DNA of 64,000 bases. It comes from Xenophilus aerolatus. Its GTDB lineage: Bacteria; Pseudomonadota; Gammaproteobacteria; Burkholderiales; Burkholderiaceae_C. This document shows, one piece after another, positions 1-64,000 of the stretch. The stretch spans positions 124,001 to 188,000 of the forward strand of contig JASCNX010000006.1 in assembly GCA_029968055.1 (NCBI GenBank), in the 5' to 3' direction. A program made the translations under genes and the position numbers. Position 1 is the stretch's first letter. Each line of letters starts with the position of its first letter. The notes beneath the pieces were generated by a model. It saw only the letters and a program-made list of their open reading frames with translations, searched no databases and had not been told where the DNA came from.

Positions 1-576
1 CGCCGCGCTCCGGCGAGCGCCCCTGACCCCCGCGATGCGCTGCGGCGGGCCACGGCGCACCTGCACGCGGAGGTGGATGCAAACATGCCGCTGGCGCGCC
101 CGAACCCCTCGCTGGCCGACTACCGGCACCACCTCGCCCTGCTGGCCGACTGGGTGCAAGCCCTGCGAGCGCTGCCCGTGGACGCCGCGCGGCTGAACGA
201 CGAGGCACGGCGGGTGGACGCGGATCTCAGCGAATGTGAGCGCCTGCTCAATCTCCCACCTACGGCTGCAGCGCAGCCCCCTGAGCGAGCGGCCGTGGCT
301 CACGGCGCGTTCGGCTGGGGCGTCGCTTACGTGATCGAGGGCTCGCGCCTGGGCGGCCAGGTGATGTACCGCCGCCTGGCCGATGCGTTGGCGCCCCACC
401 CCCTGACCTACCTCCAGGGTGCGGGCCGCGAGACGGGCGCCCGGTGGACCGCGTTCCTGGCCGAACTGCGCCGGCAACTGCGCACCGAAGCCGACATCCA
501 TGCCGCCTGCGACGGGGCGGCCCAGGCCTTTGCCCTGCTGCTGGCCTGTGGCCGGGCCCGGGAGCGCGCCACATGA
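1..576 (+). CDS. bphO: Biliverdin-producing heme oxygenase (5' truncated by window edge)
   Basis: The reading frame is open to base 1 without an ATG or GTG before base 73, so the first residues lie outside the window. The fragment has 191 residues. RATAHLHAEVD near its start carries the histidine expected to be the proximal heme ligand (second His, bases 64-66), and GVAYVIEGSRLGG is the distal-helix signature of bacterial HmuO/BphO heme oxygenases. The enzyme opens heme to biliverdin IXalpha, CO and iron. Its stop codon overlaps the start of the bacteriophytochrome gene (ATGA), the usual bphO-bphP arrangement in which the oxygenase supplies the chromophore. A GTG start at 73 would delete the proximal histidine and is therefore unlikely. 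Confidence 0.88.
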   Translation, partial: RRAPASAPDPRDALRRATAHLHAEVDANMPLARPNPSLADYRHHLALLADWVQALRALPVDAARLNDEARRVDADLSECERLLNLPPTAAAQPPERAAVAHGAFGWGVAYVIEGSRLGGQVMYRRLADALAPHPLTYLQGAGRETGARWTAFLAELRRQLRTEADIHAACDGAAQAFALLLACGRARERAT

Positions 577-2804
577 CGCCAGCACCGACCGCAGCGCCCG
601 CGGTGGCCGCGCCCGTCACGCTGGACAACTGCGACCGCGAGCCGATCCACATCCCGGGCCTGGTGCAGCCGCACGGCGCACTGCTGGCCTTCGATGCGCA
701 GGGCCGCGCCACGCACGTCAGCGCCAACGCGCCAGCCCTGCTGGGTGTGGCGCTGCCGCAGCCGGGCGCCACGCTGGCTCCCGCCGATTTCGGCGGCGAC
801 GCCGAGGTGCATGGCCTGATCGCCGCGGCGCTGGCCGATACCGCCGAAGGGCAGCCCCAGGCGGCCGAAGTGCGGCTGGGGGGCCGCGTGTTCGATTTCG
901 TCGCCCACCGCGTGGGCACCGAGGCGGTCGCCGAGTTTGAGCTGCGGCCCGTGGCCGATGACGCGGTGGCCGACTTCGCGCTCAAGGCGCACCGGGCGAT
1001 GGACCGCCTCAAGCGCCAGACCAGCACCGATGCCCTTTTGGCGCTGGCCGTCGGCGCCGTGCGCGCGCTCACCGGTTTCGACCGCGTGATGGCCTACCGC
1101 TTCCGCCATGACGACAGCGGCGAGGTGGTCGCGGAAGAGAAGGTCGACGAGTTGGAGCCCTTCGCCGGCCGCCGCTACCCGGCCAGCGACATCCCGGCTC
1201 AGGCGCGGCGCCTGTACGTGGTCAACACGCTGCGGCTGATCGCCGACGTGCAGGCCGCGCCGGTGGCGGTGACGGCCGCCAGCGCCGCACTGCCGCCGCT
1301 GGACATGAGCCACTGCCTGCTGCGCAGCGTGTCGCCCATCCACATCGAGTACCTGCGCAACATGGGCGTGGGCGCCTCGATGAGCATCTCGATCGTGGTG
1401 CAGGGCAAGCTGTGGGGCATGCTGGCCTGCCACCACCGCACCGCCCTGCAGGTGCCGTACTCGGTGCGCATGGCCTGCGACGTCCTGGCCCAGGTGCTGG
1501 CCGCCAACGTGCAGAGCCTGCTGGCGCGCGAGGACGCCCGGCGCGCCGACGAGGGCGCCCGCCTGCGCGCCGGCCTCATCGAGGCGGTGCTGCATGCCGA
1601 CGACCCGCTGGGTGCGCTGGCTTCGATGATCGGCGACATCGGCGAGGCCTTCGATGCCCAGTCGGTGATCGTGGCGGAAGACGCCAAGCTGGTGGTGCAT
1701 GGCGACCTGCCCCGCGAAGCGGCCACCCGGCTGGTGCAGTGGCTCACCGGCCCCGACGCGCCGTCGGGCCCGATGATCGAAAGCCACCGCCTCGCCGACC
1801 TCTCCCCCATGCTGGCGGACGATGCCGGCGTGTGGGCCGGCATGCTGGCGCTGCGCTTCGACGAACTGGCCGGCGGCTGGCTGGTGCTGATGCGCAAGGA
1901 GCAGATCGAGACCATCCACTGGGGCGGCCGGCCCGAGAAGGAGTACGTGAGCGGCCCGCTCGGGCCGCGCCTCACGCCGCGGGGCTCCTTCGACGTCTGG
2001 AAGCAGGAGGTTCGCGGCACCAGCGTGCCCTGGACGGAGAGCGAGCGTACCTTGGGCCGCCAGTTGCTCGACGAGATGGCGCGCGCCAATGCCGCGCGCA
2101 TGACCGAGATCAACCGCGCCCGCACGCAGCTGCTGGCCATGCTGGGCCATGACCTGCGCGATCCGCTGCAATCGATCGCGATGGCTGCGCGCGTGCTCGA
2201 GCGCAGCCCCGCCGACTCGCCCGATGGCACGGCGGGCAGCCGCATCGGCCAGCGCATCCAGTCATCCAGCAGCCGCATGGCGCGGCTGATCGGCCAAGTG
2301 CTCGACGCCTCGCGGCTGCAGACCGGGCTGGGCCTGCAGATGCAGTTCGCCGAGGTCGATCTCTCGCGCGTGCTCGAAGACCTGCTCGACGAAGCGCACA
2401 CGGCCCACCCGGGCGTGAGCCTGATCAAGGAAGTGCCCGAGCGCCTGCTCGCCCATGCCGACGCCGACCGCGTCGCGCAGCTGTTCGCCAACCTGATCAG
2501 CAACGCGCGCCACCACGGCACGCCGGGCGAAGCGGTGATCGTGCAGTTGTCGGTGCAGGGCGACGAGGTGCACTTCGACGTGAGCAACAGCGCCCCGCCG
2601 ATCGCGCCCGAGCTGGTGCCGCACCTGTTCAGCGCCTTCAAGCGCCAGACGCAGCCCAACGTGCGCAACAAGGGCGGTCTGGGCCTGGGGCTGCACATCG
2701 CCCGCGCGATTGCGGTGGCACACGGTGGAACCATCGACTACACGCACGCCGATCCCTACGTCGTGTTCTCGGCGCGCTTCCCGCTGCGACCACCGGCAGG
2801 CTGA
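573..2804 (+). CDS. bphP: Bacteriophytochrome sensor histidine kinase
   Basis: 743 aa. Order: PAS (about 15-120) with Cys20 in DNCDREPIHIPG, the usual biliverdin-attaching cysteine; GAF (about 140-310) with PASDIP and HCLLRSVSPIH; PHY (about 320-500) with the tongue motif PRGSF; HisKA with MLGHDLRDP (His526 is the phosphorylated residue); and HATPase with LFANLISNARHH (N box) and NKGGLGLGLHIARAI (G box). It is a red/far-red light-sensing cytoplasmic kinase. The start was chosen at the ATGA overlap with bphO; an in-frame upstream extension lies inside bphO and lacks homology. No output receiver is fused, so a separate response regulator is needed; the single-domain regulator at 3748-4167 is a candidate. 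Confidence 0.95.
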   Translation: MTPAPTAAPAVAAPVTLDNCDREPIHIPGLVQPHGALLAFDAQGRATHVSANAPALLGVALPQPGATLAPADFGGDAEVHGLIAAALADTAEGQPQAAEVRLGGRVFDFVAHRVGTEAVAEFELRPVADDAVADFALKAHRAMDRLKRQTSTDALLALAVGAVRALTGFDRVMAYRFRHDDSGEVVAEEKVDELEPFAGRRYPASDIPAQARRLYVVNTLRLIADVQAAPVAVTAASAALPPLDMSHCLLRSVSPIHIEYLRNMGVGASMSISIVVQGKLWGMLACHHRTALQVPYSVRMACDVLAQVLAANVQSLLAREDARRADEGARLRAGLIEAVLHADDPLGALASMIGDIGEAFDAQSVIVAEDAKLVVHGDLPREAATRLVQWLTGPDAPSGPMIESHRLADLSPMLADDAGVWAGMLALRFDELAGGWLVLMRKEQIETIHWGGRPEKEYVSGPLGPRLTPRGSFDVWKQEVRGTSVPWTESERTLGRQLLDEMARANAARMTEINRARTQLLAMLGHDLRDPLQSIAMAARVLERSPADSPDGTAGSRIGQRIQSSSSRMARLIGQVLDASRLQTGLGLQMQFAEVDLSRVLEDLLDEAHTAHPGVSLIKEVPERLLAHADADRVAQLFANLISNARHHGTPGEAVIVQLSVQGDEVHFDVSNSAPPIAPELVPHLFSAFKRQTQPNVRNKGGLGLGLHIARAIAVAHGGTIDYTHADPYVVFSARFPLRPPAG

Positions 2805-2850
2805 ACTCTCGCGCAACGAGGCCCGCAACGGGCGGGCGGTTGGCGCGAGC

Positions 2851-2868
2851 AGCTATCATTTTGGTAGC
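2851..2868. repeat. Short intergenic hairpin, copy 1 (GCTAY-N-RTAGC type)
   Basis: GCTATC-ATTTT-GGTAGC forms a 6-bp stem (one G-T pair) with an ATTTT loop between bphP and the DUF2242 gene. Related elements lie at 5276-5292 and 19134-19150, all intergenic. I interpret it as a small dispersed hairpin; it has no T-tract and is not an obvious terminator. Confidence 0.4.
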
Positions 2869-2969
2869 GTGCAGTCGATGCAGCCGATGCGGGAACCTCC
2901 GGCGCGACTCGGCGTTCGAACGCGGCCGCCGCCTGCACGACGCCATCCCTCCTTCTCCGATAGGCACCC

Positions 2970-3785
2970 ATGCCCATGACCCCGCCGCCTGCGCCCTTCC
3001 CCGCCGCCGCCTCGCAGCGGCCTGCATGGTGGCGCGCCCCGCGTGCCCGGCGCGCGGCGGTGGTCACAGCCTGCGCCCTGCTGCTTGCCGCCTGCGGCTC
3101 CTCGGGTCCGCGGCCGGTGAAGCATTACGACCCCGAGGCTTTCGACTCCACCAGCACCCACACCCGCACCTACGGCGTCGAGCAGGGCCGCACCTGCGAG
3201 GCGGCGCGGCGCGCACTGCTGAGCCAGGGCTACCTCGTCACCACCGCCACCAGCGAGCAGGTCACCGGCCGAAAGAACTTCCAGCCCGAAGGCGAAGTGC
3301 ACCTGGAGGTGGAATTCCGCGTGGTCTGCGCCAACGAGCAGGCCGGCGCGCGTGGCTCCATCGCCTTCGCCACCGCGGTGCAGGAGCGCTACGAACTCAA
3401 GAAGGTCAACAGCTCGGCCAGCGTGGGCGTGGGCGCGCTCGGCTCCGTGTCGCTGCCCTTCAACGCGAGCAACGACGCGATGGTGAAGGTGGCGAGCCAG
3501 ACACTGACGGACGAAGGCTTCTACGAACGGTTTTTTGCCCTGATCGAGCGCTACCTCGGCGCACCCTACCCGCCCGAATCGCGCCGCGGCCCGCCGGAGC
3601 CGCCCCCGCTCAGCGGGCCGGTGGCCACGCCCGTGGCGCCCGCTTCGGCGCTCGCGGCCGAGCCATTGGCGGCACAGCCGCTGTCGCCCGACACGCCGCA
3701 TTCGCCTGCCCCAGCGAAGCAGGAGCCGGGCGAAGCGACCGCGCCGGTCAGTGTGCCGGTGCCTTTGACGGCGAATCGCGGTTAG
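2970..3785 (+). CDS. DUF2242 family lipoprotein
   Basis: 271 aa. After a 26-residue basic leader a hydrophobic stretch (AAVVTACALLLAACGSS) ends in the lipobox LLAAC, so the mature protein is probably membrane-anchored through a lipidated cysteine. Residues about 45-195 resemble the DUF2242 family of Burkholderiales lipoproteins (YGVEQGRTCEAARRALLSQGY; the region around VQERYELKK). The last 80 residues are Pro/Ala-rich and probably disordered. Function unknown. ATG at 2970 was chosen; an ATG at 2976 is possible. The 3' end overlaps the convergent response-regulator gene by 38 bp. Confidence 0.8.
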   Translation: MPMTPPPAPFPAAASQRPAWWRAPRARRAAVVTACALLLAACGSSGPRPVKHYDPEAFDSTSTHTRTYGVEQGRTCEAARRALLSQGYLVTTATSEQVTGRKNFQPEGEVHLEVEFRVVCANEQAGARGSIAFATAVQERYELKKVNSSASVGVGALGSVSLPFNASNDAMVKVASQTLTDEGFYERFFALIERYLGAPYPPESRRGPPEPPPLSGPVATPVAPASALAAEPLAAQPLSPDTPHSPAPAKQEPGEATAPVSVPVPLTANRG

Positions 3786-4167
3786 GACATCCGCCGCCCG
3801 AGCGCAACGCCTCGAGCGCTTGGGCCAGCGCCTCGATGCCGAAGGGCTTCTGCAGCCAGCGCTCCCCCGGCAGGGGCTTGGCGGGTGCAGGCTGGCCGGT
3901 GGCGAAGAGGATGCGGATCGGGTGCTTGGCGCGCAGCGAGGCGGCGAGGTCCAGGCCGGAAAGTGCCGGCAGGCCGACGTCGGTCATCACCACGTCGAAG
4001 GCGCCATCGAAGTAGCGCGACTGCGCCGATTCGGCCGTACCCACCCCGGTCGCCCAGTGTCCCAGAGCCTGCAACATCTCGACGGTGGTGGCGAGGGTGG
4101 CAGGATCGTCCTCGACCACCAGCACGCGCAAGGGGCCTTCGGGGTCGGATTTGGGGGCGGGTCTCAT
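3748..4167 (-). CDS. Single-domain response regulator (receiver only)
   Basis: 139 aa with one CheY-like receiver domain: acidic pocket VVEDDPAT, phospho-acceptor Asp in VVMTDVGLP, conserved Thr in LFATGQ and Lys in LQKPFG. No DNA-binding or enzymatic output domain follows; the C-terminus ends shortly after the receiver. It lies about 940 bp from the bacteriophytochrome kinase in convergent orientation, so it may be that kinase's partner, as single-domain regulators commonly are for phytochromes. That pairing is inference. It lies 101 bp downstream of the arginase gene on the same strand and could be cotranscribed. Confidence 0.85.
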   Translation of the reverse strand: MRPAPKSDPEGPLRVLVVEDDPATLATTVEMLQALGHWATGVGTAESAQSRYFDGAFDVVMTDVGLPALSGLDLAASLRAKHPIRILFATGQPAPAKPLPGERWLQKPFGIEALAQALEALRSGGGCPNRDSPSKAPAH

Positions 4168-4268
4168 GGCGGTTGCCCAATGTAAAGCTGGACGGCGGCG
4201 GCGCGGGTCTCCTGCAGGACGGACGCGCGTGTAGGAGCACAGCCATTGCCAGGTCAGCGCCCCCGCCG

Positions 4269-5180
4269 TCAACGCACCAACGTCGATTTGCCGAACAGGC
4301 TTTCGATGAACTCCACCGCCAGCTCGGCCGTGCGGTTGCGCACGTCCAGCGCCGGGTTGATCTCGACCACGTCGAGCGAACCGAGCCGGCCGGTGTCCGC
4401 GATCATCTCCATGCACAGCTGCATCTCGCGATAGGTGGGCCCGCCCCGCACCCCGGTGCCCACGCCGGGCGCCACGTCGGGGTCGAGACAGTCGAGGTCG
4501 AAGCTCACGTGCAGGTGCGTGTCTTCGTCCACGTCCTGCAGCGCCTCGACCATGGTGGTGCGCATGCCGTGCTCGTCGATGTGGCGCATGTCGTAGACCT
4601 GCAGGCCCAGCGTGCGGATGGCCTCGCGCTCGTCGGCGTCGACGCTGCGGATGCCGATGAAGCGCAGCGCATCGTGCGCCACCGCGGCGCGCTCGCCGCT
4701 CCAGCCGGTGAGCGCGGCCGGCCCGTGGCCCAGCAGGCAGGCGACCGGCATGCCGTGGATGTTGCCGCTGGGGCTGGTGGTCTCGGTGTTGACGTCGGAA
4801 TGCGCATCGAGCCAGATGACGCGCAGCTTCTTGTTGCGCTTGCGCGCGTGCCAGGCCACGGCGCTGATGGAGCCGATCGCGAGGCAGTGGTCGCCGCCCA
4901 TGAGCAACGGCACCTCGCGCGCGCCCAGCGCGGCATCGGCGGCGTCGTACACGCTGCGGTTCCAGGCCACCACCTCGTCGAGATGCCGCAGCCCATCCTC
5001 GAGCGGCTCGCCCCAGGGCGTGGCCGGGCCGGCCAGGTTGCCGCCGTCGATCACCGTCAAGCCCTGCCGCGCCAGCGTCTCGGCCAGACCGGCCACGCGC
5101 AGGGCATCCGGCCCCATGCCGGCGCCGCGGACGCTGGCGCCCACGTCGGTGGGGGCGCCGATGAGGCGGATGGTGGTCAT
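4269..5180 (-). CDS. rocF: Arginase
   Basis: 303 aa, the usual length. Metal-binding motifs of the ureohydrolase family are complete: GGDHCLAIGS, DAHSDVNT and SFDLDCLDPDVAPG. IGAPTDVGASVRGAGMGP at the N-terminus and a glycine-rich loop GTGVRGG are typical of arginase rather than agmatinase. It hydrolyses L-arginine to ornithine and urea using two Mn ions in the cytoplasm. ATG at 5180 is preceded by GGAGTTCC on the minus strand (weak Shine-Dalgarno). No urea or arginine transport genes lie beside it. Confidence 0.92.
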   Translation of the reverse strand: MTTIRLIGAPTDVGASVRGAGMGPDALRVAGLAETLARQGLTVIDGGNLAGPATPWGEPLEDGLRHLDEVVAWNRSVYDAADAALGAREVPLLMGGDHCLAIGSISAVAWHARKRNKKLRVIWLDAHSDVNTETTSPSGNIHGMPVACLLGHGPAALTGWSGERAAVAHDALRFIGIRSVDADEREAIRTLGLQVYDMRHIDEHGMRTTMVEALQDVDEDTHLHVSFDLDCLDPDVAPGVGTGVRGGPTYREMQLCMEMIADTGRLGSLDVVEINPALDVRNRTAELAVEFIESLFGKSTLVR

Positions 5181-5275
5181 TTGGAACTCCGTGGCATGGT
5201 GGCCGTTCGAGTGTACGGAGCGCCCAGAGTTTCAAGGCAAATCGGCCTTCAGTGCCCGCCGTACGGTCGCCGTCA

Positions 5276-5292
5276 GCTACTCTTCTGATAGC
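5276..5292. repeat. Short intergenic hairpin, copy 2
   Basis: GCTAC-TCTTCT-GATAGC, the same family as 2851-2868 and 19134-19150 (GCTA...TAGC arms, pyrimidine/T-rich loop). It lies between arginase and the larger repeat. Confidence 0.35.
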
Positions 5293-5311
5293 AATTGCCT
5301 TCATCCAGCCG

Positions 5312-5430
5312 GCGAGCAAAGCGAAGCCCCCAGGGCACCCGCGGAACTGGCTTGGCCAGGCCGCTGGGTGCGCCCCCCTCCAAGCCGAAGGCGCCAGAGA
5401 AGGGGGAGCCGCGAAGCGGCTTGGGGGGTG
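5312..5430 (+). repeat. ~120-bp intergenic repeat, copy A
   Basis: Begins GCGAGCAAAGCGAAGCCC and ends GCCGCGAAGCGGCTTGGGGG. The same sequence, in the opposite orientation and with substitutions, occurs at 43238-43358 and 45951-46066. Shared blocks include CACCCGCGGAACTGGCTTGG, CTGGGTGCGCCCCCCTCC and AGCCGCGAAGCGGC. The internal blocks CCCCCCTCCAAGCC and GAAGGCGCCAGAG vary most between copies. All three copies are intergenic, one flanking each of three unrelated genes. It encodes nothing recognisable. Confidence 0.85.
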
Positions 5431-5555
5431 GCTCTCCATTTGGCCAACTGCCCTAAGTTTCTGGAAGTTCTGGTTTTCATGGCCTAGGCCTTTGGCGGGA
5501 TCATTCATCCATCGCGGCACCGTCCGCCTCACTCCCCACCTCGAAGGATCCCACC

Positions 5556-6092
5556 ATGACCACCACCCTGCGCACCGTTGCCATCGACGTCGTCGGCCAA
5601 TACAACACCGCCGGCAAGCATTTGCTGAACGCCTGGCGCGCCGGTGCCGGCCGTGTGATCGGCGGCGCCAGCACCCGCTACGCCGACGCCGTCGGCACCA
5701 GCAAGCTCCCCTTCGTGAGCGACGACGTCAAGGCGCGCCTGCTCGGCGCCCAGGAGAAGGTCACCGGCTTCCTGGCGACCCGCCTCGAAAGCGACACCGC
5801 CTTCACCGAGAAGCTGATGGACACCGTGGCCGAGCGCACCGCCGGCGGCATCCAGTACGTGGCCGATGCCAGCCAACGCGTGAACTCGCAGGTCGGCACC
5901 TCGATGCTGAACACGCTGCAGGCCGTGCACCTGCCCTTCGCGCAGATCTCGCTGAAGGTCGCCGAGAAGGTCGCTGAAGGCGCCGGCAAGATCGAAGCCC
6001 GCGTGGCAGGCGACAAGGCAGAATCGGCCGAAGCCACCACGGTGCGTGCGAAGCCGGCACGCCGCGCTTCGCGCAGCGCCCGCCGGGCCTGA
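5556..6092 (+). CDS. Alpha-helical protein, possible PHA-granule/phasin-like protein
   Basis: 178 aa, no signal peptide or membrane segment. The sequence is predicted to be almost wholly helical with repeated amphipathic stretches (for example FTEKLMDTVAERTAG and FAQISLKVAEKVAEG), and the last 25 residues are Ala/Arg/Lys-rich (RAKPARRASRSARRA), as in histone-like tails of PhaF-type phasins. I do not recognise a named family. It is followed 78 bp later by a phasin-like gene with a similar basic region and then by a TetR regulator and a hydrolase, so a role at the polyhydroxyalkanoate granule is inferred. AAGGATC upstream supports ATG 5556. Confidence 0.6.
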   Translation: MTTTLRTVAIDVVGQYNTAGKHLLNAWRAGAGRVIGGASTRYADAVGTSKLPFVSDDVKARLLGAQEKVTGFLATRLESDTAFTEKLMDTVAERTAGGIQYVADASQRVNSQVGTSMLNTLQAVHLPFAQISLKVAEKVAEGAGKIEARVAGDKAESAEATTVRAKPARRASRSARRA

Positions 6093-6109
6093 GCCCAGCG
6101 CGCCCGAGC

Positions 6110-6132
6110 CGCCGCGCCTCTGACGCGGCGGC
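6110..6132 (+). promoter_or_regulatory. Intercistronic hairpin in the PHA-type cluster
   Basis: CCGCCGCG-N7-CGCGGCGG gives a perfect 8-bp GC stem between the two granule-type genes. No T-run follows, so it looks like an mRNA-stability or partial-attenuation hairpin rather than a full terminator. Confidence 0.4.
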
Positions 6133-6170
6133 CACCTTGATGAGGCCCTGATCGCATCGACGGAGACACC

Positions 6171-6707
6171 ATGGCCACCCGACGCAACCGCCCCGAACCG
6201 GGCACCGGCACCGACGACGCCACCGGCAAGGCCGCAAGCCCGGTAGCGCGCAAGAAGAAGGCCGCGACGCCCGCGGCCGCGGCCAAAAAGCCGGCGCGCA
6301 AGAGCGCGGCGCCGCCGGCCGATGCAGCCCCGAACGACAACCAGGAAGCGCCCGCCCCCACCGGGCTGTGGCGCGCCGGCCTGAAGGCGCTCGACACCGT
6401 GCGCCAGGACGTGACCCGCCGCCACACCAACGTGATCGAGACGCTGCTGGGCATCGCACCGCCACGCGCCGACGCCGAGGGCAAGCAGGCACCGCGCAGC
6501 TTCCCCGGGCTCGAGACGCTGGGCCTGCGCAAGTTCGAGGACGTGTTCGACCAGCGCGTCGCGACGGCGCTGGAGCGGCTGGGCGTGCCCACCCGCGACG
6601 AGATGGCGGCGCTGCGAGCGCAGCTCGACGAGGCGCTGGGACAGATCGAACGGCTGCAGGGCGGCACGCCGCCCGCGCGCAAGCGCAGCGGCGGCAAGAC
6701 GCGTTGA
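6171..6707 (+). CDS. Poly(hydroxyalkanoate) granule-associated protein, phasin family (PhaF/PhaI-like)
   Basis: 178 aa. An N-terminal Lys/Ala/Pro-rich basic tail (residues 1-65, ARKKKAATPAAAAKKPARK) precedes a helical domain. Residues about 120-165 (FEDVFDQRVATALERLGVPTRDEMAALRAQLDE is the region; key words FDQRV, ALERLGVPT, L..QLDE) match the C-terminal signature of PF05597 phasins. In Pseudomonas PhaF, the order is reversed (phasin domain first, basic tail last), so the architecture here is a variant. It should coat polyester granules and may bind DNA. Preceded by GGAGACACC; followed directly by the TetR gene. Confidence 0.75.
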   Translation: MATRRNRPEPGTGTDDATGKAASPVARKKKAATPAAAAKKPARKSAAPPADAAPNDNQEAPAPTGLWRAGLKALDTVRQDVTRRHTNVIETLLGIAPPRADAEGKQAPRSFPGLETLGLRKFEDVFDQRVATALERLGVPTRDEMAALRAQLDEALGQIERLQGGTPPARKRSGGKTR

Positions 6708-6739
6708 CGCCCCGCGGCACCGCCTCCCGTCCTCGTCCC

Positions 6740-7372
6740 GTGGCCGGCTCCTCCACCCGCGACCGCATCCTGCTGGCCAGCCTGGCGCTGTTCAACACGC
6801 ATGGGCTGGCAGCGGTGTCCACGCACCGCATCGCCGCCGAAGCCGAGATCAGCCCCGGCAACCTGCACTACCACTTCAAGACCAAGCAGTCGATCGTCGA
6901 GTGGCTGTTCCGCCGCTTCGAGGAACGGCTGCTGTCGCTCAACGATTCGGCCGCGGGCATCCGTGCCATCGACGACCTCTGGCTCGCGTTGCACCTGCGC
7001 TTCGAGGCCATCGACGGCTACCGGTTCATCTACCGCGACATGGGCCATCTGGCCGCCGAATACCCGGCGCTCGGCGAGCGCGCCCAGGCGCTGACGGCGC
7101 AGAACCTGCTGTCGGCGCAGGCACTGTGCGAGACGCTCGCAGCGCACGGCGTGATCGAGGCGACGCCCGAGCAGACGCAGATGCTGGCACTGCAGATCGT
7201 CTTCACCACCACCTGCTGGCTGTCCTTCGAGCGCCTGGTGCCGGGGCGCAGCGAGATGGCGCACGCCGACCCCGGGATGGCGGCGTACTACACGCTGACG
7301 CTCGTTTCTCCCTATGTTTCCAGCGAATCCAGGGCGTACCTTGACTACCTGCGGTCGAAGTACCTCGGCTAG
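6740..7372 (+). CDS. TetR family transcriptional regulator (PhaD-like by context)
   Basis: About 210 aa from GTG 6740; a TTG at 6704 overlapping the phasin stop codon would add 12 residues. The N-terminus is a TetR helix-turn-helix: TRDRILLASLALFNTHGLAAVST followed by HRIAAEAEISPGNLHYHFKTK. The C-terminal ligand domain includes FIYRDMGHLAAEYP and a terminal YLRSKYLG. It is packed against the phasin-like gene as phaD is in pseudomonad PHA loci, so it may control granule genes. No strong Shine-Dalgarno distinguishes the starts, consistent with translational coupling to the upstream gene. Confidence 0.82.
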   Translation: MAGSSTRDRILLASLALFNTHGLAAVSTHRIAAEAEISPGNLHYHFKTKQSIVEWLFRRFEERLLSLNDSAAGIRAIDDLWLALHLRFEAIDGYRFIYRDMGHLAAEYPALGERAQALTAQNLLSAQALCETLAAHGVIEATPEQTQMLALQIVFTTTCWLSFERLVPGRSEMAHADPGMAAYYTLTLVSPYVSSESRAYLDYLRSKYLG

Positions 7373-7428
7373 CAACCCACATCACAACAACCATGTCGAG
7401 CCAACGACACACCAAGGAGAACCACCGA

Positions 7429-8214
7429 ATGAGCACGACCACCTTCGACGCCGTCCATGAAGACCCCGTCGCCCCGCCCTCCCGCCTGCTGATGCTGGCC
7501 GAGGGCCGCGCCTTCTGGGAAACCGGCGCCACCCTGATGATGTGGCCCTGGCTCCAGTTCGCGCCGCGTGGCGACGGCCATCCCGTGATGGTGCTGCCGG
7601 GCCTGGTGGCCAGCGACATTTCCACGCGCCTGCTGCGCCGCTACCTGCGCAGCCGCGGCCACGACGTGCACGGCTGGGGCCTGGGCAACAACTTCGGCCC
7701 GCGCCCCGGCGTGGAGGCTGCCATGGTCGCCCGGCTGCAGGCCCTTCACGACAAGGAAGGCCGCAAGGTCAGCCTGGTGGGCTGGAGCCTGGGCGGCGTG
7801 TTCGCGCGCCTGCTGGCCAGCCGCCACCCGCACCTGGTGCGCGATGTGGTCACGCTGGGCAGCCCCTTTGCCGGCAGCCCGCGCGCGACCAACGCCTGGC
7901 GCGTGTACGAGATGGTGAGCGGCCAGAGCTCGCGCGACCCCGAACGCATGCAACACATCAGCCCCGTGCCGCCGGTGCCCACCACCTCGATCTTCAGCCG
8001 CACCGACGGCGTGGTGGCCTGGCAGTGCAGTGTCGACCGTCCCGGCCCGCAGAACGAGAACATCGAGGTGCTCGCGAGCCACGTGGGCATGGGCACGCAC
8101 CCGGCGGTGCTGTATGCGCTGGCCGACCGCCTGGCCCAGCCCGAGGACGACTGGAAGCCCTTCGACGGCAGCCGCCTGGGGCCGCTGGTCTATCCGGACC
8201 CGTCGCGCAGGTGA
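7429..8214 (+). CDS. Alpha/beta hydrolase (lipase/esterase-like)
   Basis: 261 aa. The nucleophile elbow GWSLGG sits at about residue 118-123 and the oxyanion region HPVMVLPGL at about 42-50. Candidate acid and base are Asp in FSRTDGVVAW and His in ASHVGMG or MGTHP. TLGSPFAG after the elbow resembles PGAP1/lipase-type hydrolases. ATG 7429 was preferred over an upstream in-frame ATG at 7393 because AAGGAG lies at 7414-7419, nine bases before it. Located just after PHA-granule genes, it could act on polyesters or lipids; there is no signal peptide, so it is cytoplasmic. Ends at a strong terminator. Confidence 0.8.
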   Translation: MSTTTFDAVHEDPVAPPSRLLMLAEGRAFWETGATLMMWPWLQFAPRGDGHPVMVLPGLVASDISTRLLRRYLRSRGHDVHGWGLGNNFGPRPGVEAAMVARLQALHDKEGRKVSLVGWSLGGVFARLLASRHPHLVRDVVTLGSPFAGSPRATNAWRVYEMVSGQSSRDPERMQHISPVPPVPTTSIFSRTDGVVAWQCSVDRPGPQNENIEVLASHVGMGTHPAVLYALADRLAQPEDDWKPFDGSRLGPLVYPDPSRR

Positions 8215-8251
8215 AGTTCAGGGGCGAATCGCTCGCCTCTCACGCAAAAGA

Positions 8252-8277
8252 AAAGGGGCGCTGAGAGCGCCCCTTTC
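8252..8277. terminator. Bidirectional intrinsic terminator
   Basis: AAAGGGGCGCT-GAG-AGCGCCCCTTT: 11-bp perfect stem with a 3-nt loop, followed by CTTC on + and by TTTTCTTTT on the minus strand. It separates the hydrolase gene (+) from the RRM gene (-). Confidence 0.85.
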
Positions 8278-8353
8278 TTCATCTGCTCACGTGCGAGCCG
8301 GTCGGCACGCCCGTTGGCAGGACCATCGATGACGCCGGCTTCGCCGACCGTCA

Positions 8354-8680
8354 TCAATAGCGGTTGCCGCCGCCGTAGCCGCCGCCACCGCCGCGACGAT
8401 CACCGCCGCCGCCGTAGCCGCCGCCACGCGGCTCCATCGGACGGGCCAGGTTCACGGTGAGGGCACGGCCGTCGACTTCCTTGCCGCTCATGCCTTCGAT
8501 GGCTGCCTGCGCTTCCGCGGGCGAGCCCATCTCGACGAAGCCGAAGCCCTTCGAACGGCCGCTGTCGCGCTCCATCATGACCTTGGCGGACACGACGTGC
8601 CCGAAGGAGGAGAAGCTTTGCTGCAGCGAATCGTCGCGCATCGAATAGGAGAGATTGCCAACGTAGAGTCTGTTTTCCAT
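8354..8680 (-). CDS. Glycine-rich RNA-binding protein (single RRM)
   Basis: 108 aa. The RRM occupies residues 1-80 with RNP2 LYVGNL and RNP1 KGFGFVEM; the last 25 residues are a Gly/Tyr/Arg tail (GGGYGGGGDRRGGGGGYGG). Bacterial proteins of this kind bind single-stranded RNA and are often cold-induced RNA chaperones. ATG 8680 was chosen because AAGGAAACACC precedes it and MENRLYVGNLS is the family N-terminus. It is the last gene of a three-gene minus-strand unit with infA and a 71-aa protein, with a 62-bp spacer after infA. Confidence 0.92.
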   Translation of the reverse strand: MENRLYVGNLSYSMRDDSLQQSFSSFGHVVSAKVMMERDSGRSKGFGFVEMGSPAEAQAAIEGMSGKEVDGRALTVNLARPMEPRGGGYGGGGDRRGGGGGYGGGNRY

Positions 8681-8742
8681 GGTGTTTCCTTGATCGGTTT
8701 GTCGGGCCACCGTGGCCCGGTTCATGGTCTGTGAATGCGCCA

Positions 8743-9009
8743 TCAGCGCGCCGGACGGCGCATGGCGGAGGAGCCGCCACCGGAGCGCTGCTCCAGGTGA
8801 CGGAAGGTCAGGCGACCCTTGTTGAGGTCGTAAGGCGACATCTCGAGCGACACCTTGTCGCCGGCCAGCACGCGAATGCGGTGCTTCTTCATCTTTCCGC
8901 CGGCGTAGCACACGAGGCTGTGGCCATTGTCGAGCGTGACGCGGAATCGCGAATCGGGCAGCACTTCCTCTACCCGGCCTTGCATTTCGATGAGTTCTTC
9001 CTTGGCCAC
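8743..9009 (-). CDS. infA: Translation initiation factor IF-1 (paralogue)
   Basis: 88 aa from a GTG start (9009) with AAGGAG four bases upstream. The protein reads [20 protein letters not shown] at its start, and has the IF-1 OB-fold signatures [18 protein letters not shown] and [18 protein letters not shown]. The C-terminus is extended by about 15 residues ([14 protein letters not shown]) beyond a typical 72-aa IF-1. It is not in the ribosomal protein operon, where the primary infA is normally found; many betaproteobacteria carry such a second copy. Its company, an RRM chaperone, suggests a role under cold or stress, which is inference. Confidence 0.93.
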
Positions 9010-9041
9010 GAAGCTCCTTGGTTGATGGACCCGAGCCGCGC

Positions 9042-9257
9042 TCAGGCCAGTTGGTTGTTGAGAACGAACGCGCGGCCCTGGGCCAGCGCGTAGACCGCGG
9101 CACGCGTGGCCGAGTCGAAGCGCGGGATCAGCCGGAAGACCCGGTCGTGCATGCCGCGGCGAATGGAGACCGAGGCGGCGTACTGGCCGGTCTCGGTGAG
9201 CTTGGTCATCGGAGTGACCAGGTATCGGCCCACTTCGTGGGTCTGGGGTGTCTGCAT
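9042..9257 (-). CDS. Small conserved-looking protein of unknown function
   Basis: 71 aa, starting at ATG 9257. Recognisable only as a small basic soluble protein ([44 protein letters not shown]). It lies 32 bp upstream of infA in the same direction, so the order is this gene, infA, RRM protein. I do not know a named family. The frame is open further upstream to 9494 but that extension looks non-coding (low-complexity, unusual composition). Confidence 0.55.
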
Positions 9258-9628
9258 GGAATCGAAAGGCGGCTTCTGGGTGCCGCGCGACCCGTGCGCG
9301 TCGGACGATGGCCGAAGCTGCACGCGAATGGATCGGGGGTAGGAGCGGCCCGATGCGTGTTCTTGTTGAACGGACCGCGAATGAAGCTCGCCGAGGAGGA
9401 GTGACGCCGGGGCGGAGACAGAAACGAAGCTTGCTGCGGGAGCGAAGCCTGCTTGGCCGGGGCCTGTGCGGCCAGCGATGCCGCGAGGAGTCAATCAAGG
9501 GCTGCAGCAACGAGCACGCTGCAGTCGATCGCACTAGTGTAGGCGATTTGGCGTCAGCGTGCTTTTTATTTCCGGGAATGCATGCTCAGGTGTTACTCTG
9601 ATCCGCTTCAACGGTTCGAAAGGTCAGC
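9258..9628. other. Gene-free divergent promoter region
   Basis: 371 bases between the leftward infA unit and a rightward 68-aa gene. No supportable gene seen. The left part should hold the promoter and perhaps a long leader for the infA/RRM unit, as cold-regulated units often have. A CTGCAG hexamer occurs twice 22 bases apart (GGGCTGCAGC and ACGCTGCAGT). I could not identify convincing -35/-10 pairs. Confidence 0.4.
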
Positions 9629-9835
9629 ATGAACGGCGCCACCTTCACCTCGCTTCGCCGCGACGCACTGCGTGCGCAGCTCCCGCAGGTGGTCGACCTC
9701 TTGCGACTGCGGCGCGCCGCCGAGATCGAGGAAGCCGTGATCGATGACCTCGTGAGCCTCTCCTGGCTCGAATGGACCGGCGGCTCCCTCAAGCTGACCG
9801 CGACGGGTTCGAACATCTGCCGCCAGCAGCGCTGA
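9629..9835 (+). CDS. Small hypothetical protein
   Basis: 68 aa. AAAGG lies at 9619-9623, five bases before the ATG, which supports translation. The protein is helical: TSLRRDALRAQLPQVVDLLRLRRA, then acidic EIEEAVIDDLVSLSWLEWTG, then LKLTATGSNICRQQ. The C-terminal half (LVSLSWLEWTGGSLKLTATG) resembles a winged-helix wing ending, as in small DNA-binding modules, but that is only an impression. Convergent with the dimethylformamidase-like gene. Confidence 0.5.
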   Translation: MNGATFTSLRRDALRAQLPQVVDLLRLRRAAEIEEAVIDDLVSLSWLEWTGGSLKLTATGSNICRQQR

Positions 9836-9869
9836 GGTCGCCGTCCCGGCGGCTCGCCCACGGGCAGCC

Positions 9870-12146
9870 TTATCCGGCCGGCTGCCCGGGTTCGCAGCCG
9901 AAGTGGTGCAGCACGTTGCGCAGCAGCCCCTCGAAGACGGGGTCGCTGCCCACCACCCAGGCCGCACCGACGGCCCCGGCGTGGAAGACCCGCCCCCCCT
10001 GCGGACGCTCCCAGTAGATCATCTCGGCCGACACGCCATCGATGGGCTCGCACACCCGCGAATGCCAGTCGAGGTAGGTGTCCATCCGCCCCGGCGCACG
10101 CCGGCCCTGCGCGATGACGGTGAGGCCGCGTGGCGGTTCCGGCAGGACCGCCGTTTCGTGTGAGCCCTGCGTCATGCGCATCAGGGTCGCCACGCTCAAG
10201 TCCCATTCATGGCCGATGGCCCGCGGCAACCCGCCACCGGGTGCATGGCCGAAGGTCTGGTCGCGCGACAGGCCCAGCGCTTGGGGCTGGTTGAAAAACG
10301 GGTGCGCCGGCTCGCACACGTGGTAGACGCCGAAATCCTCCGCGTCCGCAAAGCCCCAGCCCGCGGTCTCCAGCCCGATGATGCTGGCGGCGGAGCGGCC
10401 GAGCGTGCGCAGCTGGCCGCCGCGCAGGGCGTCCTGCGCATGGCGCTCCTCACCGTAGGGGCCGGCCGGCGGCCGCAGCGCGGCGCTGGCCGGATCGGCG
10501 CCGCGCTCGTCGTTCTTGCGCTGCTCCATCACCGACATGTCGGCATCGAAGCTCACGCGCAGGTACATGGTGTTGCCGGACAGCACGAGCGCGTTGCCGC
10601 CCCGGCGCAGCCAGTCGTCGAAGGCGTCGACCACCGGCAGCGACCAGTACTCGCTGTGGCCGTTCACGACCACCGTGCTGTAGCGCGCGAGGATCGCCGG
10701 GTCGGCATGCAGGTCGAGATCCGCCAGCACGTCGAACGCGTGGCCCTCGCGCTCGAGCCAGGCATGCAGCCGGCGCTCCAGCCGCGTCCACTGCGAGAAC
10801 CCGCTGCCAGCCGGGTCGTAGAGCGCTGCGGGACTGGCATTCGGCCATGGCATCCGCAGGCCGGTGAAGTAACTGGGTTGGCCGGCGCGGTGGTAGGTGT
10901 AGCTGCAGAAGGCCGGCGCCTCCGGATGGCTGTTGTCCAGGCCCGTGGAGCGGCGCGGCCACACCGGGTCGTCCACCTGGTTGCGCGCGAAGGGCGTGGC
11001 CGCATACGCGAGCCAGCTGCTCATGGCACACAGCACCAGCAAGGGTGCCGGGCGCGCGCCCGCGCGGGGCTTGACCAGGAAAGTGATGTCGTACGCCGCC
11101 TCGCGCCCCTCCCAGTCGAAGCGCAGGCGTGCCACGTGCAGCCCGGGCCGCGTGTCGGCAGGCACGTCCAGATGCGCGGTGGCGTGCCATCGGCAGTCGT
11201 ACAGATCGTCGCTCGCCAGCCGCAAGCCCTGGCCCGCAGGCGCTGAATCTTTGGTGTGGGATGCCTGCGCGCCCGCCGCATCGAAGCCCGGACCGAGGAT
11301 GGACCGGGTGCCGTGGTTCACGACGCGCCCATGCCAGCCATGACCACCGACGTCGGCGACCGCATCCCCGCCGCCGTCCCGCAGCGGCCAGCAGGCCAGC
11401 AGGCCGTCCGGCATCGGCAGTTCGGCCGCACGCTCGCGCACCCGCGCCGCCAGCACCTCGGGCGTCAGGGCACCGGCGTGGATCGCGACCATGGCCAGGT
11501 CCACATCCGCAAAGGCCCCGGCGCCCTCGGCACTGCCGGCCGCGCCCAAACGGAGGGGTGCCTTTGCAGGCCGCGGCGCGCCTTCGGGGCCGACGCGCGC
11601 CTGGCATTCGCCATCGATCCACAGCGCTGCTTCGCGACCGTCCCAGGTGGCGGCCACATGCTGCCAACGGCGCGGCGTCAGCGGACGGCTTGCGCGCAGC
11701 GGCGATGCGGCCGGCAGCGCGCCCTCGCCCAGCTGCCAGGCCAGGTGGCCATCGGGGTCGATGAACAGTCCGAAGCTCCGCCCACCACTGGCGTCGCCCT
11801 GCGTGAGCAGCGCCTGCCGCGGACCGTCGCAGCGCCAGGGCATGACCCAGGCCTCCAGCGTCAGCCCGGCCAGCGGCTGGCCAGCGGGCAGGCCCGCATC
11901 CACGTGCACATAGGAGCCGGGATGGATGGGCTGCATCCGCGCATCGTGCAGGCCCAGATCGGCCACCCGCGCATCACTGGCGCGGCTGTCCGGATCGGGG
12001 CCCAACCGGCACACCTCGAGCGAATAGGAACGGTCGCTGCTGATGTGGAAGGCGATGCGCTCGCCGGCGTGGACCGTCTTCGCGCTTGCGTAGCCGTGCA
12101 CGCCCGGCACCCAGACCGGGCGATGCGGGGGAATCGGAAGACTCAT
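9870..12146 (-). CDS. N,N-dimethylformamidase-like large (catalytic) subunit
   Basis: 758 aa, matching the length of DMFase beta/large subunits (about 760). Residues about 85-235 form a LamG/concanavalin-like domain (LTLEAWVMPW, RRWQHVAATWDG, LRLGAAG); residues about 365-750 form the catalytic domain. The known DMFase uses a mononuclear iron held by two Tyr and one Glu; candidates here are Tyr381, Tyr416/418 (SYTYHRAG) and Glu499 (NGHSEYW). No small subunit (about 130 aa) is adjacent. Its start overlaps the stop of the Bug receptor gene (4 nt), so it is the last gene of an operon with a receptor and an aminotransferase. Substrate may be an amide other than DMF. Confidence 0.82.
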   Translation of the reverse strand: MSLPIPPHRPVWVPGVHGYASAKTVHAGERIAFHISSDRSYSLEVCRLGPDPDSRASDARVADLGLHDARMQPIHPGSYVHVDAGLPAGQPLAGLTLEAWVMPWRCDGPRQALLTQGDASGGRSFGLFIDPDGHLAWQLGEGALPAASPLRASRPLTPRRWQHVAATWDGREAALWIDGECQARVGPEGAPRPAKAPLRLGAAGSAEGAGAFADVDLAMVAIHAGALTPEVLAARVRERAAELPMPDGLLACWPLRDGGGDAVADVGGHGWHGRVVNHGTRSILGPGFDAAGAQASHTKDSAPAGQGLRLASDDLYDCRWHATAHLDVPADTRPGLHVARLRFDWEGREAAYDITFLVKPRAGARPAPLLVLCAMSSWLAYAATPFARNQVDDPVWPRRSTGLDNSHPEAPAFCSYTYHRAGQPSYFTGLRMPWPNASPAALYDPAGSGFSQWTRLERRLHAWLEREGHAFDVLADLDLHADPAILARYSTVVVNGHSEYWSLPVVDAFDDWLRRGGNALVLSGNTMYLRVSFDADMSVMEQRKNDERGADPASAALRPPAGPYGEERHAQDALRGGQLRTLGRSAASIIGLETAGWGFADAEDFGVYHVCEPAHPFFNQPQALGLSRDQTFGHAPGGGLPRAIGHEWDLSVATLMRMTQGSHETAVLPEPPRGLTVIAQGRRAPGRMDTYLDWHSRVCEPIDGVSAEMIYWERPQGGRVFHAGAVGAAWVVGSDPVFEGLLRNVLHHFGCEPGQPAG

Positions 12147-13120
12147 TCGCTGGTGAATCCGGACGCCTTCACCACCGGCCCCCAGCGCTTGAGGTCATCG
12201 GCGATCAATGCAGACAGGGCTTGCGGCGTGCTCGGGTTGGCGTCGCTGCTCAGGCGGGCGAGGCGGTCCTGCACCTCGGGCAGGGCCAGGGCCTTGCCGA
12301 GCGCCGCGTTGAGCTGCTGCACGGTGGCCGCGGGCGTGGCGGCGGGCACGAACAGGCCGGTCCACTCCAGGTTGTCGAAGTGGGGCTGGCCCAGTTCCTT
12401 GAGCGTCGGCACGTCGGGCAGGAGCGAGGCGCGCCGATCGCCGTTGACCGCCAGCACCTTGAGCTTGCCCGACTGCTGGTAGGGCACCAGGTCCGCGATC
12501 GGCGTGATGCCCGACGCCACCTGGTTGCCCACCAGGTCCTGCACCAGCGGCGCCGCGCCGCGGTAGGGCACCGCGGTGAGCTCGACCTTCGCGTCGCTGC
12601 CCAGGCGGAAGCCCATGAACTGCGACACGCTGCCGGCCGCAGGCACGCCGTAGCTGGCGCGCGACTTGTCGGAACGGGCGAGGGCCAGCCATTCGCGCAC
12701 GTCGCGCACGGGCATCGCGGCCGGCACCGCGATGCCTTCGTAGAAGGTCGCGATGCGGCCCACGGCCTGGAAGTCCTTCACCGGGTCGTAGTGCACCGAC
12801 TTCGAGGTCAGCGGCAGCATCACCATCATGTGCATGTTGGCGAGCAGCACGGTCAGGCCGTCGGCCGGCGCGGCGCGCACGTAGTCGGCCGCGATCTGGC
12901 CGCCGGCGCCGGTGCGGTTCTCGACCACCACGGCAGTGCCCAGTTCCGCAGCCAGCTTGTCGGCCAGCGTGCGGGCCTGCACGTCGGCCGATCCGCCCGC
13001 CGGGTAGCCGACGATCAGGCGCAGGGCGCCCTTCTGGGTGGGCACCTGGGCGCCTGCCACGCCGGCGACGGCGAGGCAGGTACAGGCGAGCAGGAAGCGA
13101 AGCAGTGCAGGCGGGCGCAT
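12143..13120 (-). CDS. Bug/TctC family tripartite tricarboxylate transporter receptor
   Basis: 325 aa. Sec signal peptide LLRFLLACTCLAVAGVAGAQ, cleavage near AGA-QV. Family motifs: LIVGYPAGGSADVQAR, VVVENRTGAGG, VPYRGAAPLVQDL and a C-terminal VKASGF. Bug proteins are periplasmic receptors for carboxylates and related small molecules. No TctA or TctB membrane genes are next to it, as is common for this expanded family in Burkholderiales. Middle gene of the aminotransferase, receptor, DMFase-like operon; it may bring in the amide or its product. Confidence 0.92.
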   Translation of the reverse strand: MRPPALLRFLLACTCLAVAGVAGAQVPTQKGALRLIVGYPAGGSADVQARTLADKLAAELGTAVVVENRTGAGGQIAADYVRAAPADGLTVLLANMHMMVMLPLTSKSVHYDPVKDFQAVGRIATFYEGIAVPAAMPVRDVREWLALARSDKSRASYGVPAAGSVSQFMGFRLGSDAKVELTAVPYRGAAPLVQDLVGNQVASGITPIADLVPYQQSGKLKVLAVNGDRRASLLPDVPTLKELGQPHFDNLEWTGLFVPAATPAATVQQLNAALGKALALPEVQDRLARLSSDANPSTPQALSALIADDLKRWGPVVKASGFTSE

Positions 13121-13205
13121 GACAGTCCTTGAAGTGGGTTGGGTGAAGGTCGGGAGAAACGTGAGGCCGGGCTGAGCGGGCGGGTGTGGGGACGGCCTGC
13201 GGGGT

Positions 13206-14648
13206 TCAGGCCAGCTTCGCGCGGGCGGCTTCGGCGGCCAGGTCGTCGAGCGACCGCTCCAGCCGCTCGACCAGTTCGTCGAGTTCGAGCTCGCTGATCG
13301 TCAGCGGCGGCGTGATCATCTGGAAGTCGCCGAAGGCACCCAGGTTGGCGCGCCGGTTGTAGAGCGCGATGCCATGCCGCAGCCCGTGCGCCGTGAGCCG
13401 GGCCGGTGCATTGAAGGCGGCCGGCAATGCGCGCCGCGTGCCCTTGTCGGCCACGATCTCGATCGCGGCCAGCAGGCCGAGGCCGCGCACGTCGCCGACC
13501 AGCGGTGAGCGCTGCGCCAGCGCCTCGAGCCGGCGGCGAAGGCTTTCGCCGCGCTCGCGCGCCCGCGTGACCAGGTCGAGGCGTTCGACCTCGTCCATCA
13601 CCGCATTGGCCACGGCACAGGACAGCGGATTGGTGAAGTACGTGTGCCCATGCACGAAGCCGCCGCTGCCGGCCACAACGTCCACGATGCGATCGGGCAC
13701 CAGCACGCAGCCCAGCGGCGTGTAGCCGGCCGCCAGCCCCTTGGCCAGCGTGACGATGTCCGGCCGCGCCGCCGGCCAATGGTGCGCGGCCAGGAATTTA
13801 CCGGTGCGCCCGGCCCCGCTCATGATCTCGTCGTAGATCACGAGCACGCCGTGACGGTCGCAGATGCGGCGCACGCGCTCGAAGTAGGCCGGCGGCGAGA
13901 CCACCGTTCCGGTGGAGAGCCCGCCGATCGGCTCCAGGATGAAGGCCAGCACCGACTCGGGCCCCTCCTGCTCGATGGTGCGCTCCAGCGCATCGGCGCA
14001 TGCCATCGCATGGCTTTCCACGCTTTCGCCCTCCGGCAGGCGATAGGACAGCGGTGCAGGCACCTTCGGCATCGTGCGGACCATCGGGCCGTAGATGGAC
14101 GAGGTGTGCTCGTCACCGGTGACCGCCAGGGCGCCCAGCGTCGAGCCGTGGTAGCTCGGGTTGCGCGAGATCACCTTCCAGCGGCTCGCCTGGCCCGTGA
14201 CCACGGCGTACTGGCGCGCGAGCTTGATGGCCGCCTCGTTGGCTTCCGACCCGCCCGAAACGAAGAAGGCGCGATCGAACCCCGGGCCCGCCAGCGCGCA
14301 CACCCGGTCGGCCAGCGCGACGTTGTGCTCGCTCTCGAAGAACCTCGGGTAGGCGAAGCTCACCCGCGCAGCCTGCGCCTGCATGGCGGCCAGCACGTGC
14401 GGGTTGCCATGGCCGATGTTCGCCACCACGGCACCGGCCGTGGCATCCAGATAGCGGCGCCCGTCGGCGTCCCACAGGTACACCCCCTCGGCCCGCCCGA
14501 TCCGCGGCGGTCGGGGCGAGCCCTTGGGGCTGTAGAAGGACAGCACCGACCCGCCCTGGGGCTGGTCGCCCAGCAGGCGCGGCGCGGAGTGGGGCGCGGA
14601 GTGGGGCGCGGAGTGGGGCGTGGCGGACGAAGCGGCGGGAGGACTCAT
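13206..14648 (-). CDS. Class III pyridoxal-phosphate aminotransferase
   Basis: 480 aa from ATG 14648. Class III motifs: FFVSGGSEANEAAIKLARQY, YDEIMSGAGRTGKF (cofactor-binding Asp), and PLP lysine in VTLAKGLAAGYTPLG. C-terminal region FQMITPPLTISELELDELV. The family transfers amino groups from omega-amines or beta-amino acids to keto acids; the substrate here is not deducible. N-terminal residues include an HSAP triplicate encoded by a 12-bp tandem repeat. An in-frame upstream ATG at 14693 exists but lies inside the LysR-facing promoter. Divergent from the LysR gene, which probably controls this operon. Confidence 0.88.
   Translation of the reverse strand: MSPPAASSATPHSAPHSAPHSAPRLLGDQPQGGSVLSFYSPKGSPRPPRIGRAEGVYLWDADGRRYLDATAGAVVANIGHGNPHVLAAMQAQAARVSFAYPRFFESEHNVALADRVCALAGPGFDRAFFVSGGSEANEAAIKLARQYAVVTGQASRWKVISRNPSYHGSTLGALAVTGDEHTSSIYGPMVRTMPKVPAPLSYRLPEGESVESHAMACADALERTIEQEGPESVLAFILEPIGGLSTGTVVSPPAYFERVRRICDRHGVLVIYDEIMSGAGRTGKFLAAHHWPAARPDIVTLAKGLAAGYTPLGCVLVPDRIVDVVAGSGGFVHGHTYFTNPLSCAVANAVMDEVERLDLVTRARERGESLRRRLEALAQRSPLVGDVRGLGLLAAIEIVADKGTRRALPAAFNAPARLTAHGLRHGIALYNRRANLGAFGDFQMITPPLTISELELDELVERLERSLDDLAAEAARAKLA
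14584..14619. repeat. 12-bp tandem repeat, three units
   Basis: GCGGAGTGGGGC repeated three times in a row, inside the aminotransferase coding sequence, giving HSAPHSAPHSAP near its N-terminus. The unit is a multiple of three, so copy-number change would not shift the frame. Confidence 0.8.
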
Positions 14649-14722
14649 TTGCGCGGCACGATAGGCCGATCGCGGGCAGGAAAGAAGGCGCATGGAACGA
14701 TGAAGTCCTATACGCTAGCCGC

Positions 14723-15640
14723 ATGAAGCTCGTCCATGACCGCATCGATCTGCTCACCACCTTCCTGCGCATCGCCGAGACCGGCTCGCTGAGCAAGGCC
14801 GCGCGGCTGATCGGCATCACCCAGCCTACGGCGAGCCGGCGCCTGCTCGAGCTGGAACGCCTTCTGGGCTGCAAGCTCGCCCTGCGGACCACCGCCAGCT
14901 TTTCGCTGACCGACGAGGGCCGCTCGCTGATGGTCGAGGCGCGCGCCGTCTCCGACCGCTGGGCCAGCCTGGCCGAGCGGATCTCCGGCGGCCGCAGCCG
15001 GCCCGAAGGCACCCTGCGCGTGATCGGCCCGTCCGGCTACGGCACGGGCTTCCTCACCGACACCGTGACCGACCTGCGCGCGGCATGGCCGCAGTTGCGC
15101 GTGGAGCTGACGCTGACCGACCGTGTGATCGACATGGTCGCCACCGGCGCCGAGTGCTGGGTGTGCGTCGGCGAGGTGCGCGACCCCGGCCTGGTGTCGC
15201 GCCACCTGGGCGACATGGAACGCATCCTCGTGGCGCACCCGGCCCTGCTGCGCCGTCTCGGCCCGGTCACGGTGGCCAACCTGCCGCACATGCCCTGCGT
15301 CGGCCTCGTGCCCTACTTCGCCGGCACGGTGCGGCTGATCGACCGCGAGGGCCGTTCACAGACCGTGTCCATCGACACGCCGCTGCGCACCGACAGCCTG
15401 CTGTCCAGCTACCGCGCCATCCTCAACGGCGGCGGCATCGGCGCCGCCGCGCCCTGGATCTGCGAAGCCGACCTGAAGGCCGGGCGGCTCAGGCGCGTGC
15501 TGCCGAAACTCGCGCTGGAACCGGTCGGCATCCATGTGGCGCTGCCCCCGGACATCCACCGCCCCGCGCGCGTCACGGCCTTCATCGACGCCCTGAAGCG
15601 CCGCATCACCGACATGCGCGGCTTCCGCGCCAGCGAATGA
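14723..15640 (+). CDS. LysR family transcriptional regulator
   Basis: 305 aa. Winged helix at residues 5-65: LLTTFLRIAETGSLSKAARLIGITQPTASRRL, typical LTTR. The co-inducer domain includes GTLRVIGPSGYGTGF and a substrate-binding C-terminus. The gene is divergent from the aminotransferase-receptor-DMFase operon with a 74-bp intergenic region, the standard LTTR layout in which it regulates the divergent operon and itself. It ends 21 bp from the convergent P450 gene. Confidence 0.93.
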   Translation: MKLVHDRIDLLTTFLRIAETGSLSKAARLIGITQPTASRRLLELERLLGCKLALRTTASFSLTDEGRSLMVEARAVSDRWASLAERISGGRSRPEGTLRVIGPSGYGTGFLTDTVTDLRAAWPQLRVELTLTDRVIDMVATGAECWVCVGEVRDPGLVSRHLGDMERILVAHPALLRRLGPVTVANLPHMPCVGLVPYFAGTVRLIDREGRSQTVSIDTPLRTDSLLSSYRAILNGGGIGAAAPWICEADLKAGRLRRVLPKLALEPVGIHVALPPDIHRPARVTAFIDALKRRITDMRGFRASE

Positions 15641-15661
15641 GCCGGCGCCGGCCGGTGCCGA

Positions 15662-18600
15662 TCAATGGCCGGCCCACACGTCCAGCACGTAGCGCTGGCC
15701 GGCGATCATGGTGTCCATCCAGGCCTCGCCGTCCTCGCCGTGCGCACGGGCAATGTCGACCAGCGTGCGGCGCACGTCCGGCTCCATGCGCGAGCCGTCG
15801 CCGCAGATGTAGACGTGGCCGCCGGCCTGCAGCAGGCGCCACACCGTGTCGGCCTGCTCGCGCAGGCGGTCCTGCACATAGGCCTTCTTGCCGTCGGCGC
15901 GCGAAAAGGCGGTGTGCAGTTCGACCACGCCGTCTTTCGCCCAGGCCTGCAGTTCGTCGGCATAGATGAAGTCCTGCTGCGGATGCCGGCAGCCGAAGAA
16001 GAGCAGCGCCTCGCCCAGCGACCGGCCTTGCGCCTTGCGCACAGCCCGTTCCTGCAGAAAGCCGCGGAAGGGCGCGAGGCCCGTGCCCGGCCCCACCATG
16101 ATGAGCGGCCTCCCGGCGTCGTCCGGCAGGCCGAAGCCCTCGGCCGTGGTGCCGCGCACGAAGCCGTGCACCGTATCGCCGGCCTCCGCGCGCGCGAGGA
16201 AGTTGGAGCACACGCCCTCGAAGCGGCCGCGCCCCGAACGCGCCGGGCCCGCCACCACGCCCACCGTGACGCTCGCGCGCGCCGGGTCGACGGCCGGCGA
16301 CGACGAGATCGAGTAGTAGCGCGGCGTGAGCGGTGAGAGCATCTCCAGATACGCCGCGAAGGGCAGCTCGACGGCCGGAAATTCCTCCAGCAGGTCGAGC
16401 AGCGACTTGCGCTTGCCCAGCACCTCGGCCTTGTAGTGCGCCGCCACCGATTCGTCGCTGCCGACGAAGGCGCCCAGGGACTTCTGCGTGAAGGGACAGC
16501 GCGTGGCCGCCGCCAGCACGCCGATCTGCTTGCGGGTGGCGACGTCCTGCAGCTCGACATAGTCGGACAGCAGGCGCTCCACCGGGACCACCTCGTCCAC
16601 CGGCAGGAAGGTCTTGCGGCCGGGCGCACCCGTCAGCCGGACGTGCGCATCGCGCGCGAAGCCGAAGCGCTGCATCGCGCGCTCGACGGTCGCGGCGCCG
16701 TTGCGCGGCACCACGCTGAGGTGGTCGCCGGACGTGTAGCGCACGCCCTCGGGCAGCGCGAGTTCGATGTGGCGCGTGGAACGCTCCGGGGCCGCGTCGC
16801 CCTCGCCGCGCTGCAGCTCGCGGTTAACCAGCACGCGCAGCGGCACCGCGCCCAGCGAGTCGACCAGGCCGCTGGTCTGCGGTGGCGGCATCTCCTCGAC
16901 GGTGTACAGGGGCGGCGCGATCTCGGGCGCGCCGGCTCCGGCCTGCAGGCCGAAGCGCTCGCCCAGCGCCGGCCACAAGGCGTCGGCCCAGGCCTGGAAG
17001 GCGCCGTCCATGTCTTCGCGCGCGTCGCCTTCGCCGCGTGGATGCACGCGTTCGGCGCCCAACTCGGCCAGGCGATCGTCGATGCGCCGCGGCACCGCCT
17101 GGTAGGTGGAGGCCCAGTCGGTGTTGCCGCAACCGAAGACGCTGTAGCGGACCCCGTTCAACGGCCCCTTGGCCCTCGGCACGCCGGGGCCGTCCCCCGA
17201 GGCGAGCGAAGCCACTTGGGCGCGGCCCGGCGCGGCTTCCGGCGAATCGTTGGCACCCTCCACCCACCGCCAGAACTCCACCGCGTTGTCGGGCGCCGCG
17301 CCGTTGTACGAGGCACTCACGATGGCCACGGCGCCGGCCGCAGGCAGACGCTCGGCGTAATCGTCGAGCGACGCCAGCTGCGTCGAATAGCCGCGCAGCG
17401 TGCCGGCCTCGGCCAGCTGGCGCGCGAAATCCTCGGCGCTGCCGAGGTTGGAGCCGTGCAGCACCAGCAGCGAGGTGCCATGGCGCGCCCGCTCGCTCGC
17501 GGCCGACGAATGCGGCACCTCGGGCGCGGCACCCGCACCGCCGGTGGCCGCCGTGGTGCCGGGCGCAGGATGCGTGGCACGCAAGGCGGCCGGATCGCGC
17601 GGCTCGACCTTGATGCGAAAGCCCTCGGGCTTGATGGTCAGCGCCTCCTTGACCTTGAGCTGGTAGTTCGCATGGTCGACGAGCTTGAAGCGCTGGATCA
17701 CCATGGCCAGCGTGAGCGTCGCCTCCTGCAGCGCGAACTGGCGGCCGATGCAGGCGCGCTGGCCGGTGCCGAAGGGCTTGAAGGCGTTGGGCGGCAGCGC
17801 GCGCTCGGCCTCGCGGCTGAAATGCTCGGGGTTGAACGCGTCGGCATCCTCGCCCCAGACGCGCTTGTCGCGGTGCATGGCCAGCGCATGCAGGATCACC
17901 ATGTTGCGCTTGTGGATGGTGTACTTGCCGCCCTCGCCGATGGCCGTGTTGGCCAGTGCGCGCTTGGCCACGGCCGGGGCCGTCGGGTACATGCGCAGCG
18001 CTTCCTTGAGGATCTGGCCGATGTACTGCAGCCGGTTGACCTGTGCATAGGTGGGCCGCTGCGTGAGGTCGGTGCCGAACACGCTGTCGACCTCGGCCTG
18101 CGCCTTGGCCAGGATGGCCGGGTCCTTGAGCAGGTAGTAGATGGCGAAGGACAGCAGGCCGCTGGTGGTCTCGTGGCCGGCGATGAGGAATTCGATGCAC
18201 TCGTCGCGGATCTGCTTGTCGTCGAGCTTCTCGCCGCTCTTCTTGTCGACGCCCGCGATCATGTAGCTCAGCAGGTCGGGCTTGGTGGCGATGTCGGCAC
18301 CGCTGGCCCTGCGCTCGCGGATGATGTCCTCCACCATCGTGTGCATGAACTTGATGTCCTTGCGCTGCTGGGCGAGCTGCTTCTTCATCATCAGCTCTTC
18401 CAGCGGCAGGCCGCGCCGGTCCTGCACCGTCTCGAGCGTGCGCACCATCGCATCGACGAAGGGATGGAAGCCCTCGCGGTAGAAGGAGTTGAAGCGGTAG
18501 CCGAAGCCGCACAGGCCGATGGTGTCGAGCGTGAGCGCGGTCATGTCGCGCGTGACGTCGACCTCGTCGTCGAAGTTCAGGCGCTCCCACTTGGCCACCA

Positions 18601-18988
18601 GTTGCTCGGCGATGTCGAGCATCATCGGGTGGTAGGCCTGCATGGCCCGCTGGCTGAAGTTGGCCAGCAGGATGTTGTGCGGCTTGCTCCAGGTCGACTC
18701 GTGCGTGTCAGAGGTGAAGAGGCCGTGCGACGCGGCCCGCAGCCGGCGCAGTGCGCCGTTGGTGCTCTTGTCGAAGCGCTTCTCGTCGACCAGCTCGTTC
18801 ACCAACTCGTGGTCGGAGATGACGACCACCGGCATGCCCGGCATGTCGAGCCAGTAGATGCCGCCCAGCTCCTGGGCGATCTTCCACATGTCGAGCACCG
18901 GGGAGTCGGAGCCGATCGACAGCAGGTTGCCGACGATCGGCTTGCGGGCCGGGTGGGGAATGGGGTGCAGCGGATTCTTGCCGGCCAT
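15662..18988 (-). CDS. Self-sufficient cytochrome P450-NADPH reductase fusion (CYP102/BM3-like)
   Basis: 1108 aa. P450 domain 1-465: FDKSTNGALRRLR, GLFTSDTHESTW, I-helix AGHETTSG (270-277), ExxR KEALR, heme loop FKPFGTGQRACIG with Cys413. FMN domain about 505-650 starts LLVLHGSNLGSAEDF; FAD/NADPH domain about 700-1108 (YYSISSSP, GPGTGLAPFRGFLQER, YICGDGSRM). It should hydroxylate fatty acyl-type substrates using NADPH. Compared with BM3, Phe87 and Trp96 equivalents are kept (Phe91, Trp100), but the carboxylate-binding Arg47 and Tyr51 positions read Met52 and Val56. ATG 18988 follows GACGAGG. Monocistronic; an operator-like pair lies upstream. Confidence 0.97.
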   Translation of the reverse strand: MAGKNPLHPIPHPARKPIVGNLLSIGSDSPVLDMWKIAQELGGIYWLDMPGMPVVVISDHELVNELVDEKRFDKSTNGALRRLRAASHGLFTSDTHESTWSKPHNILLANFSQRAMQAYHPMMLDIAEQLVAKWERLNFDDEVDVTRDMTALTLDTIGLCGFGYRFNSFYREGFHPFVDAMVRTLETVQDRRGLPLEELMMKKQLAQQRKDIKFMHTMVEDIIRERRASGADIATKPDLLSYMIAGVDKKSGEKLDDKQIRDECIEFLIAGHETTSGLLSFAIYYLLKDPAILAKAQAEVDSVFGTDLTQRPTYAQVNRLQYIGQILKEALRMYPTAPAVAKRALANTAIGEGGKYTIHKRNMVILHALAMHRDKRVWGEDADAFNPEHFSREAERALPPNAFKPFGTGQRACIGRQFALQEATLTLAMVIQRFKLVDHANYQLKVKEALTIKPEGFRIKVEPRDPAALRATHPAPGTTAATGGAGAAPEVPHSSAASERARHGTSLLVLHGSNLGSAEDFARQLAEAGTLRGYSTQLASLDDYAERLPAAGAVAIVSASYNGAAPDNAVEFWRWVEGANDSPEAAPGRAQVASLASGDGPGVPRAKGPLNGVRYSVFGCGNTDWASTYQAVPRRIDDRLAELGAERVHPRGEGDAREDMDGAFQAWADALWPALGERFGLQAGAGAPEIAPPLYTVEEMPPPQTSGLVDSLGAVPLRVLVNRELQRGEGDAAPERSTRHIELALPEGVRYTSGDHLSVVPRNGAATVERAMQRFGFARDAHVRLTGAPGRKTFLPVDEVVPVERLLSDYVELQDVATRKQIGVLAAATRCPFTQKSLGAFVGSDESVAAHYKAEVLGKRKSLLDLLEEFPAVELPFAAYLEMLSPLTPRYYSISSSPAVDPARASVTVGVVAGPARSGRGRFEGVCSNFLARAEAGDTVHGFVRGTTAEGFGLPDDAGRPLIMVGPGTGLAPFRGFLQERAVRKAQGRSLGEALLFFGCRHPQQDFIYADELQAWAKDGVVELHTAFSRADGKKAYVQDRLREQADTVWRLLQAGGHVYICGDGSRMEPDVRRTLVDIARAHGEDGEAWMDTMIAGQRYVLDVWAGH

Positions 18989-19026
18989 CGGGGCGCCTCG
19001 TCTCTTGTTGGAGGGAATGTGACGCC

Positions 19027-19072
19027 GGGAGTATCCCGAGCGCGCCCCGGCCTGCCGGGCCGGGATATTCCC
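19027..19072. promoter_or_regulatory. Paired operator-like inverted repeats upstream of the P450 fusion gene
   Basis: GGGAGTATCCCG (19027-19038) and CGGGATATTCCC (19061-19072) are inverted copies of each other with one mismatch, and each is itself nearly palindromic (GGGAnTATCCC). They are 34 bp centre to centre and lie 39-84 bp upstream of the P450 start. They look like a two-site operator for a dimeric repressor; which regulator is unknown. The spacer is GC-rich and could also fold with the arms into a hairpin. Confidence 0.55.
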
Positions 19073-19094
19073 TTAGAGGCGGCGCGCCTCCGTG

Positions 19095-19131
19095 CAAAAA
19101 ATGGCTGCCGCGCCCGATGAATGGGCGCGGC
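19095..19131 (-). terminator. Intrinsic terminator of the ABC receptor gene
   Basis: On the minus strand: GCCGCGCCC-ATTCATC-GGGCGCGGC (9-bp perfect stem) followed by AGCCATTTTTT. It lies 24 bp after the stop codon of the LivK-type gene. Confidence 0.8.
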
Positions 19132-19133
19132 CC

Positions 19134-19150
19134 GCTACATTTTGTATAGC
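19134..19150. repeat. Short intergenic hairpin, copy 3
   Basis: GCTAC-ATTTT-GTATAGC; shares the ATTTT loop and GCTA/TAGC ends with the copy at 2851-2868. Confidence 0.35.
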
Positions 19151-19154
19151 AACC

Positions 19155-20399
19155 TCAGGGGCGCTGCATCTTGCAGTCGGTGCCCTGCGCGATCTCGTTG
19201 CCGGTGTAGATGGCGTCGGTCCGGAAACCATAGTTCGTGCCCTCGTAGCCCACCTTCACCGTCTTGCCGTCCACCGGCGCGATCGTGTTGACCACCTGCG
19301 GGATCAGCAGCTGGTGGTCTTCGGCGCGCATGCGCACCGGGCCGACCACCGAGTCGTAGGTCATGTCTTCCAGCGCCTTCGCGACCTTGGCGCTGTCGGT
19401 GCTGCCGGCCTTGGTGATCGCGGCGGCCAGCATGCGCGGCACCAGGTCGATGCGCGGCGCCAGGAAGTCCTTGCCCATCTTGGCCTTGTAGGCCTTGGCC
19501 AGCGCATCGACCTTGGGCGAGTCGGCCTGGCCCGGATGCCATTCGGCCACCCAGGTCAGCTCGCCCAGCCTGGCCTGCGACACGGCCGTCACCGTGCCCG
19601 GCACGGCGCCCGCGCTGTGGTTGAAGTAGCGCAGGTTGTAGCCCGCATCGCCGGCCGCCTTGAGCAGCAGCGTCATGTCCTGGCCCCAGTTGCCGGTGAT
19701 GACCGAGTCGGCGCCCGCCGCCTTGATGTTGGCGATGTAGGGCGCGAAGTCCTTCACCCGGCCGATGGGGTGGAAGGCCTCGCCGACGAACTGCACGTCG
19801 GGCCGCGCCAGGCCCACCATCTGCTTGCCGTAGGTCGCCCACTGGCGGCCGTGCGCGTAGTCCTGGTTCAGCAGGTAGACCTTCTTCACCTCGGGCGTCT
19901 TCTTGATGTAGTTGGCGATGGCCTTCATCTTCATCGCCGTGTTCGCATCGGTCTGGAAATGCCAGAAGCTGCACTGCTTGCCGGTGAGCTCGGGATCGAT
20001 CGAGGAATGGTTCATCACGATCAGTTCCTTGCCGGGGTTGCGCTGGTTCCAGCGGTTCACCGCCAGCACCAGGGCCGACACCACCGAGGAGCCCGAGCCC
20101 CCCGTGACGATGGCCTTGGCGCCCTGGTCGATCGCGGCCTGCAGCGCGCTCTGGCTCTCCTGCGCCGAGAGCTTGCTGTCGAACTGCAGCAGCTGCAGCT
20201 TGGTGCCCTTGATGCCGCCCTTGGCATTGACGTCGTCCACCGCGTACTGCACGTGCGCCAGCATCAGCTCGCCCACGTTGGCGAAGGGGCCCGACAGCGG
20301 GTCGATGTAGGCGATCTTGTAGGTCTCCTGGGCCTGGGCGGCGGTAGCGAACAGCGCCGCCGCAAGGGCGACGGGCGTGAGCAGGCGATGCAGGGTCAT
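19155..20399 (-). CDS. Branched-chain-amino-acid-type ABC transporter substrate-binding protein (LivK family)
   Basis: 414 aa. Signal peptide LTPVALAAALFATAAQAQ, then the LivK fold: YKIAYIDPLSGPFANVG, DDVNAKGGIKG, AIVTGGSGSS, LLNQDYAHGRQ. A periplasmic binding protein; ligands in this family range from branched-chain amino acids to aromatic acids and amides. No permease or ATPase gene adjoins it. It is transcribed toward the P450, 60 bp after the TetR gene in the same direction, so it may share that gene's acyl-CoA-linked control. Strong terminator downstream. Confidence 0.92.
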   Translation of the reverse strand: MTLHRLLTPVALAAALFATAAQAQETYKIAYIDPLSGPFANVGELMLAHVQYAVDDVNAKGGIKGTKLQLLQFDSKLSAQESQSALQAAIDQGAKAIVTGGSGSSVVSALVLAVNRWNQRNPGKELIVMNHSSIDPELTGKQCSFWHFQTDANTAMKMKAIANYIKKTPEVKKVYLLNQDYAHGRQWATYGKQMVGLARPDVQFVGEAFHPIGRVKDFAPYIANIKAAGADSVITGNWGQDMTLLLKAAGDAGYNLRYFNHSAGAVPGTVTAVSQARLGELTWVAEWHPGQADSPKVDALAKAYKAKMGKDFLAPRIDLVPRMLAAAITKAGSTDSAKVAKALEDMTYDSVVGPVRMRAEDHQLLIPQVVNTIAPVDGKTVKVGYEGTNYGFRTDAIYTGNEIAQGTDCKMQRP

Positions 20400-20459
20400 G
20401 GATGTCTCCGGTGTAGTCGTAGGAAGAAGAGCGGAACGAGAGGGGAACCGGTGCCGCGG

Positions 20460-21152
20460 TCAGGGCGCATCGCGCTGCCGCAGCCCGATCACACGCGAAG
20501 CCAGTTGCGCCAGCTCGGTGGCCAGCGCGTCGGGCGCGAGGCGGCCGTCGGGCCGGTACCAGCTGTAGAGAAAGCCCGGCAGGCTGCAGGCCGCCAGCGC
20601 AGTGATGCGGGTGTCGCGGAAGTCGAGGTCGCCGTCACGCCGCGCTTCTTCGAGCAGGGGGCAGAGCCGGTCGTAGAAGTGGTTGGCCAGCTTGCGCACG
20701 GCGTCCAGGTACTCCGGCCGGTAGACCTGCGGCTCCCGATAGGGAAAGAAGGCCGCCGGGTGATGGGCGATGGTGGCGCGGATCAGCCGCTCGAGGCCGT
20801 CCATCACCTTCTCGCTCGCGCGCCGCGGGTCGTGCTCGGCGAAGTCGAGCGAGGTGAAGCATTCCACCGCCGGGCGCCAGGACAGTGTCTCGAAGATCTC
20901 CTGCTTGTCGCGGAAGTAGTAGTAGACGAAGGGCTTGGTGACGCCGAGCTCGCGCACGATCTGCGCCAGCGTGGTGTTGGCATAGCCCTGCGCCGCGAAG
21001 AGGCGCGTGGCCACCTGCAGGATGCGCTCGCGCTGAACGTCGGTGCCGGCCGTGCTGGCCCGCTGCCGTCCCGTGCCCTGGGGCATGTGCGCCGCCTGCG
21101 CGGCAGGTGCGGCGTGCAGGGGTTTGTGCGGTGTCTCCGATGTTCTACCCAT
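20460..21152 (-). CDS. TetR family transcriptional regulator
   Basis: About 230 aa from ATG 21152; alternatives are TTG 21188 and ATG 21086. Helix-turn-helix at about 40-90: RERILQVATRLFAAQGYANTTLAQIVRELGVTKPFVYYYFRDK (key words: ATRLFAAQGY, GVTKPFVYYYF). The rest is the ligand domain. It is divergent from an acyl-CoA synthetase gene and adjacent to an acyl-CoA carboxylase, so an acyl-CoA inducer is likely (inference). The operator-like palindrome 21145-21158 overlaps the 21152 start codon, which favours the 21086 start or tight autoregulation. No start has a clear Shine-Dalgarno. Confidence 0.88.
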   Translation of the reverse strand: MGRTSETPHKPLHAAPAAQAAHMPQGTGRQRASTAGTDVQRERILQVATRLFAAQGYANTTLAQIVRELGVTKPFVYYYFRDKQEIFETLSWRPAVECFTSLDFAEHDPRRASEKVMDGLERLIRATIAHHPAAFFPYREPQVYRPEYLDAVRKLANHFYDRLCPLLEEARRDGDLDFRDTRITALAACSLPGFLYSWYRPDGRLAPDALATELAQLASRVIGLRQRDAP

Positions 21153-21158
21153 CGGTAG
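21145..21158. promoter_or_regulatory. Candidate TetR operator
   Basis: CTACC-CATC-GGTAG, a perfect 5+5 palindrome in the divergent region between the TetR gene and the acyl-CoA synthetase. Its arms resemble the CTACCGA-type half sites seen with PaaR/PsrA-like TetR repressors, but no assignment is possible by eye. Confidence 0.45.
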
Positions 21159-21237
21159 GATTGTTGGTGCACCATCTTGCGATGACAAGCGGCGGCAGCA
21201 GCCGCGCGGCTATCGATAACCCTGAGAGCCTGACGCC

Positions 21238-22872
21238 ATGGAGACAAGCCAAACCCCGTCGCCCGCCCTGCCCGTGCGCCCGCAGCAACCGCTGCACGAG
21301 TACCTGCGCACCCATGCGCGCGAGCGGCCACAGCATCCGGCCTGCATCTGGTACGGCGCCGCGATGAGCTGGGCCGAGCTCGACCGCGCGAGCGACGCCT
21401 TCGGCGCCCGCCTGCAGGCGCTCGGCGTGAAGAAGGGCGAGCCCGTGGTGCTCTTCCTCAACAACTGCCCGCAGTACATCGTCGCGCACTACGGCATCCA
21501 GAAGATCGGTGCCATCGTCTGCCCGAGCGGCCCGCTCAACAAGGAGCACGAGCTGGCCTACCAGGTGAACGACCTGAAGGCCCGCGTGATCGTCGCGGCG
21601 TCGAACCTGCTGCCGGTGGTCGACAAGGTCAGGCCCGGCAGTGCGCTGGCGCACGTCTTCGCGGTGCACTACGCCGACCTGCTGCCACCCTCCCCCACGC
21701 TGGACCTGCCCGCGGAGCTGGCCGCCGCGCAGGCCGAGCCGCGCACCGTGCCCACGGGCTGCGAGGATTTCCTCGCCGCCACGCAGGGCGACGCGAAGCC
21801 CGCGCCGGTGGACATCGCGCTCGACGACGTGGCGCTCATGACCTACACCTCGGGCACCACCGGCCTGCCCAAGGGCGCCATGCTCAGCTATGGCAATGCG
21901 CTCTTCAAGACCACGATGTGCGCCGACTGCAACGGCGTCACCGGCGACGACGTGCTGCTGTCGATCGCACCGCTGTACCACATCGCCGGCATGCTGATGG
22001 GCGTGAACGTGCCCGTGGTCACGGGTGCGACGAGCGTGCTGCTGCACCGCTTCGACCCGCGCACCACGCTGCAGGCCATCGCGCGCTACCGCGTGACCTG
22101 GTGGTACAGCATCGCGCCGATGAACGTGGCCTGCATGCAGGTGCCGGGCGCGGCGGATTTCGACCTGTCCAGCCTGAAGATGAACCCGGTCACCAGCTTC
22201 GGCATCGCCTTCACCGAGCCGCTGGCCAAGCAGTGGCAGGCGATCGCGAAGCACTGCACCTCGCAGGAGGCCGCCTATGGCCTGTCGGAGACGCACACCT
22301 GCGACACCTACACCCCGGCCGGCAAGGCCAAGTGGGGCACGCAGGGCATCCCGGTGCCGGGCGTGACCATCCGCATCCTCGACCCCGACACCGGCCGGGA
22401 ACTGCCCGCGGGCGAGGTGGGCGAGATCGTGCTGCGCAGCCCCGGCACCTTCAAGGGCTACTGGAACAAGCCCGAGGCCACGGCCGCCACGCTGCGCGAC
22501 GGCTGGGTGCACACCGGCGACATGGGCAGCTTCGATGCCGACGGCTACCTGCGCTTCATCGGCCGCTTCAAGGAGATGATCAAGGTCTCGGGCTACAGCG
22601 TGTTCCCCGAGGAGGTCGAGACCATCCTCATCAAGCACCCCGCGGTGGCCCAGGCCGCAGTCATCGCCCAGCCCGACGCCGAGAAGGGCGAGGTGGTGAA
22701 GGCGTTCATCGTGAAGAAGCCCGGCGCCGACATCACCGCCGAGCAGCTCGTCGCCTGGTCGCGCGAGAACATGGCGCCCTACAAGACGCCCAAACACGTG
22801 CGCTTCATCGACGCGCTCCCCGCGACCGGGGCCGGCAAGGTGCTGCGGCGCATGCTGAAGGACCTGGACTGA
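21238..22872 (+). CDS. Acyl-CoA synthetase (AMP-forming, long/medium-chain type)
   Basis: 544 aa. Adenylate-forming motifs: TYTSGTTGLPKGAM (P-loop, about residue 202-215), YGLSET (A5), GWVHTGDMGSFDADGYLRFIGR (A7/A8) and C-terminal ATGAGKVLRR with the catalytic Lys. It activates a carboxylic acid to acyl-CoA through an acyl-AMP. It is divergent from TetR and followed after a 127-bp palindrome by a biotin carboxylase fusion, so the product may be carboxylated by that enzyme. Start ATG 21238 is preceded by GAGAGCCTGACGCC. Confidence 0.92.
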   Translation: METSQTPSPALPVRPQQPLHEYLRTHARERPQHPACIWYGAAMSWAELDRASDAFGARLQALGVKKGEPVVLFLNNCPQYIVAHYGIQKIGAIVCPSGPLNKEHELAYQVNDLKARVIVAASNLLPVVDKVRPGSALAHVFAVHYADLLPPSPTLDLPAELAAAQAEPRTVPTGCEDFLAATQGDAKPAPVDIALDDVALMTYTSGTTGLPKGAMLSYGNALFKTTMCADCNGVTGDDVLLSIAPLYHIAGMLMGVNVPVVTGATSVLLHRFDPRTTLQAIARYRVTWWYSIAPMNVACMQVPGAADFDLSSLKMNPVTSFGIAFTEPLAKQWQAIAKHCTSQEAAYGLSETHTCDTYTPAGKAKWGTQGIPVPGVTIRILDPDTGRELPAGEVGEIVLRSPGTFKGYWNKPEATAATLRDGWVHTGDMGSFDADGYLRFIGRFKEMIKVSGYSVFPEEVETILIKHPAVAQAAVIAQPDAEKGEVVKAFIVKKPGADITAEQLVAWSRENMAPYKTPKHVRFIDALPATGAGKVLRRMLKDLD

Positions 22873-22882
22873 ATGCGGATAC

Positions 22883-23009
22883 GGGCAGCCGAGCGCAGAG
22901 GTCGCGAAGGTTTCGCAGAGGGCGCAGAAATGAACACCAGAAATCAGATTTTTCTGACTTCCTTCTGCGTCCTTAGCGTGATCTCTGCGGCCTCTGCGTT
23001 CGGCTGCCC
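22883..23009. repeat. 127-bp imperfect intergenic palindrome
   Basis: The left arm runs GGGCAGCCGAGCGCAGAGG...GGGCGCAGAA and the right arm TTCTGCGTCC...CCTCTGCGTTCGGCTGCCC; the reverse complement of the right arm matches the left at about four fifths of positions. The centre has its own stem CAGAAA...TTTCTG. The CGCAGAGG/GCGCAGAA module is a familiar dispersed intergenic repeat in betaproteobacteria. It sits between acyl-CoA synthetase and the carboxylase gene, and transcribed RNA would fold into one long hairpin. Confidence 0.8.
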
Positions 23010-23029
23010 GCTTTCATGACCCCATACCC

Positions 23030-26000
23030 ATGCTCAACAAAGTACTGATTGCCAACCGTGGCGAAATCGCCGTGCGCCTGGTGCGCGCCCTGCAGGACGC
23101 CGGCATCGCCAGCGTGGCCGTGCACTCGCGCGACGACGCGCAGGCGCTGCATGCGCAGCTGGCCGACACCGCCGTCGCACTCGACGCGACCGGCCCCTCG
23201 GCCTACCTCGACATTCCGGCGCTGATCGCGGTGGCCAAGGCGCAGGGCTGCGATGCGGTGCATCCCGGCTACGGATTCCTGTCGGAGCGCGCCGATTTCG
23301 CCGCGGCCTGTGCAGACGCAGGCCTCGTGTTCATCGGCCCGACGCCCGAGCAGCTCGCGCTCTTCGGTGACAAGGCGCGTGCGCGTGCGCTGGCGCAGCA
23401 ATGCGATGTGCCGGTGATGCCTGGCAGCCCCGGCGCCGTCACGTTGGCCGAAGCGCAGGCCTTCTTCGCCGAGCAGGCGAAGGACGGCGCCGGCGTGATG
23501 GTGAAAGCCATCGGTGGCGGCGGCGGGCGCGGCATGCGCGCGGTGCAGCGCGCCGAGGACCTGCCCGAGGCCCACGCACGCTGCGTGTCGGAGGCGAAGG
23601 CCGCCTTCGGTGTCGATGGCGTGTATGTCGAGCGCCTCATGCGCCATGCGCGGCACATCGAGATCCAGGTGCTGGGCGATGGCAGCGCCGTCGCCAGCCT
23701 GGGCGAGCGCGAGTGCACCTTGCAGCGGCGCTTCCAGAAACTGGTGGAGATCGCGCCCAGCCCGTCGCTGAGTAGCGCCCTTCGCGACCGCATCACGCAG
23801 GCCGCGCTGCGCATGGCGCAGCAGGTCGGCTACCTGGGCCTGGGGACCTTCGAGTTCCTGGTGGACGAGCACTCCACGGCCTTGCCTTTCGTTTTCATCG
23901 AGGCCAACCCGCGCCTGCAGGTGGAGCACACGGTCACCGAGGCCGTCACCGGGCTGGACCTGGTGCAGCTGCAGCTGGGCGTGGCGGCCGGCCGCTCGCT
24001 GGCCGGGCTCGGGATCACGCCCAACGCGACCGCCGCTCAAAAGGGCTTTGCCATCCAGTGGCGCATCAATGCCGAGACGCTCGACGCGCAAGGCAACGCG
24101 CGCCCCGCCAGCGGCACGCTCGCGCGCTTCGACCTGCCCAGCGGCCCCGGCGTGCGCGTGGACACGCAGGGCTACGCCGGCCTGGCGCCCTCGCCGCACT
24201 ACGACACGCTGCTGGCCAAGCTCATCGTGGCCAGCCCGTCGGCGCAATTTGCCGATGCCCAGCGCCGCTCGCTGCGCGCACTGGCCGAGTGCCGCATCGA
24301 GGGCCTGGCCACCAACCTCGCGCTGCTGCGCGCCATCGGCGAACGCCCGGAGTTCGCCACGCAGGCGGTGCACACGCGATTCGTGGAGGAGCACCTGGCG
24401 GACCTGCTGGGCGCCGCCGAGCGCATCGCCCATGCGACGAGGCCCGTCGCTGCGCCCGCAGGTACGGCGGGTGCAGCAGCCGCTTCGCCTGCCCGCGACG
24501 ACCAGGACGGCGCCCCCGTCATCCGCGCGCCGATGCCCGCCAGGCTGGTGCAGTTCGAGGTCGCCGTGGGCGACGTGCTGCCCGCCGGCGCGCAGGTCGG
24601 CGTGCTCGAGGCGATGAAGATGGAGCACCTGCTGCACGCGCCCACCGCCGGCCGCGTGGTGGCGCTGCTGGCGCAGCCGGGCGACTACCTGGTCGAAGGC
24701 CAGTCGCTGGTGAAGCTCGAGCCGGTGGACGCCGACAGCGTGCAGGCGCACGCCAGCGAGGCCGTGGACCCGGACACCATCCGCCCCGACCTGCAGCGCG
24801 TGATCGATCGCCACGCTTTCACCCTCGACGCGAACCGCGGCAAGGCCGTCGCCAAGCGCCATGCCCAGGGCGGCCGCACCGCGCGCGAGAACATCGCCGA
24901 CCTGTGCGAGCTGGACCGCGATCCGGGCAACTTCATCGAGTACGGCCAGCTCGCGATCGCCGCGCAGACCCGCCGGCGCAGCCTGGACGACCTGATCGCC
25001 AACACGCCGGCCGACGGCATGGTCACGGGCATCGGCAGCGTCAATGCGGACGCGTTCGGTGCCGAGGCCTCGCGCTGCGTGGTCATGGCCTACGACTACA
25101 CGGTGCTCGCCGGCACGCAGGGCATGCGCAACCACCACAAGAAGGACCGCATGCTGGCGCTGGCGCACCAGCTAAAGCTCCCGCTGGTGCTCTTCGCCGA
25201 AGGTGGCGGCGGGCGCCCGGGCGACACCGACATGCCCATCGTGGCGGGCCTGAACAACCACACCTTCAGCCAGTACGCGGCGCTGTCGGGCAAGGTGCCG
25301 GTGGTGGGCATCGTGCACGGGCGCTGCTTCGCGGGCAACGCGGCGCTGCTGGGCTGCAGCGACGTGATCATCGCCACGCGGGCCAGCAACATCGGCATGA
25401 GCGGCCCGGCCATGATCGAGGGTGGCGGGCTGGGCACGTTCACCCCGGAGCAGATCGGCCCGAGCCCGGTGCAGTCGCGCAATGGCGTGATCGACATCCT
25501 GGTCGAGGACGAGGCCGAGGCGGTGCGCGTGGCCAAGCAGTACCTGTCGTACTTCCAGGGCCGCACGCGCGGCGGCCGCTGTCCCGACCAGCGCGCGCTG
25601 CGCCACGCGGTGCCCGAGAACCGGCTGCGCGTGTACGACGTGCGCGCCGTCATGCGCGGCCTGTTCGACGAGGACTCGGTGCTCGAACTGCGCGCGGGCT
25701 TCGGCGCCGGCATGGTCACGGCGCTGGCCCGCATCGACGGCCAGCCGGTGGGCGTGATGGCCAACAACCCGCACCATCTGGGCGGCGCGATCGACGCCGA
25801 GGCCGCCGACAAGGCCGCGCGCTTCATGCAGCTGTGCAACGCGCATGCGATCCCGCTGGTCTCGCTGTGCGACACGCCCGGCTTCATGGTCGGGCCCGAC
25901 ATCGAGGCGCAGGCGCAGGTGCGCCACGTGTGCCGCATGTTCATGATCGAGGCCCACCTGCGGGTGCCCTACTTCACGGTGGTGCTGCGCAAGGGCTACG

Positions 26001-26338
26001 GCCTGGGCGCGCAGGCGATGGCGGCGGGCGGCTTCGACGCGCCGGTCTTCACCGTCGCCTGGCCGACGGGCGAGTTCGGCGCGATGGGCCTCGAAGGCGC
26101 GGTGCGCCTGGGCTACCGCAAGGAACTCGAGGCCGTGCCCGCCGGGCCGGAGCGCGACGCCCTCTTCAAGGAACTGGTGGCCGGGCAGTACGCCGACGGC
26201 GAGGCCATGCACATGGCGCAGACGCTGGAGATCGACGCCGTGATCGACCCGGCCGAGACGCGGGCATGGCTGCTGCGCGGCCTGGCATCGGCGAGCCGTG
26301 CGGTGGAGTCGCCCAAGGCTTACGTCGACACCTGGTGA
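23030..26338 (+). CDS. Single-chain biotin-dependent acyl-CoA carboxylase (BC-BCCP-CT fusion)
   Basis: 1102 aa. Biotin carboxylase 1-450: KVLIANRGEIAVRLVRA, HPGYGFLSERADFA, ATP-grasp loop KAIGGGGGRGMRAV, FIEANPRLQVEHTVTE. Biotinyl domain about 495-568 with EAMKMEH; Lys530 carries biotin. Carboxyltransferase about 590-1102 (carboxylase beta plus alpha-type halves): AEGGGGRPGDTD, CDTPGFMVGPD, GEFGAMGLEGAV. One polypeptide thus carries all three functions normally split over two or three subunits, as in the long-chain acyl-CoA carboxylases (LCC) described in actinobacteria and some proteobacteria. Probably works with the adjacent acyl-CoA synthetase. Confidence 0.93.
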   Translation: MLNKVLIANRGEIAVRLVRALQDAGIASVAVHSRDDAQALHAQLADTAVALDATGPSAYLDIPALIAVAKAQGCDAVHPGYGFLSERADFAAACADAGLVFIGPTPEQLALFGDKARARALAQQCDVPVMPGSPGAVTLAEAQAFFAEQAKDGAGVMVKAIGGGGGRGMRAVQRAEDLPEAHARCVSEAKAAFGVDGVYVERLMRHARHIEIQVLGDGSAVASLGERECTLQRRFQKLVEIAPSPSLSSALRDRITQAALRMAQQVGYLGLGTFEFLVDEHSTALPFVFIEANPRLQVEHTVTEAVTGLDLVQLQLGVAAGRSLAGLGITPNATAAQKGFAIQWRINAETLDAQGNARPASGTLARFDLPSGPGVRVDTQGYAGLAPSPHYDTLLAKLIVASPSAQFADAQRRSLRALAECRIEGLATNLALLRAIGERPEFATQAVHTRFVEEHLADLLGAAERIAHATRPVAAPAGTAGAAAASPARDDQDGAPVIRAPMPARLVQFEVAVGDVLPAGAQVGVLEAMKMEHLLHAPTAGRVVALLAQPGDYLVEGQSLVKLEPVDADSVQAHASEAVDPDTIRPDLQRVIDRHAFTLDANRGKAVAKRHAQGGRTARENIADLCELDRDPGNFIEYGQLAIAAQTRRRSLDDLIANTPADGMVTGIGSVNADAFGAEASRCVVMAYDYTVLAGTQGMRNHHKKDRMLALAHQLKLPLVLFAEGGGGRPGDTDMPIVAGLNNHTFSQYAALSGKVPVVGIVHGRCFAGNAALLGCSDVIIATRASNIGMSGPAMIEGGGLGTFTPEQIGPSPVQSRNGVIDILVEDEAEAVRVAKQYLSYFQGRTRGGRCPDQRALRHAVPENRLRVYDVRAVMRGLFDEDSVLELRAGFGAGMVTALARIDGQPVGVMANNPHHLGGAIDAEAADKAARFMQLCNAHAIPLVSLCDTPGFMVGPDIEAQAQVRHVCRMFMIEAHLRVPYFTVVLRKGYGLGAQAMAAGGFDAPVFTVAWPTGEFGAMGLEGAVRLGYRKELEAVPAGPERDALFKELVAGQYADGEAMHMAQTLEIDAVIDPAETRAWLLRGLASASRAVESPKAYVDTW

Positions 26339-26396
26339 CCCCTGACCGGCGTGGGGGCACGGGCGCTGCCTACACTGCAGCGCTTTGCTCCCGCGC

Positions 26397-27671
26397 ATGG
26401 CCGCCTCCACCCGCCCCCCGACCTTCTTCTTCCGGCGCGCCGCGCTTCGCCGCTTCGTTGCCGTGTTGCTGCTCGGCGCGGGCCTGCCGCTGCATGCGCT
26501 CGCCGCCTGGGTGGCGGCTTGGGCAGCGGCACCGCAGAACTTCGCGGAACTGGCCGCCTCGCCCGGCGTGAACGCGGCCGGGCTGGAGATCGAAGGCACC
26601 GTGCGCCAGCGCATCGTGCCCACCCTCGACGGGCCCCGGGTGCGCGTGCGCTTCTCCAACGTCTTCGGCAAGCGGCCGCTGGTGGTGGCCGGCGCCTCGG
26701 TGGCGCTCAGCGCAGGCGCCGACGGCATCGAGCCTGCCACGCTGCAGCCGCTGCGCTTCGGCGGGCATGCCGAGGTGACGGTGCCGGCAGGCCGCGAGGT
26801 GTGGAGCGACGGCGCCCCGCTGCGCGTGCAGGCCGGCCAGGCGGTGGCGGTGAGCTTCGAGCTGCCGCGCGAGACCGCTGTGAGCACCGTGCACCGCCTG
26901 CCGCTGAACGGCACCTGGATGGCGCCGGGCCGCTGGGCTTCGGCGGCCAAGCTCGATGGCGCGCAGCGCTCGCCCTACAACTACTTCGTCACCGGCCTGG
27001 ACGTGGACGCGCCGCTGGAGGGCCGGGCCGTGGTCGCGTTCGGCGACTCGATCACCGAGGGCTCGGGCGCCGACGGCGATCCCGCACCCGCGCGCTATCC
27101 GCAATGGCTGGCCCGGCGCGTGCAGGAATCGGCCGGTGCGGGCGGCGGCGCGGTGGCGGTGGTCAACGCCGGCATCGGCGGCAACCGCCTGCTGGCAGAC
27201 CGGTCCGGGCCCAGCGGCCTCGAACGCTTCGAGCGCGACGTGCTGGGCCAGAGCGGCGTGTCGCACGTGCTGATCCTCATCGGCGTCAACGACATCGGCT
27301 ACGGCACCTTCGCGGGCATCCTGCCCAACGTGATGGCACCCAGCGCCGAGCAACTGGCCACCGGCCTGCAGAGCCTGGTCGACCGCGCCCACGCACGCGG
27401 CGTGAAGGTACTCCTGGGCACCCTGCTGCCTTTCAAGGGCGCTGGCTACTGGAACAACGGCAACGAGGCCAAGCGGCAGACGCTCAACACGTGGATCCGC
27501 AGCCAACGTGCCGCGGACGGCGTCGTCGACTTCGATGCGGCGCTGCGCGACGCCGCCGACCCGCAGTCGTTGAACGCCGCGTACGACAGCGGCGACCACC
27601 TGCATCCCAACCCCGCTGGCGCCGCGGCCATGGCCCGGGCGGTCGACCTGAAGCTGCTCGGGCGCCAGTGA
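26397..27671 (+). CDS. SGNH/GDSL-family hydrolase, exported
   Basis: 424 aa from ATG 26397 (a TTG at 26385 is possible). The N-terminus RRAALRRFVAVLLLGAGLPLHALA is a signal peptide, possibly Tat (twin Arg). GDSL blocks: VAFGDSITEGSG (catalytic Ser), GIGGNRLL (Gly/Asn oxyanion), LILIGVNDIG, and DHLHPNPAG (catalytic Asp-x-x-His). The first 190 residues (FSNVFGKRPL, VWSDG) form a beta-rich domain common in this subfamily. An exported esterase or carbohydrate deacetylase; substrate unknown. Convergent neighbours are absent; the next gene follows 112 bp later. Confidence 0.88.
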   Translation: MAASTRPPTFFFRRAALRRFVAVLLLGAGLPLHALAAWVAAWAAAPQNFAELAASPGVNAAGLEIEGTVRQRIVPTLDGPRVRVRFSNVFGKRPLVVAGASVALSAGADGIEPATLQPLRFGGHAEVTVPAGREVWSDGAPLRVQAGQAVAVSFELPRETAVSTVHRLPLNGTWMAPGRWASAAKLDGAQRSPYNYFVTGLDVDAPLEGRAVVAFGDSITEGSGADGDPAPARYPQWLARRVQESAGAGGGAVAVVNAGIGGNRLLADRSGPSGLERFERDVLGQSGVSHVLILIGVNDIGYGTFAGILPNVMAPSAEQLATGLQSLVDRAHARGVKVLLGTLLPFKGAGYWNNGNEAKRQTLNTWIRSQRAADGVVDFDAALRDAADPQSLNAAYDSGDHLHPNPAGAAAMARAVDLKLLGRQ

Positions 27672-27783
27672 GTGCTTTCGGCGTCGCGATACAGCTTTAC
27701 ACAAGATTTCGCGCGCCGCTTACACCGCATTGACATGGGCCGCCCACGATGAAGGCTCCACAGAACGCATGAGGAGCCATCCC

Positions 27784-28164
27784 ATGAACAAACTCTCGAA
27801 GATCACCCTGGCCGCCGGCGCCGCGGCACTCCTGTCGGTCGGTGCCTTCACCGTGCCGACCGCAGCGCAGGCGCAGCCGGTCATCAACGTCCAGTTCGGC
27901 CCGCCGCCGCCCCCGCGCGTCGAGCGCGTGCCCCCGCCGCGCCGCGGCTACGTGTGGGCGCCCGGCCATTGGGAATGGCGCCGCGGTGGCCACGTGTGGG
28001 TGCCCGGCGTGTGGGTGAGGGCCCGCCCCGGCTACGCGTACCGTCCGCCGGAGTGGCGCGACAACAATGGGCGCTGGGAATACAACCGCGGGCGCTGGGA
28101 CCGTGACCGCGACGGCGTGCCCGACCGCGTCGATCGCCGGCCCAACAACCCCTATCGCAACTGA
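27784..28164 (+). CDS. Exported YXWGXW-type repeat protein
   Basis: 126 aa from ATG 27784, preceded by GAGGAG. Signal peptide KITLAAGAAALLSVGAFTVPTAAQAQ. The mature part has the motif pair GYVWAPGHWEW and HVWVPGVWV, variants of the YxWGxW repeat found in small exported proteins of Burkholderiales, and a basic, Arg-rich tail ending DGVPDRVDRRPNN. A polyproline run (FGPPPPPRVERVPPP) links signal and repeats. Likely periplasmic or surface; function unknown. Terminator directly downstream. Confidence 0.82.
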   Translation: MNKLSKITLAAGAAALLSVGAFTVPTAAQAQPVINVQFGPPPPPRVERVPPPRRGYVWAPGHWEWRRGGHVWVPGVWVRARPGYAYRPPEWRDNNGRWEYNRGRWDRDRDGVPDRVDRRPNNPYRN

Positions 28165-28204
28165 GGACCCGCGGGCCTCGCGCCCGCACCTCTGCTGACA
28201 CAGG

Positions 28205-28231
28205 AACGCCTGCCGACCGGCAGGCGTTTTT
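28205..28231 (+). terminator. Intrinsic terminator after the YXWGXW gene
   Basis: AACGCCTGCC-GACC-GGCAGGCGTT, 10-bp perfect stem, then TTT. Ends the 27784-28164 gene. Confidence 0.85.
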
Positions 28232-28250
28232 CGTTGGCGCTCGCCTTCGT

Positions 28251-28976
28251 TCAGAAGAAGCGGAACACCAGCGGCATCAGCAGGGCCGCCAGCACCACCT
28301 GCAGCCCCAGCGCCAGCCCCGCATAGGCGCCGGCGTCGGCATTGACCTGCAGCGCCCGCGCCGCGCCGATGCCGTGCGAGGCGGTGCCCAGCGCAAAGCC
28401 GCGCGCCGTCCAGCCCTCGCCCGCCGCCGGCACGCGCAGCAGGTCGAACAGGTACTTGCCGGTGAGCGCGCCCACCATGCCGGTGATGACCGCGAACACG
28501 GCCGACAGCGCCGGCACGCCGCCGATCTTCTCGGCGATGCCCATCGCCACCGGCGCGGTGACGGACTTGGGCGCCATCGACAGCACCACGTCGTGCGGCA
28601 ACCCGAAGGCCCAGGCCAGGCCCACGGCCGAACCGCCCGCCGCCGCGCCGCCCAGCAGGGCCGCCAGCAGCACGCGCACGCCGCGGGCGCGCAGTTCGGC
28701 GCGCCGCTGCCACAGCGGCCAGGCCAGCGCCACGACGGCCGGGCCGAGCAGGAAGTGGATGAACTGGGCACCCGAGAAGTAGCTGGGGTAGCTCACGCCG
28801 GTGAGCGTGAGCAGCACCGCCAGCGTGACCACCGACCACAGCACCGGATTGGCCCAGGGCGCGCTGCCCATGCGGGCATAGAAGGCCTGCGCCAGCAGGT
28901 ACACCACCAGGGTGGCCGTGAGGCCGAACAGCGGCGTGGCCGAGAGGTAGATCCAGAGTTCGACGAAGTGCGGCAT
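28251..28976 (-). CDS. lrgB: LrgB/CidB family membrane protein
   Basis: 241 aa from ATG 28976; a GTG at 28997 would overlap lrgA. Six to seven hydrophobic segments. LrgB signatures: SVTAPVAMGIAEKIGG, SAVFAVITGMVGA and GFALGTASHGIGAARAL. Partner of LrgA in holin/antiholin-like or metabolite (pyruvate) export roles across bacteria; no enzymatic motif. Third gene of the purU-lrgA-lrgB unit, seven bases after lrgA. Confidence 0.9.
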   Translation of the reverse strand: MPHFVELWIYLSATPLFGLTATLVVYLLAQAFYARMGSAPWANPVLWSVVTLAVLLTLTGVSYPSYFSGAQFIHFLLGPAVVALAWPLWQRRAELRARGVRVLLAALLGGAAAGGSAVGLAWAFGLPHDVVLSMAPKSVTAPVAMGIAEKIGGVPALSAVFAVITGMVGALTGKYLFDLLRVPAAGEGWTARGFALGTASHGIGAARALQVNADAGAYAGLALGLQVVLAALLMPLVFRFF

Positions 28977-28983
28977 GTCGGTC

Positions 28984-29331
28984 TTAGCCAGGGGCACGGC
29001 GCGGCAAGCCGTAGAGCACCAGCGCCGTCACCGCCAGCCCGATCCAGGTCGACAGCGCGATCACGATGAGGATGCGCAGGCCGTACTGCGTGAGCAGCGC
29101 CAAGTGCGTCATCACGCCCACGCCCACGGGCACGAAGAGCAGCGACAGGTGCGTGAGAAGAAAACCGGCGCACTCGGCCACCGGCTCGCGCACGAGGGCG
29201 AAGCGCAGGCCGACGAGCATCAGCACCAGCCCGAGCACCGGCCCGGGCAGCGGCAGCGAGAGCCCGCGCGAGAGCAGCTCGCCCACCGATTGGAAGACCA
29301 GCAGCCAGGCCAGCCCGCGCAAGCCCTGCAT
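28984..29331 (-). CDS. lrgA: LrgA/CidA family membrane protein
   Basis: 115 aa from ATG 29331, four transmembrane segments, with the family stretch LSLPLPGPVLGLVLMLVGL and FLLTHLSLLFVPVGVGVM. Its ATG overlaps the purU stop (TGATG), implying translational coupling. With lrgB it forms a two-component holin-like membrane system. Confidence 0.9.
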   Translation of the reverse strand: MQGLRGLAWLLVFQSVGELLSRGLSLPLPGPVLGLVLMLVGLRFALVREPVAECAGFLLTHLSLLFVPVGVGVMTHLALLTQYGLRILIVIALSTWIGLAVTALVLYGLPRRAPG

Positions 29332-30176
29332 CAGCGGAAGACCACCGTGCGGTGGCCGTTGAGCAGCACGCGATGCTCGCTGTGCCACTTCACGGCGCGT
29401 GCGAGGACGAGGCTCTCGGTGTCGCGGCCCCGGGCCGTGAGGTCTTCCACCGTGTCGGTGTGGTCGGCGCGGGCCACGTCCTGCTCGATGATCGGGCCCT
29501 CGTCGAGGTCGGCCGTCACGTAGTGGGCGGTGGCGCCGATGAGCTTCACCCCGCGGTCGTGCGCCTGGTAGTAGGGCTTGGCGCCCTTGAAGCTGGGCAG
29601 GAAGGAATGGTGGATGTTGATGGCACGCCCGGCCAGCCTGCCGCACATGTCGTTCGACAGCACCTGCATGTAGCGCGCCAGCACCACCAGCTCGGCGCCC
29701 TCGGCCTCGATGATCTCCATCTGCTTCGCCTCGGCCTGGGGCTTGGTCGCGGCCGTCACCGGGATGTGGTGGAAGGGCACGTTGTAGCTCGCCGCGAGCT
29801 GGTAGAAGTCGCGGTGGTTGCTGACGATGGCGCGGATGTCCACCGGCAGCAGCCCGCTCTTCCAGCGGAACAGCAGGTCGTTGAGGCAGTGGCCTTCCTT
29901 GCTGACCAGGATCACGGTCTTCATCGGCTGCTGCGCGGCGTGCAGCTTCCAGGCCATGCCGAAATCGCCGGCCAGCGTGGCCAGTTGCTCGCGCAGCTGC
30001 GCTTCCGGCACGCTCTCGCAGGCAAAACGCACGCGCATGAAGAACAGGCCCGTGCCGTGGTCGTTGTACTGGGCCGCTTCTTCGATGTTGCCGCCGCGCT
30101 CGAGCAGGAAGCCCGAGACGGCATGGACGATGCCCACGCGATCGGGGCAGGACAGGGTGAGGATGTACGCGCTCAT
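29331..30176 (-). CDS. purU: Formyltetrahydrofolate deformylase
   Basis: 281 aa from ATG 30176. ACT domain 1-80 (YILTLSCPDRVGIVHAVSGFL) followed by a formyltransferase-like catalytic domain 88-281: NHHSFLPSF equivalents INIHHSFLPSFKGAKPYYQA (catalytic His), and ATAHYVTADLDEGPIIEQDV (catalytic Asp). It hydrolyses 10-formyl-THF to THF and formate, balancing one-carbon pools. First gene of an apparent operon with lrgA and lrgB. The upstream in-frame extension to 30365 is not homologous. Confidence 0.95.
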   Translation of the reverse strand: MSAYILTLSCPDRVGIVHAVSGFLLERGGNIEEAAQYNDHGTGLFFMRVRFACESVPEAQLREQLATLAGDFGMAWKLHAAQQPMKTVILVSKEGHCLNDLLFRWKSGLLPVDIRAIVSNHRDFYQLAASYNVPFHHIPVTAATKPQAEAKQMEIIEAEGAELVVLARYMQVLSNDMCGRLAGRAINIHHSFLPSFKGAKPYYQAHDRGVKLIGATAHYVTADLDEGPIIEQDVARADHTDTVEDLTARGRDTESLVLARAVKWHSEHRVLLNGHRTVVFR

Positions 30177-30255
30177 GAGGGCGGTGATTGTCGCAGCGCG
30201 TGCGGCGCCGCGCCGCGGGCGGCCATCGGGGCCGCTCGCCGCCCTCCTTGCCTGG

Positions 30256-31101
30256 CTAGGAGGCGGGGCGGGCAGCCGGCGGCTGCACGCGTGCGCAATA
30301 GTCCTGTGCGGGCAGCGCCGGCGTGGCCCAGACCGCGTCGAAGCCGCCGCGGCCCGAGGCCGCACCGCCGGCCGCCATGCGCACGCTGCGCACCTTCAGG
30401 TCGGTGGGCAGGTGCTGGGGCACGCCCAGGGCGGGGTCGGCATGCGCAGCGCCGGTGACGAGCAGCACCACCTGCCCGGGCCCGCGCGGCTGCTCGGCCA
30501 GGGTGTGGGCCATGGCACGGTCACGTGCGATCTGGATGCGCGTCATCGGGACGATCTGCGCCTCGGGCAGCAGGCCGCAGTGGCCGTCGCGCACGGCCGC
30601 CTGCTGCGCGCGCAGCGCCGCCTCGGAAAGCTGCGCGTCGAGCGACACGTCGGCCATGGCGTCGCGCATGCGGGCGCGCGGCAGGTTGGCGCCCAGCACC
30701 GGCACGCCGGCACGCACGGCGGCCATCACGGCGGGCGCGTAGTCGGTCCACGGCCACGCCTTGGCGTCCCACGCCAGTGCGGCCTGCACCTGCGCTTCGG
30801 TGGCGGCGGTCGACAGCTTCGCGGTCGTGCGGCCCTCCTCCGCCATCTCCAGCGCGAGCGCGGCCAGTTGCCGCTGCGCGACGAGCGCTTCCACGCTCTC
30901 GCGCTCGATCGCGTGGTGTTCGGGGGCATCGTGCTGCTCGCCGAGCAGCACCACGTCGGCCGGCAGCAGCCGGGCGATCCGCCCGGGCACCGGGCCGTCG
31001 TCGGCGCCGCGCAGCGCGGTGCAGGCCGACAGGACCACGGCCAGGGCGAGGAGGGCGATGGGCAGCGCACACGTGCGGCGCAAGGAAGGGGCGGCAGCCA
31101 T
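30256..31101 (-). CDS. chaN: ChaN family lipoprotein (heme/iron related)
   Basis: 281 aa. Lipobox VLSAC at about residue 24-28 after LPIALLALAVV. The ChaN core begins DVVLLGEQHDAPEHHAIERES (GE.HD..EHH) and contains ALALEMAEEGR and TGAAHAD. ChaN homologues are outer-membrane lipoproteins that bind two cofacial hemes. No heme transport gene is adjacent. The start at 31101 is 11 bp from a divergent ATG (AbrB-type gene), so promoters must overlap one of the coding sequences. Confidence 0.85.
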   Translation of the reverse strand: MAAAPSLRRTCALPIALLALAVVLSACTALRGADDGPVPGRIARLLPADVVLLGEQHDAPEHHAIERESVEALVAQRQLAALALEMAEEGRTTAKLSTAATEAQVQAALAWDAKAWPWTDYAPAVMAAVRAGVPVLGANLPRARMRDAMADVSLDAQLSEAALRAQQAAVRDGHCGLLPEAQIVPMTRIQIARDRAMAHTLAEQPRGPGQVVLLVTGAAHADPALGVPQHLPTDLKVRSVRMAAGGAASGRGGFDAVWATPALPAQDYCARVQPPAARPAS

Positions 31102-31112
31102 CGCGCCATACT

Positions 31113-32243
31113 ATGCGAGCCGCCGCCGGCGCGGCTGCCGTCCTTCGCCTTCCTGTCTTGTCGTTCCCCACCCTGCGTTATCCCGCCCGCGTCGCCGCGA
31201 CGCTGCTGCTCGCACTGGCTGCCGCCGGCCTGTGCCTGTGGCTGCACACGCCCCTGCCCTGGATGATCGGGCCGCTGCTGGCGGTGTCGATCGCCTCGAT
31301 CGCCGGGCTGCCGACCGCCAGCTTCACGCCGCTGCGCAACGCCGGCCAGTGGACGATCGGCGCCGCGCTGGGCCTGTACTTCACGCCGCACGTGACGGCG
31401 CTGGTGGCCGGCATCTGGTGGGCGATCGCGCTCGCCATCGCGTGGGCGCTGGTGCTGGGCTTCGGTTTCGGCCGCTGGCTCGAGCGCCTGCACGCGCACC
31501 GCATGCCCCACGTGCCGCCGCATGCCATGCGAGCCACGACTTACTTCGCAGGCGCGATCGGCGGCGCCTCCGAGATGACCATGATGGCCGAGAAGGCCGG
31601 CGCGCGCACCGACCTGGTGGCCGCGGCCCACAGCCTGCGCCTCGTGCTCGTCACCGTGACCATTCCCTTCGCCATGCAATACAGCGGCCTGCACGGCCTG
31701 GACAGCGTGCCGCCGGCGGTGCGCGAGGTGCGCTGGGAGGGCTTCGCGCTGCTGGCGGCAGCGACCTTCGCCGGCGCCCTGGCGATGCGGGCGTTGGGCC
31801 GCACCAACCCCTGGTTCATCGGCCCGCTGGGGGTGGCGATGGCGATCACGATGAGCGGGCACACGCTGTCGGCCGTGCCGCTGTGGCTGTCCAACGCGGC
31901 CCAACTGGTCATCGCGGTCAGCCTGGGCGTGCGCTTCTCGCGCGAGTTCCTGCACACGGCGCCGCGCTGGCTGGCTTCGGTGGTGGCGGGCACGCTGGGC
32001 ATGCTCGTCCTGTGCGGCGCCTTCGCGGCGGCGCTGGCCTGGGCCACCGGCATCCACTGGGCGACGCTGGTGCTGGGCACCTCGCCCGGCGGCATCGCCG
32101 AGATGTCCATCACCGCCAAGGTGCTGCAGCTCGGAGTGCCGGTGGTCACGGCCTTCCAGGTGTGCCGGCTGGTTGCGGTGCTGGTGCTGACCGGGCCGCT
32201 CTATGAACGGCTCTATGCGCGCCGCGCGGGCGACGCACGCTGA
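31113..32243 (+). CDS. AbrB family membrane protein (PF05145)
   Basis: 376 aa from ATG 31113; TTG 31158 (TTGTCGTTCCCC) is a possible later start that would leave room for a promoter. About ten hydrophobic helices in two repeats: LPWMIGPLLAVSIASI and TNPWFIGPLGVAMAITMSG are the paired W(M/F)IGPL signatures; GGASEMTMMAEK and SPGGIAEMSITAK form the second pair. The family is sometimes annotated as ammonia monooxygenase-like, but without biochemical proof; it looks like a transporter or regulator of cell exchange. Confidence 0.85.
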   Translation: MRAAAGAAAVLRLPVLSFPTLRYPARVAATLLLALAAAGLCLWLHTPLPWMIGPLLAVSIASIAGLPTASFTPLRNAGQWTIGAALGLYFTPHVTALVAGIWWAIALAIAWALVLGFGFGRWLERLHAHRMPHVPPHAMRATTYFAGAIGGASEMTMMAEKAGARTDLVAAAHSLRLVLVTVTIPFAMQYSGLHGLDSVPPAVREVRWEGFALLAAATFAGALAMRALGRTNPWFIGPLGVAMAITMSGHTLSAVPLWLSNAAQLVIAVSLGVRFSREFLHTAPRWLASVVAGTLGMLVLCGAFAAALAWATGIHWATLVLGTSPGGIAEMSITAKVLQLGVPVVTAFQVCRLVAVLVLTGPLYERLYARRAGDAR

Positions 32244-32361
32244 GCGCAGGCCACGGCCGCACGTTCCAAGGAGTGGAACAGCCGCGTTTCGTCGCGGCGG
32301 CATTTCTCCTAAGGTGCCTGCAAGCATGCCCGCGAGGACGTGCACCGACAAGGAGACAAGC

Positions 32362-33354
32362 ATGGAACCGAACGAACCTGGCGCGCGCCTGCGCCGCCGC
32401 ACGCTGCTGCAGGCCGCGGCCATCGGCGCCGCCTGCCCGGCGGCCTGGGCCCAGGCCCCCTTCCCCAGCCGGCCGGTGCGCATCGTCGTGCCCTTCGCGG
32501 CCGGGGGGCCGACCGACCTGATGGCGCGTGCCGTGGCCAAGGCCATGGGCCAGTCCATGGGGCAGCCCTTCATCGTCGACAACAAGCCCGGCGGCGGCGG
32601 CGTGATCGGCATGGGCGAGATCACCCGCAACCCGCCCGACGGCTACACGCTGGTGATGCCTTCGATCCTCGCGGTCACCAACCCCACGCTGATGCCCAAC
32701 TACCCCTTCGACACGGTGAAGGACTTCAGCCCCATCACCATCGTCGGCTTCATTCCGCATGCGCTGGTGGTGAAGCCCGACTTTCCGGCGCGCGACCTGC
32801 AGGGGCTGGTGCAGATGGCCAAGGAGAAGCCGGGATCGCTCTCCTACGCGTCCTCGGGCGTGGGCACCTCCGCCCACCTCGCCGGCGCGCTGTTCGCACA
32901 GCGCGCCGGCATCCAGGCCACGCACGTGCCCTACCGCGGCGCCGGGCCGGCCGTGCAGGACCTGCTGGGTGGGCAGGTCCAGTTCATGTTCCTGGACATG
33001 AGCTCGGCGCTGTCGCAGATCCAGGCCGGCAAGCTGCGTGCGCTGGCCGTCGCGCCCGTCAACCGCTTTGCAGGGCTGCCGCAGGTGCCCACGGTGGCCG
33101 AGCAGGGCTACCCCGGCTTCGACGTGCACGGCTGGTACGGCCTGCTGGTGGCGGGCGACACGCCGGCCCCGGTGGTCGACCGGCTCTACCAGGGCGTGAA
33201 GGCCGCGCTGGCGCAACCCGACCTGCGGGCGATGTTCCGCGCACAGGGCATCGAGCCGGGCGGCATGCCGCCGGCCGAATACGCGCAGGTGATCCGCAAG
33301 GACCTGGCCCAGTGGAAGAAGACCATCGCCGAGCTCGGCATCAAGATGGACTGA
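32362..33354 (+). CDS. Bug/TctC family receptor
   Basis: 330 aa. AAGGAG at 32350-32355 is six bases before ATG 32362. Twin-arginine signal RRRTLLQAAAIGAACPAAWAQ. Family motifs: RIVVPFAAGGPTDLMAR, FIVDNKPGGGG, VPYRGAGPAVQDLLGG. Periplasmic carboxylate-type receptor. It is seven bases from a D-2-hydroxyacid dehydrogenase, so a hydroxy or keto acid substrate is plausible. No TctAB genes near. Confidence 0.93.
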   Translation: MEPNEPGARLRRRTLLQAAAIGAACPAAWAQAPFPSRPVRIVVPFAAGGPTDLMARAVAKAMGQSMGQPFIVDNKPGGGGVIGMGEITRNPPDGYTLVMPSILAVTNPTLMPNYPFDTVKDFSPITIVGFIPHALVVKPDFPARDLQGLVQMAKEKPGSLSYASSGVGTSAHLAGALFAQRAGIQATHVPYRGAGPAVQDLLGGQVQFMFLDMSSALSQIQAGKLRALAVAPVNRFAGLPQVPTVAEQGYPGFDVHGWYGLLVAGDTPAPVVDRLYQGVKAALAQPDLRAMFRAQGIEPGGMPPAEYAQVIRKDLAQWKKTIAELGIKMD

Positions 33355-33361
33355 GGCGGCC

Positions 33362-34360
33362 ATGCGCATCGCCATTCCCGACGACTACCAGGACTGCGTG
33401 CGCACCCTCGCGTGCTTCGGCCGGCTGGCGGGCCACGAGGTCACTGTGTTCAACGACACCGTGCACGGCACCGACGCCCTGGCCCGGCGCCTGCAGGACT
33501 TCGACGCCGTGGTGCTCACCCGCGAGCGCACCCGCATCGATGCCGCCCTGCTGGACCGGCTGCCGCGCCTGCGCCTGGTCAGCCAGACCGGCCGAATCGC
33601 GTCCCACGTGGACGTGGCGGCGTGCACCGCGCGCGGCGTCGCCGTGGCCGATGGCCGCGGGTCGGGCGCCGCCACGGCCGAACTGACCTGGGCCCTGCTG
33701 CTGGCCAGCCGGCGGCACCTGGTGGACGAAGCCAACCGTCTTCGCGCGGGCCGGTGGCAGGGCCACCTGGGTCAGCAGCTCTTCGGCCAACGGCTGGGCG
33801 TGTGGAGCTACGGCCGCATCGGGCAGCAGGTGGCCCGCTACGGGCGGGCCTTCGGCATGAACGTGTGGGTGTGGGGGCGCGAGGGATCGACCGAAGCGGC
33901 CCGCGCCGACGGCTTCGAGGTCGCGCCGTCGCGGGAGGCCTTCTTCGCGCAGAGCGACGTCGTGTGCCTGCATGTGCGCCTCGTGCCCGAGACCCGCGGC
34001 CTCGTGACGCGCGCCGACCTGGACGCCATGAAGCCCGACGCCGTGCTGGTCAACACGAGCCGCTGGGAGCTGGTGGCGCCGGGCGCTCTGGAGGCCGCGC
34101 TGCGCGCCGGACGGCCCGGCTTCGCGGCCGTCGACGTCTTCGAGCAGGAGGCCGAGCCGCTGCTGGGTGGCGACCATCCGCTGCTGGCGCTGCCCAACGC
34201 CCTGTGCACCCCGCACATCGGCTACGTGGAGCGCGACAACTACGAGCGCTACTTCGGCATGGCCTTCGACAACATCGTCGCCTTCGCGCACGGACAGCCG
34301 CGGAACCTGGTCAATCCCGAGGTGCTGGACGCGCGGACCACCGTCCCGCCCGCCGGCTAA
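33362..34360 (+). CDS. D-2-hydroxyacid dehydrogenase family protein
   Basis: 332 aa. Catalytic triad candidates: Arg in VNTSRWELV, Glu in VDVFEQEAEP, His in TPHIGYVERDNYE. NAD-binding loop LGVWSYGRIGQQVARYG has Ser where most members have the first Gly of GxGxxG (family VGIIGLGRIG). The N-terminal domain carries LVSQTGRIASHVDVAAC. Follows the Bug gene by seven bases, a likely two-gene operon. Reduces or oxidises a 2-keto/2-hydroxy acid; the exact acid is unknown. Confidence 0.88.
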   Translation: MRIAIPDDYQDCVRTLACFGRLAGHEVTVFNDTVHGTDALARRLQDFDAVVLTRERTRIDAALLDRLPRLRLVSQTGRIASHVDVAACTARGVAVADGRGSGAATAELTWALLLASRRHLVDEANRLRAGRWQGHLGQQLFGQRLGVWSYGRIGQQVARYGRAFGMNVWVWGREGSTEAARADGFEVAPSREAFFAQSDVVCLHVRLVPETRGLVTRADLDAMKPDAVLVNTSRWELVAPGALEAALRAGRPGFAAVDVFEQEAEPLLGGDHPLLALPNALCTPHIGYVERDNYERYFGMAFDNIVAFAHGQPRNLVNPEVLDARTTVPPAG

Positions 34361-34385
34361 GGGGCTCGCCGGCTTGCGTCCAACG

Positions 34386-34410
34386 AAAAAGGCGCCCCGC
34401 GGGGCGCCTT
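34386..34410 (-). terminator. Intrinsic terminator of the DUF3567 gene
   Basis: AAGGCGCCCCGCGGGGCGCCTT perfect palindrome (34389-34410); on the minus strand it is followed by TTTT from 34386-34389, ideal for the leftward DUF3567 gene. It can also serve the rightward dehydrogenase gene, but with no T-tract. Confidence 0.8.
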
Positions 34411-34435
34411 CGGCGTGTCGGCTTCGGCCTTGCGC

Positions 34436-34747
34436 TCAGTGCATCAGCACCGGGTTCTGGGCCAGCTCGGCGTAACCTTCGAGGGTGTCCTCCACCTCTT
34501 CCTGCGTGGGCGTGTTGAGCTGCCAGGCCGCGATCTGCTTCTGGAACAGGTCGGCCCAGGAGCCGTCGAGGTAGACCTCCTTGCCCGAGCGCTTGTCGAC
34601 GATCTCGAAGCCATCGCGCGCCAGCACCGGCAGATGCGGCGCCGCCGGGGCGTCGTCTTCTGTCGGCTGCACGTGGACGACGACGAAGGCGTCGGAGTCG
34701 TAAAGCATGTGCATGGCGGGGTGCTTCATGGAGTCGATGAGGGACAT
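34436..34747 (-). CDS. DUF3567 family protein
   Basis: 103 aa from ATG 34747 (ATG 34756 also possible; the family core starts at the MHMLYDSDAF Met, 34714). DUF3567 signatures: MLYDSDAFVVVHV, DGFEIVDKRSGKEVYLDGSWADLFQKQI, LEGYAELAQNPVLMH. Small soluble protein family confined largely to betaproteobacteria, function unknown. Confidence 0.82.
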   Translation of the reverse strand: MSLIDSMKHPAMHMLYDSDAFVVVHVQPTEDDAPAAPHLPVLARDGFEIVDKRSGKEVYLDGSWADLFQKQIAAWQLNTPTQEEVEDTLEGYAELAQNPVLMH

Positions 34748-34887
34748 GGTCACCATGTAGCAATCAACGCGCCAGATTCAAGAGGCGCCGACATGGCGTG
34801 GGCGAATGTGCCACCGGCAACGGTGACATGCGCCTGCGGCCGTAGGCGGAGTCCGACCCTGCGGTCGCCGACGGCCGCCCGCGCCCC

Positions 34888-36123
34888 TCAGGGCGTGCCC
34901 GTGCTGCGCAGTTGCAGGTCGGCCCAGTCGCCGTTGGGCTCCGTCTGGCGGATGCGCACCGGGAGCCAGCCGAGTTCCGGTGCCAGCCACAGCTCGATCT
35001 TGCGGTCGAAGGGCTTGCGCGGCAGGCGCGTGAGCTTGCGGGCCTGGAACTCGCCGGCCGGCGTGGCCTGCGCTTCGTCGCCGTCGACGCTGAAGCTCCA
35101 GACCTCGGCATCGCGCGTGCCCGCCGTCTGGACGCTGAAGCTGCTCCCGGGGGCGTGCCGCGCCGGGTCGCCGGCCAGCAGGGCCGACAGTTGCAGGATC
35201 ACGCTCAGCTCGTCCTGAGCGCCGGGCTGCAGCGGCGCGGGCGTGGTGGTGCTGCTGAACACGATCTGGCCGCTCTCGCGCACGAAATGCGTGGCGACCT
35301 CGCTGCGGCGGGTGTCGGAAAAGCGTTCCGGCTCGAGTCCCCCGGGCCCGACGCGTCCCACGCTCGTGCGGGAGCGGATGGTGCGGAACAGCACGCGCAG
35401 CGCGAGCCGCGCGTTGTACTGGCTGCCGTCCTGCAGCCAGATCAGCTCGCCGAAGACCCCGGACATCGGCTGCACGCCCTGCTGCCCGGTGACGGTGAAA
35501 TCCAGCTTGACCGACGGCGGCACCTTGAGCGCCTCGGTCGCGCCCGGCACGCCCGCACCCGCGCCGGCGCCCGTGCCCGCGCCCTGCCCGGTGCCCGTGC
35601 CGCCGCCGCCCGCGGGGGTGCCCTCCGGCTCCGCATCGGGAGCGCGGGCCAGCGCATCCTGGCCCATCGAGGGGGCCGAGGGCGGCCCTTCCGTGTCGGG
35701 CGGCGCGCCCTGCGCCAGCGCTTCGGCCGGCGCCTCGGGTTCGGGCTTGGGGGGCACCTGCGCCTCTGCGCGATCCGGCGCGGGCACGGCGGCAGGCGGC
35801 GGGGGCTTGGGACGCGCCGGCACCGCCTTGCGCGGATGCGTGCGCAGGCGCGCGGTGGGTGCGGGGCCGGCCTGCGTGGGCGTGGCCGCCGGCGCCGCCG
35901 CGGCACCCGGCGAGCCGCCGCCGGTGGCTGCCGGCGGCGCGATCACGATGGTGCGGGTGCTGAAGCGATGCGCCAGCGGCAGCGCATCGCTCTGCGTCCC
36001 GTGTGGCAGTGCGCCCATCACCAGCAGGTGCGCCAGCGTGACGGCGACCGTCAGCACCGCCACCGCGCGCCACGGCCGCCGCGGACGCGGCAGCACGACG
36101 ATCATCGGGCGCAGGGAAGTCAT
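34888..36123 (-). CDS. DUF3108 family protein with N-terminal membrane anchor
   Basis: 411 aa from ATG 36123. A single membrane segment (AVAVLTVAVTLAHLLVMGALP) is followed by a long Pro/Ala-rich linker (about 60-190) and a DUF3108 domain (about 195-411: VKLDFTVTGQQGVQPMSG, GRVGPGGLEPERFSDTRR, LPVRIRQTEPNGDWADLQL). Likely periplasmic, beta-rich; DUF3108 proteins are suspected envelope proteins. Divergent from the FAH gene. Confidence 0.8.
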   Translation of the reverse strand: MTSLRPMIVVLPRPRRPWRAVAVLTVAVTLAHLLVMGALPHGTQSDALPLAHRFSTRTIVIAPPAATGGGSPGAAAAPAATPTQAGPAPTARLRTHPRKAVPARPKPPPPAAVPAPDRAEAQVPPKPEPEAPAEALAQGAPPDTEGPPSAPSMGQDALARAPDAEPEGTPAGGGGTGTGQGAGTGAGAGAGVPGATEALKVPPSVKLDFTVTGQQGVQPMSGVFGELIWLQDGSQYNARLALRVLFRTIRSRTSVGRVGPGGLEPERFSDTRRSEVATHFVRESGQIVFSSTTTPAPLQPGAQDELSVILQLSALLAGDPARHAPGSSFSVQTAGTRDAEVWSFSVDGDEAQATPAGEFQARKLTRLPRKPFDRKIELWLAPELGWLPVRIRQTEPNGDWADLQLRSTGTP

Positions 36124-36186
36124 GGACGGACGGTCAGGGCAGGAGCGAACGCGCAGGCGGCGCAAGAGGCGCAGGGGGATGGCCCG

Positions 36187-36220
36187 CCACTAAACTCCCG
36201 GCCTTCATCCAGTTTAGTGG
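36187..36220. promoter_or_regulatory. Perfect inverted repeat upstream of the FAH gene
   Basis: CCACTAAACT - 14 bases - AGTTTAGTGG, perfect 10+10 arms, lying 45 bp before the FAH-family start and 64 bp from the divergent DUF3108 start. It may be an operator or, in RNA, a leader hairpin. No T-tract follows, so it is not a terminator. Confidence 0.5.
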
Positions 36221-36264
36221 GCTCGCAGGCGGGCATTCCCCGCCGCGGCCTTTACGCGCACCCC

Positions 36265-37335
36265 ATGAAACTTGCCACGCTCCAGGACGGTTCGCGCGAC
36301 GGCCAGCTGGTCGTCGTCTCCCGCGACCTGACCACCGCCCATTACGCCACCGGCATCGCCCACCGGCTGCAGCAGGTGCTGGACGACTGGGGCTTCATGA
36401 GCCCGCAGTTGCAGGACCTGTACACCGCGCTCAACCAGGGACGGGCGCGCCACGCCTTTCCCTTCAACCCCGGGCAGTGCATGGCCCCCCTGCCGCGCGC
36501 CTACCAGTGGGCCGACGGCTCGGCCTACCTCAACCACGTCGAGCTGGTGCGCAAGGCCCGCAACGCCGAGGTGCCCGCCACCTTCTACACCGACCCGCTC
36601 ATGTACCAGGGCGGCAGCGATGATTTCCTGGGCCCCTGCGACGACATCGTGGTGCCCAGCGAGGCGATGGGCATCGACTTCGAAGCCGAGGTCGCCGTCG
36701 TGACCGGCGACGTGGCGATGGGCGCCACGCCCGAGCAGGCGCTGGACGGCATCCGCCTCGTCATGCTGGCCAACGACGTGAGCCTGCGCAACCTCATCCC
36801 GGCCGAGCTGGCCAAGGGCTTCGGCTTCTTCCAGAGCAAGCCCGCCACCGCCTTCAGCCCCGTGGCCGTCACGCTTGACGAGCTGGGCCCCGCCTGGCAG
36901 GACGGCCGCGTGCACCTGGCCCTGCAGAGCACCTGGAACGGCCGCAAGGTCGGCCTGTGCGACGCCGGCCCGGACATGACCTTCCATTTCGGCCAGCTCA
37001 TCGCCCACATCGCGAAGACGCGCAACGTGCGCGCCGGCAGCATCGTCGGCAGCGGCACCGTGAGCAATCCCGGCGTCGAGAAGGACGGCCGCATAGAGTG
37101 GCCCAAGGGCTACTCCTGCATCGCCGAGAAGCGCTGCATCGAGACGATCCAGGACGGCGCGCCCAAGACCGAGTTCATGAAGTTCGGCGACACCATCCGC
37201 ATCGAGATGAAGGGGCTGGACGGCAAGTCGCTGTTCGGGGCGATCGAGCAGGAGGTGGTGCCGGTGGGCGGGCGGGTGAAGGCGGTGGCTGCCGCTGCGC
37301 CGGGGCGTGCCGAGGACGAGGCGCTGGAAGACTGA
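36265..37335 (+). CDS. Fumarylacetoacetate hydrolase family protein
   Basis: 356 aa from ATG 36265. The FAH-family metal site is seen in GIDFEAEVAVVTGDV (Glu-x-Glu) and VMLANDVSLRNL (Asp); NDVSLRN, FQSKPATAFSPVAVT and GSGTVSNPG are typical. C-C or C-O bond hydrolases, hydratases and decarboxylases of aromatic catabolism occur in this family; fumarylacetoacetase itself is longer. No homogentisate gene is adjacent. ATG follows TTTACGCGCACCCC without a clear Shine-Dalgarno. Confidence 0.87.
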   Translation: MKLATLQDGSRDGQLVVVSRDLTTAHYATGIAHRLQQVLDDWGFMSPQLQDLYTALNQGRARHAFPFNPGQCMAPLPRAYQWADGSAYLNHVELVRKARNAEVPATFYTDPLMYQGGSDDFLGPCDDIVVPSEAMGIDFEAEVAVVTGDVAMGATPEQALDGIRLVMLANDVSLRNLIPAELAKGFGFFQSKPATAFSPVAVTLDELGPAWQDGRVHLALQSTWNGRKVGLCDAGPDMTFHFGQLIAHIAKTRNVRAGSIVGSGTVSNPGVEKDGRIEWPKGYSCIAEKRCIETIQDGAPKTEFMKFGDTIRIEMKGLDGKSLFGAIEQEVVPVGGRVKAVAAAAPGRAEDEALED

Positions 37336-37548
37336 GCGCGCTGTTCTACGACACCGACGTTGCGCATGAGCAAGCGCGCATGGATATTGCCAAGTGCATC
37401 CTCGACTGCCAAAGAATATGAATCCAGGGCTGGCTCGTTTTCGTGGCAAATCGTCCCTCTGGTGACGACTTCGTGCCTCAGGTGAGTAAGGATCAGAGGT
37501 GGCGCTCGCGCAATAACTGCTGGCGTTAGCGGCTTCTTTTCATCTTTC
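37336..37548. other. Gene-free interval before the toxin-antitoxin pair
   Basis: About 210 bases with no supportable gene. The sequence becomes visibly AT-richer toward the right (CTTCTTTTCATCTTTCTATTT), consistent with an acquired promoter for the next operon. Confidence 0.45.
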
Positions 37549-37585
37549 TATTTGTCCGAAAAATATGGTATTTTTCGGACAAATA
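37549..37585. promoter_or_regulatory. Perfect 37-nt palindrome (operator) of the AbiE-like operon
   Basis: TATTTGTCCGAAAAATA - TGG - TATTTTTCGGACAAATA: 17-nt arms, perfect, ending 10 bases before the first ATG. It sits where the -10 region or transcription start is expected, so it is probably the autoregulatory operator bound by the antitoxin-like protein, or a strong 5' hairpin of the mRNA. Confidence 0.75.
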
Positions 37586-37595
37586 AACGTTGCCC

Positions 37596-38225
37596 ATGCC
37601 ACGCGCCGCCTCCGCTCACAGCATCGACACCCTGCTTGCACGCAGGGTGCAGCGGGCGCCGCGCGGCACCGTGTTCACCCCGGCCAGTTTTGCCAGCTTG
37701 GGCAGCCGCGCGGCCATCGACAAGGCGCTGCAGCGTCAGGTCGCCGCAGGCCATTTGCGCCGACTTTCACGCGGCTTGTACGACAAGCCCCGGCATGACG
37801 AGGTGCTGGGCACCCTTTGGCCCACCGTCGATGCGGTGGTACGCGCCCTGACGGGCAAAGACCGCATCCGCACCCAACCGGCCGGGGCGTATGCCGCCAA
37901 TCTGCTGGGACTGTCGGAGCAGGTGCCCGCCAAGGTCGTGTTGCTGACCGATGGCACCGCGCGCTCGGTGCAGGCCGGGCCGCTGCAGATCACGCTCAAG
38001 CGCACCACGCCGCGCGACATGGCGACTGCGGGCCGCCTCAGCGGGTTGGTGATCCAGGCGTTCAAGAGCCTGGGCGCACCGCATGTGACGCCCGAGCGCA
38101 TCCAGCGGCTGCGGCAGATGCTGCCGCACGCCGAGCGTGCCAGGCTGCTGAACGATGTGGCGTTGGCGCCCGCATGGATGCAGCCGCATTTGCGCGCGCT
38201 CGCGCATGAGGAGAAGTCGACGTGA
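37596..38225 (+). CDS. AbiEi-like antitoxin (DUF6088 family)
   Basis: 209 aa from ATG 37596. The first 75 residues form a winged helix of the AbiEi type (GTVFTPASFASLGSRAAIDKALQRQ, then HLRRLSRGLYDKPRHDE), followed by a central domain (IRTQPAGAYAANLLGLSEQVPAKVVLLTDG) like DUF6088/AbiEi. Type IV antitoxins of this family repress their own operon and oppose a nucleotidyltransferase toxin. The 4-bp overlap with the next gene and the upstream palindrome support this. Lower GC than the surrounding operons. Confidence 0.82.
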   Translation: MPRAASAHSIDTLLARRVQRAPRGTVFTPASFASLGSRAAIDKALQRQVAAGHLRRLSRGLYDKPRHDEVLGTLWPTVDAVVRALTGKDRIRTQPAGAYAANLLGLSEQVPAKVVLLTDGTARSVQAGPLQITLKRTTPRDMATAGRLSGLVIQAFKSLGAPHVTPERIQRLRQMLPHAERARLLNDVALAPAWMQPHLRALAHEEKST

Positions 38226-39280
38226 CCTGGGTAACGCCGGCAAAGCGCTTTCTTGCGCTCACACGAGACCGGCGTGCCCTCGCATTCGAGCAGGCAGCCG
38301 CTGGGCGTGCCGGTCAGCAAGTCATGCTGGAGAAAGACTTCTGGGTCAGCTGGCTGCTGGGCGTGCTCTTCACGCTGTCCGAAATCGCGCCGCACTTCGT
38401 CTTCAAGGGCGGCACGTCGCTCTCGAAGGTCTATGGGGTGATCGACCGCTTCTCCGAAGACATCGACCTCTGCCTGCTGCCCGCTTTCGTGGGCGCCGAC
38501 GCAGAGGCCTTCGACGCATTGGGCAGCCGCACGCGTCGCGATGCGGCAGTCGCGGAAATGCAGCGTCTGTGCGGTGTCAAGGTGCAGGAGGTGGTCCAGC
38601 CGCTGCTGGAATCTGTCCTTCGCGACGCTCTGGGCGCACCGCAGGGCGATGCCGCAGCGTGGTTGCGCTACGAGCTTGACGCCGCAGCCCGTTCCCCGGT
38701 GCTGTACTTTCAATACCCGACGCAGCAACGAACCGGCTTTGCGTACATCCAGCGCGAGGTGAAGCTCGAACTCGGCACGCTGACCGACCAGCAGCCCACC
38801 GGTCGGCATCCGATTCGCCCGTTGGTGGCCGACGCTTTTCCCGCGCTGTTCGACGACTGGCAATGCGAGGTCACGGCGCTCGCGCTGGAGCGCACCTTCT
38901 GGGAGAAGGCGACGATCCTGCATTCGGAGTTCTACCGGCCGCCGGATCAGCCGATCCCGGATCGCTACGCACGCCATTACTCGGACATGGCGCGTCTGCT
39001 GGAACGGGACGATGCAATGACGTATCTGGCCGACGAGGCGCTCTGCGCGCATGTGGTCGACTGGAAAGGGCGCGTGTTTCCGCGCGCGTGGGCGCGCTAC
39101 GACCTGGCCAGGGCGGGCAGCTTCCGCTTGCTGCCGCCGGACGAACGTCGTGCCGTCCTGGCGCAGGACTACGCCGCCATGCAACCGATGTTCATCAACG
39201 CGCCGCCGGCGTTCGACCGGGTCCTCGACCGGCTGGCGGAAGCCGAGGCGCAATTCAACGCGGGCAAAGGCGAGCCATGA
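38222..39280 (+). CDS. AbiEii/AbiGii-family nucleotidyltransferase toxin
   Basis: 352 aa from GTG 38222, overlapping the antitoxin stop (GTGA). Nucleotidyltransferase motifs: FKGGTSLSKVYGVIDRFSEDIDLCL (GG[ST] then DxD), EVKLELG, and FWEKATILH (motif IV; Lys). The family transfers nucleotides, for tRNA in the AbiE relatives studied, and halts growth when phage or stress removes the antitoxin. Bicistronic with DUF6088-type antitoxin. Confidence 0.88.
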   Translation: MTWVTPAKRFLALTRDRRALAFEQAAAGRAGQQVMLEKDFWVSWLLGVLFTLSEIAPHFVFKGGTSLSKVYGVIDRFSEDIDLCLLPAFVGADAEAFDALGSRTRRDAAVAEMQRLCGVKVQEVVQPLLESVLRDALGAPQGDAAAWLRYELDAAARSPVLYFQYPTQQRTGFAYIQREVKLELGTLTDQQPTGRHPIRPLVADAFPALFDDWQCEVTALALERTFWEKATILHSEFYRPPDQPIPDRYARHYSDMARLLERDDAMTYLADEALCAHVVDWKGRVFPRAWARYDLARAGSFRLLPPDERRAVLAQDYAAMQPMFINAPPAFDRVLDRLAEAEAQFNAGKGEP

Positions 39281-39390
39281 CGACGAGCTTCAATCTCGGC
39301 CTTCTCCAAACCGAGTGACCCGAGCCGCATGACGACGCCCAGCGCGCCGAACGCGGCCGCGGCGGCGGCCCACGTTCGACCCACGCGAGC

Positions 39391-40167
39391 TCAGGCGCCC
39401 CCACGCAGCAACGCCTTCACCGACCCGATCCCCAGCCGCCGGAACGCGCGGTACTGGTGGGTGCGCACCGTGCTCAGCGCCACGCCGAGCTCACGCGCCG
39501 CCTCCTTGGCGGTGCGCCCGGCCATGAGCTGCCCGATGACTTCGCGCTCGCGCACGCTCAGCGTGAGCAGGCGCGATGCGAAGGCGGGCTCGACTGCGCT
39601 GCCGGTGGCCAGGGCGATGCGGCCGTGCGCGGCGGTGGCGTCGGCCAGCAGGGCCGCATGCACTTCGAGCAGCGCGAAGTCGCGCGCGTCGAACTCGCGC
39701 TGCGCCAGGCTGCGGTAGAAGCTCACTGCCGCTCGCTGGCCGGTGGGCAACAAGAGCAGCACCGACGCGCGTTCGCGGATGCCGACATCGCCGTAGCAGG
39801 CGGCGCGGTAGTCGGCATCGGCCAGTTCGTCGCCCCGGTGGTGGCCCAGCCAGAGCTGCGCACCGCGTCGCGGCCGCGGGCGACTGGCCAGCCACGCCAT
39901 GTGCGGGTCGAGCAGGTCGAAGCGCTGCGCGACATAGCGCTCGGCCGTCCGTTCGGCCGTGCTGCCATAGCTGCTGGCGGCCGACACGGTTTCGATGCGG
40001 CCCGTGGCACCGACCGCGAAGACGGTGCAGAAGGTGACGGGCAGCACGCCGTGCATGGCCTTCAGATAACTGACGGCCAGCTGCGGGGTGCCGACGCCGG
40101 ACAGCACGCCGCTGACGACGGCAGGCGCCAGCGCTTCGACGCAGGGGCGGATGCGCCATCGCTTCAT
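39391..40167 (-). CDS. LuxR family transcriptional regulator
   Basis: 258 aa. C-terminal GerE helix-turn-helix at about 195-250: LSVREREVIGQLMAGRTAKEAARELGVALSTVRTH. The N-terminal 190 residues have no recognised receiver or autoinducer motif (FCTVFAVGATGRIETVSA), so the signal is unknown. Divergent from a flavin monooxygenase operon (129 bp), which it probably controls. Confidence 0.85.
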   Translation of the reverse strand: MKRWRIRPCVEALAPAVVSGVLSGVGTPQLAVSYLKAMHGVLPVTFCTVFAVGATGRIETVSAASSYGSTAERTAERYVAQRFDLLDPHMAWLASRPRPRRGAQLWLGHHRGDELADADYRAACYGDVGIRERASVLLLLPTGQRAAVSFYRSLAQREFDARDFALLEVHAALLADATAAHGRIALATGSAVEPAFASRLLTLSVREREVIGQLMAGRTAKEAARELGVALSTVRTHQYRAFRRLGIGSVKALLRGGA

Positions 40168-40197
40168 GCGGGGGGCCTGGAGATGCTCAGGGTAAAC

Positions 40198-40211
40198 ACT
40201 TCATGAGAAGT
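40198..40211. promoter_or_regulatory. Candidate operator between LuxR and the monooxygenase operon
   Basis: ACTTC-ATGA-GAAGT, a perfect 5+5 palindrome 31 bp upstream of the LuxR-type gene's start and 86 bp upstream of the monooxygenase start. Confidence 0.4.
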
Positions 40212-40296
40212 TAGGACATCGGCGGCGAATGCGCATCGGGACAATTCCGCCTGCCGCCACGCCGAGACAACGCCACCTTTTTCCAAAAGGCACCGC

Positions 40297-42027
40297 ATGA
40301 ACACCGCCATCGACGACCGATCGCCCACCCCTGCGCCGTCCGCACGCGCGGGCGACGCCGCTGGCGGCCCCGTGCCGCCCGCGCCCACGGACGCGCTGCC
40401 GCCCTCGGTCGGCGCCTTCCACTACACCCGCTTCGCACCCCGGCTGCCCGTGCTGGACAGCGGCGTCGAGCCGCAGCGCCACCCCGTCGTGATCGCCGGC
40501 GGCGGCCCGGTGGGCATGGCGTTGGCGCTGGGCCTGGCCAACCATGGCGTGCGCAGCGTGATCCTGGAAGCCGACGACACGGTGTGCGTGGGCAGCCGCG
40601 CGGCCTGCATCTCGCGCCGCAGCCTGGAGATCGTGGAACGCCTGGGCGCCCTGCCGGCTTTCCTGGCCAAGGGCCTGCCCTGGAGCGCGGGCACGAGCTA
40701 CTACCAGACCACCGAGGTGTTCCGTTTCGAGATGCCCACCCACGCGCAGCAGAAGCTGCCGCCGATGATCAACCTCGAGCAGTACTACATCGAGCAGTAC
40801 CTGCTGGACGAGATCACCCGGCGCAACGCGGCGGAGCCCGGGCTGATCGACATCCGCTGGGGCACGGAACTCACGGGCTTCACCCAGGACGACCGCGGCA
40901 CGACGCTGCGGGCGCGCAACGCGCTGGGCGCGTACACGCTGCACGCCGGGTGGCTGGCGGCGTGCGACGGCGGCCAGAGCTTCGTGCGCAAGTCGCTGAA
41001 CCTCGCGCTCGAAGGCACGGCGTACGAGGGCCGCTACGTGATCATCGACATCGAGTTGCCGAGCAGTTACCCGACCGAGCGCCGCGCCTGGTTCGATCCG
41101 CCGTGGAACCGCGGCTCCACGGTGCTGATGCACCGCCAGCCCGACGACATCTGGCGCATCGACTACCAGCTGCGACCGGGCCAGAGCACCGAGGCCGCAC
41201 TCACGCCCGAGGCGGTGACCGAGTTCGTGCAGCGCCACCTCGACGCCATCGGCGAGGGCCACCTGCCGTGGAAGACGGTGTGGACCTCGGTGTACCGCGC
41301 CGGCGCGATGACGCTGGCCGACTACCGCCACGGGCGCATCCTCTTCGCCGGCAATGCGGCGCATGCGATGCCGATCTTCGGCGTGCGCGGGCTCAACTCG
41401 GGCTTCGACGATGCCGACAACCTGGCGTGGAAGCTTGCCGCCGTGGCACGCGGCGACTCGGATGCGGCCCTGCTCGACAGCTATTCGCAGGAGCGCATCG
41501 CCGCCTTCCACATCAACGCCGAGGCCGCGATGCGCAGCACCGAGTTCATGTCGCCGCCCTCGCGCGGCTTCGACTTGCTGCGCGAGGCGGCGCTGTCGCT
41601 GTCAGAAAGGCACCGCGGCATCGCGCAGCTCATCAACCCGCGGCAGACACAGGCCGTGCGCTACGACGGGTCGCCGCTGTCGAGTGCCGGCGACGACCTC
41701 GGCGCCGGTCCGCGGCCGGGCGAGGTGATGGGCGAGCAGCCGCTGCGCGCGGGCCATCTCACCGACCACATCGGTCCACGCTTCACGCTGCTGGTGCTGC
41801 AGCCGGGCGAAGAGGTGCTGCCGCTGCCGGCCGACCTGCCGGTGCACGTCGTGACTCTGGGCGACGCACAGTGCCCGCCCACCACCTTCGAGGCGCTGGG
41901 TGCCACGGCCGGCGCCGTGTACCTGTTGCGGCCCGACGGCCACGTGGCCGCACGCTGGCGCCGGCCGAGCGGCGAACAGATCGGTGCCGCGCAGCAGCGC
42001 GCCGCCGCACGGAAGGTGAACGCATGA
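40297..42027 (+). CDS. FAD-dependent aromatic monooxygenase (PheA/TfdB/MhpA family)
   Basis: 576 aa. Rossmann FAD motif VVIAGGGPVGMALALGLANHG (about 65-85), the DG motif ACDGGQSFVRKSL, and a GD-type motif FAGNAAHAMPIFGVRGLNSGFDDADNLAWKL in which the usual Asp of GDAAH is Asn. A C-terminal thioredoxin-like region follows. Flavin hydroxylase probably acting on a phenolic or related aromatic substrate. The first 60 residues are Pro/Ala-rich and poorly ordered. First gene of an operon with a DUF2783 gene and a Bug receptor, divergent from LuxR. Confidence 0.9.
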   Translation: MNTAIDDRSPTPAPSARAGDAAGGPVPPAPTDALPPSVGAFHYTRFAPRLPVLDSGVEPQRHPVVIAGGGPVGMALALGLANHGVRSVILEADDTVCVGSRAACISRRSLEIVERLGALPAFLAKGLPWSAGTSYYQTTEVFRFEMPTHAQQKLPPMINLEQYYIEQYLLDEITRRNAAEPGLIDIRWGTELTGFTQDDRGTTLRARNALGAYTLHAGWLAACDGGQSFVRKSLNLALEGTAYEGRYVIIDIELPSSYPTERRAWFDPPWNRGSTVLMHRQPDDIWRIDYQLRPGQSTEAALTPEAVTEFVQRHLDAIGEGHLPWKTVWTSVYRAGAMTLADYRHGRILFAGNAAHAMPIFGVRGLNSGFDDADNLAWKLAAVARGDSDAALLDSYSQERIAAFHINAEAAMRSTEFMSPPSRGFDLLREAALSLSERHRGIAQLINPRQTQAVRYDGSPLSSAGDDLGAGPRPGEVMGEQPLRAGHLTDHIGPRFTLLVLQPGEEVLPLPADLPVHVVTLGDAQCPPTTFEALGATAGAVYLLRPDGHVAARWRRPSGEQIGAAQQRAAARKVNA

Positions 42028-42251
42028 GCCCGCACACACTCGCCTCCGACGCCCGCGACCGCCTCTACGCGGCCTGTGCCAACGCCATCTCCGAGGCCGG
42101 TCCCGAACGCGAATCGCTGTTCCTCGCGCGCCTGGCGCTGCTGCTGTTCGAGCAGATCGGCGACGAGGCCAGGGGCCATCGCGCGCTGGCCGACGCGCTC
42201 GAAGCCCTGCCCGTACCATCGCTGTCCGCATCCGAACCACAAGGAGACTGA
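42024..42251 (+). CDS. DUF2783 family protein
   Basis: 75 aa, ATG overlapping the monooxygenase stop codon (ATGA). Helical: ESLFLARLALLLFEQIGDEARGHRALADALEAL matches the style of DUF2783 proteins (LNARLVLLLANHIGD), which are typically encoded directly behind TfdB-type flavin monooxygenases. Probably an accessory of the monooxygenase; function unproven. Confidence 0.72.
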   Translation: MSPHTLASDARDRLYAACANAISEAGPERESLFLARLALLLFEQIGDEARGHRALADALEALPVPSLSASEPQGD

Positions 42252-42255
42252 ATCC

Positions 42256-43236
42256 ATGCAACGCAGACATCTGCTGGCCACGCTGGCCTCCGGCGCCGCC
42301 CTGGCCGCCTCGCCCTTCGCCCGCGCGCAGAGCGCCAACTACCCCGACCAGATCATCAAGTGGGTGGTGCCCTACCCGGCCGGCGGCGGCACCGACGTGA
42401 TCGCGCGCTCGCTGGCCGAGGCCATGCGCCAGACGCTGGGGCAGCAGATCGTGATCGACAACCGCCCCGGTGCCTCGACCAACATCGGTGCCGACCTGGT
42501 CGCCAAGAGCAAGCCCGACGGCTACACCGTCATGTCGGCCGACAACGCCGTGCTGGCCTTCAACGAGCACCTGTTCGGCAAGCTGCCCTTCAACCCCGAG
42601 CGCGACTTCAGCTACATCGGCGCGATCGGCAAGTTCCCGCTGGCGCTCGTCGTCAACCCCGACTTCCCGGCCAAGGACTTCAAGGAGTTCCTCGCCTACG
42701 TGAAGGCCAACCCCGGCAAGGTGAACTACGCCTCGCCCGGCAACGGTTCGCCGCACCACCTGGCGATGGAGCTGTTCAAGAACCGCACCGGCACCTTCAT
42801 CACGCACATCCCCTACCGCGGCGCGGCGCCGGCCATGGCCGACGTGATGGGCGGCCAGGTGCCGTGCATGTTCCTGGACCTGGCCTCGGGGCTGCCGATC
42901 ATGCAGGGCAAGAAGGTGCGCGTGCTGGCCATCGGCTCGGGTGCGCGCAACAAGCTGCTGCCCGACGTGCCGACGCTGGCCGAGGTGGGCGTGCGCGATG
43001 CCGAGGTGTTCGCCTTCCAGGGCGTGCTGGGTCCGGCCGGGCTGCCGGCAAACGTGGTGAGCCGCCTCAACGGCGACCTGAACAAGGCGATGTCGACGCC
43101 CGCCGTGCTCAAGCGCTTTGCCGACTTCGGCATGGAAGCCATGCCCGGCACGCCGCAGCAGTTCCAGCAGCTGGCACGCGCCGAGTCCAAGCGCTGGGGC
43201 CCGGTGATCAAGGCCGCGGGCATCAAGCTCGATTGA
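42256..43236 (+). CDS. Bug/TctC family receptor
   Basis: 326 aa. AAGGAG at 42241-42246 precedes ATG 42256. Signal peptide RRHLLATLASGAALAASPFARAQ (twin Arg). Family motifs: KWVVPYPAGGGTDVIAR, IVIDNRPGAST, IPYRGAAPAMADVMGG. Periplasmic receptor for an aromatic or carboxylate substrate of the monooxygenase operon. Four bases separate it from the DUF2783 gene. Confidence 0.93.
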   Translation: MQRRHLLATLASGAALAASPFARAQSANYPDQIIKWVVPYPAGGGTDVIARSLAEAMRQTLGQQIVIDNRPGASTNIGADLVAKSKPDGYTVMSADNAVLAFNEHLFGKLPFNPERDFSYIGAIGKFPLALVVNPDFPAKDFKEFLAYVKANPGKVNYASPGNGSPHHLAMELFKNRTGTFITHIPYRGAAPAMADVMGGQVPCMFLDLASGLPIMQGKKVRVLAIGSGARNKLLPDVPTLAEVGVRDAEVFAFQGVLGPAGLPANVVSRLNGDLNKAMSTPAVLKRFADFGMEAMPGTPQQFQQLARAESKRWGPVIKAAGIKLD

Positions 43237-43237
43237 C

Positions 43238-43358
43238 TCCCCCCATGCCGCTTCGCGGCTCCCCCCTCTCTGGCGCCTTCGGCTTGGAGGGGGGCGCACC
43301 CAGCGGCCTGGCAGAGCCAGTTCCGCGGGTGCCTTGAGGGCTTCGCTGCGCTCGCCGG
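43238..43358 (-). repeat. ~120-bp intergenic repeat, copy B
   Basis: Reverse orientation relative to copy A (5312-5430): it starts CCCCCCATGCCGCTTCGCGG, contains CTCTCTGGCGCCTTCGGCTT and ends GGGCTTCGCTGCGCTCGCC. It sits directly behind the Bug receptor stop codon. Confidence 0.85.
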
Positions 43359-43420
43359 CCGCGCACACGGCGCATGCCCGATCAGTGCGCGGGGCCGCCG
43401 CTGTGCACTAAGCTCGCCGC

Positions 43421-44338
43421 ATGAGCACCCCCTCCTTCACCCCCAAGAATTACGCCGCCACGCCGCCCCGCCGCGTGGCTTTCCTCGGCCTCGGCGTCAT
43501 GGGCTACCCCATGGCGGCGCACCTGGCCAAGGCCGGGCACACCGTCACGGTCTACAACCGCACGCCGGCCAAGTCTGCCGCCTGGGTGCAGGAGCTCGGC
43601 GGCGCACCGCACGCCGCTGCGGCCACGCCGCGCGAAGCCGCCGCGAACGCCGAGATCGTCTTCTGCTGCGTGGGCAACGATGACGACCTGCGCTCGGTCG
43701 TGCTCGGCGCCGACGGCGCATTCGCCGGCATGCAGCCCGGTGCCGTGTTCGTCGACCACACCACCGCGTCCGCCGACGTGGCGCGCGAACTGGCCCAGGC
43801 CGCGCGTGCGCAAGGCCTGCAATTCATCGACGCGCCGGTCTCCGGCGGCCAGGCCGGCGCACAGAACGGCGTGTTGACCGTGATGTGCGGCGGCGACGCA
43901 GCCGCCTTCGCCCAGGTGCAGCCGGTCGTCGACGCCTTCGCGCGCGCCGTGACCCTGCTGGGCGAGAGCGGCGCCGGCCAGCTCGCCAAGATGGTCAACC
44001 AGATCTGCATCGCGGGCCTCGTGCAGGGTCTCTCGGAAGCCATCGCCTTCGGCCAGCGCGCGGGGCTGGACATGGAGCAGGTGCTGGGGGTCATCAGCAA
44101 GGGGGCGGCCCAGAGCTGGCAGATGGAGAACCGCGGCAAGACCATGATCGCCGGCAAGTTCGACTACGGCTTCGCGGTGGACTGGATGCGCAAGGACCTG
44201 GGCCTGGTCCTGGACGAGGCCAAGCGCAACGGCGCGCGCCTGCCGGTGACGGCGCTGGTGGACCAGTTCTATGCCGACGTGCAGCAGGCCGGTGGCCGCC
44301 GCTGGGACACGTCGAGCCTGATCACCCGCCTGAAATAG
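43421..44338 (+). CDS. NAD(P)-dependent beta-hydroxyacid dehydrogenase (3-hydroxyisobutyrate dehydrogenase family)
   Basis: 305 aa. Rossmann GLGVMGYPMAAHLAKAGHTV at the N-terminus, substrate motif FIDAPVSGGQAGAQNG, catalytic Lys in GAGQLAKMVNQI. Residues 170-295 are the helical C-terminal domain. Substrate among 3-hydroxyisobutyrate, tartronate semialdehyde, glyoxylate-type or similar. Possibly part of the monooxygenase catabolic cluster upstream, separated by a repeat, but its promoter could be independent. Confidence 0.9.
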   Translation: MSTPSFTPKNYAATPPRRVAFLGLGVMGYPMAAHLAKAGHTVTVYNRTPAKSAAWVQELGGAPHAAAATPREAAANAEIVFCCVGNDDDLRSVVLGADGAFAGMQPGAVFVDHTTASADVARELAQAARAQGLQFIDAPVSGGQAGAQNGVLTVMCGGDAAAFAQVQPVVDAFARAVTLLGESGAGQLAKMVNQICIAGLVQGLSEAIAFGQRAGLDMEQVLGVISKGAAQSWQMENRGKTMIAGKFDYGFAVDWMRKDLGLVLDEAKRNGARLPVTALVDQFYADVQQAGGRRWDTSSLITRLK

Positions 44339-44369
44339 GCGCGCGCTTCTTCGGCCTGAAAGATTTCCC

Positions 44370-45158
44370 TCAGCGCACCGGCGTGGTCACCACGCCCGGC
44401 TGCGGCTGGGGCGAGACCTGCACCGGCGCCCCGGGCTGCGGCTGGCCCGGCAGCGGCTGCATGGGCGGCAGCGGCACGCGCGAGCCGCTGCTGTTGCTGC
44501 CGTCGACGGCCGAGGGCTGCAGGCCCGTGCCGCCTTCCACAGCGCCCTGGCCGAGCTGCTGCTCGCTGATGACTTCCACCGCGCGCACCACCTTCTGCAC
44601 GCCCGACACGCTGCGCGCGATGTCGGTTGCGCGGTCGAGTTCGCGGCGCGTGGCCAGGCCCATGATGTAGACCACGCCACCTTCGGTCACGACCTTGAAG
44701 GAGTTGGCGAAGATGTCCTTGGCGTCGAGCAGCGAGGCCTTCACCTTGCCCGTGATGTAGGTGTCGTTGGAGCGCTGCGCGATGCCCAGCGCGGGGCCGA
44801 CCACCACCTCGTCGACCACCGAGCGCACGTTGGGGGTGCTGCGCACCACCTCCTCGGCGCGGCGCTTGTCGGCCTCGCTGCCGACGGTGCCGATCATCAG
44901 CACCTGGCGGTTGTAGCTCACGGTGGTGATGTTCATGGTGTCGTTGGCGATGTCGCGGATGCGCGCTGCCGAGCGCAGCTCGATCGACTGGTCGTCGAGC
45001 TGCGCACCCGAGGTGCGGCGGTCGGTCGCGACCATGCCGGCACCGGCCACCGCCGCGCCGCCGACCACCAGCGGCACGCAGCCCGACAGCGAGGCGACCA
45101 GCGTCGCACCGGCGAGCGCGGCGGCAAGGGGACGGAAGGTGGCTTGGATGCGGGTCAT
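44370..45158 (-). CDS. dolP: BON-domain lipoprotein (DolP/YraP-like)
   Basis: 262 aa from ATG 45158. Lipobox LSGC after TLVAS. Two BON domains: first about 45-115 (IRDIANDTMNITTVSYNRQVLMIGTV), second about 125-195 (GKVKASLLDAKDIFANSFKVVTEGGVVYIMGLATRRE). The last 60 residues are Pro/Gln-rich (LPPMQPLPGQPQPGAP). DolP homologues reside at the outer membrane or division site and support envelope integrity. Genes behind it (diaA-like, yraN) match the E. coli yraL-yraN-diaA-yraP order, so the name is used by synteny. Confidence 0.87.
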   Translation of the reverse strand: MTRIQATFRPLAAALAGATLVASLSGCVPLVVGGAAVAGAGMVATDRRTSGAQLDDQSIELRSAARIRDIANDTMNITTVSYNRQVLMIGTVGSEADKRRAEEVVRSTPNVRSVVDEVVVGPALGIAQRSNDTYITGKVKASLLDAKDIFANSFKVVTEGGVVYIMGLATRRELDRATDIARSVSGVQKVVRAVEVISEQQLGQGAVEGGTGLQPSAVDGSNSSGSRVPLPPMQPLPGQPQPGAPVQVSPQPQPGVVTTPVR

Positions 45159-45312
45159 GAGGAGGTTCCTGGGCTGGATGCAATGGATGCGGTTGGGACG
45201 TGCAGCGCTGGGCGCGGGGGCGCGGCTGACTCGGGGCGCAGGGGCCGCAGAAAGTTTAGCCCAGCGACCGCGCCGCGCCTGTGTCAATGGGTGCCGGTGC
45301 CACGGGGTTCAC

Positions 45313-45936
45313 TCACTCGACCGCCAGCACGTCGCCGTCGGGGTCGCCGAGCAATTGCGCATCGACACCGTCGCACAGGCAGTGGAGTGCCGTCAGGTGC
45401 ACCTCGTGCACGCGCAGCGCGCGTTCGTGCGGCACGCAGATCTGCACGTCGGTCTCGCGCAAGGCGCGGCCCACGGCACCGCCTGCACCGCTGCCGACGC
45501 CGCCAGTCAACGCGATCACGGTCATGTCGCGCTCGTGCGCGGCCAGCACGGCCGACAGCACGCAGGCCGATTCGCCGCTGGGGCTGAGCACCAGCAGCAC
45601 GTCGCCGGCCTCGCCCAGCGCGCGCAGCTGGCGCGCGAAGGCCTGCGGATCGGCCGCGGCACGCGTGTCCGCGGCCGGGTCGTCGGCGATGCCGGGCAAG
45701 GCCAGGGCGGCCAGGGCAGGACGCTCGCGCTCGAAGCGGCCGACGAACTGGGCCGCGAACTGGGCCGCCAGCAGGCCGGATACGCCGGCGCCGCAGGCCA
45801 GCACCTTGCCCCCGCTGGTCACGCAGGCCAGCAGCGCCTGCACGGCCTGCGAGAGGGGTTTGCTGAGGGACGGACCGCCTTGGTACTTGAGGTCGGCACT
45901 GTCGATGAAATGCTGCTGAATGCGTTGCTCGAGCAT
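45313..45936 (-). CDS. diaA: SIS-domain protein, DiaA/phosphoheptose-isomerase-like
   Basis: 207 aa from ATG 45936. SIS domain fold: KVLACGAGVSGLLAAQFAAQFVGRFERERPAL, VLLVLSPSGESACVL, VIALTGGVGS. The usual GNGGSA loop reads GAGVSG and several sugar-binding residues are changed, so the isomerase activity is doubtful; this fits DiaA-like non-enzymatic members (replication initiation partner) found at this locus. Between yraN and dolP genes on the same strand. Confidence 0.83.
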   Translation of the reverse strand: MLEQRIQQHFIDSADLKYQGGPSLSKPLSQAVQALLACVTSGGKVLACGAGVSGLLAAQFAAQFVGRFERERPALAALALPGIADDPAADTRAAADPQAFARQLRALGEAGDVLLVLSPSGESACVLSAVLAAHERDMTVIALTGGVGSGAGGAVGRALRETDVQICVPHERALRVHEVHLTALHCLCDGVDAQLLGDPDGDVLAVE

Positions 45937-45950
45937 GGGGATAGATTTGA

Positions 45951-46066
45951 CATCCCCCATGCCGCTTCGCGGTTCCCCCTTCTTCCGCACGCGGGAAGGG
46001 GGCGCACCCGGTGGCCTGGCCAAGCCAGTTCCACGGGTGCCCTGAGGGCTTCGCTGCGCTCGCCGT
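45951..46066 (-). repeat. ~120-bp intergenic repeat, copy C
   Basis: Same orientation as copy B. Starts CATCCCCCATGCCGCTTCGC, ends GGGCTTCGCTGCGCTCGCC; the internal block is replaced (CTTCTTCCGCACGCGGGAAG instead of the TCTCTGGCGCC block). Sits between the diaA-like and yraN genes. Confidence 0.85.
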
Positions 46067-46133
46067 TCGGCTTTGCGTTGTGGTGGCGGCGCACGGTGCC
46101 GAATAAAGCCGGAATGATAGATCGCCCTCACCC

Positions 46134-46511
46134 TCACTCGGCGTCGAAGGCGGCCCGCAGCCAGGTGATGCGATCCTCGACCAGCACCGCATCGAAGCGG
46201 CAGGGCGGCGGCGACGCGAGCCGCATGAGGTAGTGCCGCGCCGCGAACACGATGCGCCGCCGCTTGGTGGCGGTGATGCTCGCCGCCGCGCCACCGTATG
46301 CGGCGTTGCCCCGGCGGCGGACCTCGACGAAGACCAGCGTGCCGTCGCGCTCGCGCAGGATCAGGTCCACCTCGCCGCCGCCGCGGCCCGGCGTCCGATA
46401 ATTGCGCGCCACCAGCCGCAGGCCTGCCGCCTGCAGGTGCGCGAGCGCGGCGTCCTCCGCCGCGTCGCCCACGGCCTTGGTGGTGCGGCTGCGGCCGAAC
46501 AGAAAACCCAT
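46134..46511 (-). CDS. yraN: UPF0102/YraN family endonuclease-like protein
   Basis: 125 aa, usual length. Core motifs of the restriction-endonuclease-like fold: GDAAEDAALAHLQAAGLRLVARNYR, GEVDLILRERDGTLVFVEVRRRG (D-ExK-like: EVD then FVEVR) and ITATKRRRIV. Ortholog of yraN; its ATG overlaps the rsmI ATG on the other strand within CCATGG. Confidence 0.92.
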   Translation of the reverse strand: MGFLFGRSRTTKAVGDAAEDAALAHLQAAGLRLVARNYRTPGRGGGEVDLILRERDGTLVFVEVRRRGNAAYGGAAASITATKRRRIVFAARHYLMRLASPPPCRFDAVLVEDRITWLRAAFDAE

Positions 46512-47466
46512 GGTGAATGCCCTCCCCTCCTCCGCCGGTTTCGGCGCTGCCCTGCAGGCCGCGCGAGATGCCGCGGGTGCGCAGCATTATCCGCAGGGCA
46601 CGCTCTACGTCGTCGCCACGCCCATCGGCAACCTGGCCGACATCACGCTGCGGGCGCTGCACGTGCTGGCGCACGTGGCCGATGCCATTGCCTGCGAGGA
46701 CACGCGCCATACCCAGCAGCTGCTGCGGGCCTACGGCATCGACCGGCCGGGCGCGCAGCTCATCGCCGTGCACCAGCACAACGAGGCCGAGGCCGCGCAG
46801 GCCGTCGTCGCGCGCCTGCAGCAGGGCCAACGCATCGCCTACGTCAGCGATGCCGGCACGCCCGGCGTGAGCGACCCCGGCGCACGGCTGGTGGCCGCCG
46901 TGCGCGCCGACGGCCGGCGCGTGCTGCCGCTGCCGGGCGCCAGCAGCGTGACGACGCTGGTCGGCGCGGCCGGCCTGGTGGGCGGCGAGGCCGAAGGCAC
47001 GGGCTTCATCTTTGCCGGTTTCCTGCCGAACAAGGCGGCCGAGCGCGACCGCGCGATCCAGGCGCTCTCCACGGAGCCACGCCCCGTGTTGCTGCTGGAG
47101 GCGCCGCACCGCATCGAAGCCCTGGCGCGCGCGCTGGCGGTGCTGGGGCCGCGCGACGTGACCGTGGGACGCGAGCTGACCAAGCAGTTCGAGGAGATCG
47201 ATACCGTGCCGGCCGAGGCGCTGGCGGGCTGGCTGTCGGCCTCGCCGCAGCGCACGCGCGGCGAGTTCGCGCTGGTGCTGCATCCGCTCGCCGAGGTGAT
47301 CGACGGCACCGGCCCGGACGCCGAGGCGCAGCGCGTTCTGCGCCTGCTGCTGGCCGAGATGCCGACCAAGGCAGCGGTGAAGCTGGCGGCCGACATCACG
47401 AAGGCGTCCCGCAACGCGCTCTATGCCCTGGCCTTGCAATGGAAGGGCGACGGCCACTCGGGCTGA
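46510..47466 (+). CDS. rsmI: 16S rRNA (cytidine1402-2'-O)-methyltransferase
   Basis: 318 aa from ATG 46510; GTG 46513 is a near-equal alternative. About 28 residues precede the conserved start GTLYVVATPIGNLADITLRA. Other family motifs: ACEDTRHTQQLL, IAYVSDAGTPGVSDPG, PLPGASSVTTL, GFLPNKAAERD and GRELTKQFEEI. It methylates C1402 of 16S rRNA with S-adenosylmethionine. Divergent from yraN with overlapping start codons. Confidence 0.95.
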   Translation: MVNALPSSAGFGAALQAARDAAGAQHYPQGTLYVVATPIGNLADITLRALHVLAHVADAIACEDTRHTQQLLRAYGIDRPGAQLIAVHQHNEAEAAQAVVARLQQGQRIAYVSDAGTPGVSDPGARLVAAVRADGRRVLPLPGASSVTTLVGAAGLVGGEAEGTGFIFAGFLPNKAAERDRAIQALSTEPRPVLLLEAPHRIEALARALAVLGPRDVTVGRELTKQFEEIDTVPAEALAGWLSASPQRTRGEFALVLHPLAEVIDGTGPDAEAQRVLRLLLAEMPTKAAVKLAADITKASRNALYALALQWKGDGHSG

Positions 47467-47536
47467 CGCGGCGGGCCGGTTCTCGACCGCGGCTGCACAG
47501 GCGCGATGCACGTCGCAGGCGGTCGGCTCTTGAAAC

Positions 47537-48307
47537 TCAGCCGTCCAGCTCGGGGTAGTGGCGGAAGATGCCTTCCTCGTTGAAGGGGATGCGACGCGGG
47601 CTCTCGAGGTAGGCCTTCACGCGCTCGCGACGCGCCACGTTCCGGTGCAGGCGCGCGACCGCGGGCGTGTCGGCCAGCACGCGCGCCGTGGCGCGGGGGA
47701 AGGCGTAGCGCAGGCCGGCCACGAGCTGGAACAGCGACAGGTCGGCATAGCTCAGCGCATCGCCGACCAGGTGCGTGTCGCCCGCCGGGTTGCGCTGCAG
47801 GATGCGCTCGAACCAGTGCAGGAACTTCGGGATGCGCTCCTCGCGGAAGGCACGGCTGCGTTCCAGCGCCGCCTCGCGCTGGTCCTCGTAGTACGCGCTG
47901 GTGGCCAGCGGATGGTGCGTGTCGTGCGCCTCGGCCACCGCGTCGGCGATGGTGAGCTGCAATTGGTGCGTCCATACGCGGTCGGCTTCGGATTCGCCCA
48001 CCAGCCCCAGCCGTGGGCCGAGGTACAGCAGGATGGCCGCCGTCTGGCCCACCACGACGTCGCCGTCGACCAGGAACGGCGGTGCGAAGGCCGGTCGCGT
48101 GGTGCGGGGATCGCCGAGCGACTTCATCAGCGCGTCCTCGCCGCCGCCCTGGGTGGGCGTGCCGCGCGCCACATCCACATAGGGCGCGCCGGCGGCCTCC
48201 AGGGCCAGGCGCACGAATTCGCCCCGCCCCTGGATCGTGGGCCAGTAGTGCAGGCGATAGGGCTCGGGATGGGAAGCGGGAGCGGGAGCAGGTGTGGACC
48301 GGGTCAT
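47537..48307 (-). CDS. Glutathione S-transferase family protein
   Basis: 256 aa. Thioredoxin-like N-domain with YRLHYWPTIQGRGEFVRLALEAAG (Tyr/Arg active-site region), PPFLVDGDVVVGQTAAILLYLG (cis-Pro and Gln-Thr), then an all-helical domain (ALSYADLSLFQLVAGLRYAF). Resembles mu/sigma-like GSTs. Convergent with rsmI; 70 bp gap. Confidence 0.87.
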   Translation of the reverse strand: MTRSTPAPAPASHPEPYRLHYWPTIQGRGEFVRLALEAAGAPYVDVARGTPTQGGGEDALMKSLGDPRTTRPAFAPPFLVDGDVVVGQTAAILLYLGPRLGLVGESEADRVWTHQLQLTIADAVAEAHDTHHPLATSAYYEDQREAALERSRAFREERIPKFLHWFERILQRNPAGDTHLVGDALSYADLSLFQLVAGLRYAFPRATARVLADTPAVARLHRNVARRERVKAYLESPRRIPFNEEGIFRHYPELDG

Positions 48308-48455
48308 GGGCGAAGGATGCCGTGATGCCTTGCGAGCGCAAGTCGGCCATCCGCCGGTTTACCTTTGGACACCATGCCGCGTCGGCGGCGGCGATCGCCG
48401 CTGCGTTGTGAAGGCCTGGGCGGTCCATCGCACCGCCGCTTGCAGGAGCCCTTCC

Positions 48456-48782
48456 ATGTCTTCCCGTGTTTCCAAATTCGTCGCCGCTGCGATCGCGGCA
48501 GCGGGCCTGCTGGCCGTGGGCGCGGCCCAGGCCCACGTGTCGTGGTCGGTCGGTGTGGGCCTGCCCGGCGTCGCCGTCGGCGTGGCCGAGCCCTACTACG
48601 CGCCCGCCCCGGTCTACAGCGCGCCGCCCGCGTACTACGCCCCGCCGCCGGTGTACTACCGGCCCGCGGCCCCCGTGTACTACCGTCCGCCCCCACCGGC
48701 CTACTACCGGCCCGCCCCCGTGTACTACGGTCCGGCACCGGGGTACTACCGCCCCTCCGGCGTGACCTTCTACGGGCCCTGA
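48456..48782 (+). CDS. Exported Tyr/Pro-rich repeat protein
   Basis: 108 aa from ATG 48456, preceded by GGAGCC. Signal peptide SRVSKFVAAAIAAAGLLAVGAAQAH. The mature part (about 30-108) is built of short repeats of Pro-Val-Tyr-Tyr or Ala-Tyr-Tyr with prolines (YYAPPPVYYRPAAPVYYR). Similar exported proteins are common in Burkholderiales, function unknown. Terminator directly downstream. Confidence 0.8.
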   Translation: MSSRVSKFVAAAIAAAGLLAVGAAQAHVSWSVGVGLPGVAVGVAEPYYAPAPVYSAPPAYYAPPPVYYRPAAPVYYRPPPPAYYRPAPVYYGPAPGYYRPSGVTFYGP

Positions 48783-48826
48783 GGCCCCACGCAGACGCGT
48801 CGCACGAAGGCGCGTCGACCCAAAGA

Positions 48827-48861
48827 AAAAGGCCGGAAGCTGTTGCAGCTTCCGGCCTTTT
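48827..48861 (+). terminator. Strong intrinsic terminator
   Basis: AAAAGGCCGGAAGCTG-TTG-CAGCTTCCGGCCTTTT, 16-bp perfect stem with a 3-nt loop and a T-run formed by the arm itself. Likely bidirectional. Marks the edge of the housekeeping block. Confidence 0.9.
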
Positions 48862-49224
48862 CGTCGTCTGGTCCCGCCGCCAGGGACCGCAAATTCCTTT
48901 GAAAGCCGCACCAACGCTTGAGTCCCCGGGAGCAGGCTTCATCGGTACCGACGTAAGTACCGACAAAATTGAGGCGTTGGGTTTGTACCACGCACGATGA
49001 AATCTGTCGTATGCCGCCGCATAGCACCACCACAGCTCGGCTGACATCACTAGCCGCCGTCAGTGCCGTTTCGCCACCTCATTCAACCCGGGCGGCATCT
49101 CGGTCTATCCCCTGAAGGAAGCGGCGCTCATGGGCAGGCGACCAGCCCGCCCATGATATTGATGCAGGCTGAGTTCGATGCTCAGCGACGCCATACCGGC
49201 CCGCGTCGTGACGGCACGATGCGG

Positions 49225-49308
49225 GCATCCAGCGAGCAAACTGGATGCTCATTGGCCGGCGGAGGCAACCGCTGGCCTTCAAGCCTGCCTCACGGCGGGC
49301 TTTTTTTT
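49225..49308 (+). ncRNA. Candidate structured small RNA with three hairpins ending in T8
   Basis: Three stems in tandem: GCATCCAG/CTGGATGC (8 bp, 49225-49248), GGCCGGCGG/CCGCTGGCC (9 bp with one G-T, 49254-49277) and the terminator GCCTGCC/GGCGGGC (7 bp, 49283-49300) followed by TTTTTTTT. The region has no protein gene. The 5' end and promoter are not determined; the span given is the structured part only. Confidence 0.45.
49283..49308 (+). terminator. Intrinsic terminator with T8 tract
   Basis: GCCTGCC-TCAC-GGCGGGC then eight T. Perfect apart from one G-T pair. It would end a rightward transcript in a region with no coding gene. Confidence 0.8.
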
Positions 49309-49407
49309 GCCTGGGCGACCCTGTGCGTCACCGAGCCCCAGCGGATGTAGATCGGCCGGCCCGCTTGTTGATCCGGTCGCGCTGGCATTCGGCTGCCCAT
49401 GCGTGTC

Positions 49408-50103
49408 CTACGCTGGCGCAGCGTCAAAAAGCTCCACGGGCGTGAGTTTGATCAGCGCCCTCGCGTCCTCCACCGTGCCGAAAAGCCACTGGTCGACATC
49501 GCAAAGTTCGAGCAGCACCAGGCTGCGCTTGTCCTGCTTGTCGGCCCCAAGCCGCGGATCTGGTTTGTGCATGCGCTTCATCAGAGGGTGCGCGTCGGCG
49601 TTGACGGTCACCATGGTGTAGCTGGGCACGACCTCGCCCGTCGCCGGGTCGGTCCACTCGCTCCACAGGCCCGCCACGCTCCAGGGGTGGCCGTCTGCAC
49701 GCGCGAAGCGCCACCAAACATTCGCGCCCGTCTCCCAGTTCGGCTCGAAGAACAGCCGCGCCGGGACAATGCAGCGCTGCCCACGCTTCCAGGCATCGCG
49801 ATAGGTCGGTCGGCTGGCAATGGTTTCCTGCCGTGCATTCACGGTGCTGATGCGCTTGGGCTTCTCGCCCGGACCGCGCGGCCGGCTCATCGGGATGCGA
49901 GTCTCGCTGTCCGGCGGGATCATTCCCCACTGCGCCAGGTGTGCCATGCGCTCGCCCTGTCCGTCGGAGCGAACGATGGGGCCGGTGGACAGCGGAAACA
50001 GTTCCCGCGCATTGAACAAGCCCGCGGGCATGCGCTTGCCGGCGCCGATCTGCCAAAAGTCCTCGATCTCGCGTGTTTCGGGTGGAATGTAGCGAGTGCA
50101 CAT
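49408..50103 (-). CDS. SOS response-associated peptidase family protein (SRAP, YedK/HMCES-like)
   Basis: 231 aa from ATG 50103 (MCTRYIPPETR). Cys2 is the thiazolidine-forming residue that crosslinks abasic sites in single-stranded DNA. Other catalytic motifs: VNARQETI and FNAREL (Asn), ARLFFEPNW (Glu), and MKRMHKPDPRL (His). A full-length SRAP domain. Last of four minus-strand genes downstream of a LexA box, so DNA-damage induced. Confidence 0.92.
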   Translation of the reverse strand: MCTRYIPPETREIEDFWQIGAGKRMPAGLFNARELFPLSTGPIVRSDGQGERMAHLAQWGMIPPDSETRIPMSRPRGPGEKPKRISTVNARQETIASRPTYRDAWKRGQRCIVPARLFFEPNWETGANVWWRFARADGHPWSVAGLWSEWTDPATGEVVPSYTMVTVNADAHPLMKRMHKPDPRLGADKQDKRSLVLLELCDVDQWLFGTVEDARALIKLTPVELFDAAPA

Positions 50104-50120
50104 GCGCGCATTGTGCGCGG

Positions 50121-50426
50121 CTACTCCCACGCGTCGAACGGCACCAGCTTGCACCCATATGGCGGATCACCCTCGCGGCCTGCGCAGGCGGCTGCGATGG
50201 CGACCGCCAAGGCCTCATCCCATATCTTCATGACGGCGGTCGGCCCTGCTGGGGGCTCGCTGCTTTCATCGATGCCTTCGTCATCCCATGTTTCCAGTTC
50301 GGCATGAGCGCCGAACGCGGCCTCCGGGGTGACGCCGCGGTCCCGGAGAAACGCGAGAGCGGCCGCCAAGCCGGCCTCCAACTGGGCGCGCGTTGCACCC
50401 GGCACGGTGAGCTTGATCGCATCCAT
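50121..50426 (-). CDS. Hypothetical protein, SOS-linked operon
   Basis: 101 aa from ATG 50426. Acidic protein with a helical start (AIKLTVPGATRAQLEAGLAAALAFLRDRGVTPEAAF) and DAALAVAIAAACAG near the end. No recognised family. Its ATG overlaps the stop of the preceding gene (TGATG). Confidence 0.55.
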   Translation of the reverse strand: MDAIKLTVPGATRAQLEAGLAAALAFLRDRGVTPEAAFGAHAELETWDDEGIDESSEPPAGPTAVMKIWDEALAVAIAAACAGREGDPPYGCKLVPFDAWE

Positions 50427-50674
50427 CACATCGCCCCTGCGGCCCGCTCGCGAGCCGGAACTACCCAGTGCATCCAGATCCCCCGCAGCCAGGCGGCCGT
50501 GTACACGACCGACAGGACAAACATGCCCCACTGCCCGGCACGCCAGGTCGCAACGACCCACAGCGGCTGGCCCAAGAGGCCGACGATGCATGCCCAGCGC
50601 GCCCACCGCGGTCGCCCATCTTGAGACAGCCAGGCGGCCAGAGCGCCCAAAACGGCGATCGCGACCTGTTCCAT
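50426..50674 (-). CDS. Small predicted membrane protein, SOS-linked operon
   Basis: 82 aa from ATG 50674. Three hydrophobic segments: VAIAVLGALAAWLSQ, WACIVGLLGQPLWVVATW and GMFVLSVVYTAAWLRGIW. Trp-rich. Phage proteins of this topology (small inner-membrane proteins) exist but no family is assigned. Confidence 0.5.
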   Translation of the reverse strand: MEQVAIAVLGALAAWLSQDGRPRWARWACIVGLLGQPLWVVATWRAGQWGMFVLSVVYTAAWLRGIWMHWVVPARERAAGAM

Positions 50675-50676
50675 AC

Positions 50677-50865
50677 CTATGCCTTGCCTTCGATGGGCTG
50701 CAGCCACTGTGCTGCAGCCTCGGCCGGCGGCATCTTTCGCAGCCGGGGATCGCGCATCAGCTCGCGCGCGGTGTCCTCCAACTCTTGTGGGCCGAGGGTG
50801 CGCCAATGCTGGTGCAGGTGGTGTGCACAGGCCGCAATCCAGAGGGGTGGAGGGATCTCGTCCAT
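50677..50865 (-). CDS. Small hypothetical protein, first gene of SOS-linked operon
   Basis: 62 aa from ATG 50865: DEIPPPLWIAACAHHLHQH, LGPQELEDTARELMRDP, MPPAEAAAQWLQP. A LexA box lies 21 bp upstream (50887-50902), so transcription is presumably SOS-controlled. No recognised family. Confidence 0.5.
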   Translation of the reverse strand: MDEIPPPLWIAACAHHLHQHWRTLGPQELEDTARELMRDPRLRKMPPAEAAAQWLQPIEGKA

Positions 50866-50886
50866 GGGTTCATTCTCGAACCGATA

Positions 50887-50902
50887 CTGTATATTTGTCC
50901 AG
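50887..50902. promoter_or_regulatory. LexA box between divergent gene sets
   Basis: CTGTATATTTGTCCAG matches the CTG-N10-CAG consensus of proteobacterial LexA sites, with the strong CTGTATAT half. It lies 21 bp from the 50865 start on the minus strand and overlaps the presumed GTG start of the rightward gene, so it should repress both directions. Confidence 0.8.
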
Positions 50903-51279
50903 TGTTTTACGCCGAAGTCACCCTGCTGCGCCGCGAGGGCCGGCGCCTGCCCCAGCGCGAGTGGCCGGCACCGGTCTACGGGCTGGTGCAGGTGCAGGAC
51001 AACGCGCACGGCAACTTCAGGCGCCTGATGCGCTCGCTCACGCTGCATGAGCAGATCGGGGTGGGCTCAGTGCGTCATGCGGCGAGCTTGTTCGATCCGT
51101 ACTTCCTGCCCAGCGTCGACGGCGCCCTACTCATCGCGGGCATCGAACTGTGTTCCGCCCCGACCGGCCAGGGCGTGCGCGAGCACGGGCAGGTGTGGTT
51201 ATGCCGCACGCGCGCCCACCACGAGGAATCCAGGGAGCCCCTGAGCGCCCTGCTCGATCGACACCAGCCAGAGACCTGA
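50902..51279 (+). CDS. Hypothetical protein under the LexA box
   Basis: 125 aa assuming GTG 50902; upstream CTG 50887 is also in frame. Soluble alpha/beta-looking protein (VFYAEVTLLRREGR, VYGLVQVQDNAHGNFRRL, ALLIAGIELCSAPTG). No Shine-Dalgarno is visible because the start abuts the LexA box; leaderless translation or a later start (none with ATG) is possible. No recognised family. Confidence 0.55.
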   Translation: MFYAEVTLLRREGRRLPQREWPAPVYGLVQVQDNAHGNFRRLMRSLTLHEQIGVGSVRHAASLFDPYFLPSVDGALLIAGIELCSAPTGQGVREHGQVWLCRTRAHHEESREPLSALLDRHQPET

Positions 51280-51288
51280 GCGCGCTCG

Positions 51289-51344
51289 GCCCGTCTCACA
51301 AAGACGGGCGTCGTGACACGACCCTTCCGTCTTCTCAAGACGGA
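51289..51344 (+). promoter_or_regulatory. Cluster of three perfect hairpins
   Basis: Three stem-loops in 56 bases: GCCCGTCT-N5-AGACGGGC (51289-51309), GTCGTG-A-CACGAC (51310-51322) and TCCGTCTT-CTC-AAGACGGA (51326-51344). The first and third share the CCGTCT/AGACGG arms and the third lies 8 bases before the next ATG, so it may govern the ribosome-binding site (GGAGG at 51342-51346). Confidence 0.5.
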
Positions 51345-51352
51345 GGTCGAGC

Positions 51353-51571
51353 ATGGCGAACACGAGGGCGGATCGAAACCGGCGGTACCGCGAGGGCGTT
51401 GCCCGGCGCGGCGGCGTGAGCTTCGGCGCAGTGGTGGACCGCGCGACGGCCGCCCGGCTGCGCGGCCTTGCGCGCGAGCACGGCGAGCCACTGGGCGAGG
51501 TGCTCAAGCTGGCATCGCTGCTGGCCGTGCGCGAGCTTTCCAGCACCGCGCGGACGGGCAGCACAGCGTGA
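51353..51571 (+). CDS. Small basic protein, possible ribbon-helix-helix DNA-binding protein
   Basis: 72 aa from ATG 51353. Basic N-terminus TRADRNRRYREGVARRG, then a beta-strand-like VSFGAVVDRATAARLRGLAREHGEPLGEVLKLASLLAVREL with alternation typical of ribbon-helix-helix proteins. The next gene starts within its stop codon. No confirmed family. Confidence 0.5.
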   Translation: MANTRADRNRRYREGVARRGGVSFGAVVDRATAARLRGLAREHGEPLGEVLKLASLLAVRELSSTARTGSTA

Positions 51572-52455
51572 GCGCCGTCGACTACATCCCCGGCCCCGCT
51601 GACGCGCCGGGGCGCTACTTCGCCTGCGCCCGCCTCTCGGCCACGTTGAGCGTTGGCGGGTGCGCCGCGCAGTGGACTGCCTCCACCCACCGCGACGCGT
51701 CGCCCTGCCGCGGCTGCCCGATCGGCCGCGAGCACTTCGCCCAGCACCACGGGCTGCAGCCGGCCGAGCCGAGCCGCGGGCGCGTCGGCACGTGCTTGAG
51801 ATGCAACGGCGTCGGGCTGCGCCTGATCGGCAGCCGCGGGATCTGCGTCTCCTGCGCGAATCGCACCTACGAAGTGGAGCGCGGCCGCAACGCCAAGGGC
51901 AGCCCGCCGGTCAAGCATGGCCCGCTGCTCACCCTGCACGTCCAAGCCATTGACGCCCATGGCCAGCACGTGCACCACGCTGTCGAGGCCCGGCACGCCG
52001 TCGAGGCCGCGGGCGTGGTCGCGCGCCTGCGCCTTCGCGACGGCGAGCGGCTGGCACCGGGCCGCGCGCATGCCGTGGCGCCGCTGGGCGCCCAGGGTGA
52101 TGGGCTTGGGCTGGTCTGCGCGTCCTGCGGCACGCCGGGCATGTTGGAGCGCGTCGTCAAGGCCAGGATCGAGCACCACTGCCCTGTGTGCCAAGGCGAG
52201 TCCCAGAGCAGCGGATGGCGCGTGGCGCTGGCCCGACTGGTGCTCCCGCTGATGACCGCCGGGGCGGCGCGCACGTGGCTGCAGTTGGTGCCCAGCGAAG
52301 TGCCGCCCGTGGTGCGCGAAGAGGCCGACCGGTGGGCCTACGTCGACCTCGGCTGCGCGACGTGCGGGCGCTGCATTCTGCAGACCCGCCAGGCCCGGCG
52401 CGGCAAAGCTCTGTCCGTGCGCTGTGAGCACTGCGGCGAGCGCGCCGAGGGGTAG
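51568..52455 (+). CDS. Multi-zinc-ribbon protein of unknown function
   Basis: 295 aa from GTG 51568, overlapping the previous stop (GTGA). Contains at least seven CxxC-type pairs: CRGCP, CLRCN, CVSCA, CASCG, CPVC, CATCGRC and CEHCG. The spacing suggests three or four zinc ribbons separated by a helical/beta middle part (LLTLHVQAIDAHGQHVHHAV). Likely nucleic-acid-binding; I do not recognise a family. It belongs to the same rightward unit as the LexA-linked genes. Confidence 0.6.
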   Translation: MSAVDYIPGPADAPGRYFACARLSATLSVGGCAAQWTASTHRDASPCRGCPIGREHFAQHHGLQPAEPSRGRVGTCLRCNGVGLRLIGSRGICVSCANRTYEVERGRNAKGSPPVKHGPLLTLHVQAIDAHGQHVHHAVEARHAVEAAGVVARLRLRDGERLAPGRAHAVAPLGAQGDGLGLVCASCGTPGMLERVVKARIEHHCPVCQGESQSSGWRVALARLVLPLMTAGAARTWLQLVPSEVPPVVREEADRWAYVDLGCATCGRCILQTRQARRGKALSVRCEHCGERAEG

Positions 52456-52695
52456 TCCCGCACCCACACGTGGTAAGCGGCTCGTGCATCGCTGCCGGCT
52501 ACCAGCCGAATCCGCCCCACAAGCATCTGCACGTCGGAGACGCCCACCGGATAGCGCCAGCAACACCCCAAGGAAGTCGGGCCAGGCGCCTGCCACACGC
52601 GCCACGGGACTTGCTTGTCCAACCCGTTGAAGCCGGCGACTCAGCTTTGCCCGACCGCGCCTGGTAAGATCAAATGTTAAGTACGCCTCCTCAGA
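52456..52695. other. Gene-free interval with promoter of the methyltransferase
   Basis: 240 bases. TGGTAAGAT (52662-52670) is an extended -10 motif about 25 bases before the ATG; no good -35. Nothing else recognised. Confidence 0.4.
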
Positions 52696-54285
52696 ATGCC
52701 CATTCCCATCATCGATCTGTTCGCCGGACCTGGCGGCCTTGGCGAGGGCTTCGCCTCTCTGAAGGACGCGAGAGGGGAGCCGGTGTTCCGTCTTCGCGTG
52801 TCGATCGAGAAAGAGGCCAGTGCCCACGCCACTCTGCTGCTGCGGGCGGTCTACCGTCTATTGGACGGCACGCAGGACGAACGTCACTACTACGACTACG
52901 TCACGGGCGCGATCACGGCTGAGCAGTTCCGGGCGATCCCAGCGATCGCGTGGGCATTCAAGGAGGCACGCGACGAGGCTCATCCGTTTGAACTGGGCAA
53001 GACGCCCGAGACAGAAATCGATGAGAAGATCCGGCGTGCGCTCCAGGGCAACACGTCGTGGGTGCTCATTGGCGGCCCGCCCTGTCAGGCTTATTCGCTG
53101 GCTGGCCGCGCCCGGCGCACTAATGACGCCAGCTTCTCGAAGGACGTCAAGCACTTCCTCTATCGCGAGTACCTGCGCATCATCCGGGCGCACCGTCCCG
53201 CGATCTTTGTGATGGAGAACGTCAAGGGGCTACTTTCCTCCAAGCATTCAGGCCGGTCGATGTTCGGCCGCATTTTCGAAGACCTGTCGACGCCTCACGA
53301 CGGAGTCGAATACGAGCTTCGCTCATTCGTGTGCGACGACCAAGGATTGGGCCTCTCACCGCAAGACTACCTGATCGAGTCCGAACGCTTCGGCATCCCA
53401 CAGACACGCCATCGAATCATCCTATTGGGCGTGCGCAAGTCGGGTTCGTTCATCAGGCACGACTTGCTCGAGCCCATGCGCTCGATCGGCGTGCGTGATG
53501 CCATCTGGGATCTCCCGGTCATTCGCAGCCGGATTTCGCGCGGTGACGATTCGCACCAAGCTTGGCACCGCGCCGTGTCCAGTGCGCACAAGGCACTTAA
53601 AGGCTGGCGTTCTGAGCATGCGCGTGGGCTCGCCGAGTCCATGAGGGAAGCCGCCGCCAATGCAGCTTCGGTCTACGGCACCGGCGGCGCCTTCCTGAAA
53701 GCGCCGGCCAGCCGTTCGACTCCGCGCGCTGGCGCGACCGCAACGGCGTATCGCCAGTGGGTGCTACGTCCTAAGGTGGGTGGCGTGCTGCAGCATGAGG
53801 CACGCTCGCACATGGAAGCGGATCTGGCTAGGTACCTGTTTGCGGCCACCTGCGCTAAGGCGACGGGTCATTCCCCGAAGCTCCCCGCCTATCCGCCCCG
53901 TCTCCTGCCGGCGCATCGCAACGCAGGTATCAGTGATGGCGCACCCATCCCCTTCACGGACCGATTTCGGGTGCAATGCAGCGACGACCCGGCATCAACC
54001 ATCGTCTCGCATATCGCGAAGGACGGCCACTACTACATCCACTACGATCCGATGCAGTGCCGCAGCCTCACCGTGCGGGAAGCTGCCCGTCTTCAAACCT
54101 TTCCAGACGACTATTTTTTCGAGGGCAACCGTACCCAGCAATACGTGCAGGTCGGCAACGCCGTCCCGCCGCTGCTGGCCGCTCGCCTAGCGAGGATTGT
54201 CTGGAGGATTGTGGACCAGTCCGCGGGTCAGGGCAGCTCGAGCAGGTCCAGTAGCCGAGTCGCGGGTGAAGCCGCGGTCGTCTGA
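52696..54285 (+). CDS. DNA C5-cytosine methyltransferase (DrmMII-like)
   Basis: 529 aa. Motif I DLFAGPGGLGEGF, catalytic motif IV GGPPCQAYSLAGR, motif VI MENVKGLL, motif VIII QTRHRIILLG, motif IX/X RSLTVREAARLQTFPDDY and QVGNAVPPLLAARL. It transfers methyl to cytosine C5; the target sequence cannot be read from the sequence. Beside Vsr and DrmA/DrmB-like genes it most resembles DISARM class 2's DrmMII. Its 3' end overlaps the convergent vsr by 58 bp. Confidence 0.9.
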   Translation: MPIPIIDLFAGPGGLGEGFASLKDARGEPVFRLRVSIEKEASAHATLLLRAVYRLLDGTQDERHYYDYVTGAITAEQFRAIPAIAWAFKEARDEAHPFELGKTPETEIDEKIRRALQGNTSWVLIGGPPCQAYSLAGRARRTNDASFSKDVKHFLYREYLRIIRAHRPAIFVMENVKGLLSSKHSGRSMFGRIFEDLSTPHDGVEYELRSFVCDDQGLGLSPQDYLIESERFGIPQTRHRIILLGVRKSGSFIRHDLLEPMRSIGVRDAIWDLPVIRSRISRGDDSHQAWHRAVSSAHKALKGWRSEHARGLAESMREAAANAASVYGTGGAFLKAPASRSTPRAGATATAYRQWVLRPKVGGVLQHEARSHMEADLARYLFAATCAKATGHSPKLPAYPPRLLPAHRNAGISDGAPIPFTDRFRVQCSDDPASTIVSHIAKDGHYYIHYDPMQCRSLTVREAARLQTFPDDYFFEGNRTQQYVQVGNAVPPLLAARLARIVWRIVDQSAGQGSSSRSSSRVAGEAAVV

Positions 54286-54701
54286 GCAATCCAAGCCGCT
54301 AGCCTGTCGAATTGACGGATGGCCAGCCCCTCTGGGCCGATCGAGCACTCCCAAACGACTGCAACGCGCCAGCCTAGTTCTTGGAGCCGTCGCACGGCGG
54401 TGGCGTCCCGCTCGACATTGGCCGAGAATTTCGCCGCCCAGACTGCGGCATTGGTCGAAGGCACCGTCGTCATTGGACAGCCAGGGTGCCGGTGCCAGAA
54501 GCAGCCGTGCACGAACAGCGCGACACGATGCTTCGGCAGCACGACATCCGGCGTTCCCGGCAAGTCGCGCCGATGAATCCTGAACCGGTAGCCCGCGAAG
54601 AACAATTGGCGCCGCAACGCCAATTCGGGCCGTGTATTCTTGCCGCGAATGCGCGACATCATCGCGCTGCGTTGGACGGGAGTGACGATATCTGCGCACA
54701 T
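54228..54701 (-). CDS. vsr: Very short patch repair endonuclease (Vsr family)
   Basis: 157 aa from ATG 54701. Vsr motifs: SAMMSRIRGKNTRPELALRRQLF, RRDLPGTPDVVLPKHRVALFVHGCFWHRHPGC (catalytic Asp and zinc Cys/His) and WRVAVVWEC (Glu). Canonical Vsr nicks at G-T mismatches from deaminated 5-methylcytosine. Beside a cytosine methyltransferase it fits repair of its methylation; in a defence locus a nuclease role is also possible. Last gene of a seven-gene cluster. Confidence 0.93.
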   Translation of the reverse strand: MCADIVTPVQRSAMMSRIRGKNTRPELALRRQLFFAGYRFRIHRRDLPGTPDVVLPKHRVALFVHGCFWHRHPGCPMTTVPSTNAAVWAAKFSANVERDATAVRRLQELGWRVAVVWECSIGPEGLAIRQFDRLAAWIAQTTAASPATRLLDLLELP

Positions 54702-54735
54702 TGCAGTGACTCCTGCGGCTTCGGCTGGACTTGGC

Positions 54736-56400
54736 TCAGCCAGCTGGTGGCGGGAGGGACTTCTTCCTCGAACGCGCCGCCGGTTTTGCCGGAAGGCTGA
54801 AAAGGTGGACCGCCTCGTGCAGCGCATCCACAATAACACCGAGTTCCGCCACGGGGGGAAGGGTCGGGAGGTCGCAGCACAGCAGGCGCTGCTTGTTGGC
54901 ATCTACTCGGGGATACCAGAGCCGGCCTCCTCCCTCGAAATTCATCGCGACCTCTTTGCCCGTCCTTGGTTTGCGATCGGCCTCAAGCCTGTAGCGCAGG
55001 ATTGGAAACCGCGCACCGCCGAGGCTGCAGTGAACCACCTCGACACGCTGGTCGCCAGGCAATGTCACCAGCCATGAATACTCGGTTTCGCCCTTGCCAA
55101 CAACTTGGTAGCCTTGACGCTTGAAGTCTGCGCGCCAGTCCAATTCCAGCGGATCGGGCGTCTTCTCCTCCTCCCATTCGATCAGCGGACACCCCGTCAT
55201 CGAGAGGCTAAAGCGCGTGGCGTTATCAGTATCGGCGCAGGACACGGAATGTAACTGCGCGACGTCCTCGCCACCGCTCTGCGAGAGGAACTCTAGCAGC
55301 GCTCCCGCAATGGATGACAACGATGGGGCATGCGGCCCCTTCAACCGCCAAGAAGCGTTGATAAGGCCCTGCTTCAGGCCGACGAGAAATGCAGCGGCCG
55401 ATGCGACCTTGAGGCCGGCCGGCTTTGGCGCAGCCAAAAATGCAGCGAGCGCGGATGGTCCGTCGGCCTGAAGCGCCAGCAGCGCAGCTCTTAGCAGAAC
55501 CGACTTGTCATCGGCGAGCCGATCCCCGTCTAATACCATACGACTGGCCGCCACATCGCGGGCGATCTGGACCCACCTTTCCTCTATCTCCCTACGCTGC
55601 CGGTCATCCTGGGCGCCGGATGCTGCGAACCCCTGCGCCAACGCGTCAATCAATTCCCGCGGCGACGCATCGCGGGCCTGTGCAAAGGTGTGAACGACCG
55701 CGCTGACCAGTGGCACGCCGGCCACCTCCCCCGACCCCGTCAGCGCCGCCAGCGCGCCAGCAAAGTTGAACGCGTCGGCACTGGCCGGATTCGACAAGAA
55801 GCGACCCACTGCGGGAAGGCACGCTGGCTGCAACTCAGTCAATGCCACCATGCAATGAATGCCGGCCACGATGCGATCGACCAAATACCCAGCGCGCAGG
55901 GCATCGGCATCGCGCCGCTCGGCCAGTTCAAATCTCGCCGGCCCCTCCAGACCAAAACAAGCCGATTCGACTTGCCAAGCCAAGCACTCCGGGTCGAACT
56001 CGTCCACAGGCCGCAAGCGGAAGGCATCGGCCTCGTCGTTCGATCTGAACACCAAGCGCTCGATGTCCGCGTAGCCGATGCTATGGCGCGCGCTTGCATC
56101 GATATCGTGGTTCAGTTCCAGCAGCACCGGAAAACGCTCGCTGCGCCCCGCCTCGAGCAGCGCGACTTCGGTCGTTCGCAGGCCAACTTCGACGAGCGCG
56201 ATGTGGCCCGATGCAACGGGCAGCCGCACGCCTTCATCGGGAAAGCTGTCCGAAATGCACAACCCCCCCAGCAGAACCAGCGCATCCTCCCGATTGCAGG
56301 GGAAGAAGCGTCGCGTCCGCTCGGATGCCGGAATGTCCAGTTTGCGCTGCTGCGCGGCCGCCAGAGGCTTCTCCTCGGCCTCCGTGCCGTTTTGCGTCAT
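54736..56400 (-). CDS. Unrecognised protein of the DISARM-like operon
   Basis: 554 aa from ATG 56400, overlapping the stop of the UvrD-like gene (ATGA). Acidic, with no signal peptide or membrane segments. Features: SERTRRFFPCNREDALVLLGGLCISD near residue 30, RREIEERWVQIARDVAASRMVLD in the middle, and a basic end (PAARSRKKSLPPP). No phospholipase D HKD motif, so it is not DrmC. I do not recognise a family. It lies between the UvrD-like gene and vsr, so it belongs to the defence operon by position and overlap. Confidence 0.7.
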   Translation of the reverse strand: MTQNGTEAEEKPLAAAQQRKLDIPASERTRRFFPCNREDALVLLGGLCISDSFPDEGVRLPVASGHIALVEVGLRTTEVALLEAGRSERFPVLLELNHDIDASARHSIGYADIERLVFRSNDEADAFRLRPVDEFDPECLAWQVESACFGLEGPARFELAERRDADALRAGYLVDRIVAGIHCMVALTELQPACLPAVGRFLSNPASADAFNFAGALAALTGSGEVAGVPLVSAVVHTFAQARDASPRELIDALAQGFAASGAQDDRQRREIEERWVQIARDVAASRMVLDGDRLADDKSVLLRAALLALQADGPSALAAFLAAPKPAGLKVASAAAFLVGLKQGLINASWRLKGPHAPSLSSIAGALLEFLSQSGGEDVAQLHSVSCADTDNATRFSLSMTGCPLIEWEEEKTPDPLELDWRADFKRQGYQVVGKGETEYSWLVTLPGDQRVEVVHCSLGGARFPILRYRLEADRKPRTGKEVAMNFEGGGRLWYPRVDANKQRLLCCDLPTLPPVAELGVIVDALHEAVHLFSLPAKPAARSRKKSLPPPAG

Positions 56401-58046
56401 TGCTTTCTCCACCATGCAGAGCGTCTTTGCGAGTACGTGAGGCCCAACGGGCCAAGAAGCGGTTTTAGTTCGGGCCCGCCGCCAACCCAGATGGCGCCGC
56501 CGCGGGCACGATGGTCGTCGAACTGCAGTGACATCCGCATGGCGATGCGCTGCAGTTGCGCGACCCATGCGCCGTCGCCGTCGCCCTCGCCGGCGGCGAC
56601 TGGCGCTGGAATAGGCCGCCCGGCATCGGGCGGTGCGACCTGAGCGTTTCCCTCGGACAACGCTTCGCGTTCCAACACATCGGTTCCGGGCAGCAGCTCG
56701 ACACAAGGTCCCGTGCCAGCGTGCGGCCCCGAGTCGATCAACTGCACACAGTCGCGCGCCCGCGATGTCGCCACGAACATCTGCATGCGGTACCTGTCAG
56801 CTCCGTAGAGCCCGATCTGCGCCTCGTGCGGATCGACGATGAAGGTTGCGTCGAATTCCAGACCCTTGCAGCTCTGCATGTTCAGGACAGTGACCACATC
56901 CGGCGCGTCAAATTGCAGTTTATCCGCGGGGTTCTCTCGCCTAGACTCCCACGAGTAGCTTTGTACCGTGACTAGTCGGCCGAGCTGGTCGCTCAAAGTG
57001 CTATTCAACAGGGCAGTCATCGCGTTGCGCGTTGCCTCGCCGAAGACCAGGACGCCTACTTCCTTGCCAGGATTGTTCGTCAGCCAGATCCGGATGCGCT
57101 GAGCCACTTGAGCCCGATGGGCCACCACGCTGAGAATGGGCCGCTCGCCGGAGCGTGCCGGTAGGTTCGGCATCACACCGACGTCGGCAAAGAAGGAGCG
57201 GGCGAGTTCGGCAATCTCGCGGGTGTTGCGAAAGTTGTCAAGAAGCTGGTAACGGTTGTCAGCCGCAATGCCGAGAGCGGCGGCAATCTCGTCGAGCGTC
57301 GAATTGTTGGCGGTGATCTGCTGGTTCTCGTCGGCCAACACGAAGCAGCGCGGCGGGTGCTTGATGCGCGCTCCACGTGCCGAAGCCACCGCGGACAGCA
57401 TACGTAGCGTCTTGTAGAAACCGGGCGGAAAATCTTGCCCCTCGTCGATGAGGAGTGAGCCAAGCTCCAGCGCCTCGTCGGGAATGCACTCCACGTTCAT
57501 GAGAATGTGATTCGACGCCGCATCCCAGTCCACACCTGAAGTGCTGTCCTGCGCGCGCGGCGGCTCATGCCAGAGCTTCCATGCGGAGAACGCTTCGGGA
57601 TTGGCAAGGTACGCCTGAGCATCAACCATCCAGACGCCCGTTCTCTTCTCCCACGGACGCCATTCTTTCGCGTGCCACTGCGCTCCGGCCTCCTTGGCCG
57701 CCCCCCTCTGTTCATAGGGAACTTCGATCGCTATCCGGTTTGCGTCAGCTGGGTGCGGCGGAAGGCCGCTTTTGCGTTTCCACCAGTCTCCGAACCAAGT
57801 CAGCACCGTCGCGGACGGAATGCGGCTCCCATCTGCCGCGTTGGCGGAATACTTGGCCAGCACCCGATTGAACATGCCGAGCATGACCGGCACCTTGCGC
57901 TTTTCCAGCTCGATGGCCCGCTGGCACGCGATCAGGGTCTTTCCTGTACCGGGCGGCCCGCTCACGAGCACATGCTTGTCGGTGGGCGCGTAGAGGTAGA
58001 CCTGCTTCTGGGCCTCGGTGAACTGCCTAAGCTTCGGCAATCTCAT
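56397..58046 (-). CDS. UvrD/SF1-like ATPase with DUF5710-like insert
   Basis: 549 aa from ATG 58046, overlapping the drmB-like stop (ATGA). Walker A SGPPGTGKTLIACQRA, Walker B LLIDEGQDFPP, sensor-like ADENQQITANNS, C-terminal motif LEFDATFIVDPH and MFVATSRARDCVQL, a shortened SF1 helicase core. Residues about 105-145 (IAIEVPYEQRGAAKEAGAQWHAKEWRPWEKRTGVWMVD) resemble the DUF5710 module (VPF...KD.AK..GA.W....K.WYV). The last 150 residues are Pro/Ala/Gly-rich. Probably a defence helicase or DNA-end processor. Confidence 0.82.
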   Translation of the reverse strand: MRLPKLRQFTEAQKQVYLYAPTDKHVLVSGPPGTGKTLIACQRAIELEKRKVPVMLGMFNRVLAKYSANAADGSRIPSATVLTWFGDWWKRKSGLPPHPADANRIAIEVPYEQRGAAKEAGAQWHAKEWRPWEKRTGVWMVDAQAYLANPEAFSAWKLWHEPPRAQDSTSGVDWDAASNHILMNVECIPDEALELGSLLIDEGQDFPPGFYKTLRMLSAVASARGARIKHPPRCFVLADENQQITANNSTLDEIAAALGIAADNRYQLLDNFRNTREIAELARSFFADVGVMPNLPARSGERPILSVVAHRAQVAQRIRIWLTNNPGKEVGVLVFGEATRNAMTALLNSTLSDQLGRLVTVQSYSWESRRENPADKLQFDAPDVVTVLNMQSCKGLEFDATFIVDPHEAQIGLYGADRYRMQMFVATSRARDCVQLIDSGPHAGTGPCVELLPGTDVLEREALSEGNAQVAPPDAGRPIPAPVAAGEGDGDGAWVAQLQRIAMRMSLQFDDHRARGGAIWVGGGPELKPLLGPLGLTYSQRRSAWWRKQ

Positions 58047-59830
58047 GGCTGCTGCTCCAGATGCCGCAGCAGGCCCCACACGGGGTCGAAGAGCATTCGC
58101 CGGTCCAACAAGGTGTTGGCGGCGATGCAACTGGTCTCCGACACCAAGCTGCACGCGTGGCAGGCGGCGTGGTTGAAGCCCCCCAGCCCCTGCCCCGCCG
58201 TTTCGGAACAGACCGGGTCCGACGAACACCAAGCTCCTTGGTCGATCGCTTCGATCAGCGACTGGGCCAGCCTGTCCTTGCGTCCCTGACGCACCAAGCC
58301 GCCAAGCGATCCTTCAGAATCGCCGTCGGCCGTGTAGATCATGATCGCCGCGTAGCCTTTCTCGGCATTGACGTAGAGGCGCTCCCGCAGCGAAGAGGAT
58401 GAGTACCCGCACTCGAAGGTGATGCGCCGCAGCAGCAGATGTGACAGCGTGTGGACCGCCAGATACACCGCGTCGATCTTCGGGAGAAACCAGAAGTTGT
58501 CGTCCAGCCGCTTGCTCTCCAGCGCCTCGATCGCTGTGCGCTCGGTCGACGGAAGGGCCTGCGCCCAAGCGTGCAGCGCCGGGTAGTCGAGGGCCAACAC
58601 GACGCCTTCGCCGAACACCTCGGCAGCGGGCAGCCAGTTCTCCGAGGCGCCTACATCTGGGCTGACCATCCTGTCTGGTGCGCCGGGCGTCACGCGCTGA
58701 AAGCCTTGGTAGGCCCGGACCTCCCGCAGCCGGCGGACGAGAAGGATGCCCTCGACCATCGCTTTCATCCAGCGCGGCGCGGACGGCGCCAGTTCCTCTG
58801 TGACGGCAGAGAACCCCGCGCTGACCAATCCGCCTCCACGCAAGGCCCCTTCGATCGTCTGCCACTCCTCGTCGAGCAGAACGGCCTGATCGAGCGCCTC
58901 TGAGGTGGCAGCATCGCCCTCCTGCCCCAGCATGCGCCCGCTGATCTCGGCTCGGGCCACCTCTAGGATGTCGGCCGACGAACACCCGATGACTTGGGCC
59001 AGAAGCTCGGCGAAGGTGGCCACAAGGTCCTGCGTGTCGCCTTCAGTGTTGCGCAGGAGATTCAGCACCTTCTGATAGACGGCGTGCTGACGGATCTGCC
59101 CCGCATATTGGGCCGCCGTGCTCTCCACCACAGCCATCGGGATGTCCAGCGCCGAAATCGTCACCGGGTAGTGAAGATTGGTTGCGCCTCTTTGCAGCAC
59201 GACCACGTCAGCATCGCACGACTCCTGTTTGCCGTGGATCCACGGATGCCTGCCGCTGCAGCTTCTGAAGGTCTCCTTGATGATGGTCTTGTTGGAAAGG
59301 TCTTCCAAGCTCCGGGAACTTCCGCACGCGCACTTGACGCGCACCGACGCCAAGCCACCCGTCGCGGCCGTGGGGTCGACGACAAATGAAAGCCGGTCCC
59401 GCGACTTGCACCCTCGGTCGGCCCCGCTTCCGCTGTGAGCCCAGAAGCGCCAGTCGACGTCGTCGAGGTGGCCGTTCTCGCAAGCGCAGACGAATCTCAT
59501 CGAGACCAGCTTGCCGGTACATCCCTTGCTGGGGCATGACGGTTCGCTGTCCTTCTCCTCCAATTCCGTCCGCCAGTGCACCAGTTCGCGACACTTCTCG
59601 CAGAACATCGACCGCGGAAAGCGGCGGACCATCAGCGAAGGCTTTTCCGCCTTGGGCGTCTTGAGGATCTTGCGCAGGCGCGACGAGAGGCGCTGGAGCT
59701 CGATGAGCTTCAACTGAGCCTGCTTCCATTGATCGATGCCGGGGACCAAGAATGACTCTTGCCCTACGTCCACGATGGCGCCTGGACCAGCCACGCCGGC
59801 CACCGCACTCGAACGAATTTCGCGCTTCAT
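58043..59830 (-). CDS. drmB: DrmB-like DUF1998 protein
   Basis: 595 aa from ATG 59830, overlapping drmA by four bases. Zinc-binding Cys pairs: FCEKC, CPSKGC, CACENGH, KCACGSS. The DUF1998 region is in the C-terminal half (SHLLLRRITFECGYSSSSL, then CHACSLVSETSCIAANTLLDRRML, a Cys-rich end). Length and partner fit DISARM DrmB, which forms a complex with the DrmA helicase that loads on DNA. Downstream gene UvrD-like overlaps by four. Confidence 0.88.
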   Translation of the reverse strand: MKREIRSSAVAGVAGPGAIVDVGQESFLVPGIDQWKQAQLKLIELQRLSSRLRKILKTPKAEKPSLMVRRFPRSMFCEKCRELVHWRTELEEKDSEPSCPSKGCTGKLVSMRFVCACENGHLDDVDWRFWAHSGSGADRGCKSRDRLSFVVDPTAATGGLASVRVKCACGSSRSLEDLSNKTIIKETFRSCSGRHPWIHGKQESCDADVVVLQRGATNLHYPVTISALDIPMAVVESTAAQYAGQIRQHAVYQKVLNLLRNTEGDTQDLVATFAELLAQVIGCSSADILEVARAEISGRMLGQEGDAATSEALDQAVLLDEEWQTIEGALRGGGLVSAGFSAVTEELAPSAPRWMKAMVEGILLVRRLREVRAYQGFQRVTPGAPDRMVSPDVGASENWLPAAEVFGEGVVLALDYPALHAWAQALPSTERTAIEALESKRLDDNFWFLPKIDAVYLAVHTLSHLLLRRITFECGYSSSSLRERLYVNAEKGYAAIMIYTADGDSEGSLGGLVRQGRKDRLAQSLIEAIDQGAWCSSDPVCSETAGQGLGGFNHAACHACSLVSETSCIAANTLLDRRMLFDPVWGLLRHLEQQP

Positions 59831-62800
59831 GCCGGCACCCCTGTCTGGACCATCGGTACGAACAATTTCAATGGTGTGTCTACATGCCGCAACGACTGAA
59901 GCGTCTCCCGTCCCTCTCCCTGCTCCCTGTAGGGCTTGATCAGTTGCGCGTGCTGCCTGCCGCCACTCTGGAAGCGAAGATTGGCTCCCTTTGCCCGAGC
60001 CAAGTCCGTCCACTCCCTGATGAACCGGTCGAGATGCTCGCGTGATTCGGCGATGTCACCATCTTCGGCCGCCGCGATGCGCGCAAGAAATGCATCGGCG
60101 AGCCGGCTCACCTCGTCGGATTGCCTGTCGATCTTGGAGGCATGGGTGTTCGCATGCAGGCTGGACACCATGCGCACTAGCACCAGGAAGGCACCGTGCA
60201 GACCGCGGTCCTGCGCCGGCGGCGCAAAGGGGGTCACGCTCGTCGGCTCGACATGGCGGTAGTAGCCCTTGTGGAAGGCACCGAAGAACTCGTAGTGCGA
60301 TCGATCGCGCGGCTTGGTGGGCGAGAAGAGGGCGAACACGATGCCCGGCGGTCGTCTGGCGTCGCGCCCGACGCGACTCGAGGCTTGGATGTACTCCGAC
60401 ACGGTCTTGGGCTGGCCATTGACCAGCATCAACCCCAGCCGCTGTACGTCCACGCCCACCGACAGCATGTTGGTGCAGGCCACGAAATCGAGTGTCGCCT
60501 TGTCCGGCAGGCCGGTAGCGAGTTGGTGCAACGCCTCGGGGATCTCGCTGTCGCGCAGGTTGGCCGAGAGCTCCTTGACGCCCGCCCCTGACATGGACCG
60601 AGGCTCGCCGAGCGCATGCAGCCGCGCCGGGATGTCGTCTCGCGCCAGCGAAAGCGTCTTGCCGAGCTCGCGCTTGCTATTGTGATAGGCCACCAGCGTC
60701 CACCAGGTGTCCGTCAGGTCGCCGATCTTCTTGCGCATGACACCGCCGGCGGCAAGTAGCGCGGTCGAGGCGATCACATTCGAGAAGGTGGGCGTGTGCC
60801 CCTGCCCCATCGCACCGACGTACAGCCGGCCGGCCACTTGCTTCTGCGCCCTGGAGAAAAAGGAGTCGGCGGCATCAAGCCCCGGTGGCGGAAACAGAGC
60901 GGCCTGCCGGCCGTACAGCTTTCGGATCTGGTCGTCGGCACGTCGGATGGTGGCCGTGGCGCAAATGTACTTGGCGCCGCGCCCGAGGCTTGAGATCGCG
61001 GTATCGATGGCCGCCTCGTAGATGCCGGCCAGCGTGCCGAGCGGCCCCGAAATCAGGTGCAGTTCATCCTGGATGATCAGCGAGGGCGGCACCACGTCCA
61101 GGCCCGTGCCGAAGAAAGCACGCGCCTCGTCGCGCCAGGCGAGCATGGCGAACTTGTCGATGGTCCCGAGCAGCATCGTCGGCGGATGGCGATAGAGCTG
61201 CTCGTCGACATAGCTGATAGGCAAGCCGCCGTGAAAGGCGCAATGCGCGTCAGGGCAGAAAAGCTCCAAGCTGCCGCTCACGGCCCGCATGCCCACGCCG
61301 GCCATGCCTTCGTTCTTGCGCGCGGGCACGATGGGAGTGGCACAGACCGGGCACTGCTTAAGCGGCACCTTGACTCCCTCAACCTTCCCGATCGTCGACT
61401 GGATCTTGTCCAAGTCGGCCAAGGCTGACTTGTGTTCGTTGGGCGAGGAGTCCTTTCCCACCCAAAGCCCGAGGCAGAAAGGCGCGTGGCCCGGAAGATG
61501 TCCGGCGCGGCGCAAGGTCTCAAGGGCACAGATGAGCCCGCCGGCACGCTCGAACTGCTGAATCGTCAGCAGCCGCAGCGTGTAACGCTTGATCACCGCG
61601 GTGCCGCCGCCGCGCTTTCCTTCCACGAATCGGCGGCGGAGCATCTCAAAGGCCGCCACGGCTAGGTACGCCTCGGTCTTGCCGCCGCCGGTGGGGAACC
61701 AGATAAGGTCGACGATGGCGCGATCGCGATGATTTGGCTGCCAAAGGCCGCGCAGTGACAGCAGGAAGAACGCCAGCTGGAACGGCCGCCACCGGAAATC
61801 GTTTGGAGGCAGCGCTTGCAGATCGACATCACGCCAGGTCGTGCCTTCCGCCCGGCCGCGATTGGCTGACGCGCGCGCGACGCTCAGGAGCATGGCCCGA
61901 TTGGCCAATCGAAAGATGTCCAATGCCGCCGGCTCCGTCGCCAGCAGTCGCGCACCGTCCTTCATGCGCTCGACGGCCGCGTCGATGCGGTCGAGCACCC
62001 GCGCCCGCGGCGGGTCGAACCGGGCGGGCAGCGTGACTGATGCGAGGCGGTCGCGCCACTGCACGTAAGCGTCGATGAAAGCCGCGAAAGCAGGTGCGGG
62101 GTCGAAGGCTGCATCCTGCAGGCGGAAGATCGACAAGGCTCTCTGCACGGACACCGGCAGAGAGTCAATGTCGGTCGTCACGGGCGGCACCTCGACCGTG
62201 GGCATGAAGTCCACCGCTACGTCTTCAACTTGGCCCAACACCGGGTCCGACCAAGCCACTCCGCAACCGTGGCCGACGGCAAAGGTCGGCATCGAGCGGT
62301 ATTGCAGCGCCAGTTCCTCCGCCTCTTCATCCTCGCTGATGGTCGGCGGGTCGGGATATGAGGGCACGCCCAGATCCGGGCGGCATTTCATGCGTACTTG
62401 GAAGAGGATGTCCGTCACCTCGACCGGTGCATCCTCTGCCGTCTTCCGCTCATTGACCAGCGAAACGGTGGCGATACGCACGCCCTGCGCCCGGCGGATG
62501 AACAGATGCACGCTGGCGCGCCCGCCGAAGACCTCAGTCGACTGTCGCCCCTCTTGACGCACATCGAAAGTGACGGCGAGTTCCGCGTCTGACTCGACCA
62601 GCGGACGCCGCTGCCACACCTGCGGGCTTCGGCCGCGGCCCGGCCCCGCGCCGCCCGCATCCGCCGCCGGTGCGGCCACCAGCTCCGCGCTGGAGCGCTC
62701 GTAGCGCGCACCAGCGACTTGGACGACGATTCGTTCTTCAGCCTCAGCAATCGCAAAGGTGAGCCCGACCGATGCAGGAAGCTTTTGAAAGACCATGTCC

Positions 62801-63033
62801 ATTGGCGATTCGAGCTCTTCCTGCTCGTCGCCGTCCGCCAAGTCCTCGGCGAACTCCTGTTCATCGGCCGTTGCCCTGCCACTACTTGCACCCTTCGGAA
62901 AGATCATTCCGGTCAGGTAGCGCTTATTGGGCTTCTCCCTCATGGACTCGTCGATCGTGCCAGGGCCGATCAGGCGCCACCGCACTTCCTTCAAGAACTC
63001 CCGCCTCAGTTGCTGATTTTCATCGTTGCTCAT
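59827..63033 (-). CDS. drmA: DrmA-like SF2 helicase (DISARM core)
   Basis: 1068 aa from ATG 63033, with GAGGAG upstream. N-terminal 350 residues of unknown fold, then helicase: Walker A FPTGGGKTEAYL, DExH motif IIQDELHLISGP, motif III CATATIRR, motif VI QASSRVGRDARRPPG. The DELHLISG box is typical of DrmA/Druantia-type helicases. Length fits DISARM DrmA. Four-base overlap with drmB and 14-base overlap with the preceding ATPase gene. Confidence 0.9.
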   Translation of the reverse strand: MSNDENQQLRREFLKEVRWRLIGPGTIDESMREKPNKRYLTGMIFPKGASSGRATADEQEFAEDLADGDEQEELESPMDMVFQKLPASVGLTFAIAEAEERIVVQVAGARYERSSAELVAAPAADAGGAGPGRGRSPQVWQRRPLVESDAELAVTFDVRQEGRQSTEVFGGRASVHLFIRRAQGVRIATVSLVNERKTAEDAPVEVTDILFQVRMKCRPDLGVPSYPDPPTISEDEEAEELALQYRSMPTFAVGHGCGVAWSDPVLGQVEDVAVDFMPTVEVPPVTTDIDSLPVSVQRALSIFRLQDAAFDPAPAFAAFIDAYVQWRDRLASVTLPARFDPPRARVLDRIDAAVERMKDGARLLATEPAALDIFRLANRAMLLSVARASANRGRAEGTTWRDVDLQALPPNDFRWRPFQLAFFLLSLRGLWQPNHRDRAIVDLIWFPTGGGKTEAYLAVAAFEMLRRRFVEGKRGGGTAVIKRYTLRLLTIQQFERAGGLICALETLRRAGHLPGHAPFCLGLWVGKDSSPNEHKSALADLDKIQSTIGKVEGVKVPLKQCPVCATPIVPARKNEGMAGVGMRAVSGSLELFCPDAHCAFHGGLPISYVDEQLYRHPPTMLLGTIDKFAMLAWRDEARAFFGTGLDVVPPSLIIQDELHLISGPLGTLAGIYEAAIDTAISSLGRGAKYICATATIRRADDQIRKLYGRQAALFPPPGLDAADSFFSRAQKQVAGRLYVGAMGQGHTPTFSNVIASTALLAAGGVMRKKIGDLTDTWWTLVAYHNSKRELGKTLSLARDDIPARLHALGEPRSMSGAGVKELSANLRDSEIPEALHQLATGLPDKATLDFVACTNMLSVGVDVQRLGLMLVNGQPKTVSEYIQASSRVGRDARRPPGIVFALFSPTKPRDRSHYEFFGAFHKGYYRHVEPTSVTPFAPPAQDRGLHGAFLVLVRMVSSLHANTHASKIDRQSDEVSRLADAFLARIAAAEDGDIAESREHLDRFIREWTDLARAKGANLRFQSGGRQHAQLIKPYREQGEGRETLQSLRHVDTPLKLFVPMVQTGVPA

Positions 63034-64000
63034 CTTCTCCTCGCTTTTGTTCGAAAGATACCTTGGCCAAAGTCTCGAGAAACTCGCGGAAAGACGGTTG
63101 CACCGGCAGAAAGAGCGACGCACCGGCTCGCGACATACCCATATAAAGTAGCGACTCGCCCAGCCTTCCCGCCGGCAGCCGATCCAGATCGACCAGCATC
63201 ACCACACGCGCCTCCATGCCTCGGAAGTCCCGAATGCCCGCGACGATGCCGTGGCTGTACGAGCGCACCTGCCCGTCGGGATACAGAGGCAGGCAGGCAT
63301 GATCGAGGAGGCGCGCTAGCCGCCTGCATACCGGCCCCCGAATGCCGTCCGCCCCTAAGATGGCAATCTCGAACGGCTGGATACCATCGTTTAAGGCGTC
63401 AGACACGCGAGAGCACACGGCCGCGACCTCTTCGTCGAAGTCCGGCACCAACCGCAACCCTACCTTGACACCGAACCCGTCGACCTGCGAGGTTCCAATG
63501 TCGGCATCCAAGAAAGTCTGGATCACGCTTACGATCTCACGAGTCGAGCGGACGTTTCGGCGAAGCGCAACCTGGACGGCGTGCTGGGCCAGCAAATGCA
63601 GCGCGCCAGGGTCGGGAGGATCCGTCAAGAACTGCAGGTTCGGATCCATGAACCAGCGCCAGCGGCCTGCCGCCAAGCCACCTGGGAGCTGACGGAATAG
63701 CTGCTCCATGCGTGCCGGCTGTGCTTGGTCCTGCCCTTCGTCAACGATCAGGACGTCCGTCCCAGGCGGCAGCGCGCCGGACACGACCTGAATACCACGA
63801 AGCCCTACCCTTGCCCGCAGCGCCGCAGCAAACGGCGTCTCGCTGGTGAAAATCGCAGGTCTTCGGCCAACCGCCTGTTCTGCAATAGCACACAAGACGG
63901 CGAGCTCGGACTTTCCAGTACCTGCCCCGCCGGTGATGCAGAGGCGAGCACTGGACTCCAGGCTCTCCAAGATGGCGAATTGCTGGCCCGTTAGCCTGAA
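63020..64000 (-). CDS. P-loop/UvrD-like ATPase of the defence operon (5' truncated by window edge)
   Basis: The frame is open to the edge of the window and continues to the right (FRLTGQQFAILESL at the edge), so the N-terminal domain is outside. Visible: Walker A CITGGAGTGKSELAVLCA, Walker B DVLIVDEGQDQAQP, and C-terminal motifs FRGMEARVVMLVD and YMGMSRAGASLFLPVQP typical of SF1/UvrD-like or NERD-helicase proteins. Its 3' end overlaps drmA's start by 14 bases. The missing N-terminus could include a nuclease (NERD) domain; unconfirmed. Confidence 0.82.
   Translation of the reverse strand, partial: FRLTGQQFAILESLESSARLCITGGAGTGKSELAVLCAIAEQAVGRRPAIFTSETPFAAALRARVGLRGIQVVSGALPPGTDVLIVDEGQDQAQPARMEQLFRQLPGGLAAGRWRWFMDPNLQFLTDPPDPGALHLLAQHAVQVALRRNVRSTREIVSVIQTFLDADIGTSQVDGFGVKVGLRLVPDFDEEVAAVCSRVSDALNDGIQPFEIAILGADGIRGPVCRRLARLLDHACLPLYPDGQVRSYSHGIVAGIRDFRGMEARVVMLVDLDRLPAGRLGESLLYMGMSRAGASLFLPVQPSFREFLETLAKVSFEQKRGEDEQR

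Follow-up and report, generated by a model that had tools for sequence, protein, structure and literature searches.

Our analysis of the window, the whole stretch of 64,000 nucleotides, suggests that its last part encodes a new DISARM-related variant with a predicted ADP-ribosyl-type subunit, a branch for which we found no description in the literature searched. We somewhat favor the view that this DISARM-related system without DrmC serves defence, was acquired horizontally and works by the mechanism proposed below, and that it would act against phages. The operon has the order NERD-ATPase, DrmA, DrmB, UvrD-like ATPase and 554-aa protein, then vsr, and the gene of a C5-cytosine DNA methyltransferase faces it (Table 1). 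Neighbouring operon genes overlap by 4, 4, 4 and 14 bases, and DrmB is a separate gene after DrmA with an overlap of 4 bases. The vsr gene lies on the same strand as the 554-aa gene, 34 bases behind its end, and overlaps tail-to-tail with the methyltransferase gene, which is convergent to the operon. The gene models and profile matches agree with the gene list, the strands and the 4- and 14-base overlaps given in the original prediction. Its first operon gene, described there as a P-loop/UvrD-like ATPase, is indeed an ATPase, but the Pfam matches identify it as a fusion of a NERD nuclease and an ATPase. This gene starts at C6:188615 (window position 64615); the NERD domain had been missed because it lies beyond base 64000, and since the first operon gene continues past that base and carries this domain there, the operon starts with the NERD-ATPase.

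Table 1. Features of the operon region and predicted domains of the 554-aa protein
Feature	Position in the window	Strand	Evidence
18-bp direct repeat matching the tRNA-Arg 3' end; probable distal attachment site of the island	48867..48884	+	identical 18 bases at C6:208624-208641
C5-cytosine DNA methyltransferase, DrmMII-like, 529 aa	52696..54285	+	Pfam DNA_methylase E 9.6e-42; PADLOC DrmMII 308 bits
vsr, very short patch repair endonuclease, 157 aa	54228..54701	-	NCBIfam vsr 136.5 bits (cut-off 97.85)
554-aa protein gene	54736..56400	-	no family match; AlphaFold2 model and structure matches
UvrD-like ATPase with DUF5710-like insert, 549 aa	56397..58046	-	Pfam and PADLOC matches; motifs
DrmB-like DUF1998/MZB protein, 595 aa	58043..59830	-	NCBIfam DrmB_fam 404 bits (cut-off 240)
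DrmA-like SF2 helicase, 1068 aa	59827..63033	-	PADLOC DrmA 644 bits; DISARM_DrmAS 840 bits
NERD nuclease-ATPase fusion, 531 aa	63020..64000, on to 64615 (L003:13020-14615)	-	Pfam NERD E 2.9e-8
Predicted domains of the 554-aa protein	residues ~24-150, DarT-like ADP-ribosyltransferase fold; 172-373, ARH/DraG-like; 421-538 (C-terminal), secretion-chaperone/YbjN-like		structure matches

To compare related loci, we defined a group of 84 loci, which consists of 78 genome loci, the window, four plasmid loci (L006-L009) and the viral contig L021. The genome loci were drawn from the best 80 of 133 confirmed genome relatives, and all counts for the group are to be read within this sample. L104, which lies outside the group in the tree, and L076, a further copy from the same contig as L075, were excluded. 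The denominators differ because loci too short on one side were dropped from single counts; L075, whose DrmB and 554-aa genes are broken into several frames, was counted as having both. The operon recurs across phyla: DrmB follows DrmA in all 81 loci and is itself followed by the UvrD-like gene in 76 of 80. The NERD-ATPase precedes DrmA in 40 of 81, a member of the 554-aa family is present in 20 of 78 and not found in the other 58, and the complete five-gene set is present in 13 of 77. In the phylogenetic tree of DrmA, reconstructed without L032, L076, L027 and L030 (duplicates or under 700 aa), the loci of the group fall inside an 89-member clade (support 1.0) that includes none of the eight loci with DrmC, and the node of exactly the 84 group proteins has a support of 0.17. 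The motif VEPTS(V/I)TP, used as a scan guide, was read in 65 of the 84 members (the rest differ) and in 3 of 28 proteins outside, and is not exclusive to the group. A scan of a collection with patterns from the UvrD alignment gave 600 stretches and no relative, the patterns being too general.

The likeness to DISARM (classes 1 and 2: drmA, drmB, drmC, a methyltransferase, and drmD or drmE) lies in the split DrmA and DrmB genes of one operon and in the nearby C5 methyltransferase, whose best PADLOC match is DrmMII. The score of DrmB exceeds its family cut-off, whereas that of DrmA against DISARM_DrmAS is under NCBI's DISARM equivalog cut-off (950). The loci also differ from DISARM in their recurring partners, namely the NERD-ATPase, the UvrD-like ATPase and the 554-aa family, and in the missing components. 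DrmC was found at none of the 84 loci (profile from 8 DrmC, E 1e-4; best 80 of 133 relatives), and the sequence past base 64000, to which the search was extended, holds no drmC. A DrmC query of the whole own genome yielded just three weak PLD-type matches (20-24 bits), all within longer frames of other contigs. Neither DrmD nor DrmE stood among the PADLOC matches listed for the 7 scanned proteins, of which the methyltransferase had 25 of its 57 families listed, and a putative DrmE query, the 801-aa gene of L113, had no match in the own genome. L113 itself was rejected as a verified class 2 DISARM, because PADLOC did not recognise this gene. The idea of a DISARM variant or sibling that lacks DrmC, and in which no DrmD or DrmE is recognised, has gained support.

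The nuclease step of DISARM is an open question: according to the accessible part of PMC9142583, DrmC is dispensable and often missing, so that its absence alone is weak evidence for a replacement. In the present system, DrmC has apparently been replaced by a nuclease-helicase and the fast-changing 554-aa protein. Judged by its sequence, the NERD-ATPase is the best candidate for the missing nuclease, and the NERD motif E.DF..E(V/I)KG together with Walker A and B was present in all 41 NERD-ATPases of the group (best 80 of 133 relatives). Note that the NERD-ATPase was not found at 41 of 81 loci and therefore is not the sole nuclease of the group. The UvrD-like protein matched DUF5710 and UvrD_C_2, both just below the Pfam cut-offs. 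Its Walker A and Walker B are present in the window, and the patterns fail in 15 (Walker A) and 20 (Walker B) of 77 group members. Seven plasmid records matched the UvrD-like gene; four, including the top records by score or by identity over length, lie in DrmAB loci, and the other three were not traced to one.

The same part of PMC9142583 proposes host PLD nucleases as stand-ins for DrmC, and the operon might accordingly be an ordinary DISARM that uses a host PLD nuclease in trans, with the extra genes as passengers of a defence island. The three weak PLD-type matches in the own genome fit this explanation. However, the position of the UvrD-like gene in nearly all loci indicates that the accessory ATPases are linked genes rather than passengers, as had been supposed, and no full-length relative of the 554-aa protein was found away from the operon in the genomes searched; we therefore regard this explanation as quite unlikely. 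The original prediction had also allowed Vsr to supply the nuclease step, and Vsr-type domains are fused to a helicase in ARMADA (available text of PMC12458937). Within the fetched flanks, Vsr was found at 12 of the 84 loci, window included, and a C5 methyltransferase at just 21 (both best 80 of 133 relatives). Eleven of the 12 Vsr loci (17 of 19 over all loci) also have a C5 methyltransferase, and Vsr occurs together with DrmC at three loci, all outside the group. As Vsr tracks the methyltransferase and also occurs beside DrmC, it is a companion of the methyltransferase, and we rejected it as the nuclease, a role that now seems highly improbable. The usual arrangement for repair is a cytosine methylase with a Vsr encoded on its own. 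The 84 loci without detected DrmC, of which 76 of 80 have the UvrD-like ATPase in its place, offer concrete genes for tests of the nuclease step.

The 554-aa protein had been noted as belonging to no known family, and it had no match in Pfam (E up to 1), PADLOC, NCBIfam or PHROGs (E up to 0.01), although its predicted fold can now be described. With the single sequence, only its own copy was found among 398 phylum genomes and 399 family genomes, and no relative in plasmids or viral contigs. The family matched 2 of 398 Pseudomonadota and 3 of 296 Actinomycetota genomes, and the four full-length cases among these end DrmA-DrmB-UvrD operons. Because few candidates were scored per genome (3 to 5 in the 398-, 399- and 296-genome searches), copies may be missed. 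Among the whole genomes of the group, 15 of 20 have one copy each, at the DrmAB locus by coordinates. All full-length relatives in the whole genomes searched are the last gene of such operons; a location mostly away from drmAB, which would have spoken against the system, was therefore not observed. One weak partial match lies away from them, in G1053 (86 aligned positions, E 1.5e-4), with none of the other operon genes within the 19.9 kb read. We took it as chance; if real, it counts against the family being always beside DrmAB. We tested whether the family is fused to the C-terminal part of a long Streptomyces sigma-like protein and found no support for it; searching the PDB sequences with the profile of the family gave one chain (E 0.56).

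The AlphaFold2 model of the window protein (pLDDT 71) predicts a resemblance, with weak sequence support, to DarT-type ADP-ribosyltransferases in the N-terminal domain and to ARH/DraG hydrolases in the middle domain. Both domains were seen again in the model of a distant relative (second model), although the two models share the same sequences and are not independent. On these predicted models, the DarT comparison gave Z 8.0-8.5 for the window protein (121-125 aligned, rmsd 3.7-4.6; an unrelated mitoribosomal row reached 8.1) and Z 10.3-11.6 for the second model (131-141 aligned, rmsd 3.0-3.6), where Tpt1, another ADP-ribosyltransferase fold, came next (Z 8.1-8.7). Matches to the ARH family (ARH3, ARH1, DraG) had Z 9.7-14.4 with the second model and, for ARH3-type, 10.2-11.0 with the window model, values that helical folds can reach without kinship; rows of other names (8xks, 8xqw and 6sga) were at Z 12.8, 12.3 and 10.9. 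The C-terminal chaperone/YbjN-like match of the window model (Z 3.8-6.3) did not recur with the second model, and comparison with the viral structure library had no result below E 1e-3. Alignment of the three domains by hhalign with DarT, ARH and seven control alignments revealed no link, the best of 27 being the middle domain with ARH (P 0.07; an ARH alignment of 8 partly fragmentary sequences). The Pfam DarT profile (PF14487) matched neither the window protein nor any of 17 members at E 10, its search of the own genome was empty, and PF03747 (ADP_ribosyl_GH) matched none of the 17. Since the family profiles do not match, we rejected membership of the DarT or ARH families. By eye, the ARH metal-binding DD / DTD motifs were not conserved.

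In the mechanism that we favor, DrmA-DrmB, described in the accessible part of PMC9142583 as a motor loaded on single-stranded DNA that engages unmodified phage DNA, would act likewise here, while the methyltransferase would mark host DNA and Vsr would repair T:G mismatches arising from 5-methylcytosine. The UvrD-like ATPase and the NERD nuclease-helicase would process and cut the engaged DNA in place of DrmC. The 554-aa protein evolves fast, has poorly conserved candidate active sites and may sense or regulate, binding DNA ends or NAD+/ADP-ribose-type ligands, instead of working as a constitutive enzyme.

If the 554-aa protein were instead an active effector, its DarT-like domain would ADP-ribosylate single-stranded DNA exposed by DrmAB and its ARH-like domain would restrain it, as DarG does with DarT. 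In Foldseek, the seven top matches to the second model were DarT entries (probability 1.00), but with E 2e-3 to 8e-2, none below 1e-3, and DarT ranked just 14th and 20th on the window model. A below-cut-off Pfam 2CompART match fell in the same N-terminal region in 2 of 17 members, and DarT ADP-ribosylates viral DNA (LeRoux et al. as cited in the available part of PMC9503650). Against this, just 6 columns reach 85% identity in the alignment of 19 sequences, the glutamate of the candidate strand is kept in 15 and missing in 4, no catalytic residue is conserved throughout, and the HFT motif of DarT was not seen by eye. We consider an active effector unlikely, and equally doubtful is a complex with an ART-ARH fusion subunit in which DrmAB works with the SF1 helicases to open phage DNA ends, the domain resembling DarT modifies the exposed strand with ADP-ribose or senses NAD+/ADP-ribose, and NERD destroys the DNA. 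With such a subunit, the system would be a DISARM class of its own and would link DISARM helicases to nucleic-acid ADP-ribosylation, of which we found no description in the literature searched; any activity of the fold would join DNA engagement by DrmAB to DNA ADP-ribosylation, a pairing likewise not found there. DarTG and other ART-ARH toxin-immunity pairs share the predicted succession of a DarT-like and an ARH/DraG-like fold, but here both are in one chain, inside a DrmAB operon, without DarT or ADP_ribosyl_GH profile matches and without conserved candidate active sites. DarG uses a macro domain.

A role in DNA repair or mobile-DNA control, like that of MrfAB-type YprA helicases, also has a low probability in our view. 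YprA-family members include repair enzymes (available text of PMC12458937), but the DISARM-type profile matches, the linked methyltransferase, the patchy distribution (a full-length match in just the own genome among 30 relatives, and a distant relative in one other) and the plasmid location of several relatives argue for defence, as does the probable location of the system on a 35.8-kb tRNA-Arg island. The second copy of its repeat marks the tRNA-Arg end, where a neighbouring frame looks integrase-like by eye.

Two systems in the same text of PMC12458937 have similar components. ARMADA shares a YprA-family helicase, an SF1 (GajB-like) helicase gene and a Vsr-type nuclease, but its Vsr is fused to the helicase and accompanied by BrxHII-like and PglX-like genes, whereas DrmA, DrmB and vsr are separate here and, among the operon proteins, BrxHII appeared just as a 13-bit match of DrmA itself. 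TALON shares a YprA-family helicase and a NERD-type nuclease, but also has TPR-CSD and TBP genes, which were absent from the Pfam matches of the 7 proteins scanned. Operons from Rhizobium, Azospirillum and a viral contig (L010, L011, L013 and L015) similarly have a UvrD-type helicase on one side of DrmAB and a NERD-ATPase on the other, with no DrmC found. They differ in the reverse order (UvrD-type before DrmA, NERD after DrmB), in belonging to another DrmA branch and in having no 554-aa gene found. In the Azospirillum operon, a true DarT (PF14487), which would fit an active effector, begins 113 bases behind the NERD gene.

Re-reading of the window (bases 124001-188000 of contig C6; genome size 5.1 Mb) confirmed the gene models of the original prediction, a C5-cytosine methyltransferase, vsr and a minus-strand operon, together with its junction overlaps, which are 14, 4, 4 and 4 bases along five genes. 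The first of these genes had been described as encoding a P-loop/UvrD-like ATPase; that part stands, and reading beyond the window edge extended the protein to 531 amino acid residues and revealed a previously unseen NERD nuclease domain at its start (Pfam, E = 2.9e-8). The operon order is NERD-ATPase, DrmA, DrmB, a UvrD-like ATPase with a DUF5710-like insert and the 554-aa protein; vsr comes after the 554-aa gene, and the methyltransferase gene faces the operon. DrmA and DrmB were recognized as such by PADLOC and NCBIfam profiles, although DrmA scored 840 bits, below the 950-bit NCBI cut-off for DISARM DrmA proper. The 554-aa protein matched no family in four profile libraries.

To find related loci, we scanned one genome per species with the C-terminal DrmA stretch around VEPTSVTP, a motif which is not exclusive and reads VEATSVTP in four more distant DrmA proteins then aligned. 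The scan gave 143 stretches and 133 relatives, of which the best 80 were examined. In a tree of 110 DrmA proteins the window falls inside an 89-member clade (support 1.0), within which the 84 loci counted here (78 of the best 80 relatives, the window, four plasmid loci and one viral contig) part from the other five at a node of support only 0.17. With profiles built from the same loci, this group of 84, whose genome relatives come from the best 80 of 133, showed DrmB in 81/81 loci, the UvrD-like gene after DrmB in 76/80, the NERD-ATPase before DrmA in 40/81, the 554-aa family in 20/78, all five genes together in 13/77 and DrmC in 0/84. The four loci without the UvrD-like gene after DrmB group together as a single subclade and have an upstream helicase-type frame (1551-1601 aa). 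DrmC occurred in eight of 112 loci overall, none of them in the 89-member clade, as read with a profile built from the same eight proteins. Among the loci examined, record titles and annotation place the five-gene form in Pseudomonas, several actinomycete genera, Deinococcus, a Rubritalea MAG and a Planctomycetota MAG. DrmB also matched 62 plasmid records (tblastn); the best four matches have the UvrD-like gene directly 3' of DrmB, the Deinococcus gobiensis plasmid P4 has the complete five-gene order, and the hypothetical proteins closing three plasmid operons align to the 554-aa protein (hhalign E = 7e-6, probability 84). One Veronia nyctiphanis contig (L075 and L076) carries two DrmAB-UvrD-554 copies, 23.8 kb apart and alike in frame layout; in each, DrmB and the 554-aa gene are broken into several frames. 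The pair is either a real duplication or an assembly artefact.

The 554-aa family remains linked to DrmAB. With a 17-member profile, exactly one copy was found in 15 of 20 group genomes, at the coordinates of the DrmAB locus. The same profile, scored on few candidates per genome, matched in 2/398 Pseudomonadota and 3/296 Actinomycetota genomes; the window's own copy and those in G216, G805 and G901 each close a DrmA-DrmB-UvrD operon, G901 having all five genes and Vsr, and no such operon lies beside the fifth match (G1053, 86 positions).

Vsr or the ATPases had been proposed to supply the nuclease. Vsr was present in 12 of the 84 group loci (best 80 of 133 relatives), 11 of which also had a C5 methyltransferase, and in 19 of 112 loci overall, 17 with a methyltransferase and three with DrmC; this is the pattern of a methylase repair partner rather than of a DrmC substitute, which speaks against Vsr as the nuclease. 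The NERD motif E.DF...E(V/I)KG and both Walker motifs were present in 41/41 NERD-ATPases of the group (best 80 of 133 relatives), and 16 aligned NERD-ATPases, two from another branch, share 33 invariant columns. In that other DrmA branch (L010, L011, L013 and L015) the flanks are reversed, with the NERD-ATPase after DrmB and a UvrD-type helicase before DrmA, suggesting that DrmAB flanked by a UvrD-type and a NERD-type ATPase may have more than one origin among DrmC-less lineages. The NERD-ATPase was not seen at the operon in about half of the group loci, which makes the UvrD-like ATPase the more constant of the two; where the NERD-ATPase is missing, host nucleases may serve.

The 554-aa protein was modelled with AlphaFold2 (17 sequences; pLDDT 71, pTM 0.63). 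Residues 24-150 matched DarT (four entries, Z 8.0-8.5), residues 172-373 matched ARH3 (Z 10.2-11.0) and the immunity protein of an ADP-ribosyltransferase toxin pair (Z 8.3), and for residues 421-538 the matches were secretion-chaperone and YbjN-like folds (Z 3.8-6.3). One unrelated row, mitoribosomal, scored Z 8.1. Foldseek gave no match under E = 1e-3 for this model, with DarT at ranks 14 and 20. The first two domains were stronger in a model of the L048 relative (17% identity; pLDDT 79, pTM 0.71), made from the same sequences reordered and so not independent: the top seven Foldseek matches were all DarT (probability 1.00, E = 2e-3 to 8e-2), DarT scored Z 10.3-11.6 with Tpt1 enzymes next, and ARH3, ARH1, DraG and an ART-ARH pair scored Z 14.4 to 9.7 with three differently named rows in between. 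Helical Z-scores of this magnitude can reflect fold mimicry. Sequence profiles gave no link of the family to DarT or ARH; the only Pfam family that two of the 17 members matched was 2CompART (ADP-ribosyltransferase; E = 0.009 and 0.011, below the cut-off), in the N-terminal region. Only six columns reach 85% identity (19 sequences), as against 21 in the UvrD-like ATPase, 42 in the NERD-ATPase (13 sequences), 141 in DrmB and 277 in DrmA of the same loci; 15/19 retain a glutamate on the candidate strand. We interpret the 554-aa protein as a rapidly evolving subunit descended from ADP-ribosyl enzymes.

The operon is a variant of the DISARM kind, new to the literature searched, in which subscription journals are scarcely covered and no account of a DrmAB-UvrD-554 or DrmAB-ADP-ribosyl system was found. 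The available outline, abstract and passages of the YprA-family study describe ARMADA, BRIGADE and TALON and a DISARM typically including DrmC, and do not contain the five-gene operon (PMC12458937). Shield-type ShdA, which according to the passages available occurs in DISARM-like Pseudomonas operons, is an accessory other than those of the present operon (PMC10270631). In the parts available of a DISARM study (PMC9142583), DrmC is dispensable, and DrmAB, which depends on its ATPase, binds ssDNA and 5' overhangs. In the mechanism that we propose, the methylase would mark self DNA, Vsr would mend its mutagenic by-product and DrmAB would engage phage DNA; downstream of DrmAB binding, where every step is our inference, the UvrD-like and NERD ATPases might extend and cut, and the 554-aa protein might sense or modify.

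In 63 of the 84 group loci (best 80 of 133 relatives), mostly from actinomycetes, a sigma-70-like protein adjoins the operon, often divergently; its length is about 450 aa or, where a long additional C-terminal part is present, about 1200 aa. Four scanned neighbours have Pfam sigma-70 regions 2, 3 and 4, and the protein is possibly a dedicated sigma factor for the defence operon. Type II restriction enzymes lie close to several DrmAB loci, including EcoRII-C (Pfam; a second gene belongs to the same cluster) and, by annotation, NaeI and MvaI/BcnI. In Azospirillum, a UvrD/DrmA/DrmB/NERD operon is followed by a true DarT gene (PF14487), whose start lies 113 bases past the NERD gene.

Coordinates of accessory genes and repeats (L, extracted locus)
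Feature	Coordinates	Remark
Sigma-70-like genes	L038:1937-5776; L042:5860-7248; L007:1923-5744	examples; beside DrmA or NERD-ATPase, loci L034-L112
Type II restriction enzyme	L036:2972-4249	EcoRII-C
Type II restriction enzyme	L110:15432-16652	same cluster as L036 gene
Type II restriction enzymes	L118:10877-11794; L009:15814-16586	
507-aa protein	L118:1159-2682	Rhodococcus DrmAB operon accessory; zero Pfam families
RelA/SpoT-domain protein	L115:1502-2896	Tsukamurella DrmAB operon accessory
DUF2357-PDDEXK_7 protein	L010:1405-3084	Rhizobium DrmAB operon accessory
DarT	L013:12514-13116	Azospirillum
tRNA-Arg 3' end (18 bp)	C6:208624-208641	
18-bp repeat copy	window 48867-48884	
Integrase-like frame	L004:17246-18448	recognized by eye
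Direct-repeat blocks	L003:1957-2470; L003:15219-15654	window 51957-52470; 65219-65654

The putative defence operon probably sits on an island. The 18-bp 3' end of a tRNA-Arg gene, adjoined by an integrase-like frame, is repeated in the window 35.8 kb away. The G+C content is 0.637 in window 52696-64000 and 0.651 and 0.627 in two stretches further in, as against 0.708 in window 1-48000. Among 30 relatives, a full-length DrmA match was found only in the own genome, one other having a distant relative. On either side of the operon, about 13.2 kb apart, are copies of three direct-repeat blocks (218, 117 and 88 nt) with 85-99% identity.
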